This document shows, in pieces, positions 1 to 64,000 of a stretch of 64,000 nt of DNA (its first letter is position 1; the number at the start of each line of letters is the position of its first letter). The position numbers and the translations under genes are program-made. The stretch is taken from the NCBI RefSeq assembly GCF_003426945.1, contig NZ_QURO01000004.1:682001-746000 (forward strand), read 5' to 3'. The notes beneath the pieces were generated by a model. The model worked only from the letters and a program-made list of their open reading frames with translations. It did not search any database and had not been told where the DNA came from. The stretch comes from Thermus sediminis. GTDB taxonomy: Bacteria; Deinococcota; Deinococci; Deinococcales; Thermaceae.

Positions 1-222
1 CTCGCCCCCATCCTGGCGGGCTTCGGCCTGGACCCCAAGGGCTTCCAGGTGGTGGTGGAGCGCAAGCTGGAGGGGACCGATAAGCTCATCCTCCGCCTCA
101 AGGCGGAGAAGGTGCCCCCGGACCTTCTGGAGGCCATCGGCAAGGCCACCGGCCTCAAGGTGGACGAGGTGGAGCTGGCGGGGGAACTCGAGGGCGGCCT
201 GGTCCAGGACCGGCGGTTCTAA
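1..222 (+). CDS. C-terminal end of a probable phenylacetate-CoA ligase-like (AMP-forming) enzyme, partial
   Basis: Frame 1 is open from the window edge to a TAA at 220-222 and gives 73 residues. The segment with FQVVVERKLEGTDKLILRLK followed by a short alpha/beta stretch resembles the C-terminal AMP-binding subdomain of the PaaK family (phenylacetate-CoA ligase and relatives), which closes over the adenylate. The catalytic core lies outside the window, so the substrate cannot be judged. A strong hairpin follows 8 nt after the stop, so this is the last gene of its transcript. The family call rests only on resemblance of the tail. Confidence 0.5.
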   Translation, partial: LAPILAGFGLDPKGFQVVVERKLEGTDKLILRLKAEKVPPDLLEAIGKATGLKVDEVELAGELEGGLVQDRRF

Positions 223-230
223 GCGTCCCT

Positions 231-266
231 ACAAGCCCCCAACCCCGCCCTCGGGTGGGGGCTTGT
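231..266 (+). terminator. Intrinsic terminator-like hairpin
   Basis: ACAAGCCCCCAACC pairs with GGTGGGGGCTTGT around a short GC-rich loop, leaving one unpaired A. The T-tract is weak (TTAAT). It sits just after the stop of the partial ligase-like gene and before the PfkB gene. Confidence 0.75.
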
Positions 267-324
267 TAATCCCCTCTCATGAGGGGAGGGTATACTCTTG
301 GCTAAAGCAAAGGGGCCCTTGCGG

Positions 325-330
325 TATAGT
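325..330 (+). promoter_or_regulatory. Candidate -10 box upstream of the PfkB gene
   Basis: TATAGT lies 36 nt before the ATG at 367. A second -10-like TATACT is at 291-296, just after a small perfect inverted repeat (CCCCTC/GAGGGG, 271-286). No convincing -35 is seen for either, so which one is used is open. Confidence 0.35.
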
Positions 331-366
331 GAGGGCAAACCCTGTCCTTGGGCAGAAGGAGGCATG

Positions 367-1287
367 ATGCGGTTTTTCGTGTTGGGCGATGTTTCCGTGG
401 ACCTGCTCTTCTTCGTGGAGCGCATCCCCGAACCCGGGGAGGAGCTCCCCTCCCGTAGGGCCCTCATGAAGCCGGGAGGGGCTGGGGGAAGCCTGGCGGC
501 CCAGCTTTCCAGCCTGGGCCACCGGGTCTACCTGGCGGGCCGGGTGGGCCAGGACCCCTTTGCCGAGCTAGCCCTGAGCCGGGTGCGGGAGGTGGGGGTG
601 GACCTGCGCCATCTCCAGGAAGACCCGGAGCGCACCACGAGCTCGGTGCTCATCCTCGTGGTCCCGGGAGGAGAAAGGGCCATGGTGAGCACGGAAGGGG
701 CAAGCCGCTATCTAGACCCCTCCCTCTTCAAGCCCCGCTTCCTGGACCAGGCAGATGCCCTCGTCCTCTCCGCCTATGCCCTGGTGGGGGGGCCTTCCCG
801 GAGCTACGCGGCGGAGGCCCTCGAGGCCGCCAGGAAGCGGGAGATGCCCATCTTCGCCGACCTGGGCACGGGGGCGGTGCGGGTGGCGGGGAAGGAGCTC
901 CTCAAACACCTCAGGGGGGTGAGCTGGCTCCTCATGAACCAGACCGAGCTCCTGGCCCTCACCGGGGCCCCCTCCCTCTCCGAGGGGGTGGCAAGGTTAC
1001 GAATAGAGGGCTTCGCCCACCTGGCCATCAAGGTGGGGGCCATGGGCTCCATCGTGGTCACCCCGGAAGGGGAGGAGCTCGTGGACCCCTACCCGGTGGA
1101 GGACATCGTGGACTCCACCGGGGCCGGGGACGCCTACACCGCCGCCTTCGCCCACGCCATCCTCTCGGGGAAGAAGCCCGTGGAGGCAGCCCGCCTGGCC
1201 AACCTGGCGGGGGCCCTGGCGGCCACGGGCCTGGGGGCCCAGGGGAGGCTGATCCGGCTAGAGGACCTGGAAGTGGCCTCGGGCTAG
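367..1287 (+). CDS. PfkB/ribokinase-family carbohydrate kinase
   Basis: This 306-residue protein should phosphorylate a sugar or nucleoside with ATP in the cytoplasm. It opens with the strand FFVLGDVSVDLL, carries the di-glycine substrate loop PGGAGG near residue 38, and ends with the PfkB signature DSTGAGDAY, whose Asp near residue 255 is the expected catalytic base. The substrate (ribose, KDG, adenosine or another) cannot be told from sequence. Two ATGs are possible (364 and 367); the second gives better spacing from AAGGAGG at 356-362. A longer in-frame ATG-like start at 298 is unlikely because it would translate the promoter region. The 3' end overlaps the convergent hisH by 30 bp. Confidence 0.85.
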   Translation: MRFFVLGDVSVDLLFFVERIPEPGEELPSRRALMKPGGAGGSLAAQLSSLGHRVYLAGRVGQDPFAELALSRVREVGVDLRHLQEDPERTTSSVLILVVPGGERAMVSTEGASRYLDPSLFKPRFLDQADALVLSAYALVGGPSRSYAAEALEAARKREMPIFADLGTGAVRVAGKELLKHLRGVSWLLMNQTELLALTGAPSLSEGVARLRIEGFAHLAIKVGAMGSIVVTPEGEELVDPYPVEDIVDSTGAGDAYTAAFAHAILSGKKPVEAARLANLAGALAATGLGAQGRLIRLEDLEVASG

Positions 1288-1854
1288 GGCCAGGAAGGCC
1301 AGGCCCGCCCGCCCGCTCTTCTCCGGGTGGAACTGGGGGGCGAGGAGGTTTTCCTTGGCCAGGAGGGCGGTGAAGGGGGTGCCCTCGTACTCCCCGGTCC
1401 CCAGGGAATGGGGGGTCAGGGGGCCGTAGTAGGAGTTGGCGAAGTAGAAGTGGCGGCCCGATAGGGCGGAAAAGGGGCCTTCCAGCCTGACCCGGTTCCA
1501 GCCCATCTGGGGCACCCGCCCCCGGGGGAAGCGGCGCACCACCCCGGGGAAGAGGCCGAGGCCCCTCACCCCAGGGGCCTCCTCGCTCTCCGCGTAGAGG
1601 ATCTGCATGCCCACGCAGATGCCCAAGAAGGGGAGGCCCCTTTCTATGTGCGCCAGGACCCTTTCCACGAAGCCCGAGGCCCGGAAGGCGGCCATGACCT
1701 GGCCGAAGTGCCCCTGGCCCGGGAGGACCAGGAGGCTCGCCTCCGGGCTGGCCCTGGGGTCCAAGGAGACCGTCACGGCGAAGCCCGCGGCCTCGAGGGC
1801 CTTGGCGGCGCTCCGCAGGTTCCCCGAGCCGTAATCTATGAGGAGGGCCTTCAT
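1258..1854 (-). CDS. hisH: Imidazole glycerol phosphate synthase, glutaminase subunit HisH
   Basis: The 198-residue class I amidotransferase releases ammonia from glutamine for HisF, which makes IGP and AICAR in histidine synthesis. The nucleophile elbow GICVG puts the catalytic Cys at 80, and FHPEKS near the end supplies His 176 and Glu 178. The glycine-rich PGQGHF strand and YGSGN at the start are typical of HisH. It is the last gene of hisC-hisB-hisH, and its start overlaps the hisB stop by 4 bp, implying translational coupling. hisF is not in this window. Confidence 0.96.
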   Translation of the reverse strand: MKALLIDYGSGNLRSAAKALEAAGFAVTVSLDPRASPEASLLVLPGQGHFGQVMAAFRASGFVERVLAHIERGLPFLGICVGMQILYAESEEAPGVRGLGLFPGVVRRFPRGRVPQMGWNRVRLEGPFSALSGRHFYFANSYYGPLTPHSLGTGEYEGTPFTALLAKENLLAPQFHPEKSGRAGLAFLALARGHFQVL

Positions 1855-2435
1855 AGCACGCCCTTGGTGCTGGGAAGCCCCTCCCCGGTGATCCGGGTGG
1901 CCCGGTGGAGGGCCCGGGCCAGGGCCTTGAAGCTAGCCTCCACCACGTGGTGGGCCTCCCGCCCCGAGAGGAGCCTCAGATGCAGGGTGAGCCTTCCATG
2001 GTTTACGAAACCCCTAAGGAACTCCCGCAGGTGGTAGTGGTTCACCCCGCCCGCCTCCCCCACCACGGGCCACTCCTCTGGGCGGTACTCCAGGTGGGGC
2101 CTCCCCGAGAGGTCCAAGACGCAGAGGACCAGGGTCTCGTCCATGGGGGCGAAGGCCTCGGCGTAGCGCTCCAGGCCCCTCCCCTCCCCCAGGGCCTCCT
2201 TTAGGGCCAGGCCCAGGGCGATGCCCACGTCCTCCACCAAGTGGTGCACGTCCACCTCGAGGTCCCCCTTGGCCTCCACCTCCAGGAGGAGGCGCCCGTG
2301 CCGCTGGAGCTGGAGGAGCATGTGGTCCAGGAAGGGAAGCCCCGTGGCCACCTGCCCCCCCACGGGGCCGTCCAGGCCCAGGCGCACCCTCGCCCAGGTC
2401 TCCATCGTGGCCCTCTCCACCAAGGCCTCACGCAT
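1851..2435 (-). CDS. hisB: Imidazoleglycerol-phosphate dehydratase
   Basis: The 194-residue enzyme removes water from imidazole glycerol phosphate to give imidazole acetol phosphate. The two His-rich manganese-binding repeats are visible: DHMLLQLQRHG with HHLVEDVGIALG, and later HYHLREF with EAHHVVEASFKALARAL. The length is that of a monofunctional HisB with no phosphatase domain. I use the ATG at 2435, which overlaps the end of hisC (ATGCGTGA), instead of the ATG four codons upstream, because it gives the usual length and tight coupling. The substrate then passes to HisC, encoded just upstream. Confidence 0.96.
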   Translation of the reverse strand: MREALVERATMETWARVRLGLDGPVGGQVATGLPFLDHMLLQLQRHGRLLLEVEAKGDLEVDVHHLVEDVGIALGLALKEALGEGRGLERYAEAFAPMDETLVLCVLDLSGRPHLEYRPEEWPVVGEAGGVNHYHLREFLRGFVNHGRLTLHLRLLSGREAHHVVEASFKALARALHRATRITGEGLPSTKGVL

Positions 2436-3471
2436 AGGCCATCGCAAAGGCCGCTCTTAAAAAGGCCTCCATCTCCTCCCCTAGGCCAATGGTCACCCGG
2501 ATGCACCCTTCTAGGCCCGGGTAGCGGTCCTGCCGCCTTACCAGGATGCCCTGGCGGAGGAGGTGGGCGTGGGCCCCCTCGGCATCCGGGGTGCGCACCA
2601 GGAGGAAGTTGGTGCGGCTGGGGTAGGGGCGCCAGAGGGGGTGCTGGCTAAGCCTCCCGTAGACCCTATCCCGCTCCAAGCGCACGTAGGCCGCCACCTC
2701 CTCCGCATAGCCCGGGTTCTCCAGGACCACCTCCAAAATGGCCCCGGTGTGGGCGGGGAAGGCGAAGGGGGGAAGCACCTCCCGCACTGCCCCCGCCACC
2801 TCCGGGCTCGCCAGGAGGTACCCCGCCCGGATGCCCCCCAGGGAGAAGGCCTTGGAGAAGGTGCGCAGGAGGGCCACGTGGGGGTTTTCCCGCCCCAAAG
2901 GGGAAAAGTCCGTCCCGGAGAACTCCCGGTAGGCCTCGTCCACCACCAAGAGCCCCCCCGCCTCCCGGGCCCTTTCCGCCAGGGCCCAAAGGGCCTCCCT
3001 CGGGAAGAGGACCCCCGTGGGGGCGTGGGGGTTGGGGAGGAAGAAGACCCCCCCGGTGAAGGCGGAGAGGAGGCCTTCCAGGTCCAAGGCGAAGCCCTCC
3101 CCCAAGGGCACGGCCCGGTAAGGGGTCCCCGCCACCCTGGCGGCGTGGGCGTAGTGGGGGAAGGAGGGGCTTAGGTCCAAGACCCTTTCTGCCGCTACCG
3201 CCAGGGCCAGGATGAGGAGGTTGGACCCTGGGGAGAGGACCACCCCCTCCTCCGGCCAGTCCCAAAGGGCAGCTAGCCGCCTTCTCAGGCCTTCGGCATG
3301 GATCTCCGGGTAGCGGTTCCAGGGAAGGCGGGCCATACGCCTCAGGGCCTCCTCCTTAAGGGCATGGGGCAGGTCAAAGGGGCTCTCGTTCTGGTCCAGC
3401 TTGATGGGGGCCTCCACCCTAGCATAGGGGTAAGGGGAAAGACCCCGGAGGTGCGCCTTGAAGGCCCGCAT
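2428..3471 (-). CDS. hisC: Histidinol-phosphate aminotransferase
   Basis: This is a 347-residue fold-type I PLP enzyme that transaminates imidazole acetol phosphate with glutamate. LDQNESPF near the N terminus, the NPHAPTG loop, VVDEAYREF, and RTFSKAFSLGGIRAGY with the Schiff-base Lys are all canonical. The ATG at 3471 fits the family start (MRAFKAHLRGLSPYPY). It is also exactly 7 nt downstream of a TATACT box, so the message is probably leaderless. It leads the hisC-hisB-hisH operon. An upstream in-frame ATG at 3567 would translate across the promoter and the repeat and was rejected. Confidence 0.95.
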   Translation of the reverse strand: MRAFKAHLRGLSPYPYARVEAPIKLDQNESPFDLPHALKEEALRRMARLPWNRYPEIHAEGLRRRLAALWDWPEEGVVLSPGSNLLILALAVAAERVLDLSPSFPHYAHAARVAGTPYRAVPLGEGFALDLEGLLSAFTGGVFFLPNPHAPTGVLFPREALWALAERAREAGGLLVVDEAYREFSGTDFSPLGRENPHVALLRTFSKAFSLGGIRAGYLLASPEVAGAVREVLPPFAFPAHTGAILEVVLENPGYAEEVAAYVRLERDRVYGRLSQHPLWRPYPSRTNFLLVRTPDAEGAHAHLLRQGILVRRQDRYPGLEGCIRVTIGLGEEMEAFLRAAFAMAYA

Positions 3472-3478
3472 ATGGGGC

Positions 3479-3484
3479 AGTATA
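3479..3484 (-). promoter_or_regulatory. -10 box of hisC, leaderless type
   Basis: TATACT on the minus strand is followed by 7 nt (GCCCCAT) and the hisC ATG. Transcription starting 6-7 nt after the -10 would begin at the start codon. Confidence 0.7.
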
Positions 3485-3510
3485 CCGGGTAGACTGGAGG
3501 GGTGAACCGG

Positions 3511-3617
3511 GCTAAGTACCCCACCGCGGCTTTCGCCGCGGTGGGGGCCCCCAAAAAGCCCTCCCAAAGCCCCGTCTTGGACCTCCCATTTGCGAAACGG
3601 AAGCGCGGGTACTTAGC
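3511..3617. repeat. MITE-like inverted-repeat element, copy 1
   Basis: This 107-bp segment is bounded by perfect 11-bp inverted repeats, GCTAAGTACCC and GGGTACTTAGC. Next to the left end is a 12-bp perfect hairpin (3519-3546) with arms CCCCACCGCGGC and GCCGCGGTGGGG around TTTC, which reads as a GAAA tetraloop on the minus strand. A second copy lies at 52537-52642 with the same ends, almost the same length and the same hairpin apart from one compensated base pair. The right end abuts the first surviving codon of the HEPN remnant, so the element appears to have landed in that gene's 5' end. No transposase is encoded. Confidence 0.75.
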
Positions 3618-3619
3618 TG

Positions 3620-3977
3620 TTGCAGGCGGAAAGGGACCTGGAGATGGCCGAGATCGCCCGGGGAGCGGGAAGGCGCGAGTGGGCCTGCTTCGCCGCCCAG
3701 CAAGCGGCGGAGGGAGAAAGTTAAGGCCCTTCACCTGCACCTGGGCCAGGAGGCCTGGGGGCAGCCCATCGCCCGCCTTCTCAGGGAGCTTCCCCTAGAG
3801 GCGCCCCAGGACCTGGTGGAAAAGGCCCGGTATCTGGACAGCCTCTACATCCCTACCCGTTACCCCGACGCCTTCCCCGAAGGCCCTTCTGCGGAGCACT
3901 ACGGTCCCCTTCAGAGCCAGGAGGCCCTGGGCTATGCCCGTGAGATCCTTGCGTTCGTCCGTGCTCCGATGGCCTAG
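3620..3977 (+). pseudogene. HEPN-domain toxin remnant, frameshifted and lacking its natural start
   Basis: The reading starts right after the repeat element: QAERDLEMAEIARG, then REWACFAAQQAAE, a typical HEPN helix. The frame then hits a TAA at 3722. Removing one G from the run at 3712-3714 restores a continuous frame (AAEEKVKALHLHLG, later YIPTRYPDAFP) to the TAG at 3977, about 118 residues in all, the usual size for the MNT-HEPN family. No ATG or good RBS precedes it; the only possible starts are TTG 3620 or CTG 3617. HEPN partners of MNT proteins act as RNase toxins. The adjacent overlapping MNT gene is intact. Either this is a true pseudogene or one base is a sequencing error; the missing start argues for decay. 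Confidence 0.75.
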
Positions 3978-4377
3978 CCGGGAGGAGGTGGAGGCGGCCC
4001 TCCGGGCCTGGCTAGCCCGCCATCCCATCCTAGGTCTCCTAGCCCTGGGCTACTTCGGCTCCTACGCCCGGGGGGACCACGGGGTGGGGAGCGATCTGGA
4101 CCTGGTCCTGGTGGTGGAGGCCTCGGAGCTGCCCCCATGGCAGAGGGCGGCCCTACTCCCCCTCGAGGAGCTCCCCCTGCCGGCCGAGGCCCTGGTCTAC
4201 ACCCTGGCCGAGTGGCGGGCGCTCCCGAGGCGAAGCCCCCGCTTTGCCAAAACCCTCGAGCAGGAGGCCCGATGGCTCCTAGGGCCGGAAGTGGTCGTAG
4301 CCCCTTCGGGGGATGGGGCTACCCCTGAGGTAGACCCCCGCCCCCTCCCCCACCCGCCCGGCGCGGAAGAGGGGTAG
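3961..4377 (+). CDS. MNT-type nucleotidyltransferase (antitoxin of a HEPN-MNT module)
   Basis: The 138-residue protein carries the minimal nucleotidyltransferase signature GYFGSYARGDHGVGSDLDL, with metal-binding Asp at 45 and 47. MNT antitoxins neutralise HEPN toxins by adding AMP. The GTG at 3961 overlaps the end of the HEPN frame, the usual arrangement for this pair; an ATG at 3934 is the alternative. The last 33 or so residues (VVAPSGDGATPEVDPRP onward) are proline-rich and lie entirely in a 99-bp convergent overlap with thiL. They are probably read-through beyond the original domain and not conserved protein. Confidence 0.75.
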   Translation: MLRWPSREEVEAALRAWLARHPILGLLALGYFGSYARGDHGVGSDLDLVLVVEASELPPWQRAALLPLEELPLPAEALVYTLAEWRALPRRSPRFAKTLEQEARWLLGPEVVVAPSGDGATPEVDPRPLPHPPGAEEG

Positions 4378-5220
4378 GCCCGCCCCTTGCGCCCTGGACA
4401 AAAGGGCCTCCTCCGCCTCGGGGGGCACCAGGAGGACCGCCTCAAACTCCTCCCCCCCGTAGAGGACCAGCTCCAGGGCCTCTTCCTCGCCCCCCGCGAA
4501 GGCCAGGACGTCGGGGTGGAGGGGGAGGGCCTCGAGGTCCACCCGCACCCCAAGCTCGGAGACTTGCCAGAGGGTTTCCGCCAGGCCGTCGGAGGAGTCC
4601 AGGCCCCCCCGGGGGAGGCGGGCAAGGGCCAGGAGCTCCCGCCTGGGCAGGGGGTAAAGGGCGGCCTCCAGAATCTTAGGAAATCCTTCCAGGGAAAGCC
4701 CCTGGTAGTGGGCGCGGATGCCGGCCCCCGTCCGCCCCCAGCGGTCGCCAGCCAGGTAGAGGAGGTCCCCGGGAAGGGCCCTGCGGGGAAGGGGGGCCTC
4801 GCTTCTGGCAAAGCCAGAGACGGTGAGGGCCACCTCCTCCCCGGCGTTGGTGTCCCCGCCAAGCAGGGGGGCCCCAAGCCGCCTGGCGGCCTCCGCCGCC
4901 CCCTGGACCAGCTCCAGGGCGAAGGCCTCCTCGAGGTCCGGAGGGAGGAAGAGCCCCAGAGTGAAGCCCAAGGGGCGGCCCATCTTGGAGAGGAGGTCGG
5001 AGGCCGTGGCCGCCACCCCCCTGAAGCCCACCTCAAAGGGCCCCATGCCCAGGAGGGCCACCTCCCGGTAGAGGAAGCCATCGGTCTTGAGGAGCCAGGC
5101 CTCCTCCCCCACCCACACCCCTCCGGCATCGTCCCCAGGGGGGAGGGGGGCTCCCTCGGGGTAGCCCAAAGGGGCCAGTTTCTGCAAAAGGGCCCGCTCC
5201 CCTAGGTCTCTAAGCCGCAT
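4279..5220 (-). CDS. thiL: Thiamine-monophosphate kinase
   Basis: This 313-residue PurM/AIR-synthase-superfamily enzyme phosphorylates thiamine monophosphate to the active cofactor thiamine diphosphate. The N-terminal LRDLGERALLQKL, the acidic GDDAG, the LLGGDTNAG segment and the later GGLDSSDGL (substrate Asp residues) follow the ThiL pattern. It stands alone, with other thi genes absent. No TPP riboswitch is visible upstream. It is convergent with the MNT gene, with 99 bp of 3' overlap, so transcripts of the two would be antisense there. Confidence 0.92.
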   Translation of the reverse strand: MRLRDLGERALLQKLAPLGYPEGAPLPPGDDAGGVWVGEEAWLLKTDGFLYREVALLGMGPFEVGFRGVAATASDLLSKMGRPLGFTLGLFLPPDLEEAFALELVQGAAEAARRLGAPLLGGDTNAGEEVALTVSGFARSEAPLPRRALPGDLLYLAGDRWGRTGAGIRAHYQGLSLEGFPKILEAALYPLPRRELLALARLPRGGLDSSDGLAETLWQVSELGVRVDLEALPLHPDVLAFAGGEEEALELVLYGGEEFEAVLLVPPEAEEALLSRAQGAGLPLFRAGRVGEGAGVYLRGSPIPRRGYDHFRP

Positions 5221-5235
5221 ACACCCAGGCTACGG

Positions 5236-5241
5236 TATCAT
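5236..5241 (+). promoter_or_regulatory. -10 box, leaderless type, for the ComB-like gene
   Basis: TATCAT followed by GGCGGG and then the GTG at 5248, leaving 6 nt between -10 and start codon. Confidence 0.5.
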
Positions 5242-5247
5242 GGCGGG

Positions 5248-5964
5248 GTGTGCCGGGTTGACCTGTGCCTGAGGCCTGCCCCCGGACCCCTTTTCCTGGT
5301 GGAGGTCCTGCCCGCGGGAAGCGTCCTCACCCTCCTCCTGGCCCAGGGGGCCAAGGAGGTCTGGGTGGCCCCAGGGCCTAAGGTGGCCCGCCTCTTGGGG
5401 GCGGAGCTTGGGGAGGAGGCCCTCCTCCTGGGCGAGGTAGAGGGCTTTCCCCCAGAGGGCTTCCACGGAAGGCTCTCCCTGGTGGATCTGGAAGGGGCCG
5501 AGGTAAGGGAGAAAAGGGCCATCCTGGTGGCCCCCCTCCTGAACGGAAGCCTCCTCCTGGAGGAAAAGGAGGTGTTTCTGGCGAACCTCAGGAACGCCAA
5601 GGCCGCCCTGGAGCTGGCTCGAGGCCTCGAGGGGCTCACCCTCCGCCCCGCAGGGGCCCCAGAGCCCCTCCTTTCGGCCCTGGTGGCAACGGGCTTCTTC
5701 CAAAGGAGGCTCTTTCCCGAAAGCCCCACCACCCTGGCCTCCGCCCTCCTCAAGGCCTTCCCCGACCCCCAGGAAGCCCTCTTCCAGAGCCCAGAGGGCC
5801 AGGCCCTCCACAAGGAGGGGCGCACCGAGGAGCTGGCCCGGGCCAGCCTCATCGGGATGGACCCCGTGGTGCCCAGGCTGGCCGAGACCCGCTTCTTCCC
5901 CAAGGAGGCCTTCGGCCTCACCCAGGACCGCTTCGCCCAGAGGTTCGTGGCATGGCCCGCCTAG
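5248..5964 (+). CDS. Degenerate ComB (2-phosphosulfolactate phosphatase) paralogue
   Basis: The 238-residue protein follows ComB along its length but without the family's conserved motifs. VEVLPAGSV replaces [19 protein letters not shown] replaces FDLGNSP, and LLNGSLLL stands where TTNGTKA is expected. The order and spacing match the intact ComB at 55855-56598 in this same window. Mg-dependent phosphatase activity is therefore doubtful; it may be a pseudoenzyme or have a new substrate. Start is GTG 5248, just after a leaderless-type -10. The downstream glycosyltransferase starts inside its last codons (13-bp overlap), so the two are probably co-transcribed. The homology is my reading by eye. 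Confidence 0.55.
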   Translation: MCRVDLCLRPAPGPLFLVEVLPAGSVLTLLLAQGAKEVWVAPGPKVARLLGAELGEEALLLGEVEGFPPEGFHGRLSLVDLEGAEVREKRAILVAPLLNGSLLLEEKEVFLANLRNAKAALELARGLEGLTLRPAGAPEPLLSALVATGFFQRRLFPESPTTLASALLKAFPDPQEALFQSPEGQALHKEGRTEELARASLIGMDPVVPRLAETRFFPKEAFGLTQDRFAQRFVAWPA

Positions 5965-6656
5965 AGATCCTGGGCCTCCCCCTGGACCCCGTGGACATGG
6001 AGGAGGCCCTCCTTCGCATCGGAGGGTTTCTGGAAGAGGCCAGGACCCACCAGGTGGTCACGCTGAACCCCGAGATGGCGGTGCGGGCTCAGGAGGACGA
6101 GGCCCTTAGGCGGGCGGTCCTCGAGGCCGATCTCATCACCCCGGACGGGGTGGGGATCCTCTGGGCCGCCAGGCGGCTTTGCGGGGTGGTCCTAAAGGAG
6201 CGGGTCACGGGGGTGGACCTCACCCTGGCCCTCCTCCGGCGCTTCCCCGGGCTCAGGGTCTACCTCCTGGGGGGGAAGCCCGGGGTGGCGGAGCGGGCGG
6301 CTAGGGAGGCGGAGAGGCTTGGGGCGAAGGTGGTGGGCTTCCACCACGGCTACTTCCGGGAAGAGGGCCCCGTGGTGGAGGAGATCGGGAAGAGGGCCCC
6401 GGACCTCCTCCTGGTGGGCATGGGGGAGAGGCAGGAGGCCTTCATCCGCCGCCACAAGCCCCACCTGGGGGCCCGGGTGGCCTTGGGGGTGGGGGGCACC
6501 CTGGACGTGTTGGCGGGGGAGGCCAGGCGCCCGCCCCCATGGGCGCAGAGGCTGGGGCTGGAGTGGCTTGTACGGGTGGGCCTAGACCCCAGGCGTTGGC
6601 GGCGGGCCCCCAGGCTTTGGCGCTTCGCTTACCTTGTCCTCAGGGAAGGGCGCTAG
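5952..6656 (+). CDS. WecG/TagA/CpsF-family glycosyltransferase
   Basis: These 234 residues carry the GT26 features: VVTLNPEMAVRAQED near residue 40, DGVGILWAARR near 66, ERVTGVDLT, LLGGKPGVAERAA, and DLLLVGMGERQEAFI with VALGVGGTLDVLAG. Members transfer a HexNAc or ManNAc(A) residue from a nucleotide sugar to a polyprenyl-diphosphate-linked acceptor at the inner membrane face. A probable WecA/MraY-type gene that could make such an acceptor starts at the far end of the window, but the two are not linked. The stop codon TAG is shared with the -10 of the next gene. Confidence 0.88.
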   Translation: MARLEILGLPLDPVDMEEALLRIGGFLEEARTHQVVTLNPEMAVRAQEDEALRRAVLEADLITPDGVGILWAARRLCGVVLKERVTGVDLTLALLRRFPGLRVYLLGGKPGVAERAAREAERLGAKVVGFHHGYFREEGPVVEEIGKRAPDLLLVGMGERQEAFIRRHKPHLGARVALGVGGTLDVLAGEARRPPPWAQRLGLEWLVRVGLDPRRWRRAPRLWRFAYLVLREGR

Positions 6657-6659
6657 ACT
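6654..6659 (+). promoter_or_regulatory. -10 box, leaderless type, for the TPR protein
   Basis: TAGACT starts on the stop codon of the upstream glycosyltransferase and is followed by 6 nt and the ATG at 6666. Confidence 0.6.
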
Positions 6660-6665
6660 GGTTCC

Positions 6666-8567
6666 ATGCGCTCCCTAGCCCTTTCCCTCTTCCTGGGCCT
6701 CGCCCTGGCCCAGGGCTTGGTCCTCCCCTTTGAGGGCCCCAAGGGGCACAGCCTGGCCCAGGCCTTCGCCCAGGGGCTTGGGGCCCCGCCCCCTACCCTC
6801 CTCGCCCTCCTCCTCCCCGAGCTCCCCTGGCGGGACGGGTACGACCTCACCGGAGGGCTCTACTCCAAGGCGGGGGCCCGGCTGGCCCAGGCGGTAACGG
6901 GGGCGGACTGGGTCCTCCTGGGGCAGGAGGAGGAAAGGGGTCTCAGGCTCTTCCTGGCCCGGAAAGGGGGGGTAAGGGAGGGCCTCTTCTCCAGCCCGGA
7001 AGTGGCCTGGCTCTGGCTCCAGGGGGAGGGCCTGGCCCCCAGGCTTAGCCCCCTCCCCACGCCCAAGGAGGACGAAGCCCGCCTCCGGGCCCTGGCCCAG
7101 GGAGAGGACCCCGACCCCCTCCACCAGTCGGCTTTGGACCTGAGGGCGGGCCGGGGAGCGGGGCTTCTCGTGGGGCTTCTTCCCGAGAGGCTCCTCCTCT
7201 TTTGGCAGGGGCGGCTCCCTCGGGCCTACGTCGCGATCCGGCTCTTCGCCGAGGGAAGGCGGGAAGAGGCCCTGAAGGAGGCGGAGGCCCTCCTCGCTGG
7301 GGACGTCCTGGAAAGGACCGCGGCCCACCTGGTCCTTAGGGCCCTCGAGGACCCCCGCTGGCCCAGCTCGGCCCGGGCCCTGGCGGAAGCCTTCCCGGAA
7401 CTCCCCCTGGCCTGGGAGGAGGTGAGCTTCGCCGCCTTCGGGGAGGGGAACGGGGAAGAGGCCCGGGACGCCCTCCTCAAGGCCCTCCGGCTCAAGCCCG
7501 ACTCCTGGCTCTACTGGACCAACCTGGGCTGGGCCCATTACCTCACCGGGGACCTCCCCCGGGCCATCCTGGCCTCGGAGCGGGCGGTGCGGCTTCTCCC
7601 CAACGCCACCGCCTTCTACAACCTGGGCCTTTTTCGGGCCATCTACGGGGACTACCTGGGGGCCAAGACCGCCTACGACCGGGCCCTGAGGCTGGACGAG
7701 GGGGAGGACTTCGGGGAGGCCCTAAAGGACCTGGAGGCGCGCAAGGAGCCCCTCACCCTCTTCTTCCGGGCCTACCTCTCCGAGCGGGCGGGGCTCCCCG
7801 CTAAGGAGCTCTACCAGGCCTTCCTCGAGGCCTACCCCAAACACCCAGCCGCCTTCGCCGCCAGGCGGGCCTTGGCCCGGACGGAGGGGGTAGGGCTGGA
7901 GCTCTCCGTGGAGAAGCTCACTCTGATCCCCGGGGACCTCGAGGCCCGTCCCTTCCGGGCTGGGGAGGCCGTCTTCCCCGAGGTGCGCCTCTTGGGCAGC
8001 CCCTACCTCCCCCGGGGAACCCTGGAAACCCGCCTCCTGCGGGAGGGTGAGGAGCTGGACCGGGCGGAGAAACCCCTGGGCTTTCCACCCCTTACCGTGG
8101 GCCTTAGGGAGGTGGCCCCGGCCCTCATCCTTCCCGAACCGGGGCGGTACACCCTGGAACTCCGCTATGGGGAGGCGAGGGCCCTCCTCCCTCTGGAAGT
8201 GGGCCCGCCAAGCCTGGCGAGGAGGCTCTACGCCCTGGGTCTGGAGGCCCGCGACCTGGCAGACCGGCCCCTCCTCACGCCCAAGGAGGCCTTGGGCCTC
8301 GAGGGGGAGAGCCTCCTTTTGGCGAGAACCCTAACGGTCCTCCAGGAGGCCGCTCCCCTGGCCACCTCTCCCCTGCTCCTCACCCCCCTGACCAGGGGCC
8401 CGTACCAGGGGAGGAGCGTCCAGGAACTCCTCCTGACGGCTAGCCCCGAGGTGGCCCGGGCCTTCTACGAGGCCGTCCTGGCGAGCCCCGAACTCCTGGG
8501 GGGAAAGGATGTGGTGAACGCCTTCGTGGAGTGGATTCTAAGGCTTCAGCAAAGAGAAACCCCTTAG
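6666..8567 (+). CDS. Exported tetratricopeptide-repeat protein
   Basis: This 633-residue protein begins with a signal peptide (MRSLALSLFLGLALAQG). Roughly residues 265-350 form at least two TPR units (PDSWLYWTNLGWAHYLTGD, then NATAFYNLGLFRAIYGDY). The C-terminal third is predicted beta-rich and ends with helices; I do not recognise it. TPR proteins scaffold other proteins, here in the periplasm or on the envelope. It is transcribed from its own leaderless-type -10. The 3' end adjoins the opposing remnant of a restriction gene, whose open frame continues 128 bp antisense into it. Confidence 0.75.
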   Translation: MRSLALSLFLGLALAQGLVLPFEGPKGHSLAQAFAQGLGAPPPTLLALLLPELPWRDGYDLTGGLYSKAGARLAQAVTGADWVLLGQEEERGLRLFLARKGGVREGLFSSPEVAWLWLQGEGLAPRLSPLPTPKEDEARLRALAQGEDPDPLHQSALDLRAGRGAGLLVGLLPERLLLFWQGRLPRAYVAIRLFAEGRREEALKEAEALLAGDVLERTAAHLVLRALEDPRWPSSARALAEAFPELPLAWEEVSFAAFGEGNGEEARDALLKALRLKPDSWLYWTNLGWAHYLTGDLPRAILASERAVRLLPNATAFYNLGLFRAIYGDYLGAKTAYDRALRLDEGEDFGEALKDLEARKEPLTLFFRAYLSERAGLPAKELYQAFLEAYPKHPAAFAARRALARTEGVGLELSVEKLTLIPGDLEARPFRAGEAVFPEVRLLGSPYLPRGTLETRLLREGEELDRAEKPLGFPPLTVGLREVAPALILPEPGRYTLELRYGEARALLPLEVGPPSLARRLYALGLEARDLADRPLLTPKEALGLEGESLLLARTLTVLQEAAPLATSPLLLTPLTRGPYQGRSVQELLLTASPEVARAFYEAVLASPELLGGKDVVNAFVEWILRLQQRETP

Positions 8568-8568
8568 A

Positions 8569-9075
8569 GCCAAGCCGTTGCCTAACCCAAAGCCGGACCG
8601 CTTCACGGATGGCATCCATTTCCCGGAGCATGCGCACCATGGTGAAGCGGTGGCCCGTCTTCTGGGCCCAGAACTGGCTGACACCCTCCTTGCAGGTCTC
8701 CGGGGTTTGCGCCAGGTACTCCCCCTTGTACTCCACCACGAGGAGCTTGCCATTCCGCAACATGGCCAGAAAATCGGGGAAGAAGTTGCCTCCGGGGTAA
8801 GGAGGGCGAAAGGCGTAGCGCCAGGTGGGGTAGTTGCACACCCAGAACTCCACCTTGTCTAGGTCGTCCAGAAGACGGGCGTAAACTCCTCCGTGCCGTC
8901 CTTGAGCAATGCACACTTGAACTCCTTCCAGAACGATCTCTCCACTCGCCCTTAGGGGCTGGGGGACAAAGTCCAGGTGGGCGTCCCGATTGGCCAGGCT
9001 CCACCCCCCTCTAGGAAGTGATCGGCCTCCAGGTGCTCCCTGTGCCAGACAGGGAGGGGCACCTCTAGCACCCTG
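8569..9075 (-). pseudogene. C-terminal remnant of a type III restriction helicase-nuclease (Res-like)
   Basis: From 8994 to 8569 the minus strand reads as the PD-(D/E)xK nuclease tail of a type III Res or related DEAD-box protein: DDLDKVEFWVCN, then GGNFFPDFLAMLRNGKLLVVEYKG. The catalytic D and E-x-K are in place, followed by FWAQKTGHRFTMVRMLREM. Upstream, in a different frame (about 9067-9011), LEVPLPVWHREHLEADHFL looks like a further piece, so at least one frameshift is present. The helicase core is missing. The natural stop is also gone: the frame runs on to 8440, antisense to the TPR gene. No methyltransferase partner is nearby. Confidence 0.65.
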
Positions 9076-9144
9076 CCCTCCTAGGAGGAAGTGCGAACGG
9101 TTTGGGGAAGCTTCTTTCGGTCCTGCTCTACCAGTCCTCCTCAG

Positions 9145-9150
9145 TATAGG
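9145..9150 (+). promoter_or_regulatory. -10 box, leaderless type, for darT
   Basis: TATAGG is followed by 7 nt and the darT ATG at 9158. On the opposite strand the same bases give TATACT (9143-9148), so the site could fire both ways. Confidence 0.5.
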
Positions 9151-9157
9151 TGGAACC

Positions 9158-9786
9158 ATGCCACAGCAAAACCCGGCTTATCCGGTACCCACGCCCATCT
9201 ATCACATTACCCACCTGGATAACCTCGAGGGCATCCTGCACAAGGGGGGCTACTCCCCTACTCCCAAAGGCCCCCCTCACGGCAAAACGTAGCCTACGGG
9301 CACATCCAGGCCCGCCGGGCGCAAGTCGTAGTACCCGTGGGCCCAAGGGGCAAGCTCCACGATTATGTGCCCTTCTACTTCTGCCCCCGTTCCCCTATGC
9401 TTTACGCCATCCACACAGGGTGGACCGACTACCAAGGGGGCCAGCGCCCCATCCTGCACTTGGTCTCGTCTGTGCAAAAGGTAGCGCAGGCCCACCTACC
9501 CTTTGTGTTCACGGACCGGCATGCAGCCGTGAAGTACGTTCGCTTCTTCCAAAAGCTGGAGCACCTGAAGACCTTGAACTGGCAGGCCATCCAGGCCTTC
9601 TACTGGGCTGAGGTGCGCGAGGAGAAGCAGACCGAGTTCTTGGTAAAAGGCCTTTTCCCATGGGCGCTGGTTGATGAAATCGGCGTGATAGACGAATCTA
9701 TCCAGACCCAAGTGCAGGCCATCCTCGCCCGGTTCCCCCATCTTCCACACCCCTCGGTGCGGGTGTACCGGAACTGGTACTATTAG
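9158..9786 (+). pseudogene. darT: DarT ssDNA ADP-ribosyltransferase toxin, frameshifted in a run of six G
   Basis: DarT uses NAD+ to ADP-ribosylate thymidine in single-stranded DNA and blocks replication. The first frame gives TPIYHITHLDNLEGILHKGG (a DarT NAD-binding start), then runs out of phase after the G-run at 9244-9249 and stops at 9292. With one added G the frame continues (LLPYSQRPPSRQNVAYGHIQARRAQ, DYVPFYFCPRSPMLYAI, FVFTDRHAA) to the TAG at 9786: 209 residues, normal length. In that frame the Glu of KQTEFLV is residue 160, the catalytic position known for Thermus DarT, which supports the repair. darG starts 13 nt downstream. As written the toxin is truncated after about 45 residues. 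Slippage, true inactivation or a sequencing error are all possible. Confidence 0.9.
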
Positions 9787-9799
9787 GGGAGGGGGGCTT

Positions 9800-10882
9800 A
9801 TGTTGTGCTTCGTGCGAGGCAACCTCCTCGACGCACCAGTAGAGGCCCTGGTCAACACGGTGAACACCGTGGGGGTCATGGGCAAGGGAGTAGCCTTGCA
9901 GTTTAAGCGCGCCTTTCCCGACAATTACCAGGCCTACGTAAAGGCTTGCAGGCGAGGTGAGGTTCAGATTGGGCGCATCTTCGTCCATGACCGGGGCCCC
10001 TTGGTCCAACCCCGCTACATCTTTAATTTCCCCACCAAAAAGCACTGGCGCCATCCCTCTCGTATGGAGTACATAGAGGAGGGGCTCAAAGATCTGGTGC
10101 GCCAGATCCAAAAGCTTGAGGTCCGCTCCATCGCACTGCCCCCCTTGGGAGCCGGAAACGGAGGTCTGCCCTGGACCGAGGTCAGACGGCGCATTCAAGA
10201 GGCTCTGGAGCCGCTCAAGGGCGTAGAGATCTGGGTCTACGAGCCAGCGGAAGACCCCAAAGCCCATCCCATCACCCCCCTGAAGGCCAAGCCCCCCCTT
10301 ACCCCCGCCCGGGCCGCTTTGCTCAAGCTTTTCTGGCTATACGGGGCCCTTAGGGAGCCCCTAGGCCGCCTCGAGGCCCAGAAGCTGGCCTACTTCCTCC
10401 AAGAAGCCGGCCTAGACCTGAGGCTTGCCTTCGTCCGCAAGCAGTTTGGCCCCTATGCTGAGCCCCTAAACCATGTGTTGGCCCGCCTCGAGGGCCACTA
10501 CATTCAGGGCTTTGGGGACCGCACAGGTGCTTCCCAAATCCACCTCGGGCCTCAGGCTCTGAACGAGGCCGTTCTCTTCCTCGCCGACCACCCCAGGGCT
10601 GACGAAGCTGCTACCCGGGCGGCGGAATGGGTCAAGGGATTTGAAACCCCCTACGGCTTAGAGCTCCTGGCCACAGTGCACTGGGCCGTGCGGCACGAAG
10701 CGGCTAGGGACTGGGTCAGCCTGCAAAAGGGACTCCAAGCCTGGAGCCCCCGCAAGGCCACCTTTCCCAAGACCCACCTCCAGGTGGCCCTAGATGCCCT
10801 CCTAAAGCGGGGCGCCCTCCGCCCAGAGGAGTGGCGAGACCGCCCCCCTAAACTACCTGCCAACGTCGCCCAGGAGGCCTAG
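9800..10882 (+). CDS. darG: DarG macrodomain antitoxin (DNA ADP-ribosylglycohydrolase)
   Basis: DarG removes the ADP-ribose that DarT puts on DNA. Residues 1-155 are a macrodomain: ALVNTVNTVGVMGKGVALQF binds ADP-ribose, Lys 80 in FNFPTKKHW sits at the position of the catalytic Lys of Thermus DarG, and ALPPLGAGNGGLPW closes the pocket. Residues 165-360 form the helical C-terminal domain that in this family binds DarT directly. The 360-residue length is complete and the frame is clean. The start ATG follows a G-rich ribosome site (GGGGAGGGGGG, 9786-9796), so it is probably translated from the darT transcript. Confidence 0.95.
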   Translation: MLCFVRGNLLDAPVEALVNTVNTVGVMGKGVALQFKRAFPDNYQAYVKACRRGEVQIGRIFVHDRGPLVQPRYIFNFPTKKHWRHPSRMEYIEEGLKDLVRQIQKLEVRSIALPPLGAGNGGLPWTEVRRRIQEALEPLKGVEIWVYEPAEDPKAHPITPLKAKPPLTPARAALLKLFWLYGALREPLGRLEAQKLAYFLQEAGLDLRLAFVRKQFGPYAEPLNHVLARLEGHYIQGFGDRTGASQIHLGPQALNEAVLFLADHPRADEAATRAAEWVKGFETPYGLELLATVHWAVRHEAARDWVSLQKGLQAWSPRKATFPKTHLQVALDALLKRGALRPEEWRDRPPKLPANVAQEA

Positions 10883-10928
10883 CTAACCCCCGCCTTCCCC
10901 TCGCTAAAGCTCGCTCAAAGTCAGCTGG

Positions 10929-10946
10929 CTGGCTAAGGTTAGCCAG
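10929..10946. terminator. Perfect hairpin downstream of darG
   Basis: CTGGCTAA and TTAGCCAG flank a GG centre. There is no T-tract, so a termination role is inferred only from its place 46 bp after the darG stop. Confidence 0.4.
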
Positions 10947-11015
10947 GAAGGAGCGGAAGCCAACCTTATCCCCAAAGGTGTTTGGCCCTTTGCTACATCC
11001 ATAGCTACAGTACGC

Positions 11016-11042
11016 CGCCCCCCGGGCTCTTCCCAGGGGGCG
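11016..11042 (-). terminator. Hairpin downstream of tRNA-Ala
   Basis: CGCCCCC (11016-11022) pairs with GGGGGCG (11036-11042). It begins 19 nt beyond the tRNA 3' end on the minus strand, and no T-run follows. Confidence 0.4.
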
Positions 11043-11060
11043 AAAACATCGTCCTAGAGC

Positions 11061-11136
11061 TGGTGGAGCCGACGGGACTCGAACCCGTGACCTCCTGAGT
11101 GCGATTCAGGCGCGCTCCCAGCTGCGCCACGGCCCC
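11061..11136 (-). tRNA. tRNA-Ala (anticodon CGC), CCA encoded
   Basis: The 76-nt minus-strand sequence folds as a full cloverleaf. The acceptor is GGGGCCG with CGGCTCC, the D stem GCGC/GCGC, the anticodon stem CCTGA/TCAGG around loop ATCGCAC, the T arm ACGGG-TTCGAGT-CCCGT, and the end ACCA. The anticodon CGC reads GCG, a frequent Ala codon in this GC-rich genome. The G3-U70 wobble pair, the identity element of alanine tRNAs, is present, which confirms the assignment. Confidence 0.97.
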
Positions 11137-11173
11137 ACGCGCCCTACATGGTAGCGGGGGGCCCAGGGCTTGT

Positions 11174-11512
11174 CTAGTCCCCTTCCTTGAGGCGCACCTC
11201 TATCCGCCCCTTCTTGTCCTTCACGGAGAGCTTGGCCTTGGCCCTGCCCTTGCGGTACTCCGCCTTCCACTCGTCCTTCTTCACCTCGTACTTGGTCCTA
11301 ACCCAGCCCCGGCGGCGCAGGTCCTCGTCGTGGTAGCGGAAAATGGCCTCGGCCCTAGAGAACCTATAGACCACCAATACCCCCTGGGGCTCGGAAACCC
11401 GCTCCACCACCACGGCTTGGGGGAAGAGTTCAAAGGTGAGGCTTCCGGAAACCCGGACCTCGAGGGCCCAACCCAGGGCCATAAAGGGAAGGAGCCAGAA
11501 GATCCTCCGCAT
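11174..11512 (-). CDS. Small exported protein of unknown function
   Basis: The 112-residue protein starts with a cleavable-looking signal (MRRIFWLLPFMALGWALEV) and continues with a lysine/arginine-rich, mostly beta or charged segment. I do not recognise a family. The ATG at 11512 is preferred over one three codons upstream because it begins the basic n-region directly. It is transcribed away from ddrA and ends 38 bp from the tRNA-Ala gene. Confidence 0.6.
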   Translation of the reverse strand: MRRIFWLLPFMALGWALEVRVSGSLTFELFPQAVVVERVSEPQGVLVVYRFSRAEAIFRYHDEDLRRRGWVRTKYEVKKDEWKAEYRKGRAKAKLSVKDKKGRIEVRLKEGD

Positions 11513-11563
11513 GGGCCCCACCCTACGGTCAAAGCCCCAGGGGGAGATGAGAGCGGGCTAAAG

Positions 11564-11569
11564 TACAAT
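11564..11569 (+). promoter_or_regulatory. -10 box, leaderless type, for ddrA
   Basis: TACAAT, then 6 nt (AGAAGT), then the ATG at 11576. Confidence 0.65.
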
Positions 11570-11575
11570 AGAAGT

Positions 11576-12210
11576 ATGGACGAAGTCTGGTGGAGGCTTG
11601 CCGAACCCTTTCCCCCGGGGGAGGTTCAGTGGCGGATTGAAGCCCTTTCCAAGGATAGGCGCAGGGCCTTGGTGGTGCCCTACGTGGACGCGCGCACCGT
11701 CTTGGACCGCCTGGACAAGGTGGTGGGCCCCGAGGGCTGGCACGACAGCTACGAGGTCCTCGCCGACCAGGAGCGGGCCCTCAAGGACGAACGGGGGGAG
11801 CGCCGGGAGCGGGTGGTGGAGGTGAAGTGCCGCCTCACCGTCCTCGGTGTCAGCAAGGAGGACGTGGGGGAGGGGGACTCCCTCAAGGCCGCCTTCTCCG
11901 ATGCCCTAAAGCGGGCCGCGGTCAAGTTCGGCGTGGGGCGGTACCTCTATCGTCTGGAGAAGCAGTGGGTGGACTACGATCCCGAGAAGGGCCGCTTCAC
12001 CCCACCCGCCCTCCCCGAGCCCGAGGCCCAGGGGAGGGAGGAAGGGGAAAAACCCGAGGCCTACCGCCTCATCGACCAGCTCCTGGAGCGCCTCAAAGAG
12101 AGGGGCCTGGGTAAGGAGGTGGCCAGGATCGTGACCAAGTACGGGGGCTACGGCAAGACCCCCGAGGAGACCCGCCGCCTCTACAGCGAGCTAAGGGCCC
12201 TCTTGAAGGG

Positions 12211-12214
<4 letters not shown>
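11576..12214 (+). CDS. DdrA/Rad52-like single-strand DNA-binding and annealing protein
   Basis: The 212-residue protein resembles the Rad52/Rad22 annealing fold as found in Deinococcus DdrA, which protects 3' ends and anneals single strands during repair. Visible landmarks are PYVDARTVLDRLDKVVGPEGW near residue 40, EVKCRLTVLG, and AAFSDALKRAAVKFGVGRYLY near residue 115. An acidic proline-rich linker precedes a C-terminal helical segment. The ATG at 11576 starts at the family N terminus and lies 6 nt after a -10; the open frame extends upstream to 11099 across the tRNA gene but that part is not coding. The 3' end overlaps the next gene by 4 bp. Confidence 0.85.
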
Positions 12215-13765
<1,551 letters not shown>

Positions 13766-13931
13766 CCTTTTCCTAGGCCTAAGCATGCGCCCTACACCGA
13801 CCTTCCCCGACCTGTGTAACCTCTTCCTCCCTGTCCGGGGGCAGGAGTTGTAAGATGGGCGGGAAGTGAGGGGGGCCTAAGGGGGGTGTCGAGGCCCTAC
13901 CTCGTGAAGAGATGCACGAAAGGAGGGGACC
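13766..13931 (+). promoter_or_regulatory. Leader and probable promoter region of the nuo operon
   Basis: The gap before nuoA holds a -10-like TAAGAT at 13851-13856, about 76 nt before the start codon, and a strong ribosome site AAAGGAGGGG (13919-13928). No good -35 is seen. Unlike many genes here, nuoA would thus have a conventional leader. Confidence 0.45.
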
Positions 13932-14291
13932 TTGGCGCCGATCGCAGAGTACGTGAACATCCTGATCTACCTGGGGGTGGCCCTCTTCATCGGGGTGGCG
14001 GCCCTCGTGGTGGGGGCCCTCCTGGGCCCCAAGAGGCCGGGACGGGCTAAGCTCATGCCCTACGAGTCGGGGAACGACCCCGCCGGGGAGGTGAAGCGGT
14101 TTCCCGTCCACTTCTACGTGGTGGCCATGCTCTTCATCCTCTTTGACGTGGAGATAGCCTTCCTCTGGCCCTACGCCGTGAGCGCCGGGGAGCTTGGCCT
14201 CTATGGCTTCATAGGGGTGGTGGGCTTCACCCTGCTCCTCCTCGTGGGGTTCCTCTACGAGTGGTGGAAGGGGGTGATGCGGTGGCACTGA
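13932..14291 (+). CDS. nuoA: NADH-quinone oxidoreductase subunit A (Nqo7)
   Basis: This is a 119-residue membrane subunit of complex I with three transmembrane helices. The first loop carries [25 protein letters not shown] and the second helix [11 protein letters not shown], both hallmarks of the quinone-site loop. The start is TTG, set by the position of the Shine-Dalgarno site and by the family N terminus ([18 protein letters not shown]). It leads the 14-gene operon, and its end overlaps nuoB by 10 bp. Confidence 0.96.
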
Positions 14292-14827
14292 AGGACCTCT
14301 TTGAGAGGGATGTCCAGGAGCTAGAAAGGGAGGGCATCCTCTTCACCACCTTGGAGAAGCTGGTGGCCTGGGGGCGGAGCAACTCCTTGTGGCCCGCCAC
14401 CTTTGGCCTCGCCTGCTGCGCCATCGAGATGATGGCCTCCACGGACTCTAGGAACGACCTGGCCCGCTTCGGGAGCGAGGTCTTCCGCGCCTCGCCCCGG
14501 CAGGCGGACGTGATGATCGTGGCCGGGCGGCTTTCCAAGAAGATGGCCCCGGTCATGCGCCGGGTCTGGGAGCAGATGCCCGACCCCAAGTGGGTCATCT
14601 CCATGGGGGCCTGCGCGAGCTCCGGGGGGATGTTCAACAACTACGCCATCGTCCAGAACGTGGACTCGGTGGTCCCCGTGGACGTCTACGTGCCCGGGTG
14701 CCCCCCTAGGCCCGAGGCCCTCATCTACGCGGTGATGCAGCTCCAGAAGAAGGTGCGGGGCGAGGCCAGGAACGAGCGAGGGGAGAGGCTTCCCCCCGTG
14801 GCCGCCTGGAAGCGGGCAAGGGGGTGA
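14282..14827 (+). CDS. nuoB: NADH-quinone oxidoreductase subunit B (Nqo6), N2 cluster
   Basis: The 181-residue hydrophilic subunit holds the [4Fe-4S] cluster N2 that passes electrons to quinone. The tandem Cys 45-46 in [10 protein letters not shown], then MGACASSGG and VPGCPPRP, supply the four ligands. I use the GTG at 14282 ([13 protein letters not shown]), which gives the length known in T. thermophilus; an earlier in-frame GTG at 14261 would only add residues inside nuoA. Confidence 0.97.
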
Positions 14828-14830
14828 GGG

Positions 14831-15451
14831 ATGCGGCTCCATCGCGTTTTGGAGGAGGCTAGGGCCAAAGGCTATCCCGTGGAGGACAACGGCCTCGGCA
14901 ACCTCTGGGTGGTCCTGCCCAGGGAGCGCTTCAAGGAGGAGATGGCCCACTACCGGGACCTGGGCTTCAACTACCTGGCGGACATCGTGGGGCTGGACTA
15001 CCTCACCTACCCAGAACCCAAGCCGGAGCGCTTCGCCGTGGTCTACGAGCTGGTCTCCCTGCCGGGGTGGAAGGACGGGGACGGGAGCCGCTTCTTCGCT
15101 CGGGTCTACGTGCCGGAGAAGGACCCCCGCCTGCCCACGGTCACGGACCTCTGGGGAAGCGCGGGCTTCCTGGAGCGGGAGGTCTACGACCTCTTCGGCA
15201 TCGTCTTTGAGGGCCACCCCGACCTCAGGAAGATCCTGACCCCGGAGGACCTCGAGGGCCACCCCCTGCGCAAGGACTTCCCCCTGGGGGAAACCCCCAC
15301 CCTCTTCCGCGAGGGGCGGTACATCCTCCCCAGCGAGTTCCGGGCTAGCCTCACCGGGAAGGACGCTGGCCTTACCCTCTACCGCGGAGGAAGCCGCAAG
15401 GGCTACCGCGCCCTTTGGGCCGACCTCGTGAAGGCCAAGGAGGCCCAATGA
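14831..15451 (+). CDS. nuoC: NADH-quinone oxidoreductase subunit C (Nqo5)
   Basis: The 206-residue peripheral-arm subunit packs between NuoD and Nuo[41 protein letters not shown] is the conserved signature, shown here in pieces around residue 115-150. It is a separate gene and not fused to nuoD. It starts 3 nt after nuoB and overlaps nuoD by 4 bp. Confidence 0.96.
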
Positions 15452-16665
15452 AGGACTACCTGGAACTGGATGCCCCCCCAACTGAGCCCCGGGAGCTCCG
15501 CACCGAGGTCATGACCCTGAACGTAGGCCCCCAGCACCCCTCCACCCACGGGGTCTTGCGCCTGGTGGTGACCCTCTCCGGGGAGGAGGTCTTGGAGGTG
15601 GTGCCCCACGTGGGCTACCTCCACACGGGCTTTGAGAAGAACATGGAGCACCGCACCTACCTCCAGAACCTCACCTACACCCCCCGGATGGACTACCTTC
15701 ACTCCGTGGCCCACGACCTGGCCTACGCCCTCGCCGTGGAAAAGCTGGTGGGAGCGGTGGTGCCCAAGAGGGCCGAGACCATCCGCATCATCCTCAACGA
15801 GCTTTCCCGCCTGGCCAGCCACCTGGTCTTCCTGGGGACGGGGCTTTTGGACCTTGGGGCCCTCACCCCCTTCTTCTACGCCTTCCGGGAGCGGGAGGCC
15901 ATTTTGGACCTCTTCGAGTGGGTCACGGGCCAGCGCTTCCACCACAACTACATCCGCATCGGCGGGGTCAAGGAGGACCTCCCCGAGGAGTTCGTCCCCG
16001 AGCTCAAGAAGCTCCTCGAGGTCCTCCCCCACCGCATCGACGAGTACGAGGCCCTCTTTGCCGAAAGCCCCATCTTCCACGAAAGGGCCCGGGGCGTGGG
16101 GGTGATCCCACCCGAGGTGGCCATCGGGCTGGGCCTCACCGGGGGCTCCCTCCGCGCCAGCGGGGTGAACTACGACGTGCGCAAGGCCTACCCCTACGGG
16201 GGCTACGAGGCCTACCGGTTTGAGGTGCCCCTGGGGGAGAGGGGGGACGTCTTTGACCGCATGCTCATCCGCATCCGGGAGATGCGGGAGTCGGTGAGGA
16301 TCCTAAAGCAGGCCCTGGAGAGGCTGGAGCCCGGGCCCATCCGCGACCCCAACCCCCAGATCACCCCGCCCCCCAGGCCCCTCCTGGAGACCTCCATGGA
16401 GGCTGTCATCTACTTCTTCAAGCACTACACCGAGGGCTTCCACCCCCCCAAGGGGGAGGTCTACGTGCCCACGGAGTCGGCCCGGGGGGAGCTCGGCTAC
16501 TACATCGTCTCCGACGGGGGGAGCATGCCCTACCGGGTCAAGGTGCGGGCTCCCAGCTTCGTGAACCTGCAAAGCCTCCCCTACGCCACCAAGGGGGAGC
16601 AGGTGCCTGACCTGGTGGCCATCATCGCCAGCCTGGACCCCGTGATGGGGGACGTGGACCGATAG
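15448..16665 (+). CDS. nuoD: NADH-quinone oxidoreductase subunit D (Nqo4), quinone site
   Basis: The 405-residue subunit is related to the large subunit of NiFe hydrogenases and forms the quinone pocket with Nuo[13 protein letters not shown] near residue 28 includes the His at the quinone head-group site; later come [11 protein letters not shown] and [12 protein letters not shown]. The ATG at 15448 overlaps the nuoC TGA. An 11-codon upstream extension exists in frame but lies inside nuoC. Confidence 0.96.
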
Positions 16666-16673
16666 GAGGGAAG

Positions 16674-17219
16674 ATGGGCTTCTTTGACGACAAAAAGGAC
16701 TTCCTGGAGACCACCTTCGCCAAGTACCCCCCCGAGGGGCGCAGGGCGGCCACCATGCCCCTCCTGAGGCGGGTACAGCAGGAGGAGGGCTGGATCCGAC
16801 CCGAAAGGGTGGAGGAGATCGCCCACCTCGTGGGCACTACGCCCACGGAGGTCCTGGGGGTGGCGAGCTTCTACTCCTACTACCAGTTCGTGCCCACGGG
16901 CAGGTACCACCTCCAGGTCTGCGCCACCCTAAGCTGCAAGTTGGCCGGGGCGGAGGAGCTTTGGGACCACCTCACGGAGAGCCTGGGCATCGGTCCCGGG
17001 GAGGTGACCCCGGACGGGCTTTTCAGCGTGCAGAAGGTGGAGTGCCTGGGAAGTTGCCACACCGCCCCCGTGGTCCAGGTGAACGACGAGCCCTACGTGG
17101 AGTGCGTGACCCGGGAAAGGCTCAAGGCCCTCCTCGAGGGCCTAAGGGCGGGCAAGCGCCTGGAGGAGATCGCGCTTCCCGGGAGGTGCGGCCACCACGT
17201 GCACGAGGTGGAGGGATGA
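16674..17219 (+). CDS. nuoE: NADH-quinone oxidoreductase subunit E (Nqo2), [2Fe-2S] N1a
   Basis: The 181-residue thioredoxin-fold subunit binds cluster N1a. The four ligands are visible: Cys 83 and Cys 88 in QVCATLSC, and Cys 124 and Cys 128 in VECLGSC, at the same numbers as in T. thermophilus Nqo2. A ribosome site GGAGGGAAG precedes the ATG, 8 nt after nuoD. It overlaps nuoF by ATGA. Confidence 0.97.
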
Positions 17220-18529
17220 CGGGCCCCATCGTTTCCGGTCTGGACCCCCGCTTTGAGCGGACCCTCTACGCCCACGTGGGCAAGGAGGGCTCCTGGACCC
17301 TGGACTACTATCTGGCCCAAGGCGGGTACGAGACGGCCAAGAGGGTCCTAAGGGAGAAGACCCCGGAGGAGGTCATAGAGGAGGTGAAGCGCTCGGGGCT
17401 CAGGGGCCGGGGCGGGGCAGGCTTCCCCACCGGGCTCAAGTGGAGCTTCATGCCCAAGGACGGGAAGCAGCACTACCTCATCTGCAACGCCGACGAGTCC
17501 GAGCCCGGAAGCTTCAAGGACCGCTACATCCTGGAGGACGTCCCCCACCTCCTCATCGAGGGGATGATCCTTTCGGGCTACGCCATCCGGGCCACGGTGG
17601 GCTACATCTACGTCCGGGGGGAGTACCGGCGGGCGGCGGACCGCCTCGAGGCCGCCATAGGGGAGGCCCGGGCCCGGGGGTATCTGGGGAAGAACCTCTT
17701 CGGCACGGAGTTCTCCTTTGACCTCCACGTCCACCGGGGGGCTGGGGCCTACATCTGCGGGGAGGAGACGGCCCTCATGAACTCCCTGGAAGGCCTAAGG
17801 GCGAACCCCCGGCTCAAGCCCCCCTTCCCTGCCCAGTCGGGGCTTTGGGGCAAACCCACCACCATCAACAACGTGGAGACCCTGGCCGCGGTGGTACCCA
17901 TCCTGGAAAGGGGGGCGGACTGGTTCGCCCAGATGGGCACGGAGGGGTCCAGGGGGATGAAGCTCTACCAGATCTCGGGGCCCGTGAAGCGCCCCGGGGT
18001 CTACGAGCTCCCCATGGGGACCACCTTCCGCGAGCTCATCTACGAGTGGGCGGGAGGCCCCTTGGAGCCCATCCAGGCCCTCATCCCCGGCGGGTCCTCC
18101 ACCCCGCCCCTCCCCTTCACCGAGGAGGTCCTGGACACCCCCATGAGCTACGAGCACCTGCAGGCCCAAGGCTCCATGCTGGGCACCGGGGGGGTGATCC
18201 TGATCCCCGAGCGGGTGAGCATGGTGGACGCCATGTGGAACCTGACCCGCTTCTACGCCCACGAGTCCTGCGGCAAGTGCACCCCCTGCCGCGAGGGGGT
18301 GGCGGGGTTCATGGTGAACCTCTTCGCCAAGATCGGCACCGGGGAGGGTGAGGAAAAGGACGTGGAGACCCTCGAGGCCCTCCTCCCCCTCATCGAGGGC
18401 CGGAGCTTCTGCCCCCTGGCCGACGCCGCCGTCTGGCCGGTGAAGGGCTCCCTGAAGCACTTCAAGGACCAGTACCTGGCCCTGGCGCGGGAGAAGAGGC
18501 CCGTGCCGAGGCCTGCTCTCTGGAGGTGA
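17216..18529 (+). CDS. nuoF: NADH-quinone oxidoreductase subunit F (Nqo1), NADH and FMN site
   Basis: The 437-residue subunit oxidises NADH, holds FMN and carries cluster N3. [13 protein letters not shown] near residue 65 and [12 protein letters not shown] bind nucleotide and flavin. [12 protein letters not shown] and the later RSFCPLAD provide the four Cys ligands. The ATG at 17216 overlaps the nuoE stop; the open frame extends upstream in nuoE without coding meaning. Confidence 0.97.
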
Positions 18530-20882
18530 AGGTGGTCCGGGTCAAGGTCAACGACCGCATGGTGGAGGTGCCCCCGGGCACCAGCGTCATGGACGCCGTC
18601 TTCCACGCGGGGTACGACGTCCCCCTCTTCTGCTCGGAGCGTTACCTCTCCCCCATCGGGGCCTGCCGCATGTGCCTGGTGCGGATCGGCCTCCCCAAGC
18701 GGGGGCCGGACGGCAAGCCCGTCCTGAACGAAAAGGGGGAGCCGGAGATCGCCTGGCAGCCCAAGCTCGCGGCGAGCTGCGTCACCGCCGTGGCCGAGGG
18801 GATGGTGGTGGACACCCTCTCGGACGTGGTGCGGGAGGCCCAGGCGGGCATGGTGGAGTTCACCCTCCTCAACCACCCCTTGGACTGCCCCACCTGCGAC
18901 AAGGGCGGGGCCTGCGAGCTCCAGGACCGGACCGTGGAGTACGGCCTCTACGAGAAGCACTACCAGAAGGACCCCCTCGCTCTCCCCGTCTACACCCGCT
19001 TTGAGTTCACCCGCCGCCACGTGGACAAGCACCACCCCCTCTCCCCCTTCATCGTCTTGGACCGGGAGCGGTGCATCCACTGCAAGAGGTGCGTGCGCTA
19101 CTTTGAGGAGATCCCCGGGGACGAGGTCCTGGACTTCATCGAGAGAGGGGTGCACACCTTCATCGGCACCATGGACTTCGGCCTCCCCTCCGGGTTTTCC
19201 GGCAACATCACCGACATCTGCCCCGTGGGGGCCCTTCTGGACCTCACCGCCCGCTTCCGTGCCCGGAACTGGGAGATGGAGGAGACCCCCACCACCTGCG
19301 CCCTCTGCCCCGTGGGGTGCGGGATCACCGCCGACACCCGGAGCGGGGAGCTCCTTAGGGTGCGGGCCCGGGAGGTGCCCGAGGTCAACGCGATCTGGAT
19401 CTGTGATGCGGGCCGCTTCGGCCACGAGTGGGCGGATACGGGCCGCCTCAAAACCCCCCTGGTGCGCAAAGGGGGGAGGCTAGTGGAGGCCACCTGGGAG
19501 GAGGCCTTCCTAGCCCTGAAGGAGGGGCTTAAGGGGGCGAGGGGGGAGGAGGTGGGGCTCTACCTGGCCCAGGACGCCACCCTCGAGGAGGGCCTCATGG
19601 CGGCCGAGCTCGCCAAGGCCCTCAAGACCCCACACCTGGACTTCCAGGGCCGCACCGCCGCCCCGGCGAGCCTCTTCCCCGCCGCCACCATGGAGGGCCT
19701 CCTGGAGGCCGACTTCGCCCTGGTCCTGGGGGACCCCACGGAAGAAGCCCCGGTTCTCCACCTGAGGCTTTCCGAGTTCGTCCGGGACCTCAAGCCCCCC
19801 CACCGCTACGCCCACGGCACCCCCTTCGCCGACCTGAGTATCAAGGAAAGGATGCCCCGCCGCACGGACAAGATGGCCGTCTTCGCCCCCTACCGCACCC
19901 CCCTCATGGCGTGGGCGGAGGTCCATGGGGTCCACGCCCCAGGGGAGGAGCGGGAGATCCTCCTAGGCCTCCTAGGGGAAAAAGCGGGCGGCGAGGCGGT
20001 GGAAAAGGCCAAGGCCCTGTGGGAAAGGGCGCAAAACCCCGTCCTCGTCCTGGGGGCAGGGGTCCTGCAGGACACCGTGGCCGCGGAGAGGGCCAGGCTC
20101 CTCGCCGAGCGCAAGGGGGCCAAGGTCCTGGCCATGACCCCGGCGGCGGGCGCCCGGGCCTCGAGGTCATGGGCATCTGGCCTGGGGAGAAGGGGGCGGC
20201 CTGGGACGAGCCCGGAGCGCCTTTCGCCTACTACGGCTTCGTGCCCCCCGAGGAGGCCCTCAAGGGCAAGCGCTTCGTGGCCATGCACCTGAGCCACCCC
20301 CACCCCCTGGCGGAGCGGTACGCCCAGGTGGTCTTCCCCGCCCCCACCTTCTACGAGAAGCGGGGGCATATGGTGAACCTGGAAGGCCGGGTCCTCCCCC
20401 TGAGCCCCGCCCCCATAGAGAACGGGGAGGCGGAAGGGGCCCTGCAGGTCCTGGCCCTCCTGGCCGAGGCCCTGGGGGTGAGGCCCCCCTTCCGGCTCCA
20501 CCTGGAGGCGGAAAAGGAGCTTCGGCGAAGGAGGGTGCCCGAGGCCATGGGCCTCCTCGCCTACCGCACCAAGGCCCTCCGCCCCAAGGCCCAAGGGGGG
20601 CGGCTCTACCTAAGGCCCAGCATGTGGAAAGCCCATCAGGCCGTTGGCAAGGCCGAGGAGGCAGCGCAACCCGAGCTATGGGCCCACCCGGATACGGCCC
20701 GGGCTGAGGCCCTCCTCGAGGGGGCCCTGGTGGCGGTGGAAACCCCCTATGGCCGTACGGAGGCCCGGGTGGTCCACCGGGAGGACCTCCCTAGGGGCTT
20801 CCTCTACCTCTTTGCCCTGGGCCCGGCCGCAGGACTTCGCGTGGAGGGCCGGGTCCTGGTGCCCGCAGGGGGTGAGGCGTGA
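18526..20882 (+). pseudogene. nuoG: NADH-quinone oxidoreductase subunit G (Nqo3), with a one-base frameshift
   Basis: NuoG carries clusters N1b, N4, N5 and the extra N7. The first frame (GTG 18526) gives the N-terminal [2Fe-2S] domain, the His-Cys cluster region, [22 protein letters not shown] and the N7 motif [11 protein letters not shown]. It leaves phase after LAMTPAAGAR and stops at 20292. The rest of the protein (GLEVMGIWPGEKGAAWDEPG to VLVPAGGEA) continues in the next frame to 20882. Adding one G to GGG at 20156-20158 gives 785 residues, matching the roughly 783 of T. thermophilus. An essential subunit of an otherwise perfect operon is unlikely to be lost, so a sequencing error is the first suspicion. 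A functional split is the alternative. Confidence 0.9.
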
Positions 20883-21970
20883 GCTACCCCGTAGACCCCT
20901 ACTGGATGGTGGCCCTGAAGGCCCTCTTGGTGGTCATCGGCCTCCTCACCGCCTTCGCCTTCATGACCCTCATTGAGAGGAGGCTTTTGGCCCGCTTCCA
21001 AGTCCGCTTGGGCCCGAACCGGGTGGGGCCAGGGGGGCTTTTCCAGCCCATCGCCGACGCCATCAAGAGCATCTTCAAGGAAGACATCGTGGTGGCGCAG
21101 GCGGACAGGGTCCTCTTTGTCCTCGCCCCCCTGATCAGCGTGGTCTTCGCCCTTCTGGCCTTCGGGGCCATCCCCTTCGGACCCCCAGGGAGCTTTTTCG
21201 GCTACCAGCCCTGGGTCATCAACCTGGACCTGGGCCTCCTCTACCTCTTCGCCGTGAGCGAGATGGCCATCTACGGCATCTTCCTGGCGGGCTGGGCCTC
21301 GGGGAGCAAGTACAGCCTCCTTGGGTCCCTCCGCTCCTCCGCAAGCCTCATCTCTTACGAGCTGAGCCTAGGGGCCGCCCTTCTTGCCCCCGTCCTCCTG
21401 GTGGGGAGCCTGAACCTCAACGACATCGTCAACTGGCAAAAGGAGAACGGCTGGCTCTTCCTCTACGCCTTTCCCGTCTTCCTGATCTACGCCATCGCCG
21501 CCCTGGCCGAGGCCGCCCGTACCCCCTTTGACCTTCCCGAGGCGGAGCAGGAGCTGGTGGGCGGGTACCACACGGAGTACAGCTCCATCAAGTGGGCCCT
21601 CTTCCAGATGGCGGAGTACATCCACCTCATCACCGCGAGCGCCCTCATCCCCACCCTCTTCCTGGGGGGCTGGACCATGCCCTTCCTGGAGGTCCCCTAC
21701 CTCTGGATGTTCGTGAAGATCGCCTTCTTCCTCTTCCTCTTCATCTGGATCCGGGCCACTTGGTTCCGCTTGCGCTATGACCAGCTCATCCGCTTCGGCT
21801 GGGGCTTCCTCTTCCCCGTGGCCCTGGTCTGGTTTTTGGTCACCGCCCTGGTGGTGGCCCTGGGCCTCCCCAAGGTCTACCTCCTCTACCTCTCCGCCCT
21901 AAGCTTCCTCGTCCTCCTGGGGGCCCTCCTCTATAGCCCCAAGCCTGTACGCAAAGGAGGTGGCGCATGA
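20879..21970 (+). CDS. nuoH: NADH-quinone oxidoreductase subunit H (Nqo8)
   Basis: The 363-residue membrane subunit forms the entry to the quinone chamber and links the arms of complex I. It has about eight transmembrane helices, and [18 protein letters not shown] and [27 protein letters not shown] are the hallmark loops. The GTG start overlaps the nuoG stop (GTGA), which shows the nuoG stop at 20882 is the natural one. Confidence 0.97.
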
Positions 21971-22515
21971 CCCTGAAGGCCCTGGCGCAAAGCCTGGGGA
22001 TCACCCTCAAGTACCTCTTCTCCAAACCCGTTACCGTCCCCTACCCCGACGCCCCCGTGGCCCTGAAGCCCCGCTTCCACGGGCGGCACGTCCTCACCCG
22101 GCACCCCAACGGCCTGGAGAAGTGCATCGGCTGCTCCCTCTGCGCTGCCGCCTGCCCCGCCTACGCCATCTACGTGGAGCCTGCGGAGAACGACCCGGAA
22201 AACCCGGTGTCGGCGGGGGAGCGGTACGCCAAGGTCTACGAGATCAACATGCTCCGGTGCATCTTCTGCGGCCTCTGTGAGGAGGCCTGCCCCACGGGGG
22301 CCATCGTCCTGGGTTACGAGTTTGAGATGGCGGACTACCAGTACTCCGACCTGGTCTACGGCAAGGAGGACATGCTGGTGGAGGTGGTGGGCACGAAGCC
22401 CCAGCGCCGCGAGGCCAGGATCACCGGCAAGGGGGTGAAGCCGGGCTACGTGGTGCCCTACGTCCGCCCCGAGCTGGAGGGCTTCCAGGCCCCCTTGGAG
22501 GGGAGGAAGCCATGA
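21967..22515 (+). CDS. nuoI: NADH-quinone oxidoreductase subunit I (Nqo9), clusters N6a/N6b
   Basis: The 182-residue ferredoxin-like subunit contains two CxxCxxCxxxCP motifs, [12 protein letters not shown] near residue 53 and [12 protein letters not shown] near residue 98. These bind the tandem [4Fe-4S] clusters that feed N2. It overlaps nuoH and nuoJ by ATGA at both ends. Confidence 0.97.
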
Positions 22516-23045
22516 GTTTGCTAGAAGGTCTGGCCACGCTTCTCCTCCTCGTTAGCGGGGCCTTGGTGGTGACCCTAAGGAACGCCATCCACGCCGCCTT
22601 GGCCCTCATCCTGAACTTCCTGGTCCTGGCTGGGGTCTACGTAGCCCTGGACGCCCGCTTCCTAGGCCTGATCCAGATCATCGTCTACGCCGGGGCCATC
22701 GTGGTCCTCTTCCTCTTCGTAGTCATGCTCCTCTTCGCCGCCCAAGAGGCGGTGGGCTTTGACCCCTTGGTGGGCTCTAGGCCCTTGGCCGCTCTCCTGG
22801 CCCTGGGCGTGGCGGGCCTCCTCCTTTCGGGGCTCTTTGGGCTTGGGCTCGTTTTTGGGAAAGACCTCCAAGGCGGCCTGCCCCAGGCCTTGGGCCCCCT
22901 CCTCTACGGGGAATGGCTCTTTGTCCTCCTCGCAGTGGGCTTCCTCCTCATGGTGGCCACGGTGGTGGCTGTGGTCCTGGTGGAGCCCAGTAGGCCCCCT
23001 GGGGCCCCAAAACCTCAGGAGAAGGAAAAGGAGGTCTCGCGATGA
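22512..23045 (+). CDS. nuoJ: NADH-quinone oxidoreductase subunit J (Nqo10)
   Basis: The 177-residue integral membrane subunit has five predicted helices. The third contains [16 protein letters not shown], the pi-bulge helix that couples redox to proton pumping. The C terminus is charged ([11 protein letters not shown]). It overlaps its neighbours by 4 bp. Confidence 0.95.
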
Positions 23046-23329
23046 GCTTCCTTTACGCCTCCGCCCTTCTCTTCGCCCTGGGGGTCTACGGGGTACTGAC
23101 CCGCAGGAGCGCCATCCTGGTCTTCCTCTCCATCGAGCTTATGCTGAACGCCGCCAACCTCTCCCTGGTGGGCTTCGCCCGGGCCTACGGCCTCGAGGGC
23201 CAGGTGGCCGCCCTAATGGTTATCGCCATCGCCGCCGCCGAGGTGGCCGTGGGCCTGGGCCTCATCGTGGCCATCTTCCGCCACCGCAAGAGCACTGCGG
23301 TGGACGAGCTTTCCGAGCTTAGGGGGTAG
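23042..23329 (+). CDS. nuoK: NADH-quinone oxidoreductase subunit K (Nqo11)
   Basis: The 95-residue subunit has three transmembrane helices with the conserved buried Glu in [13 protein letters not shown] and another in [17 protein letters not shown]. It belongs to the E-channel of the proton path. It overlaps nuoJ by ATGA, and nuoL starts 1 nt after its stop. Confidence 0.96.
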
Positions 23330-23330
23330 T

Positions 23331-25151
23331 GTGGCGCTTCTATCGGTAATCCTCCTTCCCCTCCTGGGGTTCGCCCTCCTGGGCCTCCTGGGCAAAAGGA
23401 TGCGGGAGCCCTGGCCCGGGGTCCTGGCCTCGGGGTTCGTCCTCCTCTCCTTCCTCATCGGGGTGGGCCTCCTCCTCGGGGGCGGGGCCCGCTTCCAGGC
23501 GGAGTGGCTTCCCGGCATCCCCTTTAGCCTCCTCCTGGACAGCCTCTCCGGCCTCATGCTCATCATCGTGGCGGGCGTGGGCTTCCTCATCCACGTCTAC
23601 GCCATCGGGTACATGGCAGGAGACCCAGGCAATAGCCGCTTCTTCGCCTACTTCAACTTCTTTATCGCCATGATGCTCCTCCTGGTCCTGGCCGACAGCT
23701 ACCCCGTCATGTTCATCGGCTGGGAGGGGGTGGGGTTGGCCAGCTTCCTCCTCATCGGCTTCTGGTACAAGAACGCCCAGTATGCGGACAGCGCCCGCAA
23801 GGCCTTTATCGTGAACCGCGTGGGGGATCTGGGCTTCATGCTGGGCATGGCCATCCTCTGGGCGCTTTACGGGACGCTTTCCATCAGCGAACTCAAGGAG
23901 GCCTTGGAGGGCCCCTTGAGGAACCCCAGCCTCCTGGCCTTGGCAGGCCTCCTCCTCTTCCTGGGGGCCATCGGCAAGAGCGCCCAGATCCCCCTCATGG
24001 TCTGGCTTCCCGACGCCATGGCCGGCCCCACCCCGGTCTCCGCCCTCATCCATGCGGCCACCATGGTGACCGCGGGGGTCTACCTCATCGCCCGGAGCTC
24101 CTTCCTCTTTAGCGCCCTTCCCGATGTATCCTACGCCATTGCCGTCATCGGCCTCCTTACCGCCTTTTATGGGGCCCTTTCCGCCTTTGGCCAGACGGAT
24201 ATCAAGCGGATCGTGGCCTATTCCACCGTCAGCCAGCTGGGTTACATGTTCCTGGCGGCGGGGGTGGGGGCCTACTGGGTGGCCCTCTTCCACGTCTTCA
24301 CCCACGCCTTCTTCAAGGCCCTCCTGTTCCTGGCCTCGGGGAGCGTGATCCACGCCCTGGGCGGGGAGCAGGACGTGCGCAGGATGGGCGGGCTTTGGAA
24401 ACATCTGCCCGCAACCCGATGGCACGGCCTCATCGGGGCCCTGGCCCTGGGCGGGCTTCCCCTCCTCTCCGGCTTCTTTTCCAAGGACGCCATCCTCGCC
24501 GCCACCCTCACCTACCCCTTTGGGGGGGTGGGCTTCTACCTGGGAGCGCTTCTGGTGGCGGCCCTCACGGCCATGTACGCCATGCGCTGGTTCGTCCTGG
24601 TCTTCCTGGGGGAAGAGCGGGGCCACCACCACCCCCACGAGGCCCCGCCCGTGATGCTCTGGCCCAACCACCTCCTGGCCTTAGGCTCCCTCCTCGCGGG
24701 GTACCTGGCCCTGCCCCATCCTTTCCCCAACGCGCTGGAGCCCTTCCTGAAGCCCGCCTTGGCGGGGCTTAAAGCCCAGCACCTCTCCCTTCTAGCGGAG
24801 TGGGGCCTCATCGCCCTATCCGCCCTGGTGGCCCTCCTCGGGCTTTGGTTTGGCTACACCTTCTTCCAGAGAAAGGTCCTCCCCGGCTGGTACCTGGACT
24901 TTGAAACCTGGAGCCGGGAGGCCTTCTACGTGGACCGGGTCTACAACACCCTCATCGTGAACCCCTTGAAGGCCTTGGCGGAGTCCCTCTTCTACGGGGA
25001 CCGGGGGCTTCTTAGGGGCTACTTCGGCCTGGGCGGCTTGGTGCGGGAGGTGGGCGGGACCTTAAGCCGGATCCAGATAGGCTATCTCAGGGTCTACGTC
25101 CTCCTCTTCGTCCTGGGGGTGCTGGTCCTCTTGGGGGTGATGCGGTGGTAA
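23331..25151 (+). CDS. nuoL: NADH-quinone oxidoreductase subunit L (Nqo12), antiporter-like
   Basis: The 606-residue subunit is the distal Mrp-antiporter-like proton channel with the long lateral helix at its C-terminal end. [21 protein letters not shown] holds the key Glu, and [26 protein letters not shown] the broken helix with Lys/His residues further on. The start is GTG at 23331. The end overlaps nuoM by 7 bp. Confidence 0.96.
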
Positions 25152-26554
25152 TCCTGGCCATCCTCCTACCCATTCTCTTCGGAACGCTCCTCCTTTTGGG
25201 GCTTCCCCGGACCCTGGGGGTCTTGGGGGCGGGCCTCGCCTTCCTCCTCAACCTCTTCCTCTTCCTGAACCATCCTGGCGGCGTGGCTTACGAGGTAAGG
25301 GCCCCCCTCCTGCCCCAGGCGGGGGTCTACTGGGCCTTCGGGCTAGACGGGCTTGCCGCCCTCTTCTTCGTCACCATCGGGCTCACCGTCTTCCTGGGAG
25401 CCCTGGTGGCCCAGGTGGAAGGGCGTTTCCTAGGCCTCGCTCTCCTCATGGAAGGGCTCCTCCTCGCCCTCTTCGCCGCCCAGGACCTCCTCGTCTTCTA
25501 CCTCTTCTTTGAGGCGGCCCTGATCCCCGCCTTCCTCATGCTCCTCTTCTACGGGGGCGAAGGGCGGCTTAGGGCCCTTTACACCTTCCTCCTCTTTACC
25601 CTGGCGGGGTCTTTGCCCATGCTAGCGGCCATCCTTGCGGTGAAGGCCCTGGGAGGGAGCCCCACCTTCCTCCTCGAGGACCTCCTGGCCCACCCGGTGG
25701 GGGGCGGGGCTGCTCTCCTCGTCTTCCTGGGCTTCGCCCTGGCCTTCGCCATCAAGACCCCCCTCTTCCCCCTGCACGCCTGGCTTCCCCTCTTCCACCA
25801 GGAGAACCACCCCTCGGGCCTGGCGGACGCCCTGGGGACGCTCTACAAGGTGGGGGTCTTCGCCTTCTTCCGCTTCGCCATCCCCCTGGCCCCCGAGGGC
25901 TTCGCCCAAGTCCAGGGGCTCCTCCTTTTCCTCTCGGCGCTTTCCGCCCTCTACGGGGCCTGGCTGGCCTTTGCCGCCAAGGACTTCAAGGCCCTCCTGG
26001 CCTACGCCGGGCTTTCCCACATGGGGATGGCTGCCTTGGGGGTCTTCTCCGGGACGGAGGAGGGGGCCTTGGGCGGGCTCTACCTCTTGGCGGCAAGCGG
26101 CGTCTACACCGGGGGGCTCTTCCTCCTGGCGGGGAGGCTTTACGCCAGGACCCGCACCCTGGAGATCGGCCGCTTCCGGGGCTTGGCGCAAAGCGCTCCT
26201 GGGATGGCCGCCTTGGCCCTCTTCCTCTTCCTGGCCATGGTGGGCCTGCCCGGGCTTTCCGGCTTTCCCGGGGAGTTCTTGACCCTCCTGGGGATCTACA
26301 AGGCCAGCCCCTGGCTCGCCACCTTGGCCTTCCTCTCCGTGATTGCCTCCGCCGCCTACGCCCTCACCGCTTTCCAGAAGACCTTCTGGGAGGAGGCCAC
26401 CTGGTCCCTGGATGACCTCAAGGGGGCAGAGTGGGGCTTCGCCGTCCTTAGCGTCTTGGCCTTGGTCCTCATGGGGGTCTTCCCCGGTTTCTTCTTGGAG
26501 GGCCTGAAGCCCCTGGCGGAGGCCTTTGTCCGGATCCTTGGAGGTGGCGCATGA
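25145..26554 (+). CDS. nuoM: NADH-quinone oxidoreductase subunit M (Nqo13), antiporter-like
   Basis: The 469-residue proton channel subunit has about 14 helices. [20 protein letters not shown] contains the conserved Glu, and [13 protein letters not shown] the Lys of the half channel. The start GTG lies inside the end of nuoL. It overlaps nuoN by ATGA. Confidence 0.96.
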
Positions 26555-27834
26555 CCCTTTTGGTGCTCGCCCTCTTCTCCGTGGCCCTCACCCTCCTGGG
26601 CTTCCTCGTCTCTGTGCCCCTTTTCAAGCGCCTGGTGATCCTGGGCCTCTCCCTAAGCCTCCTCTCCCTCCTCCTCACCTGGGGAAGGCCCTTCGCCTTC
26701 GGGCCCTACGAGGTGGACGGGGTCTCCCAAACCTTCACCCTCCTCGCCCTCATCGGGGCCCTCTGGACGGTGGGCCTAGTGCGCACGGGGCGGTTTGAGT
26801 TCTACCTGCTGGTGCTCTACGCTGCCCTCGGCATGCACCTTCTCGCCTCCACCAAGAACCTCATCCTGATGCTCGTGGCCCTCGAGGCCCTCTCCCTCCC
26901 CCTTTACGCCCTGGCCACCTGGCGGAAGGGACAGGGCCTCGAGGCGGCCCTCAAGTACTTCCTCCTGGGGGCCCTGGCCGCGGCCTTCTTCCTCTACGGG
27001 GCCGCCCTCCACTACGGGGCCACGGGGAGCCTCGAGGCGGGGACCCCGGGGGAAGGCCCCCTCTACGCCCTGGCCCTGGGCCTCCTCCTGGTGGGCCTGG
27101 GCTTCAAGGTGGCCCTGGCCCCCTTCCACTTCTGGACCCCGGACGTCTACGGGGGAAGCCCCACCCCAGTGGTCCTCTTCATGGCCACGGGGGTGAAGGC
27201 AGCCGCCTTCGCCGCCCTCCTCCGGGTGGCGGCCCCTGAGGTCCTCGGGGGCCTCACCCTTCTCGTCGCCCTCTCCGTGGTCCTGGGGAACCTAGCGGCC
27301 TTGGTGCAGAAGGAGGCCAAAAGGCTCCTCGCCTACAGCTCCATCGCCCATGCGGGCTATATGGCCCTCGCCCTCTACACCGGGAACGCCGGGGCCCTGG
27401 CCTTCTACCTCCTCACCTATGTCCTCGCCACGGGGCTCGCCTTCGCCGTGCTCTCGGAGATCTCCCCGGACCGCATACCCCTGGAGCGCCTCCGGGGCCT
27501 CTTCCACAAAGACCCCCTCCTGGGCCTCGCCCTCTTCCTCGCTTCCCTCTCCCTCCTGGGCCTGCCCCCTTTGGCGGGCTTCTGGGGCAAGTACCTGGTC
27601 TTCACCCAGGCCGCCGAGGCGGGGGCCTGGGAGCTTCTGGTCCTGGCCTTGGTCACCACCGCCATAAGCGCCTACTACTACCTAGGCCTGGGGCTTGCGG
27701 TCTTCCAGAGGGGGGAGGCGGAGGCCAGGCCGAGGCCCATCCCCCGGAGCCTGGCCCTCCTCGCCGCCCTCTCCCTCCTCCTCCTGGGCCTCTTCCCCGG
27801 GGTGATCCTGCCCGCCCTGGCGGCTGGCGGCTAG
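26551..27834 (+). CDS. nuoN: NADH-quinone oxidoreductase subunit N (Nqo14), antiporter-like
   Basis: The 427-residue proximal antiporter-like subunit ends the operon. LVALEALSLPLYALA carries the functional Glu, and FKVALAPFHFWTPDVYGGSPTPV the Lys and broken-helix residues. A strong UUCG-capped hairpin follows 17 bp after the stop. Confidence 0.96.
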   Translation: MTLLVLALFSVALTLLGFLVSVPLFKRLVILGLSLSLLSLLLTWGRPFAFGPYEVDGVSQTFTLLALIGALWTVGLVRTGRFEFYLLVLYAALGMHLLASTKNLILMLVALEALSLPLYALATWRKGQGLEAALKYFLLGALAAAFFLYGAALHYGATGSLEAGTPGEGPLYALALGLLLVGLGFKVALAPFHFWTPDVYGGSPTPVVLFMATGVKAAAFAALLRVAAPEVLGGLTLLVALSVVLGNLAALVQKEAKRLLAYSSIAHAGYMALALYTGNAGALAFYLLTYVLATGLAFAVLSEISPDRIPLERLRGLFHKDPLLGLALFLASLSLLGLPPLAGFWGKYLVFTQAAEAGAWELLVLALVTTAISAYYYLGLGLAVFQRGEAEARPRPIPRSLALLAALSLLLLGLFPGVILPALAAGG

Positions 27835-27850
27835 ACCGTTGGCCTTCCGA

Positions 27851-27870
27851 GAGGGCCCTTCGGGGCCCTC
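27851..27870 (+). terminator. Terminator of the nuo operon, UUCG tetraloop
   Basis: GAGGGCCC and GGGCCCTC form an 8-bp stem around TTCG, extended by CCG/CGG across a bulged A. A pyrimidine tract (TTCTCCTTTCCC) follows. Confidence 0.75.
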
Positions 27871-27966
27871 CGGTTCTCCTTTCCCCCGCCACCTGGGCGC
27901 CCCAGAAAAGATCCCCCCACGCAGCAAAGCAGGCCCTTCGTGTTGCCAGGTTTCCGCGCGGGCGCT

Positions 27967-27972
27967 TAGACT
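27967..27972 (+). promoter_or_regulatory. -10 box for the gene at 27985
   Basis: TAGACT lies 12 nt before the ATG, with a purine-rich GGAAGGCGAGGG between, so the transcript would have a very short leader. Confidence 0.45.
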
Positions 27973-27984
27973 GGAAGGCGAGGG

Positions 27985-28353
27985 ATGGAAGACCCCAAGC
28001 CCCTTCTTTTTCGGGACCCTCTGGCCTATGTGGCCCGGGAGGCAGAGGCCTGGAACCCACCCCTGCGGGGCGCTTGGCTTCTTGGGGTGGTGAGCGGTTT
28101 CCTTTGGCCCGAGGCCCCACCTCCCAAGGACCTCGCCGCCCTCTTCCGCCGCCTCCAGGGAGCCTGGCGGGAAGCCGAGACCTATTTCCTGGAAACCGGC
28201 TTGGACTTCCCCCTTCTGGTGAGCGAGTGGGCCCGGGAGGCCTTGGAGGACCGCAGGGCCCAGCGGGCTGGCCCGCCTTACGGGGAGCTGAGGGCGGTCT
28301 TCTGCTTGGGCCAAGGGGTGGGCCGGGCCCTGAAGCGGCGCTTCCCTAGTTGA
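27985..28353 (+). CDS. Hypothetical protein, 122 residues
   Basis: I do not recognise a family. The protein is helix-rich and soluble, with a proline-rich turn (WPEAPPPKDL) near residue 45 and a basic tail (GRALKRRFPS). It has its own -10 and codon use like its neighbours, so it is probably real. Its stop overlaps the convergent DUF2939 gene by 8 bp. Confidence 0.55.
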   Translation: MEDPKPLLFRDPLAYVAREAEAWNPPLRGAWLLGVVSGFLWPEAPPPKDLAALFRRLQGAWREAETYFLETGLDFPLLVSEWAREALEDRRAQRAGPPYGELRAVFCLGQGVGRALKRRFPS

Positions 28354-28831
28354 GGCCGAGCTTCATGGCCACCACCCGCCAACGCAGGCCCTGGCGCTCC
28401 AACACGAGGCCGGCGTTGGGTTCGTCCTTGTGGTGAATGAAGGCTCGGTCCAGGCCCTGAAGGCGGAGCCGCCAGTTGCGCACCTCCTCCAGGGGGACTT
28501 CCCCCGGCTCCTGGCCCGTGCCCAAGGCCGCTAGGCCCTCTGGGGTCAGGAGGGCGTCTACCAAGGCATTGACGAGGCCCGCGGCCAAGAGGGTGCCCAG
28601 GGCGGCGAAGGGGTCTTGCTGCTGCCGGAGGTCCTGCAGGATCTTGGCGTTCAGATCCGCCTTTAGGCCCTCACGTACCCGGGGGAAGTCCACGTACCGC
28701 TCCAAGGCCTGGGCATCCTGCCGCTCTACCGCCGCCACCAGGTTCCTCAGGGTGAGGAAAGGGGAAACCACCAGGTACCCGGCCCCAAGGGCCACCACCA
28801 AAATGCCGGCCAGGATGAGCCTCGCCTTCAT
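28346..28831 (-). CDS. DUF2939-family membrane-anchored protein
   Basis: The 161-residue protein has one N-terminal membrane helix (ARLILAGILVVALGAGYLVV). A domain follows with SPFLTLRNLVAAVERQDAQALERYVDFPRVREGLK, which resembles the DUF2939 family of unknown function. The start at 28831 is preferred because a -10 lies exactly 6 nt upstream; the open frame has another ATG six codons earlier, upstream of that box. Confidence 0.7.
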   Translation of the reverse strand: MKARLILAGILVVALGAGYLVVSPFLTLRNLVAAVERQDAQALERYVDFPRVREGLKADLNAKILQDLRQQQDPFAALGTLLAAGLVNALVDALLTPEGLAALGTGQEPGEVPLEEVRNWRLRLQGLDRAFIHHKDEPNAGLVLERQGLRWRVVAMKLGLN

Positions 28832-28837
28832 GCGAAG

Positions 28838-28843
28838 AAGATA
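28838..28843 (-). promoter_or_regulatory. -10 box, leaderless type, for the DUF2939 gene
   Basis: TATCTT on the minus strand, 6 nt (CTTCGC) before the ATG at 28831. Confidence 0.5.
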
Positions 28844-28873
28844 CCACATATACCCCCCGTGGGCCTTAAGGAT

Positions 28874-29740
28874 TTATAGAATCCGCTTACCCAAGAGGCT
28901 CAGGGCCAGGCCCACCATCATCTCGGCGGTGCGGTTTCTCTCGTCCAGGATGGGGTTCACCTCCACCAGGTCCAGGCTTTGCACCCGGCCGGAGAGGGCG
29001 AGGATCTCCATGAGGAGGTGGGCCTCCCGGTAGGTGAGGCCCCCGGGCACCGGGGTGCCCACCCCTGGGGCTAGGGTGGGGTCCAGGGCATCGGCGTCCA
29101 AGGAAACGTGGAGGGGAAGGTCGGAAAGGCGCTCCAGGACCTCCTCGGCGATGCGGGCCATCCCCAAGCGGTCCACCTCGTGCATGGTGTAGACCCGAAC
29201 CCCCAGCTCCTCGAGGAGGCGGGCCTCCCCCGGGTCCACGCTTCTGACCCCGATGAGGACCACGTCCTCAGGGTCCACCGCCCGGAAAGCCTCCGTGAGG
29301 CGGGCATGCCCCAAGCCCGTGAGCACCGCCAGGGGCATGCCGTGGACGTTTCCGGAGGGGCTGGTCTCCGGGGTGTTGAAGTCGGCGTGGGCGTCCACCC
29401 AGACGACCCCAAGCCGCCTTTGGACCACCCCGGACACCGAGCCCATGGAAAGGGAGTGATCCCCCCCGAGGACAATGGGGAAGACCCCCTCGGGCAGGGC
29501 CTTGAGCCTTTCCTTGAGCTCCAAGGCCGCCTGGCGGACCTCCTCTAGGTAAGGCCCCTTCCTCCCCCGCAAGGTCTCCGCCAGGGGCACCCGTACGTTT
29601 CCCAGGTCCTCTACAGCGAAGCCCAGGGCTTCAATCCCCTCAAGAAGCCTGGCGTAACGGAGGGCAGAAGGCCCCATGTCCACCCCGCGCCGCCCCGCCC
29701 CCAGGTCCATGGGCACGCCCACCACGGCCACGCGTTCCAT
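28874..29740 (-). CDS. rocF: Arginase-family ureohydrolase, probably arginase
   Basis: The 288-residue enzyme should hydrolyse arginine to ornithine and urea with a binuclear Mn centre. GGDHSLSMG near residue 98, WVDAHADFNTPETSPSGNVHGMPL and HVSLDADALDPTLAPG supply the metal ligands. The SGN-HGMP segment favours arginase over agmatinase. A homologous aminopropylagmatine or formiminoglutamate hydrolase remains possible. Just upstream, TACCCT stands 7 nt before the ATG, a possible leaderless -10. Confidence 0.85.
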   Translation of the reverse strand: MERVAVVGVPMDLGAGRRGVDMGPSALRYARLLEGIEALGFAVEDLGNVRVPLAETLRGRKGPYLEEVRQAALELKERLKALPEGVFPIVLGGDHSLSMGSVSGVVQRRLGVVWVDAHADFNTPETSPSGNVHGMPLAVLTGLGHARLTEAFRAVDPEDVVLIGVRSVDPGEARLLEELGVRVYTMHEVDRLGMARIAEEVLERLSDLPLHVSLDADALDPTLAPGVGTPVPGGLTYREAHLLMEILALSGRVQSLDLVEVNPILDERNRTAEMMVGLALSLLGKRIL

Positions 29741-29815
29741 GGGCTAGAGGGTAGCAGAAAGCCCTATGCGCTGCCCAGGAAGTTTATGCCCCATAGGAAA
29801 AGGGGGGAGCGGCGC

Positions 29816-29821
29816 TATACT
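29816..29821 (+). promoter_or_regulatory. -10 box, leaderless type, for yceD
   Basis: TATACT, then 7 nt (GGTGGGG), then the ATG at 29829. Confidence 0.65.
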
Positions 29822-29828
29822 GGTGGGG

Positions 29829-30365
29829 ATGGACTACCGCGAGGTGGCAAGCATCAACCTGGCCCGCCTCTTGAAGCAGGGGGGTACCGCACGCGCCTCG
29901 GGGGCGGTACGGGAGGCCTTCCACGTGGGCAAGGAGCGTTTCCCCCTGGAGGGGGAGGCCTCCTGGAAGGCGAGCGTCGCCTCCGTGGGCGGGCACGAGT
30001 ACTGGCTTTCCGGGGAGGTGGAGGGGGTGGTCCTCATGGAGTGCCGCCGCTGCCTCAAGCCCACCCCCACCCATGTGCGCGCCTACTTCCAGCACCTCCT
30101 CCGCTACCAGCCCGGGCTCAAGGAGGTGGTCTTCCACGAGGAGGCGGAGGACGAGTACTACGCCTTTGGGGAACCCGACCTGGACCTTCTGCCCTTCCTC
30201 ACCGAGGCCTTTGTGAGCGAGATGCCCCTCACCGCGCTCTGCCAGGAAGGGTGTCGGGGCCTCTGTCCAGTGTGCGGGGTGGACCGCAACCTGGTGGACT
30301 GCGGCCACGAGGCAAAGGCCTACCACCCCCTCCTGGGCCTCAAGGACCTCCTTCCCGAACCCTAG
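29829..30365 (+). CDS. yceD: DUF177/YceD family protein
   Basis: The 178-residue protein belongs to the YceD family that nearly always precedes rpmF and has been linked to rRNA or ribosomal protein production. It contains MECRRCLKP and CQEGCRGLCPVCGVDRN, two Cys pairs that probably bind zinc. The ATG at 29829 is set by the -10 seven nt upstream; an in-frame upstream ATG-like start at 29766 would precede that box. rpmF follows 60 bp later with its own promoter. Confidence 0.85.
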   Translation: MDYREVASINLARLLKQGGTARASGAVREAFHVGKERFPLEGEASWKASVASVGGHEYWLSGEVEGVVLMECRRCLKPTPTHVRAYFQHLLRYQPGLKEVVFHEEAEDEYYAFGEPDLDLLPFLTEAFVSEMPLTALCQEGCRGLCPVCGVDRNLVDCGHEAKAYHPLLGLKDLLPEP

Positions 30366-30374
30366 GGCTTCTGC

Positions 30375-30380
30375 TATACT
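30375..30380 (+). promoter_or_regulatory. -10 box upstream of rpmF
   Basis: TATACT 45 nt before the rpmF ATG. The leader contains a short GGCGGGGGC/GCCCC hairpin and the site GGAGGACTGGAG, so rpmF can be made independently of yceD. Confidence 0.5.
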
Positions 30381-30425
30381 GCCTAGGGTTTGGCGGGGGC
30401 ATCCGCCCCTCACGGAGGACTGGAG

Positions 30426-30608
30426 ATGGCCAAGCACCCGGTACCCAAGAAGAAGACCTCTAAGGCGCGGCGCGACGCCCGCAGGAGCCACCACGCCCTC
30501 ACCTCCCCGACCCTGGTCCCCTGCCCCGAATGCAAGGCGATGCGTCCCCCCCACACCGTCTGCCCCGAGTGCGGTTACTACGATGGGCGGAAGGTCCTGG
30601 AAGTCTAG
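30426..30608 (+). CDS. rpmF: 50S ribosomal protein L32
   Basis: The 60-residue protein has the L32 start [20 protein letters not shown] and a zinc ribbon, [18 protein letters not shown]. The ATG at 30426 follows GGAGG. An upstream in-frame start would add 12 residues not seen in L32. Confidence 0.97.
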
Positions 30609-30626
30609 ACCCGGTCAAGGTAAAGG

Positions 30627-30657
30627 GGGGGCCGGAGAGCAGGCCCCCAACCCTTTT
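30627..30657 (+). terminator. Intrinsic terminator after rpmF
   Basis: GGGGGCC and GGCCCCC form a 7-bp perfect stem with an 8-nt loop, followed by AACCCTTTTC. Confidence 0.7.
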
Positions 30658-30670
30658 CGGGCCCGCCGGG

Positions 30671-30676
30671 TATAGT
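30671..30676 (+). promoter_or_regulatory. -10 box for the fab operon
   Basis: TATAGT 24 nt before the fabH ATG, after the rpmF terminator. No clear -35. Confidence 0.45.
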
Positions 30677-30700
30677 GAGGCCCATGACGGGAGGTCAGGC

Positions 30701-31669
30701 ATGAGCGGCATCCTGGCCCTGGGGGCCTACGTGCCCCAAAGGGTGATGAAAAACGAGGCCTTTGAGGCCTACCTGGACACCTCCGACGAGTGGATCGTGA
30801 CCCGCACGGGGATCCGGGAAAGGCGGATCGCCGCCCCTGAGGAGTACACCTCGGACCTGGCCTTCAGGGCGGTGGAAGACCTCCTCCGGCGCCACCCCGG
30901 GGCCCTCGAGGGCGTGGACGGGGTCATCGTGGCCACCAACACCCCGGATGCCCTCTTCCCCGACACCGCCGCCTTGGTCCAGGCCCGCTTCGGCCTGAAG
31001 GCCTTCGCCTACGACCTCCTGGCGGGCTGCCCCGGCTTCGTCTACGCCCTGGCCCAGGCCCACGCCCTGGTGGAGGCGGGGCTTTCCCGGAAGGTCTTGG
31101 TGATCGGGGCCGAGGCCCTCTCCAAGATCCTGGACTGGAACGACCGGGCCACCGCCGTCCTCTTCGGGGACGCAGGGGGCGCGGCCGTGGTGGGGAAGGT
31201 GCGGGAGGGCTACGGCTTCCGCTCCTTCGTCCTGGGGGCGGACGGCACGGGGGCCAGAGAGCTCCACCACGCCTGTGTGGCCCCCAGGCTTCCCGATGGC
31301 ACCTCTATGGGAAAGCGCCTCCACATGAACGGCCGCGAGGTCTTCAAGTTCGCGGTGCGGGTGATGAACACCGCCACCCTCGAGGCCATAGAGAAGGCGG
31401 GCCTCACCCCCGAGGCCATCAAGGTCTTCGTGCCCCACCAGGCCAACCTGCGCATCATTGACGCCGCCCGGGAGCGCCTGGGCCTCCCCTGGGAACGGGT
31501 GGTGGTGAACGTGGACCGCTACGGGAACACCTCCACGGCCTCCATCCCCTTAGCCCTCCAGGAGGCGGTGGACGAGGGGCGCATAGGGGAGGGCGACCAC
31601 GTCCTCCTGGTCTCCTTCGGGGCCGGGCTCACCTGGGCCGCCGCGGTCCTCACCTGGGGAGGTGCCTGA
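30701..31669 (+). CDS. fabH: Beta-ketoacyl-ACP synthase III
   Basis: FabH condenses acetyl-CoA or a branched-chain acyl-CoA with malonyl-ACP to start fatty acid synthesis. The 322-residue protein starts GILALGAYVPQRVMKNEAFE. The catalytic Cys is in DLLAGCPGFVYAL near residue 111, the His in VPHQANLRIID near 248, and the Asn in YGNTSTASIPLAL near 278. A ribosome site GGGAGG precedes the ATG. It overlaps fabD by ATGA. Confidence 0.95.
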   Translation: MSGILALGAYVPQRVMKNEAFEAYLDTSDEWIVTRTGIRERRIAAPEEYTSDLAFRAVEDLLRRHPGALEGVDGVIVATNTPDALFPDTAALVQARFGLKAFAYDLLAGCPGFVYALAQAHALVEAGLSRKVLVIGAEALSKILDWNDRATAVLFGDAGGAAVVGKVREGYGFRSFVLGADGTGARELHHACVAPRLPDGTSMGKRLHMNGREVFKFAVRVMNTATLEAIEKAGLTPEAIKVFVPHQANLRIIDAARERLGLPWERVVVNVDRYGNTSTASIPLALQEAVDEGRIGEGDHVLLVSFGAGLTWAAAVLTWGGA

Positions 31670-32586
31670 TGTACGCCGCCCTTTTCCCCGGGCAGGGCTC
31701 CCAGAGGTTGGGCATGGGCCAAGCCCTCTACGGGGCCTCCTCCGCCGCCAGGGAAGTCCTGGACCGGGCCGAGGCCGCCCTCCCTGGCCTCCTCAGGCTC
31801 ATGTGGGAGGGGCCGGAGGAGGCCCTCACCCTCACGGAGAACCAGCAGCCCGCCCTCCTCGCCGTGGGCTATGCCGCCTACCGGGCCTTTCTGGAAGCGG
31901 GGGGCAAGGAGCCCCTCCTAGCCGCCGGCCACTCCCTGGGGGAGTGGACGGCCCACGTGGCGGCGGGCACCCTGGCGCTGGAGGAGGCCCTCCGCCTGGT
32001 GCGCCTCCGGGGGCGGTACATGCAGGAGGCCGTCCCCCCGGGGGAAGGGGCCATGGCCGCCATCCTGAAGCTTTCCCGGGAGGAGGTTGAGGAGGCCGTA
32101 AAGGGCCTAAAGGGGGTGGAGATCGCCAACCTCAACGCCCCCGAGCAGACGGTGATCTCCGGGAAGAAGGAGGCGGTGGAAAGGGCGGCCGAGGCCCTGA
32201 AGGCCAAAAGGGCCCGGGTGGTCCTCCTCCCCGTCTCCGCCCCCTTCCACTCCTCCCTTATGGAAAGCGCCCGGGAGCGCCTAGCGGAGGACCTGGCCCA
32301 GGTGGCCTTCAGGAAGCCCCGTTTCCCCGTGTATTCCAACGTAACCGCCAGGCCCGAGGAGGACCCCGAGCGCATCCGGGGCCTCCTCCTCGCGCAGATC
32401 ACCTCCCCCGTGCGCTGGGTGGAGATCCTCTGGGACATGGAAAAGCGGGGGATAAGGCGCTTTTTGGAGTTCGGAAGCGGGGAGGTCCTAAAGGGCCTGG
32501 TGGCGAGAACCCTAAACGAGGCGGAGGCCCTAAGCGTTGCAGACCCTGAAAGCCTGAGGAAGGCGCTGGAGGTGGCCCATGCGTAA
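31669..32586 (+). CDS. fabD: Malonyl-CoA:ACP transacylase
   Basis: FabD loads malonate onto acyl carrier protein. The 305 residues show FPGQGSQRLGMG at the start, the GHSLGEWTA nucleophile elbow with the active Ser near residue 88, and PVSAPFHSSLM with the catalytic His near 197. It overlaps fabH by 4 bp and fabG by 8 bp. Confidence 0.95.
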   Translation: MYAALFPGQGSQRLGMGQALYGASSAAREVLDRAEAALPGLLRLMWEGPEEALTLTENQQPALLAVGYAAYRAFLEAGGKEPLLAAGHSLGEWTAHVAAGTLALEEALRLVRLRGRYMQEAVPPGEGAMAAILKLSREEVEEAVKGLKGVEIANLNAPEQTVISGKKEAVERAAEALKAKRARVVLLPVSAPFHSSLMESARERLAEDLAQVAFRKPRFPVYSNVTARPEEDPERIRGLLLAQITSPVRWVEILWDMEKRGIRRFLEFGSGEVLKGLVARTLNEAEALSVADPESLRKALEVAHA

Positions 32587-33316
32587 AGCTTTGGTCACGG
32601 GAGCGAGCCGGGGCATCGGCCGGGCCATCGCCCTGAGGCTGGCGGAGGACGGCTTTGCCCTGGCCATCCACTATGGGCAGAACCGGGAGAAGGCGGAGGA
32701 GGTGGCGGAGGAGGCCAGGGGGCGGGGAAGCCCCCTGGTGGCCCTCCTGGGGGCCAACCTCCTCGAGGCCGAGGCGGCCACAGCCCTGGTCCACCAGGCA
32801 GCCGAGGTCCTAGGGAGCCTGGACACCCTGGTCAACAACGCCGGCATCACCCGGGACGCCCTCCTTTTGCGCATGAAGGACGAGGACTGGGAGGCGGTCC
32901 TGGAGGCCAACCTCTCCGCCGTCTTCCGCACCACCCGGGAGGCGGTGAAGCTCATGATGAAGGCCCGTTTTGGGCGCATCGTCAACATCACCAGCGTGGT
33001 GGGCCTCCTGGGCAACCCGGGGCAGGCCAACTACGTGGCCTCCAAGGCGGGCCTCATCGGCTTCACCCGGGCGGTGGCCAAGGAGTATGCGGGAAGGGGC
33101 ATCACCGTGAACGCCGTGGCCCCCGGCTTCATAGAGACGGAGATGACGGCCAAGCTCCCCGAGGAAGTGAGGAAGGCCTACCTGGCCCAGATCCCCGCCG
33201 GGCGCTTCGGCCGCCCCGAGGAGGTGGCCGAGGCCGTGGCCTTCCTGGTGTCGGAGAGGGCGGGGTACATCAACGGCCAGACCCTGTGCGTGGACGGGGG
33301 GCTCACGCCCCACTAG
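32579..33316 (+). CDS. fabG: 3-oxoacyl-ACP reductase
   Basis: The 245-residue short-chain dehydrogenase reduces beta-ketoacyl-ACP with NADPH. TGASRGIGRAIA is the dinucleotide loop, LVNNAGITRD follows, Ser is in NITSVVG, and the YxxxK is YVASKAG. acpP and fabF, which often follow, are absent: the next gene is the convergent livF. Confidence 0.94.
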   Translation: MRKALVTGASRGIGRAIALRLAEDGFALAIHYGQNREKAEEVAEEARGRGSPLVALLGANLLEAEAATALVHQAAEVLGSLDTLVNNAGITRDALLLRMKDEDWEAVLEANLSAVFRTTREAVKLMMKARFGRIVNITSVVGLLGNPGQANYVASKAGLIGFTRAVAKEYAGRGITVNAVAPGFIETEMTAKLPEEVRKAYLAQIPAGRFGRPEEVAEAVAFLVSERAGYINGQTLCVDGGLTPH

Positions 33317-33347
33317 GCGCCCCGGCGGGGCAAGGGCCTTGGGAAGA

Positions 33348-33375
33348 GGCGTTGCCAACGCCCCCCATGGGCGTT
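33348..33375. terminator. Overlapping hairpins between fabG and livF
   Basis: GGCGTT/AACGCC (loop GCC) and AACGCCC/GGGCGTT (loop CCCAT) share the AACGCC arm, so they are mutually exclusive. They sit between two convergent stop codons and could terminate both ways. Confidence 0.5.
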
Positions 33376-33380
33376 AGAGG

Positions 33381-34214
33381 CTACATGAAGCGCTTCCGCC
33401 GCTTGTAGGCCTTGACCTCCCTGAAGCTCTTCCGGCCGCCTCCCTTGGCGACCCCCAGGTAGAACTCCTGCACGTCCGGGTTTTCCAAAAGGTAGTCCCG
33501 GTCGCCCTCGAGGACCACCCGGCCCGTCTCCATGATGTAGCCGTAGTGGGCCACGGAGAGGGCCATCCGGGCGTTTTGCTCCACCATCAAGACCGTGACC
33601 CCCTCCTCGGCGTTGACCCGGGCCACGATGTCAAAGATCTCCCGCACCAAAAGGGGGGCGAGGCCCAAGGAGGGCTCGTCCAAGAGAAGGAGCCTCGGCT
33701 TGGTGAGGAGGGCGCGGCCGATGGCGATCATCTGCTGCTCGCCCCCGGAACAGTACCCGGCCAGGCGGTGCCGCAGATCGGCAAGGCGGGGAAAATAGTG
33801 GTAGATGCGCTCCAGCTCCCCCCTGAGGTCTGCCCCCCTCCGCGTCAGGGTGCCCACCAGGAGGTTCTCCTCCACCGTGAGGTGCTTGAAGACCCGCCGC
33901 CCCTCGAGGACCTGGACGATGCCGAGCTTCACGATCTCCTCAGGGGGGCGGCCTTGGATGGGCTCCCCCCGGTAGAGGATCTCCCCCCGGACCACCTCCC
34001 CGTCCTCGGGGATGAGGAGGCCGGAGATGGCCCTAAGCGTGGTGGTCTTTCCCGCCCCGTTGGGGCCCAGGAGAGCGGTGATGTACCCCTCCGGCACCTT
34101 GAGGGAGACCCCCCGGAGCACCTGGATGATGTCGTGGTAGACCACCTCGATGTTGTTGACCAGAAGCAGGATGGGCCCCAGGTCCTCGGGACGGGTGGGG
34201 TTTAGGGTGTCCAT
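33381..34214 (-). CDS. livF: Branched-chain amino acid-type ABC transporter ATP-binding protein (LivF)
   Basis: The 277-residue ATPase has Walker [10 protein letters not shown] near residue 51, the signature CSGGEQQM, Walker B LLLLDEPSLGLAP and the switch EQN of LivF proteins. The last 20 or so residues (SFREVKAYKRRKRFM) are a basic extension. Its operon partners livG, livH and livM are missing; the only neighbour is the truncated substrate-binding gene upstream. The ATPase may therefore be an orphan or pair with permeases encoded elsewhere. Confidence 0.9.
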   Translation of the reverse strand: MDTLNPTRPEDLGPILLLVNNIEVVYHDIIQVLRGVSLKVPEGYITALLGPNGAGKTTTLRAISGLLIPEDGEVVRGEILYRGEPIQGRPPEEIVKLGIVQVLEGRRVFKHLTVEENLLVGTLTRRGADLRGELERIYHYFPRLADLRHRLAGYCSGGEQQMIAIGRALLTKPRLLLLDEPSLGLAPLLVREIFDIVARVNAEEGVTVLMVEQNARMALSVAHYGYIMETGRVVLEGDRDYLLENPDVQEFYLGVAKGGGRKSFREVKAYKRRKRFM

Positions 34215-34271
34215 GCCTGGCCTCCAGGGAAGGGGGCCTAGGACAAAGCCCCAGGCCCCCTAGGGGATGGA

Positions 34272-35208
34272 CTACCTCCCGTAATGCACCCTGCGGAAGA
34301 GGGCCGAGGTAAAGGGGTCGGTGATGGGCACGAACCGGCCTCCCTGGGCCTCGAGGATCCTCAGGCCCTCGGCCCCGGTGCGCTCGCTTCGGGTGAAGTC
34401 CACCTCAATCCCCTGCTTGGTGGAGACCGCAAGGCCAGGCCTGAAGGCGGCCGGCCCGTTCATGCCGACGATGGCCTGGTAGACGGTCTCGTTGGTGATG
34501 CGCCGGAAGCGCTCCTGGGCCCGCCGCATGGCCTCCACGGCGATGGCTGCCGCCAGCATCCCGGCGGCGTAGTTGTGGTTTTGGACGTAAGCCGCGGGCC
34601 GGCCAAAGCGGCCGATCAGCTCCCGCTGCAGGCGGATGCCCGGGGTGTCCTCCTCGGGGGTGAAGTAGGGGCTCGCCCAAAGGAACCCCTCCGCCGCCTC
34701 CCCCGCCAGCTGCAGGAGGTCCACCCCGCCGGTGTACACCGCCCCCAGGTGGCGGATCTGGCCGGAAAGGCCCAGGCGCCGGGTGTCCCTCAGGATGTTG
34801 GCCACGGGCCCAGCCACGTTCTGGTGGACCACGAACTCCACCCCGGCCCCCTCAAAGCGGCGGAGGAGGGCGGTGTTGTCCAGGTTGCCCGCCCCCACCT
34901 CCTGCACGTCCACGATCTGCAGGCCCAGCTGCTGGGCCGCCCTGCGGGCCGCCTCCACGGGGGCCCGGCCGAAGGGGGAGGGGTGGACCACCAGGGCCAC
35001 CCTGGCCCCCCGTTTCTGCCTGGCGATGTGCTCCAGGAGGGCCACCACCTGTTCGGAGTAGGTGGAGACGGGGATGAAGAAGTAGTCCCCATTCGGGGGG
35101 TCGATGAGGCCCACGTGGTTGGAGGCGGGCATGGTCACGATCCTGAGCTCCTGGACCAGGGCCTTCATCTGGAGCATGGCCCCGGTGGAGTAGCCCAGGT
35201 AAACGGGG
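34272..35208 (-). pseudogene. Periplasmic substrate-binding protein (LivK-like), 5' end removed by an insertion sequence
   Basis: About 310 C-terminal residues of a type I periplasmic binding fold remain: PVYLGYSTGA at the break, YFFIPVSTYSEQVVALLEHIA, VALVVHPSPFGR, and later NHNYAAGMLAAAI. The signal peptide and roughly the first 110 residues are absent. The frame passes directly into the terminal repeat of the insertion sequence at 35209. An internal ATG at 35177 could start a cytoplasmic fragment, but this would not be exported. No other half of the gene is found on the far side of the element. Confidence 0.8.
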
Positions 35209-36274
35209 CAGGACTTTACCCAAAACTTCCCTCCTCCTCTTCCAAGGCCTCCTTGGTGACCTCGTAGTTGAGCAGGCGGACCAAGCCCCGCAAGAGCAGG
35301 TAGGGACCATCCCGCTCACTGGCTATCCCCAGCTTTCCCCCAAGCCGCAAAAGGAGACCCTCCAAGGCACCCCCAGACCGCCGCACCTCCCAAAGAAACA
35401 CCGCCAGCCCCAGCAAAACAGCCACCCCCTTGCGAATCCGGCTAAGCCCCCGCACCGGAAAGCTCTCAAGCCCCAACCCCGCCTTCAGAAGGCGGAAAAA
35501 CTCCTCCACCCCCCACCGCCTCCGGTACATCTCCACCACCCGCAGCGCCTCCCTCTCCCCCCTCACCTCCAAGCCGGTCAAAAGCCACCACTCCCCCCGC
35601 CTCCCCAAAGCCGGTATCCGGCTCACCACCAGATGAAGCCTCCGCCCCTCCACCTCCCTCCATCCCAGCCCAAGCTCCACACCCCAGCACCTGCCCAAAC
35701 ACCTTCCGGTCGTCAAAACCCCGGTCCGCCACGTACACCAGCCGCCGCCCCTCCCCCCCAAGAACCCCCCGCGCCCCCGCAATGGCCCGCTCCACCTCCC
35801 GGGGCAGGCTGGCAAACCCCCGCTCCCCGTAGGCCACCAGGTGGGCGTACCCCACCAGCCGCCCCTGGACATCCATCCCCAGCGCGGTCAGGAGCTCATA
35901 CCCGGTCTCCCGCTTCCTCCCCACCCGGGCTATCCCCTCCAGGGCCAGGACGCTCTCCCGGCACACCCTCTCCAGGAGGGCCTCGGCCCCCACCCGGGGG
36001 TTGGCCAGGAAGCGGTAGAGGGCTTCGGCCTGGTGGAAGGGGCGCTGGAGGTGGGAGGGCAGGGTAGCCACCATCTCGCTTACCCGGGCAGAGCCCGCAG
36101 CCAAGAGGCCTCGGCTCATCTCCTCCAAACGCCTGAAGAGCCGCTTATCGGGGGAAAAGGTCGGCCAACCGGGCCGTGAACTCGTGGAGCCTGCTCTCTG
36201 CAACCTTGAGCGCCTTCATGGCTCAACTTCGGCTCCGAAATCTACCACGCAGGCAGGATGTGGGTAAAGTCCTG
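35209..36274. mobile_element. Insertion sequence, IS4-like, 1066 bp
   Basis: The ends are perfect 14-bp inverted repeats, CAGGACTTTACCCA (35209-35222) and TGGGTAAAGTCCTG (36261-36274). It carries one DDE transposase gene on the minus strand whose stop codon lies inside the left repeat. The flanking bases (GTAAACGGGG left, TATGCTGCCC right) show no target duplication. Together with the missing half of the binding-protein gene, this suggests a deletion or rearrangement after insertion. The right end lies only 97 bp from the rnpA start, so it may influence the rpmH/rnpA promoter. Confidence 0.85.
35216..36219 (-). pseudogene. IS4-like DDE transposase with two frameshifts
   Basis: The ATG at 36219 begins MKALKVAESRLHEFTARLAD, but the frame stops after FPR. 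Removing one base from the run of five G at 36150-36154 continues it (PDKRLFRRLEEMSRGLLAAGSARVSEM, then YVADRGFDDRKVFGQVLG). Removing one C from 35682-35685 rejoins VELGLGWREVEGRRLHLVVSRIP and MYRRRWGVEEFFRLLKAGLGLE, the Y-R-E-K signature of IS4 transposases. The repaired protein is 333 residues. Both breaks are in homopolymers, so decay and sequencing error are hard to tell apart. Confidence 0.8.
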
Positions 36275-36370
36275 TATGCTGCCCGGGTGCAAAAACCCGT
36301 TAGACCAGGTACAGGGCCCCTTGTGCTACACTCTTTAGGGTATTGGGGCCCATGGGGCCCGGGGAGGGAA

Positions 36371-36856
36371 ATGGATGAAAAGGACCTGGCAGCCCAACCG
36401 GAGGAAGCGGGCCAAGACCCACGGCTTCCGGGCCCGCATGCAGACCCCAGGCGGCAGGAAGGTGCTAAAGCGCAGGCGGCAGAAGGGCCGCTGGCGCCTG
36501 ACGCCCAAGGTGAGCGGCTAAAGAAGAGCCCCCTTCCGGGGGGAAAGCTGCTTTCCCTGAAGGGGGACCGCGCCTTTCAGCGCCTGCGCAAGGGCAAGGC
36601 GGGTTGGGGGCGGTTTGTCGGCGTGAGGTGGCTTCCCGCCCCGGAGGTCCGGGTGGGTATCGTGGTCTCCAAGAAGGTGGGCAAGGCGGTAGTGCGCAAC
36701 AAGGTCAAGCGGCGCCTGAGGGAGATCCTCCGCCGCCTCCACCTGCCCAAAGCCCACCTCCTCCTGGTGGCGAGCCCCGAGGCCCGGGAGGCCACCTACG
36801 CCGAGCTCTTCCAGGACGTGGTCCGGGCCCTCAAGAAGAGCGGGCTGATACAATAG
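36371..36856 (+). CDS. rnpA: RNase P protein component, with rpmH nested inside
   Basis: RnpA binds the catalytic RNA of RNase P and helps mature tRNA 5' ends. The C-terminal two thirds is the normal protein: [41 protein letters not shown] (the RNR-type motif), ending KKSGLIQ. The first 50 or so residues ([20 protein letters not shown] onward) are an extension encoded by the same DNA as L34 in another frame. The ATG at 36371 is 4 nt before the rpmH ATG, so one ribosome site serves both. This arrangement is known from Thermus strains. Confidence 0.95.
36375..36521 (+). CDS. rpmH: 50S ribosomal protein L34, nested in rnpA
   Basis: The 48 residues ([20 protein letters not shown] to VSG) are unmistakable L34. 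They lie wholly within the 5' part of rnpA, shifted by one base. The shared ribosome site is GGGGAGGG just before. L34 is too short to appear in usual ORF scans but is essential. Confidence 0.97.
36849..36854 (+). promoter_or_regulatory. -10 box, leaderless type, inside the end of rnpA, for yidD
   Basis: TACAAT is followed by 7 nt and the GTG at 36862; its last T is the first base of the rnpA stop codon. Confidence 0.45.
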
Positions 36857-36861
36857 GCAGC

Positions 36862-37110
36862 GTGCGTGGCCTTTTGATCCTGATGGTGAAAGCCTATCGG
36901 CGGCTCATCTCCCCCCTGAAGCCCAGGACCTGCCGCTTCCACCCCACCTGCTCCGCCTACGCCCTCGAGGCCCTGGAACGGCACGGGGCCCTTTGGGGAA
37001 GCTACCTGGCCCTAAGGCGCCTCCTGAGGTGCCACCCCTTCCACCCCGGGGGGGTGGACCCTGTACCCCTGGCCGTTCCCCCTAGGAGGGCCAAGGAGGG
37101 CCAGGGATGA
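36862..37110 (+). CDS. yidD: YidD membrane protein insertion efficiency factor
   Basis: The 82-residue protein has the family core [30 protein letters not shown] and [14 protein letters not shown] with the conserved Cys and His residues. YidD assists YidC at the inner membrane. The GTG at 36862 gives the usual length. It overlaps yidC by ATGA. Confidence 0.92.
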
Positions 37111-38399
37111 GGTGGCTTCTCGCCTGGGCCCTCCTTCTCCTCCCCGCCTGGGCCCTCGAGGCGGGCTTCAAGGAACTAGACGTCAACGGGGACGGGGTTT
37201 TGGAGAAGATCGCCGTAACCAACCTCATGGACCTGGCCTTCAACGAAAAGGGCGAGGTGGTGGGCTGGTACGTGAAGACCTACAAGGGCACCGTCATCGG
37301 GGACTACGCCAGAGCCCCCAACCTGGCGGCCAACGGGCCTGTCCTGAGCCCGGCGGGCTTCATCCCTTTGAAGGCGGACTTCCGAGTGGAAAACGGCCGC
37401 CTCCTGGCCCACTTCCAGGGGGAGGAGGGCACCCTCACCTACGAGATCGCCACCGGGCGCTACACCGTGAGGGTTCGGGCGGACTTCCCCCTCACCCTGA
37501 GGCTGTCCGCCCAGGGCACCCCCAAGGTCCTCCTGGAGGGCCAAGAGGAGCCCCTCCCCAGCGGGGAGGGCAGCCTCCGCTACCTGGCCTGGCAGACCCG
37601 GCCCAAGGCGGGCTACGCCCTGGTGGCCTTTGGGGAAGGGCCCCTCGAGGGCAGGCTGGTGGGGAGGGAGGGGGAGGTTAGGCTGTCCCCAGGCCAAACC
37701 CTGAAGGTCTACGGCGGGCAAAACGAGCTGGTGCGCTTCCATGTGGAGGGCCTTCTCTCCCTGCCTGGCCTCTTCTTACCCAACATCTGGGGCCAGCTCT
37801 CCTTGGGCCTCCTCTGGATCATGGAGACCGCCTTCCGCTACACGGGGAACTGGGGCCTGGCCATCCTCTTCCTCACCTTGGTGGTCCGCCTCCTCCTCTG
37901 GCCCCTCATGCACCAGCAGTTCAAGAGCATGGCGGAGATGCAACGCCTCCAGCCCCTCATCCAGAAGATCAACCAGAAGTACAAGGACGACCCCAATAAG
38001 CGGGCTGAGGCTACCATGAAGCTCTACCAGGAGCACAAGGTCAACCCCGCCGCTGGGTGTCTGCCCCTTTTGCTCCAGATGCCCATCCTCTTCCTCCTCT
38101 GGAAGGTGATCTCCAGCTACGAGTTCGGCCAGGGCCTCCTCTGGATCCCGGACCTGGCCCTGCCCGACCCCTTCTACATCCTCCCTCTCCTCTACGTGGT
38201 CTCCACCTTCCTCTCCACCTGGCTCTCCGCCCAAGGCAACAAGGACCTGATCCGGCAAAGCCTCTTCATCAACCTCATCTTCATCTTCCTGGTGCTGCAG
38301 TTCCCCTCCGGGGTCACCCTCTACTGGGTGCTCTCCAACCTCGTTGGCCTTGGCCAGCAGTGGCTTATCAACAAGAGCCTGAAGCCCCTGAAGGCGTAA
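37107..38399 (+). CDS. yidC: Membrane protein insertase YidC
   Basis: The 430-residue protein begins with a signal-anchor ([17 protein letters not shown]) and a periplasmic beta domain of about 190 residues, as in Gram-negative YidC. The conserved insertase core follows: [36 protein letters not shown], with the positively charged groove residue in [26 protein letters not shown] and [20 protein letters not shown] complete it. It belongs to the rpmH-rnpA-yidD-yidC-jag block. Confidence 0.95.
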
Positions 38400-38408
38400 A
38401 CTTGGGCC

Positions 38409-38996
38409 ATGGAGGAGAAGAAAAGGAGCATTGACGACCTCCTCTCCGACCTGGGCGTCTTGGAAGAGGGCTCGGTGGAGGTGGGGCTGAGGGAGGCAGG
38501 TAAGGAAGCTAGCCACAAAGGCCCCAAAGAGGTGCTGGAAGAGTTTCTGATAGGCCTTCTCCTCCGCCTGGACCCCGCCCACTACGTGGAGGTGCGCCAG
38601 GAGGGAAACCTCCTCAGGGCGGAGGTCAAAGGCGGGGACCTGGGCCGCTTCATCGGCAAGGAGGGGCGCACCCTGAAGGCCGCGGAGTACCTGGCAGGGG
38701 TGGTCCTGGCCAAGCACTTCGGGGGGGGCTACCGGGTGGTCCTGGACGCCGCCGGCTACCGAAAGCGCCAAGAGGACAGGATCCGCAAGCTGGCGGAAGA
38801 GGCCGCCCTCACCGTGGAGCTTACGGGCGAGCCCCTGCCCCTACCCCCCATGCGCCCCTCGGAAAGGCGCATCGTGCACATGCTCCTCAAAAACCACCCC
38901 AAGGTGACCACGGAGAGCCAAGGGGAGGGGGAGGGGCGGCACGTGGTGGTCTACCCCCGTGATAAGGCTCCTCCGGGAGCTAGAGAGGAGGCTTGA
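38409..38996 (+). CDS. jag: Jag/KhpB RNA-binding protein (KH and R3H domains)
   Basis: The 195-residue protein starts with an acidic Jag-N-like helix, then a KH domain with the GRFIGKEGRTLKAAEYL loop near residue 80. An R3H domain follows with PMRPSERRIVHMLL and the NHPKVTTESQGEGEGRHVVVYP end. Such proteins bind RNA and influence cell division and envelope proteins. The last 13 codons overlap prmC. Confidence 0.9.
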   Translation: MEEKKRSIDDLLSDLGVLEEGSVEVGLREAGKEASHKGPKEVLEEFLIGLLLRLDPAHYVEVRQEGNLLRAEVKGGDLGRFIGKEGRTLKAAEYLAGVVLAKHFGGGYRVVLDAAGYRKRQEDRIRKLAEEAALTVELTGEPLPLPPMRPSERRIVHMLLKNHPKVTTESQGEGEGRHVVVYPRDKAPPGAREEA

Positions 38997-39777
38997 GGCG
39001 GCGGGCCTCCCCAGGGGGGAGGCCCTGGACCTCCTGGCCCTGGCAGCGGGCCTTTCCCGGAAGGCGCTCCTCCTAAGCCTCCCCCAGCCCCCGCCCCCAG
39101 GAACGGAGACAAGGGTCCAGGACCTCCTCAAGAAGCGGCTTTCCGGCTACCCCCTCCAGTACCTCCTGGGGGAGGTGGAGTTCTTCGGCCTCCCCCTGAA
39201 GGTGGCCGAGGGGGTCCTAATCCCCAGGCCAGAAACCGAGGGGCTGGTGGAGCTGGCCCTAAGCCTTCCCCTCCCCCAAAGGCCCCGCATCCTGGACGTG
39301 GGCACGGGCACGGGGGCCATCGCTCTGGCCCTAAAGCGGCACCTTCCCGAGGCCGAGGTCCACGCCACCGAGGTGGACAAGAAGGCCCTGGCCCTGGCGC
39401 AGGAGAACGCCAGGCGGCTCGGCCTGTCCATCCGCTTCCTCGAGGCCCCCCTCACGGGGGGGATGGGGGACCTGGACCTCATCGTGGCCAACCCCCCCTA
39501 CCTCCCTGAGGCCTACCGGGAGGCGGCCCCCAAGGAGCTTGCCTTTGAGAACCCCCTGGCCCTCTATGCAGGGCCAGAGGGGCTCTCCGTGGCCCGCCCC
39601 CTGGCCAAGGAGGCCCGGGAGGCCCTGGGGCCCGGGGGCTTTCTCCTCCTGGAGATGGCCCCAGAAAACGCAAGGCTTCTGGCGGAGGAACTGAAGGCTT
39701 TGGGCTTCCAGGAGGTGGAGGCGCTACGGGACCTGGCGGGCCGGGAACGGTACCTCCGGGCCCGGCGGCCCTCCTAG
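38959..39777 (+). CDS. prmC: Peptide chain release factor N5-glutamine methyltransferase
   Basis: PrmC methylates the GGQ glutamine of RF1 and RF2. The 272-residue protein has an N-terminal helical RF-binding domain with PLQYLLGEVEFFGL, then LIPRPETEGLVE. The Rossmann motif is ILDVGTGTGAIALAL and the catalytic NPPY is in VANPPYLPE near residue 177. The start is GTG 38959, 38 bp inside jag. Its 3' end overlaps the convergent coiled-coil gene by 54 bp. Confidence 0.92.
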   Translation: MIRLLRELERRLEAAGLPRGEALDLLALAAGLSRKALLLSLPQPPPPGTETRVQDLLKKRLSGYPLQYLLGEVEFFGLPLKVAEGVLIPRPETEGLVELALSLPLPQRPRILDVGTGTGAIALALKRHLPEAEVHATEVDKKALALAQENARRLGLSIRFLEAPLTGGMGDLDLIVANPPYLPEAYREAAPKELAFENPLALYAGPEGLSVARPLAKEAREALGPGGFLLLEMAPENARLLAEELKALGFQEVEALRDLAGRERYLRARRPS

Positions 39778-41133
39778 GAGTTGGAAGGCGAGCAGCGGCC
39801 TCTCCGTGGTCCAGAGGTCCTTGGCCGCCACCACCCCTACCCGCACCACCCCCGTCCTCCCTTGGAGCTGGACCAGGCCCCGGGCCAGCTCCTCCGGGGA
39901 GGGGAAGGCGGTGTACTCCGGGGGGAAGCCCGCCTCCAGGAGCTTTCCCCTGACCTCCTCCCCCAGGCGCTCCAAGACCTCCTGGTTGCGGGCTGGGGTG
40001 GCGAGGCGGAAGGTGGCGGTGGCCAGGGCTTCCCCGGCAGAAAAGGCCTTCCTTTCGGGATAGAAGCGCACCCGCACCAGAAGCCTCCCCTCCTCGTACC
40101 CAGCCCCCTCGAGGACCGCCACCCCAGGCCCCCGCACCTCCCCCCCTAGGAGCTCCGCCCCCCGGAACCCCTGGAGGAGGGCCCGGCGCTCCGCCACCCG
40201 CTCCAGAGCGGTCCTTCCCTCCTCTGCCCCTAGGCGCACCTCCCCCAGGTAAAGCCCCTGGCTCAGGCGCAAGAGCCTTTGGGAAAGCTGGCTCCGCTCC
40301 CCGGCCAAGGCCTCCGTCTGCTGCGAGAGGGCCCGCACCCGGGCCTCGGCCTGGGAAAGCTCCCTCTGCGCCTGGGCGAGCCGGGAGCGCGTGGCCTCCA
40401 ACTCGCCCTGGAGGGCCCGGCGCTCCCGCCGCACCTCCTCCAGACGGGTCTGCAGGAAGGCCAGGTCGGCCTCGAGGCGGCCCCTCTCCTCCTCCAGGCG
40501 CCTCCTTTCCACTTCCGCCTTCTGGGCAGCCTCCTCCAGGCCCTTAAGCCTCGCCTCCAGGGCATCCAGGGCCTGGGCCCTCTCTTCCAGGGCCCTGTCC
40601 TTGGCCGCAAGGGCCCGTTCCCGCTCCTGGAGGAGGGCAGCAAGCCGGGCCCGTTCCGCCTCCAAACCGGCCTTCTCCCGCTGCAAGACCGCCACCCTGG
40701 CCTCCAGGGCCCCCGCCTCCTCCTCCAGGCGCTTTCTGAGAGCGTCCGCCTGCTCCAAGGCCTGGGCGAGCTCCCTGCGCTCCGCCCTCAAGGCGTTGAG
40801 CTCCGCCAGGGCCCGGGCGGCCTCCCCCTCCATGGCCTCCTTGGCCCTCAAGAGGGCCTCCCGTTCCCCTTTTAGCCGGTCCCGCTCCTGGCGGATGGCC
40901 TGGGCCTCGAGGATGGTCTCCCGGGCCTCGCGGAAGACGAGGAGGAAGCCCAGGTAGCTGAAAAGGGCGATCCCCACCCCGGTGAACACCGCCACCAGGG
41001 TGGCCGTCTGCCTGGGCCTCAGGCCCAAGAGGCGGTAGTGGCGCTTCCCCGCCCACTTGGCCACCCGGTCCCCCAGGTAGGCCACCAGGGCGGAGAGGAG
41101 GAGGATGAGGACGAGGAGGGCCCAGAAGGTCAT
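39724..41133 (-). CDS. DUF3084-family membrane protein with a long coiled coil
   Basis: The 469-residue protein has two N-terminal membrane helices (FWALLVLILLLSALVAYLG and TATLVAVFTGVGIALFSYLG). A coiled coil of about 240 residues rich in A, E, L and R runs roughly from residue 65 to 305. The C-terminal globular domain has GEALATATFRLATPARNQEVLERLGEEV, a DUF3084 trait. Its function is unknown. It follows lptB with no gap (TAG then ATG), which suggests a role in the cell envelope. Confidence 0.78.
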   Translation of the reverse strand: MTFWALLVLILLLSALVAYLGDRVAKWAGKRHYRLLGLRPRQTATLVAVFTGVGIALFSYLGFLLVFREARETILEAQAIRQERDRLKGEREALLRAKEAMEGEAARALAELNALRAERRELAQALEQADALRKRLEEEAGALEARVAVLQREKAGLEAERARLAALLQERERALAAKDRALEERAQALDALEARLKGLEEAAQKAEVERRRLEEERGRLEADLAFLQTRLEEVRRERRALQGELEATRSRLAQAQRELSQAEARVRALSQQTEALAGERSQLSQRLLRLSQGLYLGEVRLGAEEGRTALERVAERRALLQGFRGAELLGGEVRGPGVAVLEGAGYEEGRLLVRVRFYPERKAFSAGEALATATFRLATPARNQEVLERLGEEVRGKLLEAGFPPEYTAFPSPEELARGLVQLQGRTGVVRVGVVAAKDLWTTERPLLAFQLLGGPPGPEVPFPARQVP

Positions 41134-41862
41134 CTAAAGCTCGTAGTCTTCCCCCAGGTAGTGCCGCCGCACCCCCTGGTCCTTGGCGAAGGTCTCGGGG
41201 TCGCCGTGGAAGAGGATCTCCCCATCGTACATCACGTAGACCCGGTCGGTGATGGCCAGCGTCTCCCGCACCGCATGATCGGTGATGAAAATGCCCACGC
41301 CCCGCCTCTCCCTAAGCTCGGCGATCACCTTCTGGATCTCCCGCACGTTCTTGGGATCCACCCCGGTGAAGGGCTCGTCCAGGAGGATGAAGTCGGGGTC
41401 GGCGGCTAGGGCTCGGGCCATCTCCAGCCTCCGCCTCTCCCCCCCGGAGAGGGTGTAGGCCATGCGCTCCTTGAGGTGGTAGATGGCCAGTTCCTCCAGG
41501 AGGGCCTTGGCCCTCTCCAGGCGCTCCTTTTTGGATAGGGGCCGGAACTCCAGGACAGCGAGGAGGTTCTCCAAGGCGGTCATGCGCCGGAAGGCGCTGG
41601 GCTCTTGGGGCAGGTAGCCCAGGCCCAACCGGGCCCTTCGGTACATCGGCAGGTGGCCGATCTCCTGCCCTTTCAGGAAGATGCGCCCCCCCGTGGGCCT
41701 TACAAACCCCACCACCATGTAGAAGGTGGTGGTCTTCCCCGCCCCGTTGGGGCCAAAGAGGGCCACGATCTCCCCCCGCTTGAGGAAAAGGTCCGCCCCC
41801 TTCACCACCTCCTTGGGGCCATAGCGCTTCCTGAGTCCCTGGGCCACAAGCTCGCCGTCCAT
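41134..41862 (-). CDS. lptB: LptB-type ABC transporter ATP-binding protein
   Basis: LptB drives export of lipopolysaccharide-type lipids. The 242 residues contain [37 protein letters not shown] (the LptB Q-loop form), [16 protein letters not shown] and [13 protein letters not shown], closing with the ITDHAVRE switch. Thermus has an outer membrane but unusual lipids, so the cargo is open. It is co-directional and contiguous with the DUF3084 gene. A TAGCCT 7 nt before the ATG may be a leaderless -10. Confidence 0.9.
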
Positions 41863-41915
41863 CGCCCTCAGGCTAAGGCCTAACCTTTAGCCTCGGGTGA
41901 GATAATGGGCGAGGT

Positions 41916-43322
41916 ATGGTGGTGACCCGCATCGCCCCAAGCCCCACGGGGGACCCCCACGTGGGCACGGCCTACATCGCCCTCTTCAACCACGTCTGGG
42001 CCAGGAAGAACGGGGGGCGCTTCATCGTCCGCATCGAGGACACAGACCGGGCCCGCTACGTGCCCGGGGCCGAGGAGAGAATCCTGGCCGCCCTGAAGTG
42101 GCTCGGGATCCCCTACGACGAGGGGCCTGATATCGGTGGGCCCCGCGGGCCCTACCGCCAGTCGGAAAGGCTTCCCCTCTACAAGGAGCACGCCGAGGAG
42201 CTCCTCAGGCGGGGGTGGGCCTACCGGGCCTTTGAAACCCCGGAGGAGCTGGAAAGGATAAGGCGGGAAAAGGGGGGCTACGACGGCCGCGCCCGGGACA
42301 TCCCCCCTGAGGAAGCGGAGGAGCGGGCCAGGCGGGGGGAGCCCCACGTGATCCGCCTCAAGGTGCCCCGCCCCGGCGCCACCGAGGTCCGGGACGAGCT
42401 GAGGGGGGTGGTGGTCTACGACAACGGGGAGATCCCCGACGTGGTCCTCCTCAAGTCCGACGGCTACCCCACCTACCACCTGGCCAACGTGGTGGACGAC
42501 CACCTCATGGGGGTCACCGACGTGATCCGGGCCGAGGAGTGGCTGGTCTCCACCCCCATCCACGTCCTCCTCTACCGGGCCTTCGGCTGGGAGGTGCCCA
42601 GGTTCTACCACATGCCCCTCCTCCGGAACCCCGACCGGACCAAGATCTCCAAGCGCAAGAGCCACACCTCCTTGGAGTGGTACAAGGCCGAAGGGTTCTT
42701 GCCCGAGGCCCTCAGGAACTACCTGGCCCTCATGGGCTTCTCCATGCCCGATGGGCGGGAGATCTTCACCCTGGAGGAGCTCATCGCCGCCTTCACCTGG
42801 GAGAGGGTCTCCCTGGGGGGACCCGTCTTTGACCTGGAAAAGCTCCGCTGGCTGAACGGGAAGTACATCCGGGAGGTCCTCTCCCTGGAGGAGGTGGCCG
42901 AGCGGGTGAAGCCCTTTTTGGAGAGAGCGGGCTTCTCGTGGCCCGACGAGGCCTACCTGAGGCGGGCCGTGGCGCTCATGCGCCCCCGGTTTGACACCCT
43001 GAAGGAGCTCCCGGAGAAGGCCCCCTACTTTTTCACCGAGAGCTACCCCTTCTCCGAGGGGGCCAGGGCCAAGCTGGAGGAGGGCCTCGGGGTCCTGAAG
43101 GAGGTCTTTCCCCTCCTAGAGGCTCAGGAGAACTGGGGCGAGGCCGCCCTGGAAGCCTTCCTCCGGGGCTTCGCCGCCGAGCGGGGGCTAAAACTAGGCC
43201 AGGTGGCCCAGCCCCTCCGGGCCGCCCTCACGGGGAGCCTGGAAACCCCAGGCCTCTTTGAGATCATGGCCCTTTTGGGAAAGGAGCGGGTGATAGCCCG
43301 CTTGCGCCGGATTCTTTCGTAA
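41916..43322 (+). CDS. gltX: Glutamyl-tRNA synthetase
   Basis: The 468-residue class I enzyme has the HIGH-type motif in APSPTGDPHVGTAYIAL, the Glu-binding FIVRIEDTDRARYV, and the KMSKS-type NPDRTKISKRKS near residue 243. The length equals that of T. thermophilus GluRS. The upstream region has a GATAAT 9 nt from the ATG that may serve as -10. Confidence 0.97.
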   Translation: MVVTRIAPSPTGDPHVGTAYIALFNHVWARKNGGRFIVRIEDTDRARYVPGAEERILAALKWLGIPYDEGPDIGGPRGPYRQSERLPLYKEHAEELLRRGWAYRAFETPEELERIRREKGGYDGRARDIPPEEAEERARRGEPHVIRLKVPRPGATEVRDELRGVVVYDNGEIPDVVLLKSDGYPTYHLANVVDDHLMGVTDVIRAEEWLVSTPIHVLLYRAFGWEVPRFYHMPLLRNPDRTKISKRKSHTSLEWYKAEGFLPEALRNYLALMGFSMPDGREIFTLEELIAAFTWERVSLGGPVFDLEKLRWLNGKYIREVLSLEEVAERVKPFLERAGFSWPDEAYLRRAVALMRPRFDTLKELPEKAPYFFTESYPFSEGARAKLEEGLGVLKEVFPLLEAQENWGEAALEAFLRGFAAERGLKLGQVAQPLRAALTGSLETPGLFEIMALLGKERVIARLRRILS

Positions 43323-43342
43323 AGGAGGCCGAAAGCCAAGCT

Positions 43343-43462
43343 ATACTGGAGGCGTGAGGAAGGTTCTTCCGTGCCCCTCCCCTGGCCCCTTGACCGAAGC
43401 CGTATGCGGCTTCGCCGGCTTTCCCAAGGCCTGGCGCTTTGACCTGAGCTGAACTTCCGCTG
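43343..43462 (+). promoter_or_regulatory. ftsY promoter and leader with hairpin and possible 30-codon upstream frame
   Basis: TATACT at 43343-43348 is 6 nt before a GTG (43355) that opens a 30-codon frame ending at TGA 43447, 15 nt before ftsY. Within it GAAGCCG and CGGCTTC form a 7-bp hairpin with loop TATG (43397-43414). The box-to-GTG spacing is exactly that of leaderless genes here. The peptide (VRKVLPCPSPGPLTEAVCG...) resembles nothing I know. It may be a leader peptide or only an untranslated leader. Confidence 0.4.
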
Positions 43463-44377
43463 ATGGGCTTCTTCGACCGGCTAAGGGCGGGCCTTGCCAA
43501 GACTCGGGAAAGGCTCCTCAAGGCCATCCCCTGGGGCGCCCCCCCCGAGGAGGTCCTGGAGGAGCTAGAGGTGGCCCTCCTCGCCGCCGACGTGGGCCTT
43601 CCCGCTACCGAGCAGATCCTGAAGGAGGTCCGGGCCTCGGGGCGGAAGGACCTGAAGGAGGCGGTGAAGGAAAGGCTCGTGGGGATGTTGGAGCCGGACG
43701 AGCGCCGGGCCACCTTACGCAAGCTAGGCTTCAACCCGCAAAAGCCTAGGCCGGTGGAGCCCGGGGGCCGGGTGGTCCTGGTAGTGGGGGTGAACGGGGT
43801 GGGCAAGACCACCACCATCGCCAAGCTGGGCCGCCACTACCAGGAGCTGGGCAAGCGGGTCATGTTCTGCGCTGGGGACACCTTCCGGGCCGCTGGGGGA
43901 ACCCAGCTTTCCGAGTGGGGAAAGCGCCTTTCCATCCCGGTGATCCAGGGGCCCGAAGGGGCGGACCCCGCCGCCTTGGCCTATGACGCCGTCCAGGCCA
44001 TGAAGGCCCGGGGCTACGACCTCCTCTTTGTGGACACCGCGGGCCGCCTCCACACCAAGCACAACCTCATGGAGGAGCTGAAGAAGGTAAAGCGGGCCAT
44101 CGCCAAGGCGGACCCCGAGGAGCCCAAGGAGGTCTGGCTGGTGCTGGACGCGGTCACTGGGCAAAACGGCCTGGAGCAGGCCAAGAGGTTCCACGAGGCC
44201 GTGGGCCTCACCGGGGTCATCGTCACCAAGCTGGACGGCACCGCCAAGGGCGGGGTCCTCGTCCCCATCGTGCGCACCCTCAAGGTGCCCATCCGGTTCA
44301 TCGGGGTGGGCGAGGGCCCGGACGACCTCCAGCCCTTTGACCCCGAGGCCTTTGTGGAGGCCCTCCTCGAGGCCTAG
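43463..44377 (+). CDS. ftsY: Signal recognition particle receptor FtsY
   Basis: The 304-residue SRP GTPase has a short N-terminal helical NG-type region without the long acidic A domain, the P-loop GVNGVGKTTTIAKLG near residue 110, FCAGDTFRAA, LLFVDTAGRLHT and VTKLDGTAKGG. It docks ribosome-SRP complexes at the membrane. The ATG at 43463 begins GFFDRLRAGL. Its TAG is shared, as CTAG, with the stop of the opposing small gene. Confidence 0.95.
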   Translation: MGFFDRLRAGLAKTRERLLKAIPWGAPPEEVLEELEVALLAADVGLPATEQILKEVRASGRKDLKEAVKERLVGMLEPDERRATLRKLGFNPQKPRPVEPGGRVVLVVGVNGVGKTTTIAKLGRHYQELGKRVMFCAGDTFRAAGGTQLSEWGKRLSIPVIQGPEGADPAALAYDAVQAMKARGYDLLFVDTAGRLHTKHNLMEELKKVKRAIAKADPEEPKEVWLVLDAVTGQNGLEQAKRFHEAVGLTGVIVTKLDGTAKGGVLVPIVRTLKVPIRFIGVGEGPDDLQPFDPEAFVEALLEA

Positions 44378-44523
44378 CCCTCCCCTTCCTCCCCTTTCCA
44401 GGGGCAGTGGCGGCATCCCGATCCACAGCAGTAGCCCCGCCTCCGGTGGTAGGCCTCGGTGAAGACCATGCGCCCATTCTCCCAGTAGAAGTCTTCCCCC
44501 TCCTTCAGGTCCTCTCCTTGCAC
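44374..44523 (-). CDS. DUF5522-family small Cys-rich protein
   Basis: This 49-residue frame, too short for usual scans, reads EGEDFYWENGRMVFTEAYH, then RRRGYCCGSGCRHCPW. That is the pattern of the DUF5522 family, with a CC-x3-C-x2-C set likely to bind metal. The start is GTG 44523, exactly 6 nt after a TAAACT box. The stop TAG overlaps the ftsY stop through the palindrome CTAG. Function unknown. Confidence 0.8.
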   Translation of the reverse strand: MQGEDLKEGEDFYWENGRMVFTEAYHRRRGYCCGSGCRHCPWKGEEGEG

Positions 44524-44529
44524 ACCCCC

Positions 44530-44545
44530 AGTTTAGGGGTATGCT
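44530..44545. promoter_or_regulatory. Divergent leaderless promoters for the DUF5522 and DsbB-like genes
   Basis: On the minus strand TAAACT (44530-44535) lies 6 nt before the GTG at 44523. On the plus strand TATGCT (44540-44545) lies 7 nt before the ATG at 44553. The two boxes are 4 nt apart. Confidence 0.6.
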
Positions 44546-44552
44546 GGGGCCG

Positions 44553-44963
44553 ATGAAGCGCGCCCCTCTAATCCTCAGCTTCGCCTGGGTGGTGGCCCTG
44601 GTGGCCACTCTGGGAAGCCTCTACTACTCGGAGGTGCGGCTCTTCCTCCCTTGCGAGCTCTGCTGGTACCAGCGCATCTTCATGTACCCCCTGGTCATCC
44701 TCCTGGCCATGGCCCTCTGGCGGCAGGACTTCGGGGTCTGGCCTTACAGCCTGGCCTTCTCCCTCGTCGGGGGAAGCTTAAGCGCCCTGCACCTCATCCA
44801 GCAACGGTTCCCTGACCTCTTCACCCTGGCCTGCAAACCCCCGGTGCCCTGCACGGTGGAGTACATCCCCAGCTTCCCTATCCCCCTGCAGGCCCTCATC
44901 GCCTTCACCCTCATCGCCCTCAGCATGGTGCTCCTCGCCCGGGAAGTCCGCGCACCGAGGTGA
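44553..44963 (+). CDS. DsbB/BdbC-like disulfide bond formation membrane protein
   Basis: The 136-residue protein has four predicted transmembrane helices. After helix 1 it shows PCELCWYQRIFMYPL, the quinone-linked CxxC of DsbB/BdbC proteins. A second loop pair (TLACKPPVPCTVEY) carries the Cys that exchange with a DsbA-type partner. The ATG at 44553 is chosen because the -10 overlaps an earlier in-frame ATG (44541). No DsbA-like gene is adjacent. Confidence 0.88.
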   Translation: MKRAPLILSFAWVVALVATLGSLYYSEVRLFLPCELCWYQRIFMYPLVILLAMALWRQDFGVWPYSLAFSLVGGSLSALHLIQQRFPDLFTLACKPPVPCTVEYIPSFPIPLQALIAFTLIALSMVLLAREVRAPR

Positions 44964-45295
44964 TCCCAGTGCCCCGTAGTTCCCACCCATCTCGTCTGGG
45001 CGTCGCCCGTGGGGTCCAAGGCCCCGGCCAGGCCGTCTGGAATGCAAGGGCCCCCTGTCGTTCGCTCAACCCTCAGGGGCTGAACTGGGCGGAAGGAGGG
45101 GTGGCGCCCAGGGCCAGGACCCTGGGGCTCCCCCCTTCGTCCTGCCCACCGGTATTCAGCTACACAACCGAAAAGGAGAACTGGATCATGGTATGATCGC
45201 CAAAAGGATGGCCGATCGGGGCAGTTGAGCCGGCGCCCGGCAGGCCTTTCCAATAGCCCCTTGAAGGCCAGGTCCTGCTCGAAAGGGTTCAGAAC
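44964..45295. other. 332-bp intergenic stretch with a palindrome at a candidate promoter
   Basis: No convincing gene is seen; open frames here lack a start signal and resemble nothing. The sequence seems somewhat less GC-rich than its surroundings near 45150-45200. The only structure I find is the palindrome described separately at 45184-45198. Confidence 0.5.
45184..45198 (+). promoter_or_regulatory. Palindromic operator-like site over the -10 of the P-type ATPase gene
   Basis: GATCAT and ATGATC flank GGT. The -10-like TATGAT (45192-45197) overlaps the right arm. It lies 98 nt before the ATPase ATG, with no clear -35. Confidence 0.4.
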
Positions 45296-47815
45296 ATGGG
45301 AATGGGTTACAAAACGCCACACCGCATAACCGCCGAGGAAGTCCTCCAGGAACTGGAGACCACCCCTCTTGGCCTTTCCGAAGCGGAAGCCCAAAGGCGG
45401 CTCCAGGTCTACGGGCCCAACGAGTTGGAGGAGAAGAAGGAAAGCCTGTGGGCCCTCTTCGCCAGGCAGTTCACGAACCCCCTTATCGTCATCCTGATCG
45501 TGGCCGGCTTTCTGGCCCTCTTTCTAGGAGATTGGTACGACACCCTGGTGGTGTGGGGCCTGGTGCTGCTCAACGGCATTCTTGGGTTCTGGCAGGAGCT
45601 CAGGGCCCAGGCCTCCATAGAGGGCTTGAAGGCCCTGACCAGGCAGAGGGTCCGCGTCCTGCGGGAGGGTGTGGAGAAGGAGGTGGACGCCTCCTTGCTG
45701 GTGCCGGGGGATGTGATCCTCCTCGAGGAGGGGGACGTGGTCCCCGCGGACACCAGGCTCCTGGAGGCCACCGGCCTCATGGTGGACGAGGCTATCCTCA
45801 CCGGGGAGTCGGTGCCAGTGGAAAAACACGCCCATGCGGTCCTGGAGGACGACACACCCATCTACGAGCGGGTCAACTGCGCCTACAAGGGCACCGTAGT
45901 TGCCCGGGGTAAGGCCCGGGGCGTGGTCTTCGCCACGGGTGGGAACACCCAGATGGGCCTCCTGGTCAGCAAGCTGGAGACCAAGGCCCCGCAGAGCCCC
46001 CTAACCCTGGCCCTGAGCGACCTGGCGAGGAAGTGGGTTCTGGTCATCTCCCTGATCCTCACATCCCTGGTCCTGGTGGGGCTGGTCCAGGGCAGGGAGT
46101 GGCAGAGCCTGGTGTTTCTCGCCGTAGCCCAGCTGGTCTCCGCGGTGCCCCATGGGCTTCCCATCGTGATCACCCTGACCCTGGTCATAGGCGGGATCTT
46201 CCTTGCCAGGAACAAGGTCTTGGTGAGGCACCTGCCGGCGGTGGAGACCCTGGGAAGCGCCACCTTCATCTGCTCCGACAAAACCGGAACCATAACCGAG
46301 GGCAGGCTCCAGGTGGCGGGCCACCACGCCCTGGAGGAGGAAGCCCTTTACCTCTGCGCCGCCTTGGCCAACGACGCCGATGGGGAGAAAGGGGATGCCA
46401 TAGACCTGGCCCTGTTGCGGTGGCTGGAGGGCGAGGGCATAAGCTGGGTGGAGTACCGGGAGGCCTACGAGCGGACGTGGGAGTACCCCTTTGACACCAC
46501 CAAAAGGCTGATGGCCGTGGCGGTGAGGAACGGACCCCACCACGACGTGTACGTGAAGGGGGCCTTTGAGAGCCTGCTCAAGATGGCCGAGGGCGCCCCG
46601 GCTGAGCTGCAGAGGATCCACGACAGCCTGGCGGAGCAGGGCCTGCGGGTCCTGGCCTTCGGGAAGGGCACGGCCTCCTCCCCGCCCCAGAGCATAGAGG
46701 CCGTGAGGATCCGGATCGTCGGGTTAGTGGGCTTTCTGGACCCCCCCAAGGAAGGGGTTAGGGAGGCGGTGCGGAAGGCCAAGGGGGCAGGCATCCGGGT
46801 GCTGATGATCACCGGGGATAACCTCCTCACCGCCAAGGCGGTGGCGCGGATGGTGGGCCTGTACGAGGAAGGGGACACCGTCTTGGAGGGCAGGGAGCTC
46901 GCCCAGTACACCGATGAAGAACTCTACCCCCTGCTGAAAAAGGCCAGCGTGGTGGCCAGGGCCCTCCCCGAGGACAAGCACCGCATCGTCAGGGTGCTGC
47001 AATCCAAGGGCGAGATTGTGGCGGTCACCGGGGACGGGGTAAACGATGCCCCTGCCCTCAGGGCGGCGGATCTGGGCGTGGCCATGGGCTCGGGGGCCCA
47101 GGTGTCCAAAGACGCCTCGGCCATGATCATCACGGACAACAACCTCGCGGTGATCGTCCAGGCCATCATGGCGGGGAGGCAGATCACCACCAACATCGCC
47201 AAGGTGATGCGGTACCTCTTTTCCACGAACATATTCGAGGTGCTCTACATAAGCTCCTCCATCCTAGCGGGGCGGCCCCTTCCCCTCTACCCCACCCACA
47301 TCCTCTGGATCAACCTGGTGACCGACGGCGTCCTGGACAAGGCTTACCCCTTCACCCGGCACGAAGGGGACCCGATGAAGGAAAAGCCCAGGCGGCCCCG
47401 CGAGGTCTTCACCGGCAGGAGGCAGTTGGGGTTCATCTTCTTCAACGGCGGTTTTATGGCCGCCGCCCACTTCGTCCTCTTCGGCCACCTCCTCGAGACC
47501 TACGACTACGAGACCGCCATCACCATAAGCTTCGCCTCTGCGGCCATTAGCCAGTGGGCCGTGGGCCTCCAGGAGGTGGGCCTCAGGCCCATACTCCTGA
47601 ACCCCCTGGCCTACCTCCGGCTCAACCCCTATATTTACATAGGCCTGGCCCTGGGGATCGTGCTCCAGGGGCTGGCCCTTTTCGTCCTCACCGACTTCTT
47701 CAGGCTGGTGCCCTTGGGCTGGGAGGAGCTCAGGCTGGCCTTTGTGGTGCCCCTCCTGACCTTCGTGGCCCTGGAACTCAGGAAGTGGGTCCTGTACCTC
47801 AGCCGCCGGGAATGA
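45296..47815 (+). CDS. P-type ATPase, type II-like cation pump with an altered M4 motif
   Basis: The 839-residue protein has the full P-type core: TGES in AILTGESVPVEK near residue 170, the phosphorylated Asp 328 in CSDKTGTITEG, KGAFE near 422, GDGVNDAPAL, and about ten membrane helices with cation-ATPase N and C domains. M5 retains STNIFEVLYI and M6 NLVTDGVLDKAYPF. In M4 the usual PEGLP is PHGLP: His 286 stands where SERCA-type pumps have a Ca2+-ligating Glu. The transported ion is therefore uncertain (Ca2+, Mg2+, Na+, K+ or H+). It has its own promoter region with a palindrome and no operon partner. Confidence 0.88.
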   Translation: MGMGYKTPHRITAEEVLQELETTPLGLSEAEAQRRLQVYGPNELEEKKESLWALFARQFTNPLIVILIVAGFLALFLGDWYDTLVVWGLVLLNGILGFWQELRAQASIEGLKALTRQRVRVLREGVEKEVDASLLVPGDVILLEEGDVVPADTRLLEATGLMVDEAILTGESVPVEKHAHAVLEDDTPIYERVNCAYKGTVVARGKARGVVFATGGNTQMGLLVSKLETKAPQSPLTLALSDLARKWVLVISLILTSLVLVGLVQGREWQSLVFLAVAQLVSAVPHGLPIVITLTLVIGGIFLARNKVLVRHLPAVETLGSATFICSDKTGTITEGRLQVAGHHALEEEALYLCAALANDADGEKGDAIDLALLRWLEGEGISWVEYREAYERTWEYPFDTTKRLMAVAVRNGPHHDVYVKGAFESLLKMAEGAPAELQRIHDSLAEQGLRVLAFGKGTASSPPQSIEAVRIRIVGLVGFLDPPKEGVREAVRKAKGAGIRVLMITGDNLLTAKAVARMVGLYEEGDTVLEGRELAQYTDEELYPLLKKASVVARALPEDKHRIVRVLQSKGEIVAVTGDGVNDAPALRAADLGVAMGSGAQVSKDASAMIITDNNLAVIVQAIMAGRQITTNIAKVMRYLFSTNIFEVLYISSSILAGRPLPLYPTHILWINLVTDGVLDKAYPFTRHEGDPMKEKPRRPREVFTGRRQLGFIFFNGGFMAAAHFVLFGHLLETYDYETAITISFASAAISQWAVGLQEVGLRPILLNPLAYLRLNPYIYIGLALGIVLQGLALFVLTDFFRLVPLGWEELRLAFVVPLLTFVALELRKWVLYLSRRE

Positions 47816-47836
47816 GCCCGGGGAGGTTCCCAAACC

Positions 47837-48550
47837 CTAAAGGGCGTACCCGAGCCCCTCCAGGACCGCCCTGGTCCGGAAGTCCCAAACCTCCTCCGGA
47901 CCGTGGGCCTCCAGGACCCGCTCCCGCACCCCCCGCTCCACCGGGGCCAGGGCCAGGAGGGTGTGGAAGGGCTGGAGGAGGCTCAAGGGCAACCTGCCCC
48001 CGGCGAAGATAACGAGGTCCGCCTTTAGGGCCAGGGCGTGCACCTCCTCGGGCCTCAGGGCCACGTGCCCCCGGGCCCTTTCGGGCAGGCGGGCCAGGAA
48101 GCCATCCCCCTCGGCGAAGCTTCCCGCCGCCACCGAGACCCGCCCCAAGGCCCTCAAAAAGGGGGCCAGGGGGGCGCGCAGCGGCCCAAGCCAGAGGGCC
48201 TTGGCCCCGGGAAAGGCGGCGGAGAGGAACCGCTCCAGGGCCAGGCCCTCCGTGTAGTGACCGAGAAGCCCGAAAGCCCCGGCCACCACCAGGTCCACCC
48301 GGCCCGCCTCCTGGGCCTCGGCCTCAAGGCGCACCCCCTCAGGGGGAGCCAGGGCCTCCTCCAGGACCATTCCGGCGAAGTCCAAGGGCCTCAGGCACGG
48401 GAGGGCCTCCCAGGGGTCCAGGGCCTCCACCGGGTAGGGGAAAAGGGGGAGGCGGTTTGCGGCGATGGCCGCCGCCAAAGGGTCAAAGAAGGTAGAGGCT
48501 TCCCGGTAGAAGACGGGAAGGGGTCTTGCCTTGTGGTAGGGGGGCCACAT
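47837..48550 (-). CDS. Uncharacterised protein, possibly a degenerate shikimate-dehydrogenase-like protein
   Basis: The 237-residue protein has two alpha/beta halves. DLVVAGAFGLLGHYTEGLALERFLSAAFP resembles the region around the NTDG motif of AroE, and ALWLGPLRAPLAPFLRALG a Rossmann start, but the glycine-rich loop and the catalytic Lys/Asp are not evident. I make no functional call. It lies 9 bp downstream of uvrD on the same strand, so the two probably share a transcript. Confidence 0.45.
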   Translation of the reverse strand: MWPPYHKARPLPVFYREASTFFDPLAAAIAANRLPLFPYPVEALDPWEALPCLRPLDFAGMVLEEALAPPEGVRLEAEAQEAGRVDLVVAGAFGLLGHYTEGLALERFLSAAFPGAKALWLGPLRAPLAPFLRALGRVSVAAGSFAEGDGFLARLPERARGHVALRPEEVHALALKADLVIFAGGRLPLSLLQPFHTLLALAPVERGVRERVLEAHGPEEVWDFRTRAVLEGLGYAL

Positions 48551-48559
48551 GCCGGCCTC

Positions 48560-50662
48560 CTAAGCGGGCCTCAGGTCCGCGTACTTCAGGGAGAGGCGCT
48601 TGAGCCCCACCCCCTCAAAGTGCACGGTGACCTCGTCCCCCAAAGCCGCCACCACGGTGCCGGGGCCGAAGCGGGGGTGGACCACCTTCTCCCCGCCCCG
48701 GAAGGCCCCGGGGAGGGCCCGGTGGGGGGGCGGGGTGGGTTTCCTGGATGCGCCCCGGTAGGGGTCGTAAAGCTCGTAAAGGCCCTCCCCCACCTCCTTC
48801 AGGAAGCGGCTTGGGCGCACGGGCTCAGGGCGGCCGTAGACCTCCCGCTCCCCGGCGTGGGAAAGGTAAAGCCTATCCTGGGCCCGGGTGACCCCCACGT
48901 AGAAGAGGCGGCGCTCCTCCTCGAGGCCCTCGAGGGTGGCGAGGGAGGAGCGGTGGGGCAGAAGCCCCTCCTCCACCCCCACCAGGAAGACCACGGGGAA
49001 CTCCAGCCCCTTGGCGTTGTGCAGGGTCATGAGGGCGACCCGCCCCTCCGCCTGGGCGGGCTCCTCCGCCCGGGCGGTGAGGGCCACCTTGTCCAGGAAG
49101 TCCATGAGGCCCTCCGCCTCCCTGGCGGCCCTTAGGAGCTCCTCCACGTTCTCCAGGCGGTCCTCGGCGTCCTCGGGGTAGGCCTCCTTCAGGTAGGTGG
49201 GGTAGTCCGTGGCCAGGAGGAGGTGGCGGAAGAAGGCCTCCGCCGGGCCGAAGGCCAGGTCCATGAGCTCCTCCATGAGGGCCAGGAAATGGCGCAAGGG
49301 CTCGGGGCGGGGAAGGGCCCCCGCCGCCACCTTCAGGGCCTCAAAGAGGGGCAGGCCCCGTTCCTGGGCGATGGTCTGCATTTTCTCCAAAGTAGCCGGG
49401 CCGATCCCCCGGGGCGGGGTGTTGAGGACCCGCTTCAGGCTCACGGCATCCAAGGGGTTCAGGCTCAGGCGGGCGTAGGCCAGGAGGTCCTTCACCTCGG
49501 CCCTTTCGAAGAAGCCCACGCCCCCCACCACCCGGGCCGGGATGCCCCGGCTCGCCAGGGCCTGCTCCAGGAGGCGGCTTTGCGCGTTGGTGCGGTAGAG
49601 AACGGCCACCCGGTCGTAGGGGGGCCCGAGCCTCCCGATCTCCTCGGCCACGAAGCGGGCCTCGTCCCGGGCGCTCTCCGCCCGGTAGAGCCGCACGGGC
49701 TCCCCGCCCCTCTTTATGGGCCTTAGGGTCTTCTCCAGGCGCAGGGCGTTCTTGGCGATGACGGCGTTGGCGAAGCGGAGGATGGCCTCGGTGGAGCGGT
49801 AGTTTTCTTCCAGGCGGTAAACCCTGGCCTCCGGGTAGTCCCGGGTGAAGTCCAGGATGTTCCTTATGTCCGCCGCCCGGAAGGAGTAGATGCCCTGGTC
49901 CGGGTCCCCCACGGCCATGAGGTTGGCCTCCTCCCCCGCCAGAAGCCGGGTGAGGCGGTACTGCACCGGGCTCGTGTCCTGGTACTCGTCCACGTGGATG
50001 AAGCGGGTTCGCTTCCTGACCCGCCTCAGGACCTCCTCGTCCCCCTCGAGGAGCCTCAGGGCGTAAAGGAGGATGTCCCCGAAGTCCAAGGCCCCTTGGG
50101 ACTTGAGGGCCTCCCCGTAGCGGAGGAGGACGTCCTGAAGCCTGCCCCGGGAAAGCCCAGCGTAGAACTCGGGCAGGTCGGCGAGGAGGCCCTCCGGGGC
50201 CACCCCCTGGTTCTTGGCCCGGTCCAGGAGGCTCTTGATGGGACCAGGTTTGGCGGAAAGGCCAAGCTCCCTGAATATTTCCTTCAGGAGAGCGGCCTGG
50301 TCGTCCTCGTCGTAGACCACGAAGCCGGGCTTCAGGCCCACCCGCTCCCCATAGACCCTGAGAATGCGGAGGGCGGCGGCGTGGAAGGTGGAGACCCAAA
50401 CCTCCCCCGCCCCCCTTACCATGGCCCTGAGGCGGGCTTTCATCTCCTCGGCGGCCTTGTTGGTGAAGGTGACCGCCAGGATCTCCGAGGGGAAGACTTC
50501 CCGCCTTTGGATGAGGTAGGCCACCCGGTGGACCACGGTGCGGGTCTTGCCGCTCCCCGCCCCCGCCACCACCAAGGCGGGCCCCTCAAAGTGAAGGACG
50601 GCCTGGCGCTGGGCCTCGTTCAGGGAGGAAAGCACGTCTTCTCCAGAATGCGCCTCGCCCAC
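48560..50662 (-). CDS. uvrD: UvrD/PcrA superfamily I DNA helicase
   Basis: This 700-residue 3'-5' helicase acts in nucleotide excision and mismatch repair. LNEAQRQAVLH and AGAGSGKTRTVVHRVAYL are the Q motif and Walker A. FIHVDEYQDTSPVQY is motif II, LEENYRSTEAIL motif IV, and ALMTLHNAKGLEFPVVFLVGVEEGLLPH with VGVTRAQDRLYLS motifs V and VI. The C-terminal VVHPRFGPGTVVA is the Tudor-like domain of PcrA. The start is GTG 50662, 7 nt after a TAGACT box within a palindromic divergent promoter. Confidence 0.95.
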   Translation of the reverse strand: MGEAHSGEDVLSSLNEAQRQAVLHFEGPALVVAGAGSGKTRTVVHRVAYLIQRREVFPSEILAVTFTNKAAEEMKARLRAMVRGAGEVWVSTFHAAALRILRVYGERVGLKPGFVVYDEDDQAALLKEIFRELGLSAKPGPIKSLLDRAKNQGVAPEGLLADLPEFYAGLSRGRLQDVLLRYGEALKSQGALDFGDILLYALRLLEGDEEVLRRVRKRTRFIHVDEYQDTSPVQYRLTRLLAGEEANLMAVGDPDQGIYSFRAADIRNILDFTRDYPEARVYRLEENYRSTEAILRFANAVIAKNALRLEKTLRPIKRGGEPVRLYRAESARDEARFVAEEIGRLGPPYDRVAVLYRTNAQSRLLEQALASRGIPARVVGGVGFFERAEVKDLLAYARLSLNPLDAVSLKRVLNTPPRGIGPATLEKMQTIAQERGLPLFEALKVAAGALPRPEPLRHFLALMEELMDLAFGPAEAFFRHLLLATDYPTYLKEAYPEDAEDRLENVEELLRAAREAEGLMDFLDKVALTARAEEPAQAEGRVALMTLHNAKGLEFPVVFLVGVEEGLLPHRSSLATLEGLEEERRLFYVGVTRAQDRLYLSHAGEREVYGRPEPVRPSRFLKEVGEGLYELYDPYRGASRKPTPPPHRALPGAFRGGEKVVHPRFGPGTVVAALGDEVTVHFEGVGLKRLSLKYADLRPA

Positions 50663-50668
50663 GGGGGT

Positions 50669-50690
50669 GAGTCTACCACGGGGTAGACTC
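50669..50690. promoter_or_regulatory. Palindromic divergent promoter of uvrD and the phosphohexomutase-like gene
   Basis: GAGTCTACC and GGTAGACTC, with ACGG between, make a perfect 9-bp inverted repeat. Each arm contains TAGACT reading outward. Each box is exactly 7 nt from its start codon (GTG 50662 and ATG 50697), so both transcripts should be leaderless. Confidence 0.75.
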
Positions 50691-50696
50691 TAAGGC

Positions 50697-51590
50697 ATGG
50701 AGCTCTACCCCACGCCCGAAGGCTTCGTAGGCGAGATCGCCAAGGGCTTCACCTTCCAAGGGGTGGCCCGCCTGGCGGCGAGCTTCGGCCAGGCGCTCCT
50801 CGCCGAGGGGCAGAGGAGGGTGGTGGTGGGCCACGATGCCCGCTTCCTAGCCAACGAGATGGCTGAGGAGGCCGCCCGGGTCCTCTCGGGCCTGGGCCTG
50901 GAGGCCTACCTCCTGAAGGGCCCCGCCCCCCTTCCCCTCTTCGGCTTCGCCCTGGAGACCCTGGAGGCGGGGGGCTTCTACCTCACCGCCAGCCGCAGGC
51001 CCGCCCGCTTCCAGGGGGTGAAGCTCCGCCTAGGGCCGGGAAGGCCCCTTCCCGGGGAGGCCCTTTCCCTGCCCGAGGCCCTCCCTAAGCCGGGAGGCTT
51101 CGCCCCCTTGGACCTGCGCCAGGGCTACTCGGACCTGCTGGCGAGGAGCCTGGGGGAGGCCCCGAAGGACCGGGCCGGGGTGGTCTACCTGGACGCCATG
51201 GGCGGGGCCGGTGGGGGGATCCTGTCCCAGGCCTTTCGGGCCCTGGGGCTTGCGGCCGAGCTTCGCGAACTCCACCCCCTCCCCCACCCCCTCTTCTACG
51301 GGGTGGACCCCGACCCCAGGCCGGAGAACCTCAAGACCCTCAGGGCCCTCCTCAAGGCCCAGGAACCCCCGGCGGTGGGCTTCGCCCTGGACGGGGACGG
51401 GGACCGCTTGGCGGTCTACCAGGTGGGCGGGGAGGCCCTGCCCCCGGAGGAGGTCCTGGCGGGGCTAAGGGAGGCCCTGGGGGGCCTCGAGGTGGAAGCG
51501 GACGGGGAGGGGGGCTTCCGCTTCCCCTGGCACCTCCCGGAAAAGGATCCCTTCCTGGCGGCCCTCCTCTTGCTGAAGGTGCTCTTGTGA
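50697..51590 (+). CDS. Short phosphohexomutase-like protein
   Basis: The 297-residue protein looks like the first part of the alpha-D-phosphohexomutase family (PGM/PMM). VVVGHDARFLANEM is near residue 40. FYLTASRRPARFQGVKL is near the phosphoserine site, where TASHNP is usual. The metal loop is in FALDGDGDRLAVY. The C-terminal domains of the usual roughly 450-residue enzyme are absent, including the phosphate-binding domain IV. The serine is kept but HNP is replaced by RRP. It may be a reduced enzyme or a pseudoenzyme. It overlaps the next gene by 4 bp. Confidence 0.7.
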   Translation: MELYPTPEGFVGEIAKGFTFQGVARLAASFGQALLAEGQRRVVVGHDARFLANEMAEEAARVLSGLGLEAYLLKGPAPLPLFGFALETLEAGGFYLTASRRPARFQGVKLRLGPGRPLPGEALSLPEALPKPGGFAPLDLRQGYSDLLARSLGEAPKDRAGVVYLDAMGGAGGGILSQAFRALGLAAELRELHPLPHPLFYGVDPDPRPENLKTLRALLKAQEPPAVGFALDGDGDRLAVYQVGGEALPPEEVLAGLREALGGLEVEADGEGGFRFPWHLPEKDPFLAALLLLKVLL

Positions 51591-52540
51591 AGGAGATTCT
51601 CCCGGGCGTTTACCTCCTTCCCGTCCCCATCCCCTACCCCCTGAAGACGGTGAACCTGTACCTCCTGAGGGGGAGGGAGGAGGTGGCCCTGGTGGACACC
51701 GCCTTGGGCACCCGCACGGCCCAGGGGACTTTGGAGCTCTACCTGGCGGAGCTTGGCCTCTGCTTCGCTGACATCCAGGCCGTCCTCCTCACCCACCACC
51801 ACCCCGACCACTACGGCCTCGCCGGGTTCTTTGAGGGGCTTGGGGCCAGGGTCTACCTGCACGAGGAGGAAATCTCCAGGGGGCACCGCTTCTGGCGGGA
51901 GCCTGCCCTGTTTGAGGCAGGGGGCTGGCGGCTCTTTCTGGACCACGGCACCCCGGAGGAGGCCCTTTTGGGCATCCGGGAGACCATGGGGAAGACCCGG
52001 GAGCGGGTCCACCCCCCGGAAAACCCCATCCCCCTGAAGGACGGGGAGGTCCTGGAGGTGGCGGGAAGGCGCCTGAAGGCGGTCTGGACCCCCGGCCACG
52101 CCGACGGGCACGTGGTCTTCCTCCTGGAGGAGGAGGGCGTGCTCCTGGCGGGGGACGCCCTACTGGAGCGGGTCTCGCCCAACGTGGGCCTTTGGGCCTA
52201 CACCCGGGAAAACCCCCTAGCGGACTTCCTCCGCTCCTTGGACCTCCTTGGGGAGCTCCCCGCCCGGGTGGCCTACGCCGGCCACTTCGGCCCCATTCCC
52301 CAGGTGAGGAAGCGCGCGGAGGAGCTAAAGGCCCACCACCAGGAACGCCTTTCGGCCCTCCTCGCCCACCTGGACCGCCCGCAAACCGCCTGGGAGCTCT
52401 CCTTGAAGCTCTTCCCGCAAGAGCTGGACACCGCCGGCCGCCGCTTCGCCTTCGCCGAGACCCTGGCCCACCTGGAGTACCTGCGCCAGGAGGGCCTCCT
52501 TTCGCGGGAAGGCCCCCCCTACCGCTACTTCCGCCCCTAG
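51587..52540 (+). CDS. Metallo-beta-lactamase-fold hydrolase with winged-helix tail
   Basis: The 317 residues contain LLTHHHPDHYGLAG (HxHxDH) near residue 67, TPGHADGHVVF and LAGDALL, the full dinuclear zinc set. A C-terminal segment (LSLKLFPQELDTAGRRFAFAETLAHLEYL) looks like the winged helix common in such glyoxalase II-like hydrolases. The substrate is unknown. Its stop TAG is formed by the first bases of the downstream repeat element. Confidence 0.82.
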   Translation: MKEILPGVYLLPVPIPYPLKTVNLYLLRGREEVALVDTALGTRTAQGTLELYLAELGLCFADIQAVLLTHHHPDHYGLAGFFEGLGARVYLHEEEISRGHRFWREPALFEAGGWRLFLDHGTPEEALLGIRETMGKTRERVHPPENPIPLKDGEVLEVAGRRLKAVWTPGHADGHVVFLLEEEGVLLAGDALLERVSPNVGLWAYTRENPLADFLRSLDLLGELPARVAYAGHFGPIPQVRKRAEELKAHHQERLSALLAHLDRPQTAWELSLKLFPQELDTAGRRFAFAETLAHLEYLRQEGLLSREGPPYRYFRP

Positions 52541-52642
52541 GTGCCTGTGGGGAAGCCCCCCAGCACGGTTCCCCGCCCCTGGTGCCCGAGCGGGTCTTCC
52601 CTGGGGCCCCCACCGTGGCGAAAGCCACGGTGGGGTACCTAG
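52537..52642. repeat. MITE-like inverted-repeat element, copy 2
   Basis: This 106-bp segment runs from CTAGGTGCC to GGTACCTAG (8 of 9 bases match as inverted repeat). It lies in reverse orientation to copy 1 at 3511-3617. The 12-bp hairpin at 52608-52635 has arms CCCCACCGTGGC and GCCACGGTGGGG with a GAAA loop on the plus strand. Compared with copy 1, one pair changed from C-G to T-A on both arms. The rest of the element differs between copies. The CTAG at each end forms the stop codon of the gene on that side. Confidence 0.75.
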
Positions 52643-53514
52643 TCCAGGACGAAGCGGTCCTCCCTTTCGTGCAGGCGCACCCGGTGGACGATGCGCTGGT
52701 CCTGGCCCCCGTTCCCCTCGGTCATGGCCACCACGGTCACGTAGGAGCGCAAAGGGCTCCTTAAGACCTTCTTGGTGAGGGTTTCCTCCACTTGGAAGAT
52801 CCCGGCGGAGTTGTTCATGAGGACCTGGATCTCCACGGGCACCCTCTCCCCCTTCAGGATGCGCACCTCGTCCACGGCCAGGGCGCTGATGGAGTGGATG
52901 TCTATGCTCCCCAGGGCGAAGGCCTTCCGCCCCCGGCCCTTGGTGATGTCGGTGCCGTCGGCCACGGCGGTGATGCCGGCCTCGAGGGTCAGGGGCTCGG
53001 GGTTCAGGTCGTGGCAGTAGATCCCGTGGAGGATGAGGGCGCGGAGGGCGGTGCGCTGCTCGGGATCGGGGTAGATCTTCTCCAGGATGCGGTTCAGGAT
53101 GGGCAGGGCCAGGGTGACCCCGAAGGCCTCGTGCCCCACCCGGTGCACCCCGTTGCCCAGATCGTGGAGCATGGTGGAGAGGAGGACCACCAGGTAGGCG
53201 TCCTCCAACTCCCCGGCCCCGGACTCGAGGGTGTCCAGCCTCACCCCTGCCTCGGCCAGGAGGCGCAGGACGGCCACGCCCGCCGCCCCCGTGAGGAGGG
53301 CGTGGACCCGGCCGTGGTCGTTGTAACCCAGCTTGCGCACGGTGAGGTAGTTGGCCATGTTCCACCCGGCCCGGGCCTCGGGGTCCTGGATGAGGAGCTC
53401 GTAGGCCCTAAGGGCTTTGGGAAAGGCCTTCAGGTACTCGCGGATGGCCTGATCCGCCTCCACGTACAGCTTGGCCTTGGGGCTAGCTACGTGGACCACG
53501 CGCCCTTCCGCCAT
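52639..53514 (-). CDS. HD-domain phosphohydrolase
   Basis: The 291-residue protein has the HD superfamily metal ligands: H in YNDHGRVHALL near residue 69, MLHDLGNGVHRVGHE near residue 114, and a later D in AVADGTDITKGRG. These are usual for hydrolysis of nucleotides or cyclic nucleotides. The C-terminal part is a separate beta-rich domain. It is the last gene of the lolD-like, deoD, enoyl-CoA hydratase series, and its stop overlaps the repeat element. Confidence 0.8.
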   Translation of the reverse strand: MAEGRVVHVASPKAKLYVEADQAIREYLKAFPKALRAYELLIQDPEARAGWNMANYLTVRKLGYNDHGRVHALLTGAAGVAVLRLLAEAGVRLDTLESGAGELEDAYLVVLLSTMLHDLGNGVHRVGHEAFGVTLALPILNRILEKIYPDPEQRTALRALILHGIYCHDLNPEPLTLEAGITAVADGTDITKGRGRKAFALGSIDIHSISALAVDEVRILKGERVPVEIQVLMNNSAGIFQVEETLTKKVLRSPLRSYVTVVAMTEGNGGQDQRIVHRVRLHEREDRFVLD

Positions 53515-53587
53515 GAGTCATCCTTACCTTACACCACTACCGGCGGGAAAAGGACGCCCCAAGGCTCCGAGGGCCCCGGGGGTGGCG

Positions 53588-54409
53588 TTACTCCCCCTTG
53601 AAGTGGGGCGGCCGCTTCTCCAAAAAGGCCCGCACCCCCTCCTTCATGTCCTCGGTGGCCGCGGCGTAGCCAAAGAGGTCGGCCTCGATCTCCAAGGCCT
53701 CGGAAAGGTCCAGCCCCTCACCCCGCACCACGCTCTCCTTGGCCAGGGCCAGGGCAACGGGCCCGTTCTTGAGGATCTTCTCCGCCAGCTTCTTGGCCTC
53801 TTCCAGGGCGTCCTCCCCCACCCGGTTCACCAGGCCCATGCCCAAGGCCTCCTCTGCCGACACGTGCCGCCCGGTGAGGATCAGGTCCAAAGCCCGCCCC
53901 CGGCCAATGAGGCGGGGCAGGCGCTGGGTGCCGCCGAAGCCGGGGATGAGGCCCAAGCCCACCTCGGGAAGGCCCAGGCGGGCGTCCTTGGAGGCCACCC
54001 GGAGGTCGCAGGCCAGGGCCAACTCCAACCCTCCGCCCAAGGCGTAGCCGTGGATGGCGGCGATGGTGGGGATGGGCAAGGCGGCGATCTCGGCGAAGAC
54101 CCCTTGGCCCAAGAGGGCGTACTCCCGGGCCATGAAGGGGTCCTTGAGGGCGGCGATCTCCTTGAGGTCCGCCCCCGCGGCGAAGGCCTTCCCCTCCCCG
54201 GTGAAGATGGCCACCCGGGCCTCGGAGTCTTGGGCGATGACCTCCACCACCTCGGCGAGTTCCCGCAGGAGGTCTTGGGAGAGGGCGTTCAGGGCCCCGG
54301 GCCGCTTTAGGGTGACCAGGGCGACTCCCTCCTCCACCCCGTAGGAGAGGTGGGCAAACTCGGGGATCTCTAGGACGAACTCGCGTTCCTGCTCATGCTC
54401 GTGGGCCAT
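53588..54409 (-). CDS. Enoyl-CoA hydratase/isomerase family protein
   Basis: The 273-residue crotonase-fold enzyme has AFAAGADLKEIA (oxyanion hole), HGYALGGGLELALACDLRVA, and LGLPEVGLGLIPGFGGTQRLPRLIG with the two catalytic Glu. A charged N-terminal extension of about 24 residues precedes the usual start; translation from the ATG at 54409 is supported by GGAGGTG just upstream, so the extension is probably real. It starts 1 nt after deoD ends. Confidence 0.88.
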   Translation of the reverse strand: MAHEHEQEREFVLEIPEFAHLSYGVEEGVALVTLKRPGALNALSQDLLRELAEVVEVIAQDSEARVAIFTGEGKAFAAGADLKEIAALKDPFMAREYALLGQGVFAEIAALPIPTIAAIHGYALGGGLELALACDLRVASKDARLGLPEVGLGLIPGFGGTQRLPRLIGRGRALDLILTGRHVSAEEALGMGLVNRVGEDALEEAKKLAEKILKNGPVALALAKESVVRGEGLDLSEALEIEADLFGYAAATEDMKEGVRAFLEKRPPHFKGE

Positions 54410-54410
54410 C

Positions 54411-55118
54411 TCACACCTCCAAAAGGGCCCTTAGGGCCACCTCCACCATACGGCGAACCCCCTCCCAAAGGACCTCCTCCCGGGCCAGCTCCGGGTCGCC
54501 GATCCGGTTGGAGACCGCAAGGATGGCCCCGGCCCGCACGCCCCGCATCTTCCCAAGGAGGAAGAGGGCGCTGGCCTCCATCTCAAAGGCCAGCACCCCA
54601 AGGCGGCTCCAGGCCCCGGCCCCCTCAGGGGTGGTGGCGTAAAAGGCGTCCTCCGTGGCCACCAGGCCCACGTGGTGGGGGTAGCCCAGGGCTTCCGCCC
54701 CCCTCCAGAGGGCCAGGAAGAGCCCAGGGTCGGGCACGGGGGCATAGGGGCGGCCCTCCAGGTACTGGCGGGTGGCCCCGTCCAGGGGCACGGCCCCTTG
54801 GGGGATGACCAGGTCCCCGGGGGCCAGGGCCGCGTCTAGGGCCCCGCAGGTGCCCACCCTTAGGAGGACCCGGGCCCCAAGCCCAATGAGCTCCTCGGCC
54901 ACGATGCTGGCCGAGGGGGCCCCCATGCCCGTGGTCTGCACGGAGACGGGAACCCCCTGAAAGCGGCCAGTGAAGCCCAGAAGCCCCCGGTTAGCGGTGT
55001 AGAGGACGGGGTCCTCGAGGAAGGTCTTGGCGATCCACTCCGCCCGGCCCGGGTCCCCGGGGAGGAGGACCCGCTCGGCCACCTCTCCCGGCCTTCCCCG
55101 CACGTGGATGGGGCTCAT
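54411..55118 (-). CDS. deoD: Purine-nucleoside phosphorylase (DeoD type)
   Basis: The 235-residue NP-I enzyme cleaves purine nucleosides with phosphate. It shows LLPGDPGRAEWIA, GFTGRFQGVPVSVQTTGMGAPSASIVAEEL, RVGTCGAL and FEMEASALFLLG, the hexameric DeoD pattern, and the late NRIGDPE where the catalytic Asp is expected. It sits between a LolD-like ATPase and an enoyl-CoA hydratase, an unusual context. Confidence 0.9.
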   Translation of the reverse strand: MSPIHVRGRPGEVAERVLLPGDPGRAEWIAKTFLEDPVLYTANRGLLGFTGRFQGVPVSVQTTGMGAPSASIVAEELIGLGARVLLRVGTCGALDAALAPGDLVIPQGAVPLDGATRQYLEGRPYAPVPDPGLFLALWRGAEALGYPHHVGLVATEDAFYATTPEGAGAWSRLGVLAFEMEASALFLLGKMRGVRAGAILAVSNRIGDPELAREEVLWEGVRRMVEVALRALLEV

Positions 55119-55132
55119 ACCGCCTAAGGATA

Positions 55133-55762
55133 CTACAGCCTGAGGGCGGGAAGGCCTTCCACCAGGGCCTCGTCGTGGGTGGCCAGGACCAAGGCCGCCG
55201 CCACCTCCCGGGAAAGTTCCAGGAGGAGCCGCAGGACCTCCTGGGCCTGGCGGCGGTCCAGGCTGGCCGTGGGCTCATCGGCGAGGAGGAGGCGGGGCCT
55301 CAGGTAGAGGGCCCGGGCCACGGCCACCCGCTGCCTCTCCCCCCCAGAAAGCCTCTGGGGGAAGAAGTGGGCCCTTTGGGAGAGGCCGAGGCGCTTCAGA
55401 AGGGCCAAGGCCCTTTCCCGGTCCACCCGGCCCACCAGGTACCCCGGGGCCAGGACGTTCTCCAAGGCGGTGAGCTCGGGGAAGAGGAAGTGGTGTTGGA
55501 AGACGAGGCCCAAAAACCCCAGCCGCCTCCTGGCCAAAACCCCCTCGGAAAGCCCGCGGATGGCCTCCCCCTCCCAGTAGATCTCCCCCTTCTGCAGGGG
55601 AAGGAGCCCCGCCAGGAGGTGAAGCAGGGTGGTCTTGCCGCTTCCCGAAGGCCCAAGAAGGGCCAGGACCTCCCCGGGCCCAAGGGCGAAGGAAACCCCC
55701 TGGAAAAGGAAACCGTCCCCGTAGGCGAAGCCCAGGTTCCGCGCCTCCAACACGGGGTTCAC
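55133..55762 (-). CDS. LolD/MacB-type ABC transporter ATP-binding protein without an adjacent permease
   Basis: The 209-residue ATPase has GPSGSGKTTLLHLLAGLL, FLGLVFQHHFLFPELTALENV, LSGGERQRVAVARAL and LLADEPTASLD, the class that works with FtsX/LolC-like permeases. Neither neighbour is a membrane protein: the divergent gene is comB and the downstream one deoD. The start is GTG 55762. The partner must be elsewhere. Confidence 0.85.
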   Translation of the reverse strand: MNPVLEARNLGFAYGDGFLFQGVSFALGPGEVLALLGPSGSGKTTLLHLLAGLLPLQKGEIYWEGEAIRGLSEGVLARRRLGFLGLVFQHHFLFPELTALENVLAPGYLVGRVDRERALALLKRLGLSQRAHFFPQRLSGGERQRVAVARALYLRPRLLLADEPTASLDRRQAQEVLRLLLELSREVAAALVLATHDEALVEGLPALRL

Positions 55763-55854
55763 GCCCCCATCCTCTAGGCAAAGGATGAAGCTTCGGTTAG
55801 AGTGGGAGCCGACGCTTGGCGGGATCGCCTGCGGCTTTTTGTAGGGGAGGAAGC

Positions 55855-56598
55855 GTGCGCCTCAGGGTAGACCCCTTGCCCACGGAAGCGCTGGTGTACC
55901 CCGATGTGGTCCTCGTGGTGGACGTGATCCGGGCCACCACCACGGCCGTGGCCCTTCTGGAGACGGGGGCGGAGGCCTTGTACCTCACGGCGGGCCTCGA
56001 GGCCGCAAGGGCCTTCAAGGACGCCGACGTCCTCCTCTCCGGCGAGGTGGGCGGGCTTAAGCCCCCGGGGTTTGACCTGGGGAACTCCCCCCGGGAGGCC
56101 CTGGGGGCCCCCGTAGGGGGGAGGATCGTGGTCATGAGCACCACCAATGGCACCAAGGCCGTCCACACCGCCGCCAGGACGGCCAAGCACGTCCTCCTCG
56201 CCTCCCTCTACAACGCCCACGCCGCCGCCAGGCTGGCCCGGGAGCTGGCCACGGAGGAGGTGGCCATCCTCTGCGCTGGGAAGGAAGGGCGGGTGGGCCT
56301 GGACGACCTCTATGCCGCCGGGGTCCTGGCGGAGTACCTGGGCCTCATGGGGGAGGTGGAGCCCGAGGACGGGGCCCGGATCGCCCTGGCCGTGAAGCGG
56401 GCCTACGGGGACCCCCTGGAGGCCCTAAGCCTCTCCGCCGCCGCCCAGGCCCTGAGGGCGGTGGGCCTGGAAGGGGACGTCCCCTTCTCGGCCCAGGTAG
56501 CCAAGAGCCCCATCGTCCCCGTTCTTTCGGGGCGGGTGGGGGAGGCCTTGATCTTCAAACGCGCCCTGCCCCAAGAAGTTCGTAAAAACGCCGGATGA
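55855..56598 (+). CDS. comB: 2-phosphosulfolactate phosphatase
   Basis: The 247-residue ComB family protein retains all motifs: [15 protein letters not shown] near residue 21, [20 protein letters not shown] near 60, [10 protein letters not shown] near 93, and [19 protein letters not shown] near 140. In methanogens this enzyme acts in coenzyme M synthesis; in bacteria the substrate may be another phosphate ester. I use the GTG at 55855, after GGGGAGGAAGC. Its tail overlaps the convergent M20 gene by 44 bp. A degenerate paralogue lies at 5248-5964. Confidence 0.88.
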
Positions 56599-57871
56599 CG
56601 GCGATCCCCCTCTCCAGGTTGACGAGGTCCAGCTTCTCGTTGGGGGCGTGGAGGTTGTCGTCGGGAAGGCCCAGGCCCAGGAGGACGATGGGGGCGGAAA
56701 GGGCCTCCTTGAGCTCCGCCACCACCGGGATCGTCCCCCCCTCCCGGGTGTAGACGGGCGGGCGGCCCCAGACCTCTTCCAGGGCCTGGGCCATGAGGCG
56801 CATGGGGGGGCTATGGGGATCGGTGAGGACGGGCCTCCCCCCGTGGAGCCTCTGGACCCGAAGGCGGTAACCGGGGGGGCAGACCTCCTTCAGGTAGGCC
56901 TCCGCCAACTGGGCCACCTCCTCCGGGTCCTGGTCGGGGACCAGGCGCATGGAGAGCTTCAGGCCGGCCTCCATGGGGATCACCGTCTTGGAGCCCTCCC
57001 CCTGGTAGCCGCCAAAGACGCCATTGGGGTCCAGGGTGGGCCGGGCCCAGAGCCGCTCTAGGGGGCTAAATCCCTCCTCCCCCGGAAGGACCTCCACCCC
57101 GAGCTCCCCCTTCAGGGCCTCCTCGCTAAGCTTGGGCCAGAGGGCCTTCTCCTCCTCGGGGACGGGCTGGACCCTCTCGTAGAAACCGGGGATGAGGATC
57201 TTCCCCGTCCTCTCGTCCTTGAGGCGGGCCAGGATCCACCCCAGGGCCTGGATGGGATTGGGGGCCACGCCGCCGAAGGCCCCGGAGTGGAGGTCCCGCT
57301 TAGCCCCTTGGAGGCGCACCTCCAGGTAGCAGAGGCCCCGGAGGCCATAGGTGAGCGTGGGAACCCCGGGGGCGAACATGGCCCCGTCGGAGATGAGGGC
57401 CACATCCGCCAGGAGCTTCTCCCGATGGGCTCGCACGAAGGGGAGGAGGTTGGGGCTTCCGATCTCCTCCTCCCCTTCCACCAGGAACTTCACGTTGACC
57501 TCGGCCTCGAGGCCCTCCAGGGCCGCCACGTGGGCAAAGAGCTGCCCCTTGTCGTCCGAGGCCCCCCGGGCGTAAACCCTCCCCTCCCGCACCGCGGGGG
57601 AAAAGGGGGGGCTTTCCCAGAGCTCCAGGGGGTCTGGGGGCTGGACATCGTAGTGGCCGTAGACCAGAACCGTGGGGGCCCCCTCCCGCACCAGGCGCTC
57701 GGCGTAGAGGATGGGGTGGAGGGGGGTGTCGTGGAGCTCGGTGCGAAAGCCCAGGGCCTTTAGCCTCTCCTCAAGCCAGAGGGCCGCCCGGCGCACCTCC
57801 TCCCTGCGGGCGGGGTCGGTGGAGACCGAGGGGATGGAAAGCCATTCCAAAAGGGGCTCTAGCGCCTTCAC
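56555..57871 (-). CDS. M20-family metallopeptidase (dipeptidase-like)
   Basis: The 438-residue zinc enzyme has [14 protein letters not shown] near residue 70, [11 protein letters not shown] near 100, [13 protein letters not shown] near 131 and a late [15 protein letters not shown] with the last His ligand. This corresponds to the carnosinase/PepV-like branch that cleaves dipeptides or N-acyl amino acids. The start GTG overlaps the stop of the tandem HspR-like gene (GTGA), so it is made from the same message. Confidence 0.88.
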
Positions 57872-58566
57872 GGACCCATGCTACTCCCTCGGGGCAGGCC
57901 CTTGCCCTCCTCCAGGAGGAGGAGCTTGAGCCGGGCCACCTCCGCCTCAAAGCGGGCCTGGAGGGCCTCGAGCTCGGCCCTGAGGCGCATGATCTCCTCC
58001 ACCCCCGCCAGGTTCACCCCAAGCTCCTGCGTCAGACGCCGGATCTCCCTCAAGCGCTCAATGTCCCGCTCCGAGTAAAGCCTCGTCTTCCCCCCAGAAC
58101 GCCTCGGCTTGATCAAACCCTTCCGCTCATAAAGGCGCAGGGTCTGGGGGTGCATCTCCACCAGCTCCGCCGCTACGCTGATGATGTAGACGGGACGGTC
58201 CTTGGAGGAGGGCTTTTCCGTTTCCCCGGGGGCGGGGAGGGCCTTGCGCTCCAGCTCCCTGAAGCGCTCCCCGATCTCCGCCTTGAGCCTGACGATCTCC
58301 GCCTCAAAGCGGGCCTGGAGGGCCTCGAGCTCGGCCCTGAGGCGCATGATCTCCTCCACCCCCGCCAGGTTCACCCCAAGCTCCTGCGTCAGACGCCGGA
58401 TCTCCCTCAAGCGCTCAATGTCCCGCTCCGAGTAAAGCCTCGTCTTCCCCCCAGAACGCCTCGGCTTGATCAAACCCTTCCGCTCATAAAGGCGCAGGGT
58501 CTGGGGGTGCATCTCCACCAGCTCCGCCGCTACGCTGATGATGTAGACGGGACGGTCCTTGTCCAT
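57868..58566 (-). CDS. HspR/MerR-like regulator, two full copies fused in one chain
   Basis: The 232-residue protein is two repressor units in tandem. Each unit has the motif [20 protein letters not shown], the recognition helix [15 protein letters not shown], and a leucine-rich dimerisation helix, as in HspR, the heat-shock repressor that binds inverted HAIR sites. Unit 1 ends with a linker near [14 protein letters not shown]; unit 2 ends with a different tail ([15 protein letters not shown]). The first DNA-binding parts are identical because the DNA carries a perfect 265-bp repeat. A normal HspR-like protein is one unit of about 110-130 residues and acts as a dimer; this could be a single-chain dimer. 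An assembly or duplication artefact is the alternative. Confidence 0.8.
57940..58204. repeat. 265-bp direct repeat, copy A (codes unit 2 of the tandem regulator)
   Basis: Read base by base, it is identical to 58297-58561. The offset is 357 bp, 119 codons, so the frame is kept. Confidence 0.95.
58297..58561. repeat. 265-bp direct repeat, copy B (codes unit 1 of the tandem regulator)
   Basis: Identical to 57940-58204. The 92 bp between the copies (58205-58296) are unique and code the inter-unit linker and the end of the first coiled helix. Confidence 0.95.
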
Positions 58567-58606
58567 GGCCCTTAGCCCCTTCCGCTAAAGCCTCCTAACC
58601 TAAGTT

Positions 58607-58612
58607 ATTATA
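58607..58612 (-). promoter_or_regulatory. -10 box of the tandem HspR-like gene
   Basis: A consensus TATAAT on the minus strand, about 40 nt before the ATG at 58566, with a purine-rich leader. No -35 match and no clear HAIR-type inverted repeat is seen. It overlaps the end of the iclR gene. Confidence 0.6.
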
Positions 58613-59366
58613 CGGGCCCTGTGAAGCCTAGGCGCAGGGAAGCTCGCCTGGCCGCCTCCACCACCCGGGGGGCCAGGCGGTGGGCCTCCTCTAGGGAGAG
58701 GCGGCTTGCGGGGGCGGAGAGGGAGAGGGCCGCCACCACCTCCCCCCCAGGGCCGAAGACGGGAGCGGCCACGCACCGCACCCCGAGCTCCTTCTCCTCG
58801 TTGTCCAGGGCGTAGCCCTGGGCCCGGACCCGCTTTAGCTCCGAAAGAAGGGCCTCCCGGCAGGTGAGGGTGTTGGGGGTGTAGGCCTCCAGGGAAAGCC
58901 CCTCGGGCACCCCCCGGTAGGCCAGGAGGACCTTCCCCACCCCCGTGGCGTGGAGGGGAGCGCGGCTTCCGGGGGCGGTGAAGAGGCGCACCAGCTTCTT
59001 CCCCTCCGCCTGGTCCAGGTAGAGGGCCTCGAGGCCCGCCATCACCGCCAGGTTCACGCTCTCCCCAAGTTCTTCCGCCAGGGCCTCCATCTCGGGGCGC
59101 ACCGCCTGGAGGAGGTTCTGCCTGGGGTAGGCCTGGCCTACGGCGAAGGCCCGGGGGCCCACCCGGTAGACCCCGCCCCCCTCCTCCACGAACCCCCTCT
59201 GGGCCAGGGTCTGGAGGAGGCGGTAGAGGGTGCTCTTGGAAAACCCCGTGGCCCTCGCCAAAGGGCCAAGCCCCGCCTCGCCGAGCCCGGCCAGGGCCTC
59301 GAGGACCAAAAGCCCCCTTTCCAGGGTCCTCACGCCCTGGGCACCCCTTTCCCTGGGCCTGGGCAT
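58608..59366 (-). CDS. IclR-family transcriptional regulator
   Basis: The 252-residue regulator has an N-terminal winged helix (LERGLLVLEALAGLGEAGLGPLARATGFSKSTLYRLLQTL, described in parts) and a C-terminal effector domain with LGESVNLAVMAGLEALYLDQ and ATGVGKVLLAY. The divergent gene is malate synthase, and IclR represses the glyoxylate shunt in enteric bacteria, so the same role is likely. The ATG at 59366 is set by a -35/-10 pair that ends 6 nt before it; the frame continues upstream to 59438 but through the promoter. Confidence 0.88.
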   Translation of the reverse strand: MPRPRERGAQGVRTLERGLLVLEALAGLGEAGLGPLARATGFSKSTLYRLLQTLAQRGFVEEGGGVYRVGPRAFAVGQAYPRQNLLQAVRPEMEALAEELGESVNLAVMAGLEALYLDQAEGKKLVRLFTAPGSRAPLHATGVGKVLLAYRGVPEGLSLEAYTPNTLTCREALLSELKRVRAQGYALDNEEKELGVRCVAAPVFGPGGEVVAALSLSAPASRLSLEEAHRLAPRVVEAARRASLRLGFTGPV

Positions 59367-59372
59367 GGCCCC

Positions 59373-59401
59373 AAAGTAGCACGGCCCCGCTTGTTTTTCA
59401 A
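59373..59401 (-). promoter_or_regulatory. iclR promoter, leaderless
   Basis: On the minus strand TTGAAA (59396-59401), a 17-bp spacer, TACTTT (59373-59378), then 6 nt to the ATG at 59366. Confidence 0.7.
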
Positions 59402-59413
59402 TATAAGAAAAAC
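59393..59413. promoter_or_regulatory. Operator-like palindrome between iclR and glcB
   Basis: GTTTTTC and GAAAAAC flank AATATAA, a perfect 7-bp inverted repeat in strikingly AT-rich sequence. It overlaps the -35 of iclR and lies just upstream of the -35 of glcB, so one bound regulator could control both. Confidence 0.65.
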
Positions 59414-59424
59414 TATTTTGCTCC

Positions 59425-59454
59425 TTGACAAACTCCATCCCTCTCCCTTAGGCT
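59425..59454 (+). promoter_or_regulatory. glcB promoter
   Basis: TTGACA (59425-59430), an 18-bp spacer, TAGGCT (59449-59454), then 9 nt to the ATG. The -35 is a perfect consensus. Confidence 0.7.
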
Positions 59455-59463
59455 TGGGGCACC

Positions 59464-61026
59464 ATGAAGGGCGTGGAGATCCTCAAGGACCACCCCCTGT
59501 TAGGGGAAGTGCTCACGGAAGAGGCCCTCCGGTTCGTGGCGGCCCTGCAGAGGGAGTTCAACCCCGTGCGCAAGGCCCTTTTGGAGCGGCGGAAAGCGCT
59601 TTGGGAGCGGTACAAGGCCGGGGAAAGGCCGGACTTCCCGGAGGAGACCGCCTTTGTGCGGGGAGGGAGCTGGCAGGTGGCCGAGGCTCCGCCCGACCTC
59701 CTGGACCGCCGGGTGGAGATCACCGGCCCCGTGGACCGGAAGATGATCGTGAACGCCTTAAACTCCGGGGCCAAGGTCTTCATGGCCGACTTTGAGGACG
59801 CCCTCTCCCCCACCTGGGACAACGTCATAAGGGGCCAGAAGAACCTCTACGATGCGGTGCGCCGCCAGATAGACTTCGTCTCCCCAGAGGGCAAGGAGTA
59901 CCGGCTCAAGGAGAAGGTGGCCACCCTGGTGGTGCGCCCAAGGGGCTGGCACCTCCACGAAAAGCACGTCCTGGTGGACGGGGAGCCCATGTCCGCCAGC
60001 CTTTTTGACTTCGGCCTCTACTTCTTCCACAACGCCAAGGAGCTCCTAAGCCGGGGAAGCGGCCCCTACTTCTACCTGCCCAAGCTGGAGAGCCACCTCG
60101 AGGCCCGGCTTTGGAACGAAGTCTTTAACTTCGCCCAGGACTACCTGGGCCTCCCCCGGGGCACCATCCGGGCCACGGTGCTCATTGAGACCATCCTGGC
60201 GGCCTTGGAGATGGAGGAGATCCTCTTTGAGCTCAAGGAGCACGCCGCCGGCCTCAACGCCGGGAGGTGGGACTACATCTTCAGCTGCATCAAGAAGTTC
60301 GCCACCACCGCCCCCATCTTCCCCGACCGGGCCCAGGTCACCATGACCGTCCCCTTCATGAAGGCCTACACCGAGCTCCTGGTGAAAAGCTGCCACATCC
60401 ACGGGGCCCACGCCATCGGGGGCATGGCCGCCTTCATCCCCAGCCGCAAGGACCCCGAGGTGAACGAAAGGGCCTTCCAGCAGGTCAGGGCCGACAAGGA
60501 GCGGGAGGCCTCCCAGGGCTTTGACGGCACCTGGGTGGCCCACCCCGACCTGGTGCCCGTGGCCATGGAGGTCTTTGACCGCTATCTGGGGGATAGGCCC
60601 CACCAGAAGGAGGTGAGGCGGGAGGACGTGGAGGTGAGGGCCGAGGACCTCCTCAACTTTGAGGTGCCCGGGGGGAAGGTCACGGAAGGGGGCCTCAGGA
60701 ACAACATCTCCGTGGCCCTCCAGTACCTGAACCAGTGGCTTCTGGGCAACGGGGCCGCCGCCATCTTCAACCTCATGGAGGACGCGGCCACCGCCGAGAT
60801 CAGCCGGGCCCAGCTCTGGCAGTGGGTGCACCGGGGGGCGAGGCTCGAGGACGGCCGCACCGTTACCCCGGAGCTTTACCAGGAGATCAAGGAGGAGGAG
60901 CTCGCCAAGCTGGGGGAGCGGGAAAGGGAGCGCTACCGGGAGGCGGAGGAGATCCTGGACCGGCTGGTCCTCTCCCAGGAGTTCACCGAGTTCCTGACCC
61001 TGGTGGCGTACGAGTACATCGATTAG
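59464..61026 (+). CDS. aceB: Malate synthase (type A)
   Basis: The 520-residue enzyme condenses glyoxylate and acetyl-CoA to malate in the glyoxylate cycle. [15 protein letters not shown] near residue 105, [14 protein letters not shown] near 158 with the catalytic Arg, [18 protein letters not shown] near 262, and [14 protein letters not shown] near 352 fit the A isoform; the late [19 protein letters not shown] carries the catalytic Asp. Isocitrate lyase is not in this window. Transcription is divergent from iclR. Confidence 0.96.
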
Positions 61027-61028
61027 GG

Positions 61029-61089
61029 TCTAGGGTCGGGGGGTTTTGCAAAGGCCCTTGATCCTCGGCTCTGGACCCTTGACCCTAGA
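61029..61089. repeat. Wide inverted repeat between malate synthase and the CDGSH gene
   Basis: TCTAGGGTC (61029-61037) and GACCCTAGA (61081-61089) are perfectly complementary with a 43-bp loop. The right arm ends 3 nt before the GTG of the CDGSH gene. Confidence 0.5.
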
Positions 61090-61092
61090 GCT

Positions 61093-61305
61093 GTGCGCCT
61101 GCGCTTTCGGGAAAACGGGCCCTACGTCCTGGACCTGCCGGAAGGGGCCACCTTTCGGCTGAACGGCCAGGAGATGCGTCTAGAAAAAGCCAAACTGGCC
61201 CTTTGCCGCTGCGGGGGGTCCAAGAACAGGCCCTTCTGCGACGGCACCCACAAGGAGCAGGGCTTCCAAGGGGAGGCGGGGTACCTGGAGGCGCAGCCTC
61301 AGTAG
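61093..61305 (+). CDS. CDGSH iron-sulfur domain protein
   Basis: The 70-residue protein has the mitoNEET-type ligand set CRCGGSKNRPFCDGTH, three Cys and one His for a [2Fe-2S] cluster. An N-terminal beta segment (RLRFRENGPYVLDLP) precedes it. Such small bacterial proteins are redox or cluster-transfer factors. The start is GTG 61093. Its end overlaps the convergent radical SAM gene by 7 bp. Confidence 0.9.
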   Translation: MRLRFRENGPYVLDLPEGATFRLNGQEMRLEKAKLALCRCGGSKNRPFCDGTHKEQGFQGEAGYLEAQPQ

Positions 61306-62372
61306 AGAAACTCCCGGATGTCATAGCGGGCCGCCCGGAGGCCCATCCTCCGGATGGCTTCTGCCCAGAGGGAAAGCTCCGCCTCCACCTGGGGAAGGGG
61401 CTCCAGCCCCAGGGCGGCGTAGGGGGTACCCGGGATCTCCTGGAAGGGGGAGAGGTAGACGATATCTCCCCTATCCAGGGGAAGCTCTGCCAAAAGGTTG
61501 AGGCTCTCCTCCCGGTGGGCCTTTCCGTAGGCCTTCCCCCCCGCCCCCACCATGAGGATGACCCCAAGGCCGAGGCCCGCCCCCTTCAGGGCCCGGGCCA
61601 GGGGCAGGACCTCCTTGGGGTGGCCGGGCTTCCCCAAAAGGGCGAGGAGGGGGGCATGGCCCGTCTCCAGGCCGATGTAGACCCGCCTCAGGCCCAGGGC
61701 GTAAAGCCTCGCCCACCAGGAGGCCTCCTTCCTTACCCCCGCGAAGAGGTCCAGAAAGCCCAGGACGGGCTCCCGGGGAAAGCGCCTCCCCACCTCCTCT
61801 AGGAGGGGAGTGAGGGGCTCGGAGAGGGCCAGGGCGTTCCCGTCCGCCAGGAAGACCCCCCGCCGCAGAAGCCGCCCCCGGCCCAGGAGGTCCAAGACGG
61901 CCTCCACGTGCCCTCCGAACTCCGCCGCGCTCCGCTTCTGGAAGGGGCGGTCCTGGTAGAAGGAGCAGAAGGCGCAGCGGTTCCAGGTGCAGCCCGTGGT
62001 GGCCTGGAGGACCACGGAGAGGTAGGCGTCGGGGGGGAGGATGCCCACGGGCCAAAGGTAGGCCCTCCGGTAGGGGGTGGGGTCCAGGAGGGCCTCTGGG
62101 GTCCACCTCAAGGCCTCCCGCCGCCGCTCCGGGTCCTGGAGGTGGCGCCGGGCCAGGTCCAGGGTCTCCCCGTAGATGGCCAAAGCCTCCTCCCGGGGAA
62201 GCCGCCGCCTCTTCCTCTCCCCTTCCCGAAAGCGGAGGTGGAGGCTCCCGTCCAGGGCCCTTTTGTAGGTGAGCCCCTGGCGAAAGTAGTGATAGGGCCG
62301 CCCCTCCCGGTCCAAGGAGAGGACCCGGTCCCCTAAGGAGAGCGTGGTGGCCTCGAGGCGGAGGAGCTCCAC
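61299..62372 (-). CDS. Radical SAM protein of unknown substrate
   Basis: The 357-residue protein has an N-terminal domain of about 110 residues, then QATTGCTWNRCAFCSFY near residue 130. This is the cluster motif, here C-x4-C-x2-C instead of the common C-x3-C-x2-C. Later come GVFLADGNALAL, RVYIGLETGHAPLL and the SAM-binding GLGVILMVGAGG. The substrate cannot be told. The start GTG 62372 lies exactly 6 nt after a TATTCT box; the open frame continues upstream, antisense to the next gene, without meaning. Confidence 0.82.
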   Translation of the reverse strand: MELLRLEATTLSLGDRVLSLDREGRPYHYFRQGLTYKRALDGSLHLRFREGERKRRRLPREEALAIYGETLDLARRHLQDPERRREALRWTPEALLDPTPYRRAYLWPVGILPPDAYLSVVLQATTGCTWNRCAFCSFYQDRPFQKRSAAEFGGHVEAVLDLLGRGRLLRRGVFLADGNALALSEPLTPLLEEVGRRFPREPVLGFLDLFAGVRKEASWWARLYALGLRRVYIGLETGHAPLLALLGKPGHPKEVLPLARALKGAGLGLGVILMVGAGGKAYGKAHREESLNLLAELPLDRGDIVYLSPFQEIPGTPYAALGLEPLPQVEAELSLWAEAIRRMGLRAARYDIREFLY

Positions 62373-62377
62373 AGGGC

Positions 62378-62384
62378 TAGAATA
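62378..62384. promoter_or_regulatory. Overlapping divergent leaderless promoters
   Basis: The same seven bases give TAGAAT on the plus strand (62378-62383, 7 nt before GTG 62391) and TATTCT on the minus strand (62379-62384, 6 nt before GTG 62372). Confidence 0.6.
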
Positions 62385-62390
62385 AGCCCC

Positions 62391-63233
62391 GTGGCCGTGG
62401 CCGCCCTCAAGGGCCTCCTCCCCGAAGAAGGCTTCGCCCGCCTCACCCCCCTGGGGGGGTTTGAGGCCCGGGTCTACACGGACGGGGAAAGGGTCTACAA
62501 GGTCTACGGGCGGGAAGAGGCCCACTTGGCGGCCCTCGAGGCCAGGCGCATGGCCCGGGCGGGGCTTGGGGACCTGGTCCTGGGGGTGGTGGAAGCGGAG
62601 GGGCAGGGGGTTCTGGTCACCCGGCGCTTCCCCGGGAAGCCCTTCTCCCCCGGGGCTTTCACAGAAAGGACCCTGGCCGCCCTCTCCCACCTCTTCCTCG
62701 CCCTCCACCGCCTGCCCGAACCCGGGGTGGTGACGCGGGAGGAACTCCTGGAGCGGCTTGAGCGCTTCTGCGAAAGCCTCCACCCCGTCCCCGAGGCCCT
62801 GGACCTTCTCCGCGCCCTGAAGCGGGAGGTGGACCTGGCCGCCGGGGTGGAAAGGCGCTTCTGCCACCGGGACGCCTGGGCGGGAAACCTCCTCCTGAAG
62901 GATCCAGGGGCGGAGGGCCTCGAGGTCCTGCTGGTGGACTGGGTGCGCTCAGGCGGGGACGACCCCGCCCGGGACCTGGCCCTCCTCAAGACGGGAAGCC
63001 TGGACCTCCTAGGGGAGGCCAGGGCCCGGGCGGCCCTCTTCCGCCTGGGCCGCTTCTACCCTCTAGAGGTGCGGGAGCGCCTGGCCTTTTACGTGCCCCT
63101 CACCTACCTCCACGACCTCCACTGGTTCCGCGGCAAGCGGCCCGAGGGGTTCCCGGAGGCCCTTAGGGAAAAACTGCCCAAGGCCCTCGCCTTCTTCCAA
63201 GACTGCTTTCCCCGGAAGGGGAAGGCGTGTTAG
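62391..63233 (+). CDS. Aminoglycoside phosphotransferase-like kinase
   Basis: The 280-residue kinase-fold protein has [20 protein letters not shown] (ATP Lys and helix C) near residue 37. The Brenner-type catalytic loop is in [14 protein letters not shown] near residue 158, and the metal Asp in [21 protein letters not shown] near 178. The family covers small-molecule kinases and some resistance enzymes; nothing shows a drug substrate here. The start is GTG 62391 (or 62397). Confidence 0.78.
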
Positions 63234-63243
63234 GCTCCTTGGG

Positions 63244-63870
63244 ATGAGGATCACCCTGGTGGACCACCCCCTGGTCCAGCACAAGCTGGCCCACCTTCGG
63301 GACAAGGGCACGGGCGCCAAGGACTTCCGGGAGCTAGCCCAGGAACTCTCCCTCCTCATGGCCTACGAGGCCATGAGGGACCTGGAGCTTACCGAGACCA
63401 CCGTGGAAACCCCCGTGGCCCCCGCGCGGGCAAAGGTCCTTTCCGGCAAGAAGCTCGCCCTGGTGGCCATCCTACGGGCAGGGCTGGTCATGGTGGAGGG
63501 CATCCTCAGGCTCATCCCCCACGCCCGGGTGGGGCACATCGGGATCTTCCGGGACCCCGGGTCCCTGAAGCCCGTGCCCTACTACGCCAAGCTCCCCGCT
63601 GACATCGCCGAAAGGCGGGTCTTCCTACTGGACCCCATGTTGGCCACAGGGGGTAGCGCCAGCCACGCCCTCTCCCTCCTGAAAGCGAAGGGGGCTGCGG
63701 GCATGAAGCTCATGTGCCTCATCGCCGCCCCGGAAGGGCTAGAGCGCATCGCCCAGGACCACCCCGACGCCGAGGTGGTGGTGGCGGCCATCGACGAGCG
63801 CCTCAACGAGCACGGCTACATCGTCCCCGGCCTGGGCGACGCCGGGGACCGCATCTACGGCACGAAATGA
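63244..63870 (+). CDS. upp: Uracil phosphoribosyltransferase
   Basis: The 208-residue salvage enzyme makes UMP from uracil and PRPP. It shows [15 protein letters not shown] at the start, [13 protein letters not shown], the PRPP loop [12 protein letters not shown] near residue 133, and the C-terminal [17 protein letters not shown] uracil-binding segment. The next gene starts on its stop codon (ATGA). Confidence 0.96.
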
Positions 63871-64000
63871 CCGAGATCCTAAAGCGCATCGGGGTGGCCG
63901 AGCCCACGGGATCCGGTTGGCTCACGGTAGTCTTCGTCTTCCTCCTGGCCCTCTTCTTCACCTGGCGCTTCATCCCCCATGTGCGCCGCTTCGCCCTCAA
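63867..64000 (+). CDS. Start of a probable WecA/MraY-type glycosyl-phosphate transferase, partial
   Basis: Forty-four residues are visible: a short polar start, one hydrophobic helix ([19 protein letters not shown]) and PHVRRFALK at the edge, which resembles the first helix and loop of polyprenyl-phosphate N-acetylhexosaminyl-phosphate transferases. A gene of this family next to upp would fit what I recall of other bacteria, but the catalytic loops are outside the window. Confidence 0.45.

Follow-up and report, generated by a model that had tools for sequence, protein, structure and literature searches.

A fused two-unit HspR in Thermus, a probable single-chain dimer whose halves evolve in concert

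Why should one reading frame carry the same HspR unit twice, and to the letter over 265 bp? The gene in question lies in a 64,000-nucleotide stretch of the Thermus sediminis contig NZ_QURO01000004.1, which we refer to as the window. There, an hspR of the fused two-unit type starts with ATG and occupies positions 57868–58566 on the minus strand, encoding a protein of 232 amino acids (calculated 26.8 kDa, pI 9.7). A first-pass annotation had described one 232-codon frame with two complete HspR/MerR-like units, and the domain matches bear this out. MerR_1 is found in two stretches (4.2e-37), giving the MerR-superfamily layout of an N-terminal winged helix-turn-helix (HTH) followed by a long helix twice over, while NF047375 (HspR) exceeds its cut-off in two stretches of the ORF, as expected of two complete units in one frame. 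The NCBIfam model NF047377 (heat_HspR_dupli, “HspR, fused homodimer type”) matches residues 3–214 of 232 with 388.8 bits, against a curated cut-off of 300 bits. This model already names the two-unit type and describes the same architecture, which is itself not new; no dedicated paper on fused HspR was found in the open-access literature. Newly described here are the homogenisation of the HspR halves and the operator layout.

The repeat was recovered as previously reported, as two identical 265-bp copies at an offset of 357 bp (57940–58204 versus 58297–58561), and a near-repeat extends to 280 nt at 99% identity. Repeat and domain borders assign the copy at 58297–58561 (minus strand) to the N-terminal unit A, where it covers the winged helix and the start of the long helix. 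The end of this helix and then a disordered linker follow at 58207–58296 (minus strand, approximately residues 91–120, with pLDDT below 50 at residues 105–120), and sequence alignment shows this tail and linker to be kept by position across species. The copy at 57940–58204 (minus strand) belongs to the C-terminal unit B, whose tail (57871–57936, minus strand, approximately residues 211–232) is position-specific across Thermus according to alignment and model. The two C-terminal tails differ in sequence, as the annotation had also claimed; that of unit B holds the leucine stretch LLLL and is the only one of the two left free. Eleven HTH positions are invariant in both units among the 40 proteins compared, which fits both halves reading matching half-sites.

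The proposal that the duplication is very recent did not survive a survey of 61 genomes, comprising the window genome and its relatives. The two-unit ORF is present in most Thermus and in neighbouring genera and families, with one family, here called f3, carrying a single unit that scores approximately 130–185 bits against NF047377. The two-unit gene recurs in 15 further Thermus genomes, some of them complete or nearly so, and Meiothermus has it with diverged units. Across the phylum the fused-type cut-off is exceeded in 50 of 111 genomes, so the idea that all relatives might prove single-unit also falls away. By these sequence comparisons the fusion is old, spans several families and is common to most of the order. 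The M20 peptidase gene that neighbours hspR in Thermus also adjoins the single-unit hspR in 6 of 9 f3 loci, which points to an in-place tandem duplication before several families split, or to loss in f3; a protein tree of the 78-residue units with outgroups did not place the f3 family, and a plasmid search returned only short matches about one unit long. Among the control genomes, two of three matches exceed the fused-type cut-off; elimination would make these Thermus composti and Deinobacterium chartae, and the fused form may reach the Deinococcaceae.

How, then, have the halves of an old gene stayed identical? At third codon positions in 16 Thermus, A and B within a gene are 98.6% identical, as opposed to 81.4% for A against A between species. 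Purifying selection on the protein fails to account for such synonymous identity within genomes. Identity between A and B is 91–100% inside the homogenised tract and 31–55% outside it, with sharp ends at the unit borders. A nucleotide tree joins the two units of each Thermus genome tested as sisters, and does the same for the sister genus (G028), G039 (family f4), Calidithermus roseus and some others. This pattern might also arise if each species had recently undergone its own tandem duplication. However, the linker and tail are homologous and conserved by position across Thermus and can be aligned to Meiothermus, where unit A and unit B mostly fall into distinct clades, and together with the sharp tract ends this positional conservation argues for one old fusion rather than many new ones, leaving repeated duplication very improbable. 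The unit pairs cluster by species, and the identity of the halves represents concerted evolution, best explained by intragenic gene conversion, in agreement with the strong conversion that the annotation had offered as one cause. T. thermophilus is polyploid, and one study of marked alleles there explained their segregation by random partitioning rather than conversion (PMC6469415); given that study, the route of homogenisation is one that we infer. The gene provides a clear example, from bacteria, of concerted evolution within one gene.

An exact 265-bp repeat could also reflect an assembly artefact that doubled a one-unit gene, as the annotation had cautioned, and several drafts do break or look collapsed at hspR. 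Against this, the linker is unique and the same structure recurs in many independent assemblies. The two-unit gene of the 15 other Thermus genomes and the diverged Meiothermus units exclude such an artefact in practice, and we give it almost no weight. The broken drafts (G001, G003, G006, G007 and G023) have contigs that end inside hspR, as expected for an exact repeat. In four further Thermus assemblies (G014, G020, G022 and G026; loci L121, L122, L123 and L124) a single unit combines the start of A with the tail of B, either because the halves have recombined or because the assembly has collapsed. Finished Thermus CCB_US3_UF1, whose 2,243,772 bp chromosome was put together from 454 and Illumina data (PMC4599208), is among the genomes assembled with one unit. 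Such assemblies may mean that two units are non-essential, or that the repeat has collapsed; short-read assemblies in general may collapse or break at hspR. A further locus (G025, L126:915-1628) has its two HspR units in different reading frames, through a frameshift or a sequencing error in the linker.

If the halves are kept alike, the DNA they are predicted to read should be considered next. The HAIR consensus is CTTGAGT-N7-ACTCAAG (PMC6102357). Upstream of the window gene, a candidate autoregulatory operator with HAIR spacing, CTTTAGC-N7-GCTAAGG, lies over the ribosome-binding region at 58570–58590 (minus strand), and alignment across Thermus places a promoter −10 element, TATAAT, at 58607–58612 (minus strand). 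Most Thermus leaders carry CTTTAGC-N7-GCTAAAG or a near form of it. At dnaK, an inverted HAIR-like site stands directly 5′ of TCTnTTGAC (the −35 region) in 18 genomes, single-unit f3 included, where it is similar and weaker. In Meiothermus and Calidithermus these 21 nt read CTTGATA-N7-ACTCAAG or close to it, mostly with 2–3 mismatches in 14 positions, a score reached by 0–8 of 1000 shuffles; one Meiothermus has 4 mismatches, a score that 68 of 1000 shuffles reach. The left arm is decayed in Thermus, and the site of the window genome is weak taken alone (5/14 mismatches, a score reached by 362 of 1000 shuffles), so the case for a dnaK operator there rests on its fixed position across species and not on its own score. 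In the sister genus no HAIR-like site was recognised at dnaK.

The promoter of ssrA, which encodes tmRNA, gives an exact match to a degenerate HAIR pattern in 19 of 19 Thermus loci read, where we estimate from base composition (68% G+C) about 0.03 exact matches per genome. A CTTTAGC arm is here set opposite the HAIR arm ACTCAAG at N7 spacing, spanning the −10 region, and the promoter around the site is partly conserved too. The pattern joins the HAIR and hspR-leader forms and was derived partly from the hspR leader, so that it is the ssrA and dnaK sites that constitute independent evidence. The sister genus has CTTGAGC-N7-ACTCAAG at ssrA, and beyond it and Thermus no HAIR-like site was found at ssrA in other genera. 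As an HspR target, ssrA therefore looks lineage-specific, and its predicted site suggests a lineage-specific heat-shock control of trans-translation. In the window genome the tmRNA promoter bearing this site lies in the ssrA-rimP intergenic region (L222 and L251), outside the window. A search of the same genome for canonical HAIR sites with up to 3 mismatches gave 52 sites against 42 in a reversed control, which is not a clear enrichment; upstream regions of Hsp20 genes presented no clear HAIR site by eye, and most of the remaining approximate hits to the operator pattern look coding or unrelated.

The inverted repeat in the hspR leader could instead form an RNA hairpin controlling translation, a suggestion prompted by its arms flanking the ribosome-binding region GGGAGGA, which closely precedes the ATG. 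The recurrence of the CTTTAGC arm in the ssrA promoter, at N7 spacing and facing a HAIR arm, speaks for DNA recognition, and we regard the hairpin as unlikely, although a serious contender; it would concern autoregulation only and is compatible with a single-chain dimer. The annotation had also raised the possibility that a covalent dimer might recognise direct-repeat operators. This idea is unsupported, as the candidate sites at dnaK, ssrA and hspR are all inverted (7-N7-7).

Can one chain cover one such site? AlphaFold models two winged helices, long helices at residues 67–105 and 186–221 and a disordered linker at 105–120, with low confidence in the relative placement of the units (pTM 0.45 for the window protein, 0.56 for a Meiothermus query). 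Among solved structures, the closest folds belong to the MerR family, headed by GlnR. MerR dimers pair through an antiparallel coiled coil, and in this geometry the end of the A helix would come near the B winged helix. We consider it probable that the gene encodes a natural single-chain HspR dimer that represses chaperone genes and itself, this being the best joint reading of the data. Each unit would supply a winged helix of the MerR type together with a long helix for dimerisation, with a flexible linker of approximately 15–20 residues allowing the two helices to pair within the chain, so that one polypeptide could cover one inverted HAIR operator (7-N7-7). Bound HspR would occlude RNA polymerase at dnaK, at ssrA and at its own gene, and hence at the overlapping M20 gene, until heat or a shortage of DnaK released it, as the HspR family would lead us to expect. 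Mycobacterial HspR is co-regulated by DnaK, and its turnover depends in part on the C-terminal tail (PMC10415612). A role of DnaK as co-repressor, acting through a hydrophobic C-terminal tail, has also been described for the mycobacterial protein. In solution, homologues of HspR interconvert between monomeric and dimeric forms (work cited in PMC6102357); linking the units would leave no monomer–dimer equilibrium, and the change in cooperativity or dosage that the annotation had foreseen is plausible. In Thermus and some other lineages, intragenic gene conversion would have homogenised the halves repeatedly, while the linker and C-terminal tail kept their identity. The fuller version of this model, in which the dimer is obligate, conversion keeps the halves matched to a palindromic operator, concentration dependence is altered and tmRNA belongs to the Thermus regulon, we put forward tentatively, as somewhat less than an even prospect.

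Alternatively, two chains might pair unit by unit; the resulting four-domain complex would bridge two operators or bind extended DNA cooperatively. Helicobacter pylori HspR has been proposed to act as three cooperative dimers and oligomers (PMC6102357), and the disordered linker makes both connections sterically possible. Only a single 7-N7-7 site is recognised at dnaK and at ssrA, however, and the MerR-dimer geometry favours pairing within the chain, making a four-domain complex a fairly improbable arrangement.

The gene immediately downstream, an M20-type peptidase ORF with a GTG start at 57871 (56555–57871, minus strand), overlaps the hspR stop by 4 nt. The annotation had the peptidase translationally coupled to hspR; the overlap is present in Thermus, and coupling is plausible. 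In Marinithermus, Oceanithermus and Calidithermus an M20 gene follows hspR without the 4-nt overlap, and no M20 match was found near hspR in the Meiothermus loci read.

Compared with single-unit HspR (NF047375; Streptomyces, Mycobacterium, Helicobacter), the window protein shares units that match over the cut-off and candidate inverted HAIR-like sites at dnaK, but it has two units per chain, its gene adjoins M20 and lies apart from dnaK, and in Thermus ssrA is a predicted target. GlnR, CueR, CadR and MerR, MerR-family dimers of solved structure, share the winged helix with each HspR unit, although their dimers consist of separate chains and several have a metal sensor that is absent from HspR. 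The MerR coiled coil has been engineered as a single chain, reportedly without the DNA-binding domains. That construct joined two MerR dimerisation helices as a metal-binding fragment (Song et al. 2004, cited in PMC10960487 as reference 37), whereas the window HspR is natural and full-length. Fused dimers are a known protein-engineering trick, of which this would be a natural example, conserved across much of an order and at a core stress switch. With single-unit relatives occupying the same locus and sharing the operator layout, the system offers a clean test of what linking changes, covering concentration dependence, response speed and stability at 70 °C.

At L223:1584-1667, in a part of the window genome (G000:C4) that lies beyond the window, Rfam RF01786 (69.7 bits) identifies a c-di-GMP-II riboswitch. 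An ORF with a signal-like N-terminus follows a short way downstream, and a similar stretch is present in G017 (L230).
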